From IMG/VR virus record IMGVR_UViG_3300048987_000022, positions 1 through 20,298 of that record: DNA of 20,298 nucleotides; one strand, 5' to 3'. Every line of letters starts with the position of its first letter. Position 1 is the stretch's first letter. This document shows positions 1 to 20,298 of the stretch, piece after piece. The stretch is from a virus. Under the pieces are notes generated by a model that did no database searches, was not told the origin of the DNA, and was given only the letters and a program-made list of their open reading frames with translations. The position numbers and the translations under genes were made by a program.

Positions 1-210
1 GGTGCCACCTGAGAGTCCTCCGCCGTTGCCAAGGTTGCCGCCCGGCGCTGTAACGGAAAGCGCACTGCTTGCGATGCCACCGCTCGACTGCTGTGCTCCA
101 CCTGGGCCGATAGTGATCGTGTAAGTGGTGACAGTGACGGTCGTAGAGCCAGTGCGGACCTGTCCTGCGCCGCCGCCTGCCACGATCAAGTAATTGACGG
201 TGCGGGCCAT
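1..210 (-). CDS. Glycine-rich tail protein, N-terminal part (cut by window edge)
   Basis: Only the first 70 codons are in the window and the frame stays open to base 1. The protein begins MARTVNYLIVAGGGAG and continues with Gly/Ser/Thr-rich sequence containing several GG and GGG groups. The hydrophobic strand followed by a glycine run is the usual opening of the glycine-rich domain found in phage tail-fibre or tail-tip proteins; that assignment is by family resemblance. The ATG at 208-210 is two bases after the TAG stop of the upstream gene, so translation is probably coupled. No usable Shine-Dalgarno precedes it. The receptor-binding or adhesin part, if any, would be further left. Confidence 0.7.
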   Translation of the reverse strand, partial: MARTVNYLIVAGGGAGQVRTGSTTVTVTTYTITIGPGGAQQSSGGIASSALSVTAPGGNLGNGGGLSGGT

Positions 211-212
211 AC

Positions 213-623
213 CTACGAAATTTGGAGCAGGCCGTTCGTGCCGTCGAAGTCGAGGAGGAAGGTGTCGCCGTCTTGGAGCGTGATGGCTGCGCCTCGGTCG
301 AAAAAGCCGATCAGTTCTTTATTCGTAGCGGTGTTGTTGTAGATGATGATGTATTGGAACGGTCCGACGGTGCCCCCTGACGCCGTTAAGGTGATGTCGT
401 TGACGACAAGTTTGTATGTGCCGGATGTCTGCGCTGAAGTTGCGACGGTGAGGGCGCGGCTGGAACAGTTCGCGTACGAGACTTCGGTTATGTTGGAGAG
501 CTGAGTGTTTGAAGCGGTCGGCAGGGTGTTCGAGAGTGCGACCATTAAGGTGTCTGATTGCAGATTATGGGTCTTTTCTGCGACTGCTTCCACGAACGAG
601 TTGAATTTATTGAATGAAGCCAT
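213..623 (-). CDS. Conserved phage structural protein, 136 aa, function unknown
   Basis: This protein resembles a family of phage proteins of about 130-145 aa that sit just before glycine-rich tail proteins. The N terminus (MASFNKFNSFVEAVAEKTHNL), a central segment ending in TSGTYKLVV, and a C-terminal part with GPFQYIIIYNN and DGDTFLLDFDG are the recognisable portions. It looks mostly beta-stranded, has no membrane segment, and is probably a virion or tail-assembly component. Its ATG follows the TAA stop of the upstream gene by a single base (TAAT-ATG), so it depends on coupled translation; the only AGGAG-like sequence upstream is too far away (17 bases). The family has no role known to me. 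Confidence 0.8.
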   Translation of the reverse strand: MASFNKFNSFVEAVAEKTHNLQSDTLMVALSNTLPTASNTQLSNITEVSYANCSSRALTVATSAQTSGTYKLVVNDITLTASGGTVGPFQYIIIYNNTATNKELIGFFDRGAAITLQDGDTFLLDFDGTNGLLQIS

Positions 624-624
624 A

Positions 625-1314
625 TTAGCGGTGTCGAATTCTCCTTATAGTAATTTGCGAGAGGTCGTCTTTGTCCCTTCTGCTGTACTCGGCGATGAGG
701 GACTTTTCCTTGCGGTCGATCTCGACGAAAATCTGATTGGCATTCGTGAGGCCGTGGGCGATGGCGTAGTTGTACGCTGCCCATAGCGGGATGAGGTCGT
801 GATAGAGCGAGTTGAAGCCGGGGGTTTTTGTCGTGTCGGAGGAGACGAAGTAAGACGGCGGGCGCTTGAAATAGACTTTAAGGGATGCAGCTTGCGTATA
901 GTTCGGCGCGGCGTACAGGAAGAGTGAGTTTCCGAGCTTGTCGTAGTACTGCGGCAAGGACATTGAGGTCGGGAACGTGGCGCTCAGTGTTGTTCCTTCA
1001 AAATCTCTGAGGTCAACGGGCTGGAGTTGGAGGAAATAGGTCTGGCCGGATGGTTTGAACTCGACGCGGGTTATCTCAAGGTGTGAAGTCGGAAGGGCGT
1101 AGTCCGATTGGTCAGTTACAAGTCCGGTCGTCGCGATCGGGAGGTCGGTCTGGTTCGTGTCGTCGAACTCCCACCGGCCATCTGCTCCCATGATGAGAGA
1201 GGCGACACGGTCGAGTGCGTTATTCGCTTCGACTGTGAGCTGCGCGTCGGTGAACGACGCGCTGTTCGTCTTTGTTAGGAAGTAGATTTTGTTTTTGATG
1301 TCTGAAAATGTCAT
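625..1314 (-). CDS. Putative head-tail adaptor (neck) protein, 229 aa
   Basis: Soluble 229-aa protein lying after the capsid gene and before tail genes. The N-terminal third is helical (FTDAQLTVEANNALDRVASLIM), the centre carries short strands including a YDKLGNSLFLYAAP segment, and the C terminus is helical and highly basic (KSLIAEYSRRDKDDLSQI, then RRIRHR). This helix-strand-helix pattern and size match phage adaptor proteins that attach to the portal after DNA packaging, as described for gp4/gp6-type connectors; position in the operon supports this, but there is no diagnostic motif. ATG is one base after the TGA stop of the glycosyltransferase gene (TGAT-ATG), with no Shine-Dalgarno. It could also be another conserved virion protein. 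Confidence 0.8.
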   Translation of the reverse strand: MTFSDIKNKIYFLTKTNSASFTDAQLTVEANNALDRVASLIMGADGRWEFDDTNQTDLPIATTGLVTDQSDYALPTSHLEITRVEFKPSGQTYFLQLQPVDLRDFEGTTLSATFPTSMSLPQYYDKLGNSLFLYAAPNYTQAASLKVYFKRPPSYFVSSDTTKTPGFNSLYHDLIPLWAAYNYAIAHGLTNANQIFVEIDRKEKSLIAEYSRRDKDDLSQITIRRIRHR

Positions 1315-1315
1315 A

Positions 1316-1888
1316 TCAGTAGAGTGCTTCGCCTAAATGCTTGACGTTCAACGTGGGGTCCGCCCATACGTCGAAACCGCATTCTTTGATGGCGCGTTGG
1401 CAGAAGTACGTATCCTCGCCGTAATACAACTCTCCCTTTTCCGTGTAGCCGAACATGAACCACGGCTGCTTCAGCTTATCGAACACGTTCATTTTGATGA
1501 GCAACAAGCCAGCTCCTAATGCCTGGCACTTGTATGGCTTGTCTGTCGGTGCGGGTTCTTCGACCGGGACGGCGGTGGAGTGCGGCGGGTCTTTCCTGAA
1601 ATTGTACGCCGCGCCGATAATGTCCTTGTCGGCCCCTAACAGTTTGGCGATCGCGTCGGGCGGGAAGTACATATCGTAATCGACGAAGAGCAGGTGTGAT
1701 GCGCCACGCGTCTTGGCTGCCTGCACAACCCTGTTGCGGCTGCTTGCGATATCGGCGCCCATCTCCATGTAGAAGTCGAAGACGTAACCTTTCGCGTTGA
1801 GTGCGGCTTGGATGAGAGAGAATGTCGTGCGGGAAAAGACGAACCGCTGGCAGGTAAGCGCTACGAGTATTTTTGGCTTGTTTGCCAT
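1316..1888 (-). CDS. Phage-encoded glycosyltransferase, GT-A / family 2-like, 190 aa
   Basis: Compact nucleotide-sugar transferase fold. It starts with a hydrophobic strand (KPKILVALTCQRF), followed by an SRNRVV helix, then the DxD metal-binding motif as D70-Y71-D72 in FVDYDMYFPPDAI. A later GEDTYFCQRA segment (about 156-166) and WADPTLNVKHLG near the end correspond to the acceptor-side acidic motif and C-terminal His of GT2 enzymes. At 190 aa it has only a minimal catalytic domain and no membrane anchor. Located between capsid and adaptor genes in the late operon, so it is expressed with virion proteins; it may glycosylate a capsid or tail protein, or modify host surface sugars. Substrate cannot be told from sequence. 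G-rich leader (GGGGGCGGGAT) rather than a true Shine-Dalgarno. Confidence 0.87.
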   Translation of the reverse strand: MANKPKILVALTCQRFVFSRTTFSLIQAALNAKGYVFDFYMEMGADIASSRNRVVQAAKTRGASHLLFVDYDMYFPPDAIAKLLGADKDIIGAAYNFRKDPPHSTAVPVEEPAPTDKPYKCQALGAGLLLIKMNVFDKLKQPWFMFGYTEKGELYYGEDTYFCQRAIKECGFDVWADPTLNVKHLGEALY

Positions 1889-1925
1889 ATCCCGCCCCCG
1901 AGTGTTCGGGAGCAGAGATGGAAAA

Positions 1926-2840
1926 CTAGGCTACGTTCACGTCGTAGATGACGGGGAGAACGTTCGTTTGAACCTTCAGACCATAATCGAGACGGGCGTA
2001 AATCTGCGTTCCCGAGAGGTTACCAGCGGTCGATGAGGCCGGATGTTCGTTGACGAACGTCCGTCCGTAAGTGCTGTTCAAGAGACCAAGCACCTGGATA
2101 CCGCGCACGCCTGCCATAACGTGGTTGGCCGCGTGGGAGGTCGAAACGTAGTGGTAGAGACCCATAGTCTCCTTACCGATACGTCCCTTGCCACCGTCGG
2201 CCAAGGCCTCGTCTGCGAAGCGGTAACCGTTCGCCTGCATAAATGCGACGAGTTTGGTCCAGTCTGCCGGACGCCAGATGACGAATCCGCCCTTGTCGGC
2301 ATACAGAGAGAAACCGTTGGCGGTCTGAATCTGTTCAACAATGCCGCGGATAATGTCGTCGATGTTGGTCGTCGAAACGGTGAGGGTCGCCGTCGCGAGT
2401 GCGACGTTGCCCGAGCCGTCGTCGCCGATGTTGGTCCAGTTCGCATGGTTGCCCAGTACGATGGCCTCAACTCGTTCGCCCATCTTCTTTCCGAGAAGAC
2501 CCGCGAGTTCCATTTGCTTCGTGTAATTAGACTGCGCCTCATCTGCGAAGTCGATGTACACGCTGTCCATGTCCGTTGTGAGGATCTGGAGCGTTTCGCT
2601 GGACTGTGTGACCGTGATGAGCGGAATAACTTTCGTCGTGTCCGAACGGTCCGCCGCCGTCGCAAACTGTCCTGTCGCTACTGCCGGCTCTCCTGCTGAG
2701 GAGATGTACGGAAGTACGAGCGTCTGCGTGTTTGAGTATCGAACGTCACAAACGTCTTTCCAGTTCTGCGGTTTGTCGAGGCGGGTCGCAAGAGTAGTGT
2801 CCCACTCCTGCTGATACTGAAATGTACCGATTGTTGCCAT
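1926..2840 (-). CDS. Major capsid protein, 304 aa
   Basis: Main shell protein of the head, probably HK97 fold. Its place directly after a scaffold gene and downstream of portal and terminase, its length (about 300 aa) and the sequence pattern support this: an N-terminal arm (TFQYQQEWDTTLATRLDKPQ), a long spine-helix-like stretch around residues 95-130 (EAQSNYTKQMELAGLLGKKM), a WRPADWTKLVAFMQANG segment around 190, and a strand-rich C terminus ending LKVQTNVLPVIYDVNVA. No N-terminal protease delta domain is visible, so a separate scaffold (the upstream gene) is expected. The ATG lies three bases after a perfect 8-bp hairpin that includes the only SD-like AGG. A palindromic CCCGA-ACAC-TCGGG lies between this gene and the next. 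Confidence 0.93.
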   Translation of the reverse strand: MATIGTFQYQQEWDTTLATRLDKPQNWKDVCDVRYSNTQTLVLPYISSAGEPAVATGQFATAADRSDTTKVIPLITVTQSSETLQILTTDMDSVYIDFADEAQSNYTKQMELAGLLGKKMGERVEAIVLGNHANWTNIGDDGSGNVALATATLTVSTTNIDDIIRGIVEQIQTANGFSLYADKGGFVIWRPADWTKLVAFMQANGYRFADEALADGGKGRIGKETMGLYHYVSTSHAANHVMAGVRGIQVLGLLNSTYGRTFVNEHPASSTAGNLSGTQIYARLDYGLKVQTNVLPVIYDVNVA

Positions 2841-2843
2841 AAA

Positions 2844-2869
2844 CCTGATTAATTTTAAGACTAATCAGG
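2844..2869 (-). promoter_or_regulatory. Hairpin immediately upstream of the capsid start codon
   Basis: The + strand has CCTGATTA (2844-2851) and TAATCAGG (2862-2869), a perfect 8-bp inverted repeat with a 10-base AT-rich loop. Read on the coding strand it ends three bases before the capsid ATG and its last bases, CAGG, are the only Shine-Dalgarno-like sequence. It could hide or present the ribosome site, stabilise the capsid mRNA 5' end, or mark a processing site. It does not look like a normal terminator because only three U residues follow. Confidence 0.5.
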
Positions 2870-2881
2870 CGAGGCTAGATG

Positions 2882-3487
2882 CTACCTTCTCCACGGGGGA
2901 ACGGTATCGCTGCTCTTCTGGGCTTTTGCTTCGATGACTTTCGCCCTCATCGCAAAATCCTTGGGCAGTTCTCCGCTCGCTTCGTAACGGGCCAGGTGGA
3001 AATCAACGTCGTTGGTCTCTGTCTGTCCGGTGCGCTTCGTGGAAGACGGCATTGCGTTCTTGACTTGTTTGTCCTTGCGGATCGCTTCGACTTTCGAGAG
3101 TGCGTATTCGTCCTTGATAACTTCACGATGGGACATGCCCGTGCGCTTCATTATGTTCTGGAAGATCGCCACTTCGTCAGCGTCCGTGTATCCTTTGAGG
3201 TCAAAGAAATCGAGCTGTGCGGCTTCTAACTCGCCTGCGGTGGTTTCGAGTTTCTGAGCGGTGGCGACGGCCTCTTCGGCCTTCGGGGCTTTCACCCACT
3301 TGCCGTCCACCTTCACAAAACCCTCTGCCTTTTTGGCTCTCTCGAAAAGCTGGCGGTTGGTGTTTTCCAACTCGACGGTTTTCGTTTTGAGCGCCTCCAC
3401 ATCTACAGTTTCGGTCGATGCGGTGTCGTCTTGAGCGACGACGTTCTCGTTATTTAAAGAGTTTTCGTTCTCAGTTTCTTGTTCCAT
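2882..3487 (-). CDS. Putative scaffold protein, 201 aa
   Basis: Acidic, low-complexity N terminus (MEQETENENSLNNENVVAQD), then a coiled-coil-like helix (about 28-60: KTKTVELENTNRQLFERAKK), more charged helix including AEEAVATAQKLETTAGELEA, a short folded part (FFDLKGYTDADEVAIFQNIM) and a basic end (PPWRR). Acidic helical proteins of this size with a basic tail, encoded directly before the capsid gene, are typical of phage scaffolding proteins, whose basic C terminus contacts coat subunits. No protease motif was seen, so it is probably not a fused protease-scaffold. No Shine-Dalgarno: the ATG follows an AT-rich ACACTTAAAT leader. Separated from the capsid gene by the hairpin region. Confidence 0.75.
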   Translation of the reverse strand: MEQETENENSLNNENVVAQDDTASTETVDVEALKTKTVELENTNRQLFERAKKAEGFVKVDGKWVKAPKAEEAVATAQKLETTAGELEAAQLDFFDLKGYTDADEVAIFQNIMKRTGMSHREVIKDEYALSKVEAIRKDKQVKNAMPSSTKRTGQTETNDVDFHLARYEASGELPKDFAMRAKVIEAKAQKSSDTVPPWRR

Positions 3488-3542
3488 ATTTAAGTGTTTG
3501 GTTCACATGCCCGATTAAGAGTCGGACAAGCTCTATTAAAAA

Positions 3543-4064
3543 CTAATTGAAGACGGTCATAAGCGCATTACAGTCGCTGTTCGCTTTTCTCATGATGACG
3601 AGTTGCGCCATTGGCGAGCCGTCCGTGTTTCCGTACAGAACGGGGCCTGTCGAGGTCGCAGCGTTCTTTAGGATGAAGCCTGTTCCCCCGGCGATCGTCA
3701 GCGTGTTCGCGGCGGTTGTGGACGCGTGGCGGATGAAGATAGCACGGCGTTCGTTCCTCGCCAGTGAGGAGCAGAGCGGTGTCGTAGACGCGGGCAAGGT
3801 CAACACTTTGTTCGCAACGTTGACGGTGTAGTCGAGTGTTGAAGCGTTGACGAACTCAGTTCCCTTCAAGGTGACGCTGGCCGATGTCGAAGACGCGACG
3901 ATGTTTCCTGCGACCGTGAGGTCTCCAAGGAAGTTTTCTACTTGCGAGTGGGTCTGGCCTGATGCGCCGAATGACTCAGCCGGTGTTGGCGTTGTGTGAG
4001 TGACCGCATAGGCTCCAAGAGCGAGTGCGACGAATGCAATAACAAGACTTGCAAGGTTCTTCAT
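3543..4064 (-). CDS. Membrane-anchored beta-rich protein in head module, 173 aa, unknown
   Basis: Residues 4-21 (LASLVIAFVALALGAYAV) form a single hydrophobic helix after a short positively charged N terminus, which predicts a membrane anchor or uncleaved signal with the rest outside the cytoplasm. The remainder is Ser/Thr/Ala-rich and strand-forming, with repeated AST/STT groups (SSTSASVTLKG, LPASTTP, HASTTAANTLTIAGG) and two cysteines, one near the middle and one near the C terminus. No family recognised. It lies between the portal and scaffold genes, where one expects virion or assembly proteins. The gene at 4203-4640 has the same architecture. TAA of the 39-aa ORF upstream is one base before this ATG (TAAC-ATG). 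Could be a decoration or ejection protein, or a surface protein of the lysing cell. Confidence 0.75.
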   Translation of the reverse strand: MKNLASLVIAFVALALGAYAVTHTTPTPAESFGASGQTHSQVENFLGDLTVAGNIVASSTSASVTLKGTEFVNASTLDYTVNVANKVLTLPASTTPLCSSLARNERRAIFIRHASTTAANTLTIAGGTGFILKNAATSTGPVLYGNTDGSPMAQLVIMRKANSDCNALMTVFN

Positions 4065-4065
4065 G

Positions 4066-4185
4066 TTATTCGGTTGTTTCAGTTTTGGTAATCTCGACCT
4101 TTTCTTTGGCTGGTAGTGCCTGATGCTGTGCGAGTTGTTTGTCCCTGAGGGACGGTCTGCGTGCTGTTTCGAGTGTCGGTTTCAT
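4066..4185 (-). CDS. Small 39-aa ORF between the two membrane-anchored genes
   Basis: The gap between the flanking genes contains one uninterrupted minus-strand frame from ATG (4183-4185) to TAA (4066-4068). It encodes a hydrophilic, strongly charged peptide beginning MKPTLETARRPSLRDKQLAQ and ending KVEITKTETTE. It fills the gap exactly: 17 bases after the previous stop and one base before the next ATG, the same spacing used through this operon. That fit is the main evidence that it is real. No Shine-Dalgarno (leader CATTAAATT). No family recognised. Confidence 0.5.
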   Translation of the reverse strand: MKPTLETARRPSLRDKQLAQHQALPAKEKVEITKTETTE

Positions 4186-4202
4186 AATTTAATGATAAGC
4201 GA

Positions 4203-4640
4203 TTAAAGGAAGTCCGCGACCGTGAGCGTTGTCGAGGCCGTGGGCGACTTGATGTAGACCGCGCCGCATCCGTAGAGCGCGCCGTCGTAGGAAACGGTCG
4301 TGGAGGCTGCCTGGGTGAAGCTGGCTACTCCCGACAAGGTTGTTGATGCGAGGTCGCCGTTGGTCGGGTCGGCGAACAAGATGTAGATGTCGGATGATTG
4401 TGTGCGGATAAGGCGTGCCGCGCAGTTCGGGGACGCGCTGAACACCTTGGTTGCATTCCCGGGTCCTACTTGGGTCGATGTGGCGACGCGCTGTGTTGCG
4501 GCGAGGCCTGAAGGCGCTGAGCCATAGGTCACCGTTTGTGTTGAGTGGGTGGCTAGGATATGCGAGAATCCGACACCGCACGTAAAGGCGGTTACGAGCA
4601 TAGTTCCGATTACTGCAAACTTGATAAAGTTGTCTGTCAT
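4203..4640 (-). CDS. Membrane-anchored beta-rich protein in head module, 145 aa, unknown
   Basis: The start at 4640 (MTDNFIKFAVIG) is chosen because upstream in-frame starts would run into the preceding gene and give an implausible basic extension. Residues about 5-25 form a hydrophobic helix (FIKFAVIGTMLVTAFTCGVG), then a Ser/Thr/Ala-rich beta domain with repeated AST groups (VATSTQVGPGN, NGDLASTTLSG, FTQAASTTVSYDGALYGCG) ending TASTTLTVADFL. Same layout as the protein at 3543-4064: N-terminal anchor, beta domain, cysteines. The C-terminal half resembles small phage-associated beta proteins I associate with metagenomic phages, but no function is known. Possibly a virion surface protein. No Shine-Dalgarno. 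Confidence 0.72.
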   Translation of the reverse strand: MTDNFIKFAVIGTMLVTAFTCGVGFSHILATHSTQTVTYGSAPSGLAATQRVATSTQVGPGNATKVFSASPNCAARLIRTQSSDIYILFADPTNGDLASTTLSGVASFTQAASTTVSYDGALYGCGAVYIKSPTASTTLTVADFL

Positions 4641-4662
4641 AGATGTTTTGCTGATGAATAAA

Positions 4663-4905
4663 TTAACGAGCCGGATTGCTTGATGGTTGCGGCGCGGGAA
4701 CAGTTTTGTAGCGGGCGATCTCTTTGAATGCTTCATCGACCTTTTTAAGACCGTCTAATCTCGCGCGCACGACTTGCCCAATAATATCATTGGTCATGTT
4801 GGTTTGGATATCATCGAGTGTGAATTGCTTTTCGATGACTGCGCGGACGGCCGCTACGAGCGTGGAATTGTCTGCGAATCCGCTCAGTGTTGTTTTGTCG
4901 TCCAT
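4663..4905 (-). CDS. Small phage protein, 80 aa, unknown
   Basis: Hydrophilic, mostly helical 80-aa protein (MDDKTTLSGFADNSTLVAAV, later DDIQTNMTNDIIGQVVRARL) with a proline-rich tail (PAPQPSSNPAR). It immediately follows the portal gene: the portal TAA is three bases before this ATG (TAATTT-ATG), without Shine-Dalgarno, which suggests coupled synthesis and a role in head assembly. Small helical proteins at this position are sometimes scaffold or portal accessory factors, but nothing identifies this one. Confidence 0.65.
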   Translation of the reverse strand: MDDKTTLSGFADNSTLVAAVRAVIEKQFTLDDIQTNMTNDIIGQVVRARLDGLKKVDEAFKEIARYKTVPAPQPSSNPAR

Positions 4906-4908
4906 AAA

Positions 4909-6780
4909 TTAGTGTGCTGCGGGTTGCGGTGGTGTGATTTGTCCTTGTGCGTTATCGATACCCGCCAATTGTAGCATTGCTTTCTGGTCCTCAGGCTTGA
5001 GGTCTGCGTAGTCGATGGTCTCAGTCATGCGGCGGGTCGGCATCATCGGCGCTTGGAATCCGTGCAAGTCTATCGGGTCAAGGCCGCTCGCTTCGATGAT
5101 CTTGTTGAAGAGCTGGGCGATAGGCGGTGATTGGAGGATGTACGGATTTGCAACGATGGTGCGGAAGACGTTTGTGAGCTTGTCCACCTTCGCAGCGAGG
5201 TCTTTCTGCTTGCCGGCGACATTGGTGCGGACGCCAACGCTCAAATCCTTGAATTCGCCCTTGAGTATCTGAATGAAGTGCTTGTTGCCCTTCTTCTTGA
5301 ACTCGGACTGGACGATCTGTCTGTAGCCTTCGATGAGCTGCGGGTCGATAACGTCACCACTTGCCAGTTTGCCGCTTAGTACAAGCTGTTTGATCTTGTC
5401 GTTCGTCTCGCAGGTTACGAGCGCGTCCGCCACGTACTGCAATTCGTCGAGGTCAAGTTCGGCTAGGAACTCGGTGCCTTGGGTAATCTCCTTCACGATG
5501 CGGGGGATGACCCAATCGCGATAAATCTCGTCCACAAATGTTGCGAGCTTGCCTCGGCGATAGTCATGGAGCGAGTGTGCTTCCTGCGCTACCAGCTCTT
5601 GTAGACGGAATGGTGTGCCCGAGGCGGGCGGTTTGCCCATGATGCTGTCATTGGCAGCGCCCATCTGTTGGGCATGCGCCTCCCACTCTTCAACGGATTT
5701 GTCGAATATGGCAGCATTGCGCGGGAACGTATCTACCTGGGAGATGTCGGTATTGGGGGCTAGTTCGATAATCTCAAGGTTCTCCATGTCGCGGACCTTG
5801 TTCTTCTGCGCAACGGCGGGGTCGGTCGATTTGAGGATGGTGACTGCGGCGGCGTCCAACAGGGCCTGCTTGCGGATTTGGTCGTAGTTGATCCACACCT
5901 GCGGCTCGAACAACTCCTCCGCACCTCCAAAGCCGAGCGCGCGGCCGTACACGGCGTCACGCGCGATGAATTTAAAGGGACTCTTGGTCTCCTCTGCCCT
6001 GTAGAGGGTGATGTTGCCCTTCTCACCGTTCACCTTGTCATAGAAGCAGGCAATTTGGAGCTGGGTGACGTAGGTGCCGGTGCTGTCCGACGGGACTAAG
6101 AAGCGCTTCGGCATGTTGCCGTGGATCTCGTATACCTCGATGTACTTGCCGGGTGTGTCGGTAATCGTGCCGTCGGGATTTGTCTTTTTTTTCTCGCGTG
6201 CAAGCGTGATGGTTTCTTGCAGTGTTGCGGTCGCGCCGTTCGCTGTGTCTCCCCATCCCTTGTCCGCCATGTCGAGGAGCTGGTCGGGCGAGTAGAAATG
6301 TTTGATGCCGATAGGACCGGAGAGGATGTCGGTCTGGTCACAGAAGGCGATGCTCTGCAACGGCACCACTTCGGGCTTTACATCGTTCACGTCCTTTATG
6401 AGCGTGCCGCCGAAGTCCACGTAGGACTCCACAAGAGAGTCGATGAACGTGTCCATTGCGTTCTCAAGCGCCCACTTCTCATGGAATTTCCTGATGAGGA
6501 GGGACTTGTAGTATTCCTTCGAGTCGTCAACGAATATTGTGATGTCTTTAACGTCGAAGCCTTCGGCACGGTATTGAAGGTTCAATATCGGCCGCGTGAT
6601 GTTCTTGATGGGCTTCAAGCCGCCGGGGTTGCCGGTACTGAGCTGGCTGTTCTTGTAGAGGACGGACAGGCGTATGTGGTCCGCCATGCTCCAGTCCCAG
6701 GAGTCGGTGATGTGGATAGGCCGTTTGTAGGCAGTCTCCTGAGCCTGAATGAACGCGAACACGTCCTTGTCGTAAGCCAT
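4909..6780 (-). CDS. Portal protein, 623 aa
   Basis: Forms the dodecameric DNA entry ring at one capsid vertex. Support: position after terminase and before scaffold and capsid, and size. Visible portal-like features are an N-terminal segment with TDSWDWSMADHIRLSVLYKN and a GGLKPIKNITRPILNLQYRA stretch, helix-strand wing domain in the first 280 residues (YVDFGGTLIKDVNDVKPEVV), a central segment after about 300 (VWINYDQIRKQALLDAAAVT), a clip/stem-like region around 360-420 with QQMGAANDSIMGKPPASGTP, and a long helical C-terminal crown-like part (after 500). At 623 aa it is larger than siphophage portals (about 400-500 aa) and in the podovirus range. Its ATG is two bases after the TGA of the 74-aa gene (TGATT-ATG), without Shine-Dalgarno. 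Confidence 0.88.
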   Translation of the reverse strand: MAYDKDVFAFIQAQETAYKRPIHITDSWDWSMADHIRLSVLYKNSQLSTGNPGGLKPIKNITRPILNLQYRAEGFDVKDITIFVDDSKEYYKSLLIRKFHEKWALENAMDTFIDSLVESYVDFGGTLIKDVNDVKPEVVPLQSIAFCDQTDILSGPIGIKHFYSPDQLLDMADKGWGDTANGATATLQETITLAREKKKTNPDGTITDTPGKYIEVYEIHGNMPKRFLVPSDSTGTYVTQLQIACFYDKVNGEKGNITLYRAEETKSPFKFIARDAVYGRALGFGGAEELFEPQVWINYDQIRKQALLDAAAVTILKSTDPAVAQKNKVRDMENLEIIELAPNTDISQVDTFPRNAAIFDKSVEEWEAHAQQMGAANDSIMGKPPASGTPFRLQELVAQEAHSLHDYRRGKLATFVDEIYRDWVIPRIVKEITQGTEFLAELDLDELQYVADALVTCETNDKIKQLVLSGKLASGDVIDPQLIEGYRQIVQSEFKKKGNKHFIQILKGEFKDLSVGVRTNVAGKQKDLAAKVDKLTNVFRTIVANPYILQSPPIAQLFNKIIEASGLDPIDLHGFQAPMMPTRRMTETIDYADLKPEDQKAMLQLAGIDNAQGQITPPQPAAH

Positions 6781-6782
6781 AA

Positions 6783-7007
6783 TCAGTCAAAGGAGAGCTT
6801 AACCTGTTCACGCGGGTAGGAGAGCATGATGTGCGTCTCTATTTTGCGGCGCTGCCTACCGTCGAGGTCTTCAACGTCCTTTCCTTGGAAGTGGGAGGCT
6901 TCACTGTCGATGTGCCAGACCATCTCGCCGTTATCCCCTTTCGTAACTCGGTATTTGATGTCGTCGAGCACACGCGGAAGGTCAGCCTTGAACGGTGTGT
7001 GCAACAT
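6783..7007 (-). CDS. Small phage protein, 74 aa, unknown
   Basis: Charged 74-aa protein starting MLHTPFKADLPRVLDDIKYR, with a MVWHIDSEASHF strand and a helical DGRQRRKIETHIML segment. Sits between the 106-aa-type gene and portal, linked on both sides by short stop-start spacings (TGAT-ATG upstream, TGATT-ATG downstream). That tight packing is the main support for it being real. No membrane segment or known motif. Function unknown; head-assembly or DNA-packaging accessory is a guess from position only. Confidence 0.65.
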   Translation of the reverse strand: MLHTPFKADLPRVLDDIKYRVTKGDNGEMVWHIDSEASHFQGKDVEDLDGRQRRKIETHIMLSYPREQVKLSFD

Positions 7008-7008
7008 A

Positions 7009-7284
7009 TCATTTCAGCAACATCGCGAGTTGCTTGGCTTGGATGGCTTGGAGTTTGGAATTGTAGAACAGGCGCTTGAGGCGCTGCGGATAGAACAGCA
7101 GTGTCTTAGTCTTGTCGCCTTGCGTGAGCGTGACGACGCCCTTCCCCATAATCTTCTCGGGGTGCTTGAGGGCGATGAGTGCTTCAAGGGCGGTCGTACC
7201 GCTCGATGTGTAGTTCTTGTCGCCGAGCGTCAGTGAAATGGAGAACGCGGGAGATTTGGCCTTGGAGGTTTTCTTGGTTCCCAT
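7009..7284 (-). CDS. Small basic phage protein, 91 aa, unknown
   Basis: Start uncertain. The ATG at 7284 gives MGTKKTSKAKSPAFSISLTL; alternatives are ATG 7323 and GTG 7329, but those reading frames pass through a hairpin (7285-7321) and lie almost at the predicted transcription start. The protein has a lysine-rich N terminus, a beta hairpin-like section (FSISLTLGDKNYTSSGTTAL), a KGVVTLTQGDKTKTLLF strand pair, and a helical basic end (KLQAIQAKQLAMLLK). It resembles small conserved proteins found between terminase and portal genes in some phages; function unknown to me. The -10-like motif at 7341-7346 upstream may give it separate transcription. Confidence 0.68.
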   Translation of the reverse strand: MGTKKTSKAKSPAFSISLTLGDKNYTSSGTTALEALIALKHPEKIMGKGVVTLTQGDKTKTLLFYPQRLKRLFYNSKLQAIQAKQLAMLLK

Positions 7285-7321
7285 GAGAGACGAGCCGGAG
7301 TTGTGGGTCGGCTCATCTCTC
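7285..7321 (-). promoter_or_regulatory. Hairpin in the leader between terminase and the next gene
   Basis: GAGAGACGAGCC (7285-7296) pairs with GGCTCATCTCTC (7310-7321), 12 positions with one G-U pair on the coding strand, around a 13-base loop. It ends exactly at the ATG at 7284. No U-run follows, so it is more likely a translation- or processing-related structure than a terminator. Confidence 0.4.
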
Positions 7322-7340
7322 ATTGGCACAACTCAAGGCA

Positions 7341-7346
7341 AGTATA
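7341..7346 (-). promoter_or_regulatory. -10-like element TATACT (repeated motif), upstream of the 91-aa gene
   Basis: Coding-strand sequence is TGCGATATACT, one of eight copies of a shared TGYGNTAYAAT-type motif. It lies 57 bases before the ATG at 7284. No good -35 box was seen. Confidence 0.4.
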
Positions 7347-7389
7347 TCGCATGAAGGCGCAATGACGAACGATGGCGGGTGTTGATAAG

Positions 7390-8580
7390 TCACCGTGCCG
7401 GGTTCTTCCGTTCCTTGGGAGCGTAGCGCGGCATGTTTGCAACGAAGTCCGCCCGTTGAATAATCGGCACGATTGAGGTCATGCCGTAGCGTGCCGCGTC
7501 CAGGCAGTCGTCCTTCCCGACGGTCTCCCCCACGATAAAGCGCCCTTCCCTGTCCTGGGCCAGCATGTATTTGCGGTACTCGTCGATGAGGTGGACGCTG
7601 CGCTTGGTGACGCTTATCTGCTGGTCCTGCAGAACCTGTATGCCCCATTTCTTGCTGTCCTTGCCCTTTGGCGTGCCGACGATAGAGATGCCGAACAGAG
7701 CTATTTCGGCAATGGACTTGGGCTCCGCGCTATCAGCGATCGTGAGCTTTGCCGGCAGGTTCTTCAGTGCATTGGCAAGGTCGCTGTTGTGCAGTCCTTT
7801 TTGGTACAGGACTTCATCGAGGATGTAGCCGCCGTTGTAGTAGTAGATGTCGATGATAGCCGCGGGGTCGGGGTCAAAGCCGAAGTCGAGGGCGTGTCGC
7901 TCTAGCCGTGCTTCGTGTGGAATCTCGTCAATAGTTTTCCAGCCTTTATAGACGCGGCCTTCCAGTTCTCCGACCAATCCTTCGCCATACACGCGCCACC
8001 AGGCCGTGTTTCCTCTGCGGCTCTCTAGCTCGTCAACGATGGTCTGTGGAAGCGCCTCGTTATCTTTGTACGTGAGGATGAGCTTGTCGTGCTCAAGTTC
8101 TTTGGTCTCAATTTCATCGTGCACCCAAAACTCAACGACCGGGTTGTAGTCGAGATAGATTTCTCCATCGGTACGGATGGCGAGCTGAGTATAGGTCTCG
8201 AAACTGATGTTGTTGCACTCGTTTAAGAACAGGTCGTTGCGGCGGGGACCGCGAACCTTGTCGGCACTGTCGGCGCTAAAGAACTCAATCTTTGAGCCGG
8301 TCTCGAACGTGTAGATGTAGTCGGTCTTGTTCCAACATTCGTCTTTGTAATAGCCGTGCGCTTCCATGATGGAGAGGAAGTCGCGGATAGCGCCGCGTTT
8401 CAGGTGCGGCATCGTTTCAGAGACAACGGACGCGAGGTTGCCTCCTACGCGCTGCGCCTTGTCGGTGAGTGTGAGGAGTACGGCGATGGTCTTGCCGGCG
8501 GATGAGCCGCCTTGGATGATCTTGAGGCGCTTTTTGAGCGCTCTAATCTTCTTTAGGGCTGTGGTCGCTTGGTAGAGCAT
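7390..8580 (-). CDS. Terminase large subunit, 396 aa
   Basis: ATP-driven DNA packaging motor with nuclease domain. Numbering from the MLYQATTALKK start: Walker A GGSSAGKT at about 24-31, Walker B DLFLNECNN at about 116-124 with E121 as catalytic acid, a LDYNP motif after it (about 143-147) as in other large terminases. The RNase-H-like nuclease domain has D232 (ALDFGFD), D283 (IADSAE) and D357/D358 (KDDCLDAARYG). The start is uncertain: ATG 8610 and a longer frame to 8658 are also open; 8580 was chosen because family members begin just before the KK-x-RLKIIQGG strand. It overlaps the small terminase gene by 38 bases. No Shine-Dalgarno. Confidence 0.93.
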   Translation of the reverse strand: MLYQATTALKKIRALKKRLKIIQGGSSAGKTIAVLLTLTDKAQRVGGNLASVVSETMPHLKRGAIRDFLSIMEAHGYYKDECWNKTDYIYTFETGSKIEFFSADSADKVRGPRRNDLFLNECNNISFETYTQLAIRTDGEIYLDYNPVVEFWVHDEIETKELEHDKLILTYKDNEALPQTIVDELESRRGNTAWWRVYGEGLVGELEGRVYKGWKTIDEIPHEARLERHALDFGFDPDPAAIIDIYYYNGGYILDEVLYQKGLHNSDLANALKNLPAKLTIADSAEPKSIAEIALFGISIVGTPKGKDSKKWGIQVLQDQQISVTKRSVHLIDEYRKYMLAQDREGRFIVGETVGKDDCLDAARYGMTSIVPIIQRADFVANMPRYAPKERKNPAR

Positions 8581-8812
8581 ACAAGATGGGGGTAGGAAGC
8601 GGCCCGCCATCTGAGTCGGTGTGCGGCTGCGGCGCTTTCCCGAAGAGCTGATCGCCAAGCCACACAGCTAAGCGCATGTCGCCCATATAGGAATCAAGAA
8701 TGAACTCGACGAACTTCTTGCGCTCGGCATCGCTCACGTAATTGCGGAACTGAGGGACGGTGGTGCTGCCCTTCTTGCGTCCTGCTCCCGGTCGTGCGCC
8801 GCCTTTAGCCAT
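8543..8812 (-). CDS. Terminase small subunit (putative), 89 aa
   Basis: First gene of the late operon. Begins MAKGGARPGAGRKKGS, the basic Gly/Arg-rich opening common in small terminases and related phage DNA-binding proteins, followed by helices (DAERKKFVEFILDSYMGDMR) and a polar proline-rich tail. At 89 aa it is shorter than many TerS proteins (130-180 aa), so it may have only the DNA-binding and oligomerisation parts. Overlap with the large subunit gene and position support the call. Leader is AT-rich (TTTTTCTATATTTTCT) and has no Shine-Dalgarno; the putative promoter at 8847-8852 would give about a 28-base leader. Confidence 0.75.
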   Translation of the reverse strand: MAKGGARPGAGRKKGSTTVPQFRNYVSDAERKKFVEFILDSYMGDMRLAVWLGDQLFGKAPQPHTDSDGGPLPTPILYALPSDHSPKED

Positions 8813-8846
8813 AGAAAATATAGAAAAACAATCAACTCACTTGTAG

Positions 8847-8852
8847 ATTGTA
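8847..8852 (-). promoter_or_regulatory. -10-like element TACAAT, probable late promoter for the structural operon
   Basis: Coding-strand sequence TGTGGTACAAT fits the repeated TGYGNTAYAAT motif. It sits about 35 bases before the small terminase ATG and is the only candidate upstream of the entire late operon, apart from another copy at 9445. No consensus -35 is visible, so a phage activator may be needed. Confidence 0.45.
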
Positions 8853-8889
8853 CCACATAGTGAAAGGGTGGACCCTGGGAGGCGATGCT

Positions 8890-9402
8890 ATGAACCAGGT
8901 TCCTCAAGCAAAGACGTGGTCTGGTAGGTTAGTGGCTGTTATTGGCGCTGCGGTCCTAGTGACGGGTGGACTCGTGACAATTCGCGACCACTTAGTCAGC
9001 TTATTCATACCTGCTGTCGTGCAAGAGTCTCCTGTCGCGGAGAAACTTGTAGCGCCTCTGACGTTCTCGATCAGGGATGCAAGGACATTCGGTCCCAACC
9101 GTATTACGCGAGAGCAGTTCACACTCATTGTCGAATTCGTAGTTGATAAAGACGGTGATGCATCGAGCCTGTGTACTGGACAGCTAACGATGGCCGACGG
9201 CGACTTCAAGTCGGGAAGAACCGACGGCGATGAGAACAAAAACGTAGTTCAGTTAAAGCAAGGTCATGTTTCAAAGACGGCAACGCTAACCTTCCATGTG
9301 GATGCTGTTCAGTATGCCGATGCCGCGCAGTTCAGGCTGTATTGCGGTGAGATGTCTTCGGCATGGGCTGATCTGAGCATCCGTCCTTTGCCGCGTCTAT
9401 AA
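8890..9402 (+). CDS. Single-pass membrane protein with external domain, 170 aa, unknown
   Basis: Start at 8890 chosen because GGGAGGCG lies six bases upstream; an earlier in-frame ATG at 8848 lacks this. Residues about 12-31 (GRLVAVIGAAVLVTGGLVTI) form one membrane helix, and the remaining 135 or so residues form a beta-rich domain predicted outside the cytoplasm, with two cysteines (SSLCTG and LYCGEM) that could form a disulphide. Transcribed divergently from the late operon, from which it is separated by only about 77 bases. No family recognised. As an accessory gene with host-like Shine-Dalgarno it may act in the lysogen, for example at the envelope, but nothing in the sequence shows this. 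Confidence 0.75.
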   Translation: MNQVPQAKTWSGRLVAVIGAAVLVTGGLVTIRDHLVSLFIPAVVQESPVAEKLVAPLTFSIRDARTFGPNRITREQFTLIVEFVVDKDGDASSLCTGQLTMADGDFKSGRTDGDENKNVVQLKQGHVSKTATLTFHVDAVQYADAAQFRLYCGEMSSAWADLSIRPLPRL

Positions 9403-9444
9403 GGAATGGCACGGCCATAAAGTTTAGACTTAATCTACCGCAAG

Positions 9445-9450
9445 ATTATA
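9445..9450 (-). promoter_or_regulatory. -10-like element TATAAT (repeated motif) directly after a terminator hairpin
   Basis: Coding-strand sequence CGTGGTATAAT. Unlike the other copies, no minus-strand gene follows at once; transcription would run antisense through 8890-9402 into the late operon. Confidence 0.35.
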
Positions 9451-9456
9451 CCACGC

Positions 9457-9500
9457 AAAAAGCCAAGCGACGCGGCGGGTGTGAACCGCGTGCGCTTGGC
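9457..9500 (-). terminator. Intrinsic terminator (minus strand)
   Basis: GCCAAGCGACGCGG (9462-9475) pairs with the complement at 9486-9500 with one unpaired base, loop of 10, followed on the minus strand by TTTTT. It would end the leftward transcript carrying the 58-aa gene and NinG. On the plus strand the same hairpin lies 4 bases before the Shine-Dalgarno of the 9517 gene. Confidence 0.65.
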
Positions 9501-9516
9501 CCTTGGAGGTGTCCCA

Positions 9517-9834
9517 ATGACGGGACGGCTAAGGAACGTTTTTGCTGCACCAGCGTTCCTGCATTTGGATTATTTATATGGTGCGTCGATGTATCCGTGG
9601 CCGGTCGATGATGTGATGAACGAGGCGCTTGAGATCGCCATGAACTATCTGTCGCGCACGGGCAAAGCGGTTAAATTCATGGCCGTTCAGAACGCCGCCG
9701 CCGAGGCGATCATTGCCGCGTGGCAAGGCGGCGTGAGACATAAGATCAGGCTGGCGAATTACGCCATTCGAGCGGTTGAGACCGGAGCGGCGGAACCTGC
9801 ACAAGTTCCTTCCGTTTATCCGCGGGTCATGTAA
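9517..9834 (+). CDS. Conserved hypothetical protein, 105 aa
   Basis: ATG at 9517 is preceded by TTGGAGGT with six-base spacing; a GTG at 9481 is in frame but lies inside the hairpin. The protein is largely helical: an N-terminal segment with LHLDYLYGASMYPWPVDDVM, a helix (NEALEIAMNYLSRTG), and a HKIRLANYAIRAVE helix. The second half resembles small hypothetical proteins I associate with Bradyrhizobium genomes. No catalytic motif, signal or membrane segment. Function unknown. Confidence 0.65.
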   Translation: MTGRLRNVFAAPAFLHLDYLYGASMYPWPVDDVMNEALEIAMNYLSRTGKAVKFMAVQNAAAEAIIAAWQGGVRHKIRLANYAIRAVETGAAEPAQVPSVYPRVM

Positions 9835-9867
9835 CGGCCTGGTATGTTCTCAACATGCGGATGGACT

Positions 9868-10227
9868 TCATAGAGCGTCGTAATGCGCAATTATTTCTTC
9901 CCAGTTCTTGATGGGGTCGACTTTCCAACGTCGAGTCTCAAGTTCTTCGACAATCTTCGTACTGTAATCTCGTATGAGCCGGGCGCGGTAAGCCACGGCC
10001 ATGCCTTGTCCGGGACCATTGCATCGTCCACACTGAAGATGAATTTGTCTCTCGTCCCAAGAGAGCCGATTATTACTTCCAGCAAGCGCAACCGGGATGA
10101 AGTGTCCGGCCTGAGCGTTCTGACCGATGAGGTCTTTCGCTGGACAGGTGTAGCAGTCTGTTTCTTTTCTCCTGACATATCGTTTGACAGCTTCCCATGC
10201 GCGGCCTTTCGCGCCGGTATATCTCAC
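9868..10227 (-). CDS. ninG: NinG family recombination protein, 119 aa
   Basis: Lambda NinG (Rap) is a Holliday-junction endonuclease that acts in phage recombination. The zinc-binding core is visible: C25-x2-C28 (DCYTCPAKD), QAGHFIPVA with H42, and C66-x2-C69 in IHLQCGRCNG, followed by a helical C terminus (VAYRARLIRDYSTKIVEELE). At 119 aa it is shorter than lambda NinG (about 200 aa), mainly at the N terminus, but the core is complete. The start is GTG at 10227, overlapping the stop of the 58-aa gene by four bases (GTGA), which fixes it and indicates coupled translation. Confidence 0.88.
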   Translation of the reverse strand: MRYTGAKGRAWEAVKRYVRRKETDCYTCPAKDLIGQNAQAGHFIPVALAGSNNRLSWDERQIHLQCGRCNGPGQGMAVAYRARLIRDYSTKIVEELETRRWKVDPIKNWEEIIAHYDAL

Positions 10228-10400
10228 TTGAAATATTGCTTAATTCCTAAGACAGCCTCGGTTCGTATTTGCTCGCAGATGAAGTTCTCTTTGTAGAGCG
10301 TGATGAAATCGCTCCCGTAACTCGGGAAATCAACGCACTCATAACGCTGCGTTTTGTCGTCGCGCGTCGTTATTTCAATGATGAGTTTGGTCTTCGCCAT
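10224..10400 (-). CDS. Small protein, 58 aa, co-expressed with NinG
   Basis: Open frame from ATG 10400 to TGA 10224-10226, which overlaps the NinG GTG by four bases. Sequence begins MAKTKLIIEITTRDDKTQRY and ends LGIKQYFK; basic, soluble, with alternating strand pattern at the N terminus. The overlap and the putative promoter 96 bases upstream support expression. Leader contains a 15-bp imperfect inverted repeat (10401-10415 with 10425-10439) whose last bases, GGCGGA, would be the ribosome site. No family recognised. Confidence 0.6.
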   Translation of the reverse strand: MAKTKLIIEITTRDDKTQRYECVDFPSYGSDFITLYKENFICEQIRTEAVLGIKQYFK

Positions 10401-10495
10401 TCCGCCCGAGGCAACGGGGTCATGTTGCCTTCGGCGGAAACCAGAGTGTCCGACTGGCCTTTTATCAGTCGGGCGGAATAGCGGGGACTGAGGGA

Positions 10496-10501
10496 ATTAT
10501 A
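10496..10501 (-). promoter_or_regulatory. -10-like element TATAAT upstream of the 58-aa gene and ninG
   Basis: Coding-strand sequence TCTGCTATAAT, a copy of the repeated motif. Downstream lie two hairpins (CCGACTG/CAGTCGG and the 10401-10439 repeat) before the first start codon. No clear -35. Confidence 0.45.
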
Positions 10502-10541
10502 GCAGATGCGCGAGTGTTGGCCGATGCGCCGCTGTGGATAC

Positions 10542-10907
10542 TCAGCGCTGCGAGAGCTTAATTACAAGCCCAACAAGCATGCTGCGAAGGCGCTGGTCCT
10601 CGATCTTGCTGAACGCCTCTGCGAGCCTGAACGCATCGCGTTTACCGAGGAGCTGTATGGGTGCGGCTGTATGCGCGTTCGCTACTTTCGCTCCCTCATA
10701 AAACGCTCCGACCGGCACCTTGAGCATGTTGGCGATGATGAGCAGCCGCCCGGCTCCTATCTGGTTCATCCCTTTCTCGTACTTTTGAATCTGCTGGAAG
10801 GTGATGCCGAGCTGCTTGCCTAGCTCGGTCTGGGATATGTCGGCCTTCATCCGAAAGATGCGGATGTTGGAGCCTACAATCACGTTGTTGGGGTGGAGCG
10901 GCTTCAT
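10542..10907 (-). CDS. XRE-family repressor (putative CI-like), 121 aa
   Basis: Residues about 10-65 form a typical XRE helix-turn-helix: VGSNIRIFRMKADISQTELG, then KQLGITFQQIQKYEKGMNQI, ending with LLIIANMLKVPVGAFYEG. The remaining helical C terminus (DAFRLAEAFSKIEDQRLRSM) may dimerise. No LexA-like protease domain, so it is not cleaved by RecA as lambda CI is. The FQQIQKYEKGxNxIGAGRL pattern is characteristic of short alphaproteobacterial regulators of about 120-140 aa. AGAGG lies seven bases before the ATG. It is divergent from the resolvase, across a region with operator-like dyads, and is the best candidate for the lysogeny regulator. Confidence 0.85.
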   Translation of the reverse strand: MKPLHPNNVIVGSNIRIFRMKADISQTELGKQLGITFQQIQKYEKGMNQIGAGRLLIIANMLKVPVGAFYEGAKVANAHTAAPIQLLGKRDAFRLAEAFSKIEDQRLRSMLVGLVIKLSQR

Positions 10908-10942
10908 GCTGCAACCTCTGTGGGAGAGAGGCGCATAAAAGC

Positions 10943-11005
10943 ATAATTCTTGAATTTTGACTGGCCTGTAAAGTACTGAAATTACAAGGCATTTGGTAGA
11001 CTACC
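10943..11005. promoter_or_regulatory. Repressor promoter and operator-like dyads
   Basis: On the minus strand a TTTACA box (10967-10972) and AATTAT (10943-10948) are separated by 18 bases and could drive the repressor. Overlapping the -35 is a dyad TGTAA-N10-TTACA (10967-10986), and 9 bases further is a perfect palindrome GGTAG-A-CTACC (10995-11005). These would suit repressor binding and autoregulation. A TTGACT at 10957-10962 on the plus strand may be a divergent -35, but its -10 is poor. Confidence 0.4.
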
Positions 11006-11122
11006 TGACATGGGAACCGCGCCCAGCGCACAACCGCATCCATGGCTCTATTGCTCGCGATTCCGTATTTTTTCGCTGTGGATTCAACTGCCGCTTGCAG
11101 AATTCAAGATATTCGCCGGATT

Positions 11123-11674
11123 ATGAACCTCTACGGTTATGCGCGGGTCAGTACCAACGGACAGGCACTTGATGCCCAGGTATCGCAATTGGAAGCGGCC
11201 GGGTGCGCTCGGATCTTCCGTGAAAAGGTCAGCGGCGCGAAGACCGACCGTGCCGAGTTAAAGAAGCTGCTGCGGACGCTCCGGGTCGGGGATCTGGTAC
11301 TGGTTACTCGGTTAGACCGCCTCGCCCGCTCCACACGCGACCTCCTCAACATCCTGGCCTCGGTGAGCGACAAGAGCGCCGGCTTCCGCTCCTTAAGTGA
11401 TGTGTGGGCAGATACCACGACGGCGCACGGCAGGCTCATGCTGACGATATTGGGCGGTCTGGCGGAGTTTGAGCGGGAGCTGATTAAGTCCAGGACGGCC
11501 GAAGGGCGGGCGCGGGCTGTGGCAATGGGTGTCCGGCTCGGTCGGCGCCCTAAGCTGGATGAGGAGCAGCGCCGCGCCGCCTGTGCGCGTAAACAGGCGG
11601 GTGAGGACGTGGCGTCGATCGCACGAGACTACAAAGTGTCCGATTCTACGATTTCGAGGATTATCTGTGAGTAA
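11123..11674 (+). CDS. Serine recombinase (resolvase/invertase family), 183 aa
   Basis: Site-specific DNA recombinase of the small serine family. Numbered from MNLYGYARVST: nucleophile S10 with R8, then D65, R66 and R69 in LVTRLDRLARS, a long E helix around 110-135 (GLAEFERELIKSRTAEGRAR), and a C-terminal Hin-like helix-turn-helix (about 150-180, SIARDYKVSDSTISRII). Length and motifs are complete, so it should be active. The frame is open upstream to 11042 but 11123 matches the family start. It is next to the repressor and may resolve dimers, invert a segment, or be accessory cargo. No flanking crossover repeats were seen in the immediate surroundings. Confidence 0.9.
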   Translation: MNLYGYARVSTNGQALDAQVSQLEAAGCARIFREKVSGAKTDRAELKKLLRTLRVGDLVLVTRLDRLARSTRDLLNILASVSDKSAGFRSLSDVWADTTTAHGRLMLTILGGLAEFERELIKSRTAEGRARAVAMGVRLGRRPKLDEEQRRAACARKQAGEDVASIARDYKVSDSTISRIICE

Positions 11675-11736
11675 CTGGTTGTACATTCCTCCTAATGCGC
11701 GCTAAGGTCGCTTCTGTTAATTTGGAGGGTTCTATT

Positions 11737-12003
11737 ATGAAAGCAGCTCTTGTGGCGGTTGCATTTTTGTCCGGTATAAGTACGGCAGCACACGCAGTTA
11801 GCAGATTTTCTTGTTTCCCGATTGGTCCAGTTGTTTGCCAATGGTCCGACTTTGTTAGCAATAAAAGTGGTATATGCAGTCCGCACTACGGCTATCCGCA
11901 CCAATTTTGCTCTTGCACCGCGGTAGTGGGGAGCGAAATCAAAGACGGAAAAAGCCGCCTCGTATTCGGAAATAAATTTGGGGTCACTGTTTGTCGTCCG
12001 TGA
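11737..12003 (+). CDS. Small secreted cysteine-rich protein, 88 aa
   Basis: TTGGAGGG lies about eight bases before the ATG at 11737. MKAALVAVAFLSGISTAAHA is a classical Sec signal peptide with cleavage expected after AHA. The mature part is about 68 residues with six cysteines (FSCFP, VVCQW, GICSP, QFCSCT, TVCRP), enough for three disulphides, so a periplasmic or secreted location is likely. No family recognised. Plus-strand accessory gene with host-type translation signals; it may be expressed from the lysogen (lysogenic conversion), which is inference. Confidence 0.75.
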   Translation: MKAALVAVAFLSGISTAAHAVSRFSCFPIGPVVCQWSDFVSNKSGICSPHYGYPHQFCSCTAVVGSEIKDGKSRLVFGNKFGVTVCRP

Positions 12004-12024
12004 CGCTGACGGAGGTGCCTCGGC

Positions 12025-12294
12025 TCAGTATAACGCCTCGCAACCGATGCTGAGCGTGATGCACCGTTCTCCAGCGAACGTTCCGATGTACCAGTGGAAG
12101 AGAATATCAGCGTAGGCAAAGACGCCTTCGCTGTGGTCGTCCAGCGTAAAGTGCGCCGCCTGGCTCATGCGATACAGCGCCCGCCCGCGCATTTGTGCCG
12201 GCAGCGCGTAGACCGATGGCGACATGAGGACGATACCGCCGATAAATTCGGTGCGGAGTAGGTCGTTAACGCGGATGGCTGTCTCTTGGTCCAT
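12025..12294 (-). CDS. DUF3768-like protein, 89 aa (start uncertain)
   Basis: Sequence from MDQETAIRVNDLLRTEFIGG through VYALPAQM to GVFAYADILFHWYIG follows the layout I know from DUF3768 proteins of Rhizobiales: an N-terminal helix with R-x-N-D-x-L-R, a GG-x-V-x-x-x strand, ALP, then acidic residues and a C-terminal strand pair. The match is divergent and the usual central FDAFTPDNDP-type signature is replaced, so this is moderate. A TTG at 12348 would add 18 residues; neither start has a good Shine-Dalgarno. The repeated -10-like motif at 12407-12412 lies upstream. Role of DUF3768 is unknown. Confidence 0.6.
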   Translation of the reverse strand: MDQETAIRVNDLLRTEFIGGIVLMSPSVYALPAQMRGRALYRMSQAAHFTLDDHSEGVFAYADILFHWYIGTFAGERCITLSIGCEALY

Positions 12295-12406
12295 CCCGAT
12301 TATGTAGCGGGACGATTTGAAGCTGTAACCGTTCGCCAAGAGACGCAATGGTCTGCCGTGTGGTGTTATGAGGAACTATGCAGGTTCGTAGGTCGGCTCA
12401 AAAATA

Positions 12407-12412
12407 ATTGTA
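12407..12412 (-). promoter_or_regulatory. -10-like element TACAAT upstream of the DUF3768-like gene
   Basis: Coding-strand sequence TGCGCTACAAT, a copy of the repeated motif. The 12349-12487 gap holds this and the leader of the plus-strand gene at 12488, and no other gene. Confidence 0.4.
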
Positions 12413-12487
12413 GCGCATGAACACGGCGTACTTCATTCTCATTTAATTTCACACTAGGGTGGCTTATTAAATGTGGAGGTATTGACC

Positions 12488-12724
12488 ATGAATAGAACTC
12501 TGATTGCTGTCGGGATCATCCTCTCGACCGTCTGCGCTGCGTCGGCCCAGCGACAACCTACCTCCTGCTCCATGGCCGTCCAGATGTGCAAAGAACAGGT
12601 TGGCCGAAGCTCTGGGACGCGCGCAAGTGCCTCGGATTGCGACAGGGGCTTCGCCCAGTGCATGAAAACGGGTGTTTGGACGGGGCCCGCTTCTGGCACT
12701 AGATTCCCGGTACAAAAGCAATAG
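12488..12724 (+). CDS. Small secreted protein with four cysteines, 78 aa
   Basis: GGAGGT is seven bases before the ATG at 12488. Residues 1-20 (MNRTLIAVGIILSTVCAASA) are a Sec signal peptide with cleavage after ASA. The mature part has four cysteines in two pairs (TSCSMAVQMCKEQ and SDCDRGFAQCMKTG), each C-x6-C, suggesting a helical hairpin held by two disulphides. It ends TGPASGTRFPVQKQ. I recognise this C-x6-C ... C-x6-C layout from small exported Bradyrhizobium proteins of unknown function. Likely host-derived cargo in the prophage. Confidence 0.75.
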   Translation: MNRTLIAVGIILSTVCAASAQRQPTSCSMAVQMCKEQVGRSSGTRASASDCDRGFAQCMKTGVWTGPASGTRFPVQKQ

Positions 12725-12784
12725 CCGCGATGTGGGTGCTGGTTTTGAAAATACTTGATGCCTGTTCCTGCTTGGGAACATAGC

Positions 12785-12812
12785 AAAAGAGCGCCCCCGC
12801 GTTAGCAGGGGC
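12785..12812 (-). terminator. Intrinsic terminator after the HNH endonuclease gene
   Basis: GCCCCTGC and GCGGGGGC around a TAAC loop on the minus strand (one mismatch), followed by GCTCTTTT. It would end leftward transcription from the HNH gene. Confidence 0.6.
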
Positions 12813-12885
12813 AGTTGGGGAGAACTACGCTATTCGCTTCGGTATTGGCACGACGTTGTTGACGGGCAGTTGCCATTTTCGGCGA

Positions 12886-13413
12886 TCATTGGACGTGTTT
12901 CCAAACCTTGTGACTGGCAACGCTCGAAATGAGCGAATGCGAAACATTGAATTGGCGAGCTAGATCGCACACCCCAACACCGTCTTGTGAATGGAGTTTG
13001 CGGATTAATATTACATCTGTGTTGGTCAATTTGGAGCCGGCATGATTACCCTCGCCTGCTTGATTGCGCATTAAGCCTGTCGCTAGCGCGTGCTCTATAT
13101 TCTGTTTTTGAGTGCACCATTGTAGGTTGGTGACTTGATTGTTGCGCGGATTACCGTCGAGATGATTTACGTAGGGAAGCGCACTAGGATTAGGGATGAA
13201 CTCTCGGGCGACAAGGCGATGGATGTAGTGGTCTGAGTGCTGTAGTCTAATGGTAAACTGGACGCGCAAATATCCTTTGCGACTCAACCGAGGCTTAAGA
13301 ATGCGCGGGCTGATAAGAGTCCGAACACGTCCAAATAGGGAACGAACGCGACCAAGATTGCTTACTTCATAACGCCCATCGGTTCCTTCGATGCTTGTCC
13401 AAAATTCTTTCAC
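12886..13413 (-). CDS. HNH homing endonuclease with NUMOD4 domain, 175 aa
   Basis: Free-standing mobile endonuclease. NUMOD4 DNA-binding motif near the start (EFWTSIEGTDGRYEVSNLGR), then HNH nuclease residues in HRLVAREFIPNP and VNHLDGNPRNNQVTNLQWCT (H, N and the NxxNLxW signature), and a C-terminal helix-turn-helix-like part (DVILIRKLHSQDGVGVCDLA, then NVSHSLISSV). All three parts are present and intact. GTG at 13413 gives the usual family start VKEFW; a TTG at 13470 is an in-frame alternative. It sits alone between two minus-strand terminators with its own -10-like element, so it behaves as an independent cassette next to the primase gene. Confidence 0.88.
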   Translation of the reverse strand: MKEFWTSIEGTDGRYEVSNLGRVRSLFGRVRTLISPRILKPRLSRKGYLRVQFTIRLQHSDHYIHRLVAREFIPNPSALPYVNHLDGNPRNNQVTNLQWCTQKQNIEHALATGLMRNQAGEGNHAGSKLTNTDVILIRKLHSQDGVGVCDLARQFNVSHSLISSVASHKVWKHVQ

Positions 13414-13487
13414 ATAAAGTGCGCGGTATGAGCGGCCGCTTTGCCAGTAGCCGCTCACATCGTGCGGCAAAGCTATTAATGAGCGCA

Positions 13488-13493
13488 GTATAT
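13488..13493 (-). promoter_or_regulatory. -10-like element TATACT upstream of the HNH gene
   Basis: Coding-strand sequence TGTGATATACT, a copy of the repeated motif. It starts only four bases after the T-run of the preceding terminator. Confidence 0.4.
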
Positions 13494-13496
13494 CAC

Positions 13497-13524
13497 AAAA
13501 GAAGACCCCTCACTGCGAGGGGTC
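13497..13524 (-). terminator. Intrinsic terminator after the primase-like gene
   Basis: Perfect 8-bp stem GACCCCTC/GAGGGGTC (13504-13511, 13517-13524) with a 5-base loop, followed on the minus strand by TTCTTTT. It lies 19 bases beyond the primase stop codon. Confidence 0.75.
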
Positions 13525-13542
13525 GATTGCGCCTGTGGACTG

Positions 13543-14136
13543 TCAGGCGCTAGTTTTTTTCAAAGGGACAACGTTGGTGGTTGGAATACGCCATTGCGGC
13601 GGCAGTTTCGCAATGTCGTTCAAACCTAGATAGCCTGCGATGTCGCCATTCTCCAACCGAATCGGGACGGCAACGAGACCACGCATAATGCCCTTGCTGC
13701 AGAAGCCGATGCCAAGGGCTTCAGCGTCCGTTGGATCAAATCCCACAGCTTCAACGGCTGGATGGTCATGCTCCAATCCGTCCAAAGGCTTCATGCCGCC
13801 ACCTGCCGTCGTCGTTGCTTGAGGCTTCGGGGCTTCTTCCTGCTTGGGCTGCGCAATGCGGAAATGTTCTGCGAGTTCTTGCGCCGCCTCACGTTGGCTG
13901 CATCCTCGGATGTGAGCGGTGAGCGAAATTAAATCGCCCCCCTTTCCATCCGAAAAACAGTAAAAACTTGCCTTGGTGATGTTGACGGCCAAGGCTCGTT
14001 CTCCACCCGTACGGCATTGCGGGCAACTCGAACGCATTTGGTCATTGCCTTTCATTTTCAGGCCGAGCATGTCCACGACCTGGGCAATCGTCAGTGCCTC
14101 CTTCAAGGCAGCAAAATCTACAAACGTTCCGGCCAT
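13543..14136 (-). CDS. CHC2 zinc-finger primase-like protein, truncated relative to DnaG, 197 aa
   Basis: N-terminal zinc-binding domain of DnaG type: helix VDFAALKEALTIAQVVDMLG, then C38-x2-C41 (SSCPQC), and FYCFSDGKGGD with C60. The fourth usual ligand (Cys three residues after C60 in DnaG) is Asp here. After a linker rich in Pro/Gln/Thr (residues 96-115) comes a second part (EALGIGFCSKGIMRGLVAVP then ENGDIAGYLGL) that resembles the DnaG core N-terminal subdomain. There is no TOPRIM DGD, so it is not a complete primase; proteins of this size are common in Bradyrhizobium genomes and may bind DNA in phage replication. AAAGGAGAA five bases before ATG is a strong Shine-Dalgarno, and a -10-like motif is at 14175. 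Confidence 0.85.
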   Translation of the reverse strand: MAGTFVDFAALKEALTIAQVVDMLGLKMKGNDQMRSSCPQCRTGGERALAVNITKASFYCFSDGKGGDLISLTAHIRGCSQREAAQELAEHFRIAQPKQEEAPKPQATTTAGGGMKPLDGLEHDHPAVEAVGFDPTDAEALGIGFCSKGIMRGLVAVPIRLENGDIAGYLGLNDIAKLPPQWRIPTTNVVPLKKTSA

Positions 14137-14174
14137 GGCGTTCTCCTTTCATGTTTGAGAGCTGGCCGTTGTTC

Positions 14175-14194
14175 ATTGTACCGCATGGTAGAAT
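14175..14194. promoter_or_regulatory. Divergent promoter dyad between primase-like gene and tRNA-Gln
   Basis: ATTGTACC-GCAT-GGTAGAAT is a 20-bp near-perfect inverted repeat. Minus strand: TGCGGTACAAT, a copy of the repeated motif, drives the primase-like gene with a leader of about 30 bases. Plus strand: TGGTAGAAT is an extended -10 that would start transcription about 20 bases before tRNA-Gln. Confidence 0.5.
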
Positions 14195-14219
14195 TGGGGG
14201 AGAGCGTCGAGTGTGGAGC

Positions 14220-14290
14220 TGGGGTGTCGTCTAAAGGCAGGACGGAGGGCCTTGGACCCTCTGATGGTGGTTCGAATCCATTCGCCCCAG
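14220..14290 (+). tRNA. tRNA-Gln(UUG), phage-encoded
   Basis: Full cloverleaf: acceptor TGGGGTG/CGCCCCA, D stem GTC/GAC, anticodon stem GAGGG/CCCTC with loop CCTTGGA (anticodon TTG), T arm GGTGG-TTCGAAT-CCATT with two G-U pairs, discriminator G. No CCA is encoded. U1-A72, G2-C71, G3-C70 and G73 are the known glutaminyl-tRNA synthetase identity elements, which supports Gln over an alternative shifted reading (TGG, Pro) that would leave a C-C mismatch in the stem. Position 33 is C rather than U, which is rare. Confidence 0.85.
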
Positions 14291-14337
14291 CCCCGCACTC
14301 GAATTTGAACATTGTGGCGGGAGAAAGCGAGCATGCA

Positions 14338-14589
14338 ATGAGTGAAACCGACACGCGCCCTTTGCGGCGTGGTCAACAGCAACCGGAGAAAAGGGAAATC
14401 GCCTACTATGTACGGGCGAAAACCGGGCCGGGTCCCCGCGATTGGAGTCCCGTCGGGGTCGCGTTTTCGCGGAAGAACAACGAGCCGGGATTCACCGTGA
14501 AGCTCAACACGCTTCCGATCAGCGGATGGAACGGAGCAATGGTTCTCGTTCCGCCCTTCGCGGACGACGACGAACCTATCGACGAATGA
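14338..14589 (+). CDS. Small conserved protein, 83 aa, unknown
   Basis: ATG at 14338 gives MSETDTRPLRRGQQQPEKRE, then a compact beta-type domain (AYYVRAKTGPGPRDWSPVGV, FSRKNNEPGFTVKLNTLPIS, WNGAMVLVPPF) and an acidic tail (DDDEPIDE). The strand pattern with W-x-x-G-x-AF ... GF-x-x-x-L-x-x-LP resembles small alphaproteobacterial proteins often found near conjugation or plasmid-type genes; function unknown. GGAGAA lies 13 bases upstream, rather far. It is 47 bases after tRNA-Gln and both probably share one transcript ending at the terminator at 14602. Confidence 0.7.
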   Translation: MSETDTRPLRRGQQQPEKREIAYYVRAKTGPGPRDWSPVGVAFSRKNNEPGFTVKLNTLPISGWNGAMVLVPPFADDDEPIDE

Positions 14590-14601
14590 ACTTCGTCACC
14601 T

Positions 14602-14630
14602 GGGCGGCCTGCGGGTCGCCCTTATTTTTT
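14602..14630 (+). terminator. Intrinsic terminator after tRNA-Gln and the 83-aa gene
   Basis: GGGCGGCC-TGCG-GGTCGCCC: eight base pairs (one G-U) with a 4-base loop, followed by TTATTTTTT. It is 12 bases beyond the stop codon. Confidence 0.8.
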
Positions 14631-15618
14631 ACTTCGCTCCCAACTCCGCAAGAATATCCAGCGGCGGATGACCTACCCGCTGCCACGGCTCAGTCAGCAT
14701 GAAGCCCGTCGGCTTCGGAAAATGGTCGATGGATGCGAACTCGCGGACGAATTTGAATGCGATATGCGCCGAGCCTTTGCCGCCTGTGCGTTCCTCTAGG
14801 ATGTTCATCATCTCCCGCATCTCGTGCTCGCTTATGGCGACAAACAGCGTGGCGGCGTTCGGGATGCCGAGCTGGCGCTGGTAGGTGCGCTGGCGGTGCA
14901 GCTCAAGCGCCGCCAGTATCTTTTCGTTGATAGTCTGCCGCACTGTCTTTTCAGGATTGCGCGTCTCCGTCCCGCGATCAACTTCGATGCCGGCGACGAA
15001 GAGGCGCTTGGTCTTATCTGCCTGCGTGTAGGCAATGGCGAACGGCTTGCTGTCGTGCACCGTGTCGCGGTCTACCTCTACCAGCTTATTGAGGCGCGGT
15101 GTCCGGTAGCTGAACTGCGTGGGGAAATGGAAGGGCGTCCTTGAGCGTTTCGTCTCTGGCGGGCAGGAAGGATGAGCCAGGATATCTCGATACGTAACCA
15201 GCGATAGTCCCGCCGTCTCTTTCACCCCGAGCGCGAATGAAGCGTCCACAATGCACCGCGCCGACTTGTGCTTGATATGGTCATTGCCGCGAGCGACTGG
15301 CCTGTAGAGACCAGCGTCTCTAAGCGCCTGCTCGCCCCTCTCAGAGAGGCTGTAGATGGCAGGGCGGTAGCGGGCATTCTGGCTCTCCCACGAGCCGGGC
15401 GGACACTCTATGACGCCCATCTGATGACGTAATAAAACAAAATCCTGAATGGTGGAGCGGACGGACAACCCGAGCATTGTTGGGATGTAGTGGCTCGGTA
15501 AACACTCGTAATCTTGCAATAGGTCAAGGATACGCAAGCGGTTCGAGGTGGGAAAGAATTTCGCACCCCGTGCTTTGTTATCGAAACGGTCAAGTCGCTT
15601 GGCAGTTTTGGTCGGCAT
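14629..15618 (-). CDS. Replication-relaxation family-like winged-helix protein, 329 aa
   Basis: ATG 15618 (MPTKTAKRLDRF) is chosen because a -10-like element lies at 15717-15722; the frame is open to a TTG at 15714, but that codon would be at or before the transcription start. Residues about 22-100 form a winged helix (RLRILDLLQDYECLPSHYIP, then SVRSTIQDFVLLRHQMGVIE), ending in YSLSERGEQALRDAG. The second half includes KRLFVAGIEVDRGTETRN, the E-x-D-R-G-T-E motif typical of replication-relaxation proteins (PF13814-like), which may have a nuclease-type fold. In many bacteria this family is encoded next to VirD4/TraG-like ATPases, and here too. Family members act on plasmid DNA; precise activity is not established. 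Confidence 0.75.
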   Translation of the reverse strand: MPTKTAKRLDRFDNKARGAKFFPTSNRLRILDLLQDYECLPSHYIPTMLGLSVRSTIQDFVLLRHQMGVIECPPGSWESQNARYRPAIYSLSERGEQALRDAGLYRPVARGNDHIKHKSARCIVDASFALGVKETAGLSLVTYRDILAHPSCPPETKRSRTPFHFPTQFSYRTPRLNKLVEVDRDTVHDSKPFAIAYTQADKTKRLFVAGIEVDRGTETRNPEKTVRQTINEKILAALELHRQRTYQRQLGIPNAATLFVAISEHEMREMMNILEERTGGKGSAHIAFKFVREFASIDHFPKPTGFMLTEPWQRVGHPPLDILAELGAK

Positions 15619-15716
15619 AAAAGCTGAATGCAGCCGCTCGCGCTTTCCGTCAACGTTGACAGTGAGGAGCTGCGGGTAATGGCGATGAAGTATGAAGCGC
15701 GATGAGGCGCGCAATA

Positions 15717-15722
15717 ATTATA
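15717..15722 (-). promoter_or_regulatory. -10-like element TATAAT upstream of the replication-relaxation-like gene
   Basis: Coding-strand sequence GATGATATAAT, a divergent copy of the repeated motif, overlapping the stop region of the ATPase gene. Confidence 0.4.
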
Positions 15723-15726
15723 TCAT

Positions 15727-17628
15727 CTACCAATCGGTCGAGACGATAGAACCATCCTCCTCGGGAGGTTTTGGCGAGCGTGCGGGCTTTGATGTTTTGG
15801 GCTGGGACGGAACGGTCGCAGGCGGCGACTGGAAGGTCAGCAGCGGCAACGGCTTTGAGGGCAACTCTTGGAGCGATAGCCGCTCGGCGTTGGCGCGCAA
15901 CATCCTTCCGAGCGCTTCCGTGTCCATGTGCGGTTGGCGGTCGATTTCACCGAACGGAGCGGAGTGGACGAAAGGATGCTGCGTGAAGCCTCGGACAAAG
16001 CAGGCAAAGCGGGCTTCTGTCGATGTCTTGCTCTGCGCTGTGAGGAATGACGGTTCGCAGCGGAGATCCCGCGCAACGTAGGAGAGGTCTACGCCTTCGG
16101 GACTTGAAGCATATTTAATGGTTGTGTTGGTCGAAACGGCTGAGCGTATCTTTTCCGTCATTCCGGACCCGTGCATCTCCTGATGGGCCATTGTGACGGC
16201 AAGGTTATACTCCCGCGCGAGGCGCAATAGTTCAGGCGTCTTTTCCTCGTCGGCGAACTCCTGAAACTCGTCGATGATGAGGTGAGCCTGATGCCATTCG
16301 TTCCGGGGAAGCGTGAAGCGGGCATAAGCGGCATTGAGTGTGAGGGAGATCATGTAACGGCCGAGAAGCTGCGAGGCGTCTGAACCCAGCGTGTTCATCC
16401 CTGTATTGACTAGGACGATAGATTTGTTCTGCAAGCAGTCGAGCATATCGAGCTTGCGCTCCCGAGCCTCGAACATGCGGACGAACTCAGGATGCTGCAA
16501 TACGCCATAGATGCGGGCTTTTATTTGCTGGCGTGTCTCCTTGTAGTTGGAACTGAAGAACTCATTGCGGAAGAACCGCTCTGAAGTTGCGTCCAGGCGA
16601 CCGATGAACGGCGCGAAGCGGCACTGAGAATACGGCTGCCCCTTTGGGTCATCGGTGCGCGTAGGGTCGTCCATCAGGTCAATGAGCGTGTGGATATTCG
16701 ATTCCATCCCGAACATGAGCCGGACGGCGTAGCTGAACGGGACGCTCTGCTTGTCTGTGAGCTTGGAGCCGGTACTTGAGAAGATAAAAGCGAAGGTGTT
16801 GATGACTTGGGTCTGAATGCGCCGTCGCTGTTCAACCGACCATATTTGATTCCAGCGCGATGCGGCGTGGAACATATTGAGCGCGGGCGGCGGGTCGTAC
16901 GTCGGGTCGATGACGATGAGGCGGTCTTTGAGCCGGCCAGTGTCGGGATTGAATACGTCAAGCGATTGCAGCCGTTCGACCATCAAACCCTTTGGATCAA
17001 TGATGACCATGCCGGGCGGGTCGTCGTTCGCTAAATCTTGCAAGATTAATTGCTGGAGAAGCGTCGTTTTTCCTGAACCGCTCGGACCAAGGATGTGCGT
17101 GTGTTCTTGACGAAAGCGGTCTGGAACGGGGCGCGCTTTAATGAGTTCAAGCTCGGCAACGCGCTCCTGTTCAAGTAACGCTTCCTGCTCTTTACGTGTC
17201 CGATGTTCCTGCAGGTGATGGGCATAACAGATATCGCTCATTTCTCGGATGGCGTGCGTGATAGCGGCAGACCTTCGGTTTGCCCAGTTATCTTCAAATT
17301 GAGTGATGATACCTTGCTTGAATTCGTCAAACCCGCGTAGGTCCGCAAGTTCCTCATTTGAGTGCAGGCGACCGTCAGGGTACCAGCGGCGGCGAAGGTC
17401 GTGGTAGTCGCTGACGAGTGTTTTGTATTCTCGGTCGTCGCCTATCGTTTTACCCAGTGCTAGCTCAGTGGGTACGTGGCGATTGAACTCACTTTCAAAG
17501 CAGTTGTCGGAGCAGAAAAAGAATAATTCCCATGATGCTATTTTGCCTTCGAGCGTGAGGCCGTACTGCGATTGGAATGTTCGCGGCGGGCCGCCGCAGT
17601 GAGCGCACCTATCAGGTTTGAAGCGCAT
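15727..17628 (-). CDS. VirD4/HerA-like DNA-pumping ATPase with N-terminal zinc ribbon, 633 aa
   Basis: N terminus has a TRASH/MYM-type zinc ribbon: C8-x2-C11 (RCAHCGG) and C39-x3-C43 (FFFCSDNCFESEF). A charged coiled-coil-like helix follows (about 140-165), then the ATPase: Walker A GPSGSGKTT at 181-189, a VIIDPKG strand after it, Walker B LIIDEFQEF at 450-458, and TMAHQEM at 479-485 as the sensor Gln motif typical of VirD4, TraG and HerA motors. The C terminus is a Pro/Ser/Lys-rich tail. Unlike conjugative coupling proteins it has no membrane helices, so it should be cytoplasmic. It pairs with the replication-relaxation-like gene downstream and a 135-aa protein upstream (TAG-CC-ATG). Function in a phage is not known; DNA translocation or partition is inferred. 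Confidence 0.87.
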   Translation of the reverse strand: MRFKPDRCAHCGGPPRTFQSQYGLTLEGKIASWELFFFCSDNCFESEFNRHVPTELALGKTIGDDREYKTLVSDYHDLRRRWYPDGRLHSNEELADLRGFDEFKQGIITQFEDNWANRRSAAITHAIREMSDICYAHHLQEHRTRKEQEALLEQERVAELELIKARPVPDRFRQEHTHILGPSGSGKTTLLQQLILQDLANDDPPGMVIIDPKGLMVERLQSLDVFNPDTGRLKDRLIVIDPTYDPPPALNMFHAASRWNQIWSVEQRRRIQTQVINTFAFIFSSTGSKLTDKQSVPFSYAVRLMFGMESNIHTLIDLMDDPTRTDDPKGQPYSQCRFAPFIGRLDATSERFFRNEFFSSNYKETRQQIKARIYGVLQHPEFVRMFEARERKLDMLDCLQNKSIVLVNTGMNTLGSDASQLLGRYMISLTLNAAYARFTLPRNEWHQAHLIIDEFQEFADEEKTPELLRLAREYNLAVTMAHQEMHGSGMTEKIRSAVSTNTTIKYASSPEGVDLSYVARDLRCEPSFLTAQSKTSTEARFACFVRGFTQHPFVHSAPFGEIDRQPHMDTEALGRMLRANAERLSLQELPSKPLPLLTFQSPPATVPSQPKTSKPARSPKPPEEDGSIVSTDW

Positions 17629-17630
17629 GG

Positions 17631-18038
17631 CTAAAGGTCAAACGTTTCTTTGTTGCCAATGTCCCGATTGTGGTCAATTACGCGCTTCAACGACTCCAAA
17701 TGTTTGCGAATTTCATCAGCCCAATTTTTGGCTTCGCCCGGCGTCTTGAATTGGAGAACTAAACCTTTTGGATCACAGAACTCTCTTATCTTCAGTTTCT
17801 GAGTTGGATCGCCTGCAAGCTCGGGATGTCCCTTGTTGGTCCAATAAACCCTCGTTTCTTCGTAATTAAAACGAGGGATTTCAGCCAATATGTAGTCCCC
17901 GAGGTATCTCGTATTCAATACATTGAACTCGTCTTGGGTTAAGTGGATTGTCAGCTTGACGAAAAAGCCCGGTGTTCGTTTTGTGAATATGAACCCTTTT
18001 TTGACCAACTCCTGTAGGTGTTCAATCTCGACATGCAT
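17631..18038 (-). CDS. Unknown protein, 135 aa, first gene of the ATPase group
   Basis: ATG at 18038 (MHVEIEHLQELVKKGFIF) has GCGAGG six bases upstream; an earlier ATG at 18101 lies beyond a strong terminator and is not used. N-terminal helix, a beta section (FFVKLTIHLTQDEFNVLNTR, DYILAEIPRFNYEETRVYW), and a C-terminal helical part (TPGEAKNWADEIRKHLESLK). Soluble, no motif recognised. Its stop is two bases before the ATPase start, so the two are coupled. May be a partner of the ATPase. Confidence 0.75.
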   Translation of the reverse strand: MHVEIEHLQELVKKGFIFTKRTPGFFVKLTIHLTQDEFNVLNTRYLGDYILAEIPRFNYEETRVYWTNKGHPELAGDPTQKLKIREFCDPKGLVLQFKTPGEAKNWADEIRKHLESLKRVIDHNRDIGNKETFDL

Positions 18039-18054
18039 GGTGGCCTCGCTGATG

Positions 18055-18085
18055 AAAAAGGGGCGCGGCTTGGACCCCGCGCCCC
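18055..18085 (-). terminator. Strong intrinsic terminator between xis and the ATPase group
   Basis: Perfect 9-bp GC stem (GGGGCGCGG with CCGCGCCCC, 8-base loop), followed on the minus strand by TTTTTC. It ends at the xis gene and the T-run lies 16 bases before the next ATG, whose Shine-Dalgarno is in between. There is no room for a promoter, so it may work as an attenuator. Confidence 0.85.
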
Positions 18086-18090
18086 TGCTC

Positions 18091-18312
18091 CTATTGAGCA
18101 TTCCAGTCTTCAGTCACGTTCAGGCCGTGTTTTTCGAAGTAGGCCAACACATCTGCCACCCGCCAGACACGCCGAGAGTTATGGTGGCCCCCGAGCTTGA
18201 AGCTCTTAGGATACCTGCCATCGTGCTCTCCTCGGTCTGTTTCGGCCCGGCAAAACGGCCAGCCCATCAGTCGAAGTTTTTTCCAGTCTACAACTAGAGG
18301 CTTGATCGACAT
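18091..18312 (-). CDS. AlpA/excisionase-like DNA-binding protein, 73 aa
   Basis: MSIKPLVVDWKKLRLMGWPF begins a MerR/AlpA-type winged helix: the helix with CRAETDRGEHDGRYPKSFKL, then GGHHNSRRVWRVADVLAYFE, matches the R-x-P-K-x-x-K-L-G ... W-x-x-x-DVxAW/F pattern of AlpA-like recombination directionality factors. It is next to the integrase and has the same orientation, so it probably directs excision. ATG 18312 has TGGAGC seven bases upstream; the open frame to 18396 would pass close to the integrase terminator and was not used. Confidence 0.8.
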   Translation of the reverse strand: MSIKPLVVDWKKLRLMGWPFCRAETDRGEHDGRYPKSFKLGGHHNSRRVWRVADVLAYFEKHGLNVTEDWNAQ

Positions 18313-18394
18313 TGCTATGCTCCATCGTCGGAGCGTTGCAACGCCACCAGTTTCCACTAGCAGGCAGCCGAACGGCTGCACGGCAAGCCTATTC

Positions 18395-18422
18395 AAAAGA
18401 AAGGTGCCCCGCTAGGGGCACC
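18395..18422 (-). terminator. Intrinsic terminator after the integrase
   Basis: Perfect 8-bp stem GGTGCCCC/GGGGCACC with GCTA loop (18403-18422), then TTTCTTTT on the minus strand. A second palindrome, CAGCCG-AA-CGGCTG, lies at 18366-18379. Confidence 0.85.
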
Positions 18423-18442
18423 AAGAGGCTGTAGGGCGATTT

Positions 18443-19642
18443 TTAGGCTATTCGGACGCCGACTGACCCGGTCTTGAACTGGTCCAGCAGGTCCGCCCAA
18501 TCTTGCAAGAGCTTTTGTCTTTGCGGCCAATACAGTGCTCGGTTATAGGCCGCTCGAACTTCGTTCTCGTCTAAATGCGCGAGTGCCACTTCGATTACTC
18601 GTGAGTCGTGTCCCCGCTCATTGAGGATAGTTGATGCCGACGAACGGAAGCCGTGCGCCGTCACCTCCTCTTTGGTGTAGCCCATTCTGCGAAGCGCCGA
18701 GTTCATGGCGTTTTCGGAGAGAGGTTTCACGGCAGAGCGTATTGACGGGAACACAAGCGCGCCGTCCTCGGACAAGTCCCAAACGCTCCTAAGAACGTCT
18801 AGGGCTTGCCGTGACAGCGGCACGTCGTGCGGGCGGCGCATCTTCATCCGCTCGGGAGGAATTACCCACGACGCCTTTAGGAAGTTCACTTCGGGGCGGC
18901 GCATCAATCTGACTTCGCCAGGACGGGCCATTGAGAGACTGATGAACTGCAGTGCTGCCCTAAGCGTCGGCCAGCCGTCGTAGTCGTCAATTGACGCGAG
19001 CAAAGCGCCAAGGCGGGTTTCGTCGGTTATCGCTGGGCGGTGGGTTACGTCCGGTTTCAACAGCGAACCCCGTAACGCGAACGTCGGGTCGGTTTCGGCG
19101 CGAAGTGTTTGAATGGCAAACCGGAAGACAGAACCGATTGTGCCCCTCAACCGTCTCGCCGTGTCGCGCCGGCCGCTCTTCTCGACCTTCTTCAGAAGGG
19201 AGAGAATTTCGTGCGGCGTGATCGCCGTTATCGGCCGGTCTGTGAGAGGAGCTGCGAGGTCTTGGAGAAGCCATCTGTTTTTCGACAAGGTGGATTCCGA
19301 GTTTCCCTCTTCCTTCAGCTTCGCCAGATAGTCGATGACGATAACGCCGAAGGTGTTTTCGTCGGCGGTTTTCGCAGCGATCTTCTCGACCTTCTTCTGA
19401 GCGGCGGGGTCAATGCTTTGCCGTAGCTGCGCCCGTGCCTCGTCCCGTTTTAATCGGGCTTCGGCCAATGAGACTTCGGGATAAGCGCCGATCGACAGCA
19501 GTTTTTCTTTGCCGAGGAAGCGGTACTTGAAGCGCCACAGCTTCGCGGTCGGGCTGACGAACAGATGCAACCCGAGTCCGTCCGCAAGTTTGTACGGCTT
19601 GTCTTGATGTTTCGCGTTCTGAATCTTGATCTGCGTAAGCAT
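18443..19642 (-). CDS. int: P4-type tyrosine integrase, 399 aa
   Basis: Catalyses integration into tRNA-Phe. From the MLTQIKIQNAKHQDK start (AAAGG about nine bases upstream): an N-terminal arm-binding domain (DGLGLHLFVSPTAKLWRFKY), a core-binding domain (about 95-190) and a catalytic domain with R240 (SMARPGEVR), K267 (PERMK), H330-x2-R333 (AHGFRSS), H356 (LAHLDENEVR) and nucleophile Y366 (AAYNR). All key residues are present. Length is normal for P4/CP4-57-like integrases. Ends with an intrinsic terminator. The 5' end faces tRNA-Phe at 163 bases. Confidence 0.96.
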   Translation of the reverse strand: MLTQIKIQNAKHQDKPYKLADGLGLHLFVSPTAKLWRFKYRFLGKEKLLSIGAYPEVSLAEARLKRDEARAQLRQSIDPAAQKKVEKIAAKTADENTFGVIVIDYLAKLKEEGNSESTLSKNRWLLQDLAAPLTDRPITAITPHEILSLLKKVEKSGRRDTARRLRGTIGSVFRFAIQTLRAETDPTFALRGSLLKPDVTHRPAITDETRLGALLASIDDYDGWPTLRAALQFISLSMARPGEVRLMRRPEVNFLKASWVIPPERMKMRRPHDVPLSRQALDVLRSVWDLSEDGALVFPSIRSAVKPLSENAMNSALRRMGYTKEEVTAHGFRSSASTILNERGHDSRVIEVALAHLDENEVRAAYNRALYWPQRQKLLQDWADLLDQFKTGSVGVRIA

Positions 19643-19805
19643 GGGGGTATCGCCTTTCGTGTGAAAGAGCACTACCCCCAAGAATACCCCCTAATACCCC
19701 GTGCTGGCACCGTTCGCTATGCACAACAGTGAGCAAGCGAAACGGGATTAACCTCTTGATCCACCATCAAGAACAGACGCCATGAGTATCAGTGAGGAAC
19801 GGTGA
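19643..19805. promoter_or_regulatory. Integrase promoter and att-arm region with TACCCCC repeats
   Basis: This 163-base gap between integrase and tRNA-Phe has no gene. Three direct copies of TACCCC(C) begin at 19673, 19685 and 19695, and an inverted one at 19643-19649 touches the integrase start. Such G/C-rich repeats directly ahead of P4-type integrases are likely arm-type binding sites for Int or Xis and may also affect the int promoter. Confidence 0.45.
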
Positions 19806-19850
19806 TGGTGCCCAGGGGCGGGATCGAACCACCGACACTGCGATTTTCAG
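19806..19850. other. Candidate attachment site (att) in the 3' half of tRNA-Phe
   Basis: P4-type integrases recombine within tRNA 3' ends and the integrase lies just downstream of this tRNA. The crossover is therefore expected from the CCA (19806-19808) into the T arm or anticodon stem. The other copy should lie beyond base 1. Confidence 0.5.
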
Positions 19851-19881
19851 TCGCATGCTCTACCAACTGAGCTACCTGGGC
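19806..19881 (-). tRNA. tRNA-Phe(GAA)
   Basis: On the minus strand GCCCAGG starts at 19881 and pairs with CCTGGGC at the 3' end; discriminator A and encoded CCA at 19806-19808. Anticodon stem TGCGA/TCGCA with loop CTGAAAA gives GAA. T loop TTCGATC. 76 bases, all features normal. The 3' end faces the integrase, making it the integration target. Confidence 0.97.
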
Positions 19882-19914
19882 GCCGCTACCGGCCCAAGGG
19901 CCTGCGAGCGCCGG

Positions 19915-19943
19915 TTTATAGTCAGACGGAGCGACCGTGTCCA
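19915..19943 (-). promoter_or_regulatory. Sigma-70 promoter for tRNA-Phe
   Basis: On the minus strand TGGACA (19938-19943) and TATAAA (19915-19920) are separated by exactly 17 bases and end about 34 bases before the tRNA start. Confidence 0.65.
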
Positions 19944-20080
19944 CCTCGCTTCGCCTTCGGCTTCGCGAGGCGCGGTCTCGCTTTGCGGCGCGCTGGATAG
20001 GCTGGCCAAGTAATGGAAAGTCAACGCCTTTTCGGTTCCTCCGCAAATGCTCGCGGAGCCACACATTCAGCAAGCGTGGC

Positions 20081-20208
20081 CCCGATGGAGCGTAGCGTAA
20101 TCCGGGACTTTGGTGGCAGCAGACAACCTTCGTAAAGATCGAGCCGATCGGCGGTAGCGCCCTGTGTGAGGCCTGCCCCGGATTGCGCTTCGCTCCATCC
20201 GGGCTACG
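20081..20208. repeat. REP-like inverted repeat in chromosomal flank
   Basis: GATGGAGCGTAGCGTAATCC (20084-20103) and, in inverse orientation, GGATTGCGCTTCGCTCCATC (20180-20199) are near-identical palindromic partners about 75 bases apart. The second continues into CCGGGCTACG. This element type is abundant in Bradyrhizobium and relatives. The rest of the flank 19882-20298 shows no convincing gene. Confidence 0.65.
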
Positions 20209-20298
20209 AAAAATCGCCGTTCACGAACTTGTGAATGTATACCTATCCCCGCCTCCAGAACCTCGCTTATCCTGCTCGCGTCCTGTCCAGTTGAGGGG

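Follow-up and report, generated by a model that had tools for sequence, protein, structure and literature searches.

Transfer in virus particles and transfer by conjugation are usually regarded as the business of different elements, phages on the one side and conjugative elements on the other, and the question raised by this locus is why a phage would carry, close to its integrase, a VirD4-like ATPase together with a so-called replication-relaxation protein. Both are encoded on the minus strand of the window, by which we mean the whole stretch of 20,298 nucleotides that was analysed. An earlier note, made from the letters alone, had suggested that they and a third small protein could be a cytoplasmic DNA translocation, partition or defence module, or a plasmid-like maintenance system, and had stated that a relaxase was absent. 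The features needed to follow the argument are listed below.

1926..2840 (-), major-capsid-like protein; weak PHROG major head match (0.0035), order kept after portal and scaffold
4909..6780 (-), portal-like protein; in other phage records, homologues lie next to terminase and capsid genes
7390..8658 (-), terminase large subunit; Terminase_3 3e-8, phrog_2 1.4e-25
13543..14136 (-), CHC2 zinc-finger, primase-like protein adjoining the relaxase; Zn_ribbon_DnaG 4.5e-9
14338..14589 (+), conserved 83-aa ORF, antisense, between relaxase and CHC2 gene; homologues in other records
14629..15618 (-), putative MOBC-type relaxase, 329 aa from ATG; family profile, invariant residues, model
15727..17628 (-), predicted VirD4/TrwB-type coupling-protein ATPase, 633 aa; TrwB_AAD_bind match, motifs, hydropathy
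17634..18038 (-), 135-aa protein X, third member of the trio; iterated profile, position directly upstream of the coupling protein
18091..18396 (-), small AlpA/excisionase-like protein; kept between integrase and module in phage records
18443..19681 (-), tyrosine integrase; Pfam Arm-DNA-bind_3, Phage_int_M and Phage_integrase
19806..19881 (-), tRNA-Phe; ARAGORN

The phage setting described earlier is borne out, as a temperate-phage gene set (integrase, terminase, portal, capsid) lies together with the module in one element, the portal, scaffold and capsid genes being common to other phage records and the integrase lying beside a tRNA-Phe whose 3' end faces it. This tRNA is probably the attachment site, and host DNA would lie to its right; a second copy of at least 11 bases was sought within the window and not found, and no att repeats marking prophage ends were seen in the window or at the two ends of record G002. 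The portal-like protein, which is without a Pfam match, received its function from its position and the context of its homologues. An integrase and a relaxase without a T4SS would make this an IME, yet phage head genes are part of the same element, which is therefore not classed as one. By its gene content, the host of the module is an uncultured temperate phage lineage, in which the module adjoins the integrase. The AlpA-like protein is named from resemblance alone, a Pfam search being without match, and the end of its ORF overlaps the long ORF of X.

The 633-aa ATPase is, as predicted from its matches, a VirD4/TrwB-type coupling protein (T4CP) with intact Walker motifs, in line with the VirD4-like, DNA-translocating enzyme that had been proposed. 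TrwB_AAD_bind matches it above the Pfam cut-off (7.7e-9), its best solved relative is TrwB of R388 (2.3e-7), and its family profile picks up MobB of the CloDF13 type. The ORF and the motifs read in it earlier were all recovered: Walker A (ILGPSGSGKTTL, K187), Walker B (HLIIDEFQE, D453/E454), an AHQ motif with Q483, and an N-terminal zinc ribbon formed by Cys 8, 11, 39 and 43. Its core is related to those of HerA/DUF87 (0.0011) and MADS Mad8 (2e-18, residues 167-507), but TrwB-type models match it better than HerA does. A hydrophobic N-terminal helix is missing, just as had been noted, with a maximum 19-residue hydropathy of 0.65 compared with 2.1-3.3 in anchored relatives. Throughout the clade, the zinc ribbon stands in place of the membrane anchor that many relatives have there, while two phage members (L014 and L015) have hydrophobic N-termini like those of coupling proteins. 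An N-terminal transmembrane domain is typical of T4CPs and absent in some, and since T4CP classes beyond the VirD4 type exist (PMC7431656), its absence here makes it less probable that the protein works as a membrane coupling protein, without affecting its relatedness to T4CPs.

It is the partner of this ATPase that determines how the locus is best read. The winged-helix protein does carry the E-x-D-R-G-T-E motif attributed to it (as EVDRGTE); rather than merely accompanying the ATPase, it is itself, by family membership, the relaxase stated to be absent, and belongs to the MOBC family of CloDF13 MobC and pAD1 TraX. Its ORF spans 14629-15714 with a TTG start at 15714, and homologues start at the ATG at 15618, which gives 329 aa. 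Aligned by hhalign with MobC of the CloDF13 type, the relaxase family reached 6e-5 and a score of 37.5, where the best unrelated control in a 452-sequence control scored 23.6. For this comparison an intact, 96% identical plasmid was used instead of the CloDF13 reference record, in which the mob frames are broken and mobC gave no match. H117, D189 and E212 are invariant in 22 homologues with a mean identity of 27%, and the D and E align with the PD and FEVER of MobC; the invariant H...D...ExD core corresponds to PD-(D/E)XK-type catalytic residues that have been kept. In the AlphaFold model (pLDDT 90.7), a MarR-like winged helix (residues ~20-107; Z 11.0 and rmsd 1.8 over 73 residues against the MarR family) precedes a catalytic domain (~106-329) of mixed alpha/beta structure; the matches listed by the fold search were taken up by the winged helix and included no restriction-endonuclease entry, a result compatible with such a fold in the C-terminal domain. 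pAD1 TraX is described as a MOBC relaxase with an N-terminal winged helix and a restriction-endonuclease-like active site (PMC12857230), a likeness that is one of description, and TraX, unlike the window protein, is encoded by a conjugative plasmid. Pfam Replic_Relax matches the window protein at 0.001, under its cut-off. Moreover, a Sulfitobacter relaxase searched against plasmids found only itself, which indicates high divergence of the family, and searches limited to the curated PF13814 score will overlook proteins as divergent as this member.

Protein X confirms the 135-aa neighbour of the earlier description; the end of its stop codon lies 2 nt ahead of the start of the ATPase. An iterated profile finds homologues at the same spot, upstream of such T4CPs, at ~15 distinct loci, whereas Pfam, PHROG, NCBIfam, PDB and Foldseek searches returned no match. 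Judging from these homologues, X is the third conserved family of the module, and as such a widespread, unnamed component of MOBC/T4CP modules. The N-terminal parts and X have been swapped between otherwise near-identical modules, a pattern as expected of specificity parts.

Is the module a lasting possession of these phages? A contig scan with a single protein yielded nothing, and one with an alignment yielded 32 loci. In eight records the order int-alpA-(X)-T4CP-MOBC-CHC2 continues in a single orientation into the terminase, portal and capsid genes, even though identity of the T4CPs to the window ATPase falls to ~25-30%. Six T4CPs make up one phage-only clade in which the zinc ribbon is kept, the conservation that the earlier note had suggested looking for, and near-identical modules adjoin different integrases. 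The module is thus genuinely phage-borne. Among close relatives, dN/dS is 0.03-0.16 for the core of the ATPase and for the C-terminal domain of the relaxase; selection is thus purifying, and the module is not the rare decayed remnant that had been considered as a way for the proposal to fail. The supposed partnership of both proteins holds as well: at 26 of 46 loci the relaxase gene directly follows that of the ATPase. T4SS genes were not found nearby: VirB4 (PF03135) was never on the relaxase contig in 17 genomes and the window, as stated before, holds no T4SS genes, although a helper T4SS elsewhere in the cell is possible.

We see an even chance that this MOBC-type mobilization module is a standing part of the temperate phage lineage, moving the phage genome by means of a helper T4SS. 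The trio reads first as a mobilization module in the style of CloDF13 or an IME because the partner of the ATPase is a MOBC-family relaxase, and further grounds are the coupling-protein relatedness, the frequent adjacency of both genes, the hydrophobic N-termini of the two phage members mentioned above, and the occurrence of the pair on small plasmids with their own Rep genes, for which it is therefore not needed as replication initiator. CloDF13-type plasmids, typed MOBC, have the same gene order with the coupling protein directly followed by the 'replication-relaxation' protein, likewise lack a T4SS of their own, and share alignable catalytic motifs. They differ in that sequence similarity to mobB-mobC is remote, MobB has the anchor and not the zinc ribbon, neither X nor CHC2 was matched on the CloDF13-type plasmid, and the module here resides in a temperate phage adjoining the integrase. 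Streptococcal IMEs of class 8 share a compact block of integrase, PF13814/MobC relaxase and VirD4, but have serine integrases, no phage head genes, and belong to Firmicutes (PMC5357655). In such a mobilization, the relaxase would cut one strand at an oriT-like phage site, with the winged helix recognizing the site and the PD-(D/E)XK-like centre nicking it. A hexameric ATPase would then accept the relaxosome, its zinc-ribbon N-terminus and protein X serving as adaptors specific to the element, and pass the DNA into a T4SS supplied by another element. Synthesis of the second strand may be aided by the CHC2 protein. Against mobilization counts the lack of the anchor in the zinc-ribbon clade, since CloDF13 MobB without its anchor fails to mobilize (PMC7431656), and so does the absence of a T4SS near the module. 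MOB-suite types the plasmid relatives non-mobilizable, an objection weakened by CloDF13 itself being typed likewise; the program may miss divergent MOBC.

At somewhat less than even chance, the lineage has two transfer routes, i.e. virions and helper-T4SS conjugation in which the phage's MOBC relaxase nicks the prophage genome and the zinc-ribbon coupling protein works in soluble form, or has turned the same enzymes into a relaxase-driven replication engine. It may move or process DNA in a plasmid-like manner besides using virus particles. Among the papers searched, none combined 'replication-relaxation', VirD4 and phage. A conserved, selected mobilization module makes these phages a test case for viral use of conjugation, and equally for coupling proteins that lack a membrane anchor.

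The missing anchor also makes a role in intracellular nicking or replication possible, and to this extent the cytoplasmic module of the earlier note stands, although mobilization, and not defence, is our first reading. The relaxase would nick the excised genome for rolling-circle-type replication, the soluble ATPase would translocate and CHC2 would prime, without transfer between cells. We consider this unlikely, while acknowledging that the whole zinc-ribbon clade is anchorless, that the constant neighbour is a primase-like CHC2 protein conserved across phage records, that the module occupies the place expected for replication genes, and that no DnaB-type helicase was found in module-bearing records. 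On the other hand, the CHC2 protein of the window has just 197 aa with a Pfam zinc-finger match only, which makes a full primase unlikely, relatives reside on plasmids with separate Rep genes, and coupling proteins are not known to act as replicative helicases. Replacement of the phage's replication loader had been suggested by DnaD-like loaders in module-free G013, G015 and G022, and was dropped because in G001 the module occurs together with a DnaD-N-like protein. Partition found no support either, with ParA/ParB not seen in the window and ParA-like genes being separate on plasmid relatives.

It is more doubtful still that the trio acts against other phages, or against other conjugative elements by keeping their T4SS occupied or by cleaving DNA as it enters. 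This improbable role could draw on the PADLOC mad8 match of the ATPase, on the chromosomal pairs L018, L019 and L023, which adjoin methyltransferase and probable restriction genes (names assigned by eye), and on CloDF13 reducing the transfer of its helper (PMC11389934). Interference with the helper could be a by-product of mobilization, and the linkage kept with the integrase, CHC2 and the excisionase-like gene is a sign of element mobility. Furthermore, MADS involves several mad proteins together, whereas the partner of the ATPase here is a MOBC-family relaxase, neither it nor X matches a mad protein or any other defence model, and the one other MADS match is a short P-loop match to mad3. Chance adjacency of an IME and a prophage, or a functionless remnant of a conjugative element, is largely refuted and very improbable: a viral collection does select contigs with phage genes, the module sits at the integrase edge and G002 has no att pair at its ends, but the order kept in eight records, the different integrases, the low dN/dS, the phage-only clade and the lack, in the window, of any tRNA-Phe/att repeat separating the module from the head genes all speak against it. 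Lastly, the 83-aa antisense ORF, for which Pfam and PHROG searches gave no match, is also present in G001, G002, G003 and G005.

Read from right to left, the minus strand of the window, a 20,298-base virus record, carries its genes in the following order:

19806-19881 (-), tRNA-Phe
18443-19681 (-), tyrosine integrase
18091-18396 (-), small AlpA-like protein
17634-18038 (-), X
15727-17628 (-), 633-aa ATPase
14629-15618 (-), 'replication-relaxation' protein (predicted relaxase)
13543-14136 (-), CHC2 zinc-finger protein
beyond CHC2 in minus-strand reading order (-), HNH gene
beyond a stretch of small genes after the HNH gene (-), terminase, portal, scaffold and capsid genes

All motifs named in an earlier note on this DNA are found in the sequence, and its reading of the ATPase as VirD4-like holds. 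TrwB_AAD_bind matches over its cut-off, TrwB of R388 is the nearest solved protein by sequence (2.3e-7), and the family profile recovers CloDF13-type MobB; as such, the ATPase is, on sequence grounds, of the coupling-protein type. The partnership with the replication-relaxation protein stands as well: 26 of the 46 loci examined, spanning Pseudomonadota to Chloroflexota, have the latter's gene directly downstream, no more than about 1 kb away. The order of the window is also that of CloDF13-type plasmids (MOBC in the PLSDB typing), in which a coupling protein is followed by a 'MobC family replication-relaxation protein'. L015 (5280-6392), L014 (1-717), L017, L020, L024, L026, L036 and L044 have another P-loop ATPase near the coupling protein, shorter but related in type.

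The same note held a relaxase to be absent, and here it was mistaken: the replication-relaxation protein is itself a predicted MOBC-type relaxase. Pfam Replic_Relax matches it weakly (E=0.001, under the curated cut-off). In the literature PF13814 stands for the MOBC relaxases: in streptococcal IMEs, 'Rel_PF13814/MobC' is accompanied by a VirD4 coupling protein (PMC5357655; PMC12479173), and the MOBC enzymes CloDF13 MobC and pAD1 TraX are kin of PD-(D/E)XK restriction endonucleases, with a winged helix towards the N-terminus of TraX (PMC12857230). Our family profile aligned with CloDF13-type MobC over 130 columns (6e-5), and the PD motif, the ExD/ExE-R motif and a portion of the winged helix are matched up in this alignment. 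As a control, 452 comparisons were run, in which MobC reached a score of 37.5 and the best unrelated ORF 23.6. The single higher hhalign score in that run (49.8) belonged to an ORF on plasmid pM02_c5 which, by sequence, resembles a further family member; this ORF (L062 9891-10775) is annotated 'hypothetical', and its plasmid is typed non-mobilizable. Only H117, D189 and E212 are invariant among 22 homologues (27% mean identity). In a confident AlphaFold model (pLDDT 90.7, pTM 0.89), residues 20-107 form a MarR-type winged helix (structure search, Z 11.0, rmsd 1.8, 73 residues); the remainder is a mixed alpha/beta domain, and the winged helix filled the list of structure matches.

X is a third component of the module. 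No named family was found for it in Pfam, PHROG or NCBIfam, and its predicted structure (pLDDT 78.7) gave no match in the PDB. With an iterated profile it was recovered next to the coupling protein at some 15 distinct loci, among them those of the window, L002, roseobacter elements, Desulforhopalus and a Methylomagnum plasmid. In the otherwise near-identical module of L003, X is replaced upstream of the coupling protein by a 270-aa double zinc-ribbon protein (4393-5205; two zinc-ribbon-like Cys motifs).

Plasmids and IMEs are already known to carry MOBC relaxases that come with a coupling protein of their own; in the literature searched, whose coverage is incomplete, we found no account of a phage lineage that has this kind of module as a conserved component. 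The phages bearing it are uncultured, and among 50,697 phage records no close module was found, the sole match being the plasmid-like Microcystis 'phage' Mwe-JY31. On this record (L005, PP438423.1, 1-22207) a Rep_3 initiator, ParA and a resolvase accompany the coupling ATPase and the relaxase, and neither a terminase nor a capsid gene was recognised, so that it resembles a plasmid.

Since a viral collection selects for phage genes, co-occurrence alone proves little. However, one arrangement, with int, alpA, (X), ATPase, relaxase, CHC2 and then head genes all pointing the same way, is shared, for as much of it as each record covers, by the window and seven further records: G001 (L002), G002 (L003), G003 (L009), G005 (L011), G008 (L014), G009 (L015) and L013. 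This holds even though the ATPases of L013-L015 are no more than about 25-31% identical to that of the window. Furthermore, the integrases of the window, G001 and G002 differ next to near-identical modules, no tRNA-Phe end repeat was found in the window between module and head genes, the six zinc-ribbon phage proteins group together with support (96/100) in the coupling-protein tree, with no non-phage member among them, and dN/dS is 0.03-0.16 when the window is compared with G001 and G002, both close relatives (ATPase core and relaxase C-terminal domain). We therefore conclude that the module belongs to the phage, as the earlier note had supposed.

Between the window and G002, the ATPases are 89% identical from residue 164 onward and 32% ahead of it, DNA similarity setting in around codon 164, a short way upstream of Walker A; the relaxases are 96% identical in the C-terminal domain and 64% in the winged-helix part. 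This would fit N-termini that act as specificity parts, recognising site or partner, swapped onto a conserved motor and nuclease.

So what might the trio do? Judged by family and gene order, it is most likely a mobilization module, in which the relaxase would nick DNA and the ATPase would couple the relaxosome to the T4SS of another element. As the earlier note stated, no T4SS is seen in the window. VirB4 (PF03135) occurs in 5 of 17 genomes carrying the family, in none of them on the relaxase-bearing contig, and no T4SS genes are listed in the given annotation of three small plasmids bearing the pair (35, 25 and 14.6 kb; typed non-mobilizable; the third's relaxase identified from the hhalign control comparison). 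The pattern that would have spoken against the earlier note, homologues flanked by T4SS genes and a trio that is just an uncommon relic, is thus not what these loci show. What casts most doubt on mobilization is the missing membrane anchor, as CloDF13 MobB without its anchor gives no mobilization (PMC7431656), and the absence seen in the window extends throughout the zinc-ribbon phage clade; in other phages (L014, L015) the N-terminus of the coupling protein is hydrophobic. Either the soluble ATPase is docked by a helper or by X, or this clade uses the relaxase/ATPase pair inside the cell, e.g. to start replication, as the lack of an anchor would allow. Among 28 records of module-free phages with related portals, many of them fragments, neither relaxase nor ATPase was found, and some carry a DnaD-like loader. 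That the module replaces the phage replication loader is rejected, because G001 has both, and this argument for intracellular replication fails.

Alongside the mobilization reading, some minor observations deserve mention. At chromosomal loci L018, L019 and L023, the pair flanks or adjoins genes for DNA methyltransferase and probable restriction (gene names by eye), as if bracketing defence cargo. Between CHC2 and relaxase, a conserved 83-aa ORF (14338-14589, +) without a match in Pfam or PHROG runs antisense to the module, also in G001, G002, G003 and G005; a tRNA-Gln (TTG; 14219-14293, +) lies there within the phage, with no counterpart found by ARAGORN on L002 and L003. Lastly, an ArdC-type antirestriction protein, of a kind familiar from conjugative plasmids, is encoded in the module-bearing phage record G009 (L080 15189-16046) and also in the module-free G022.
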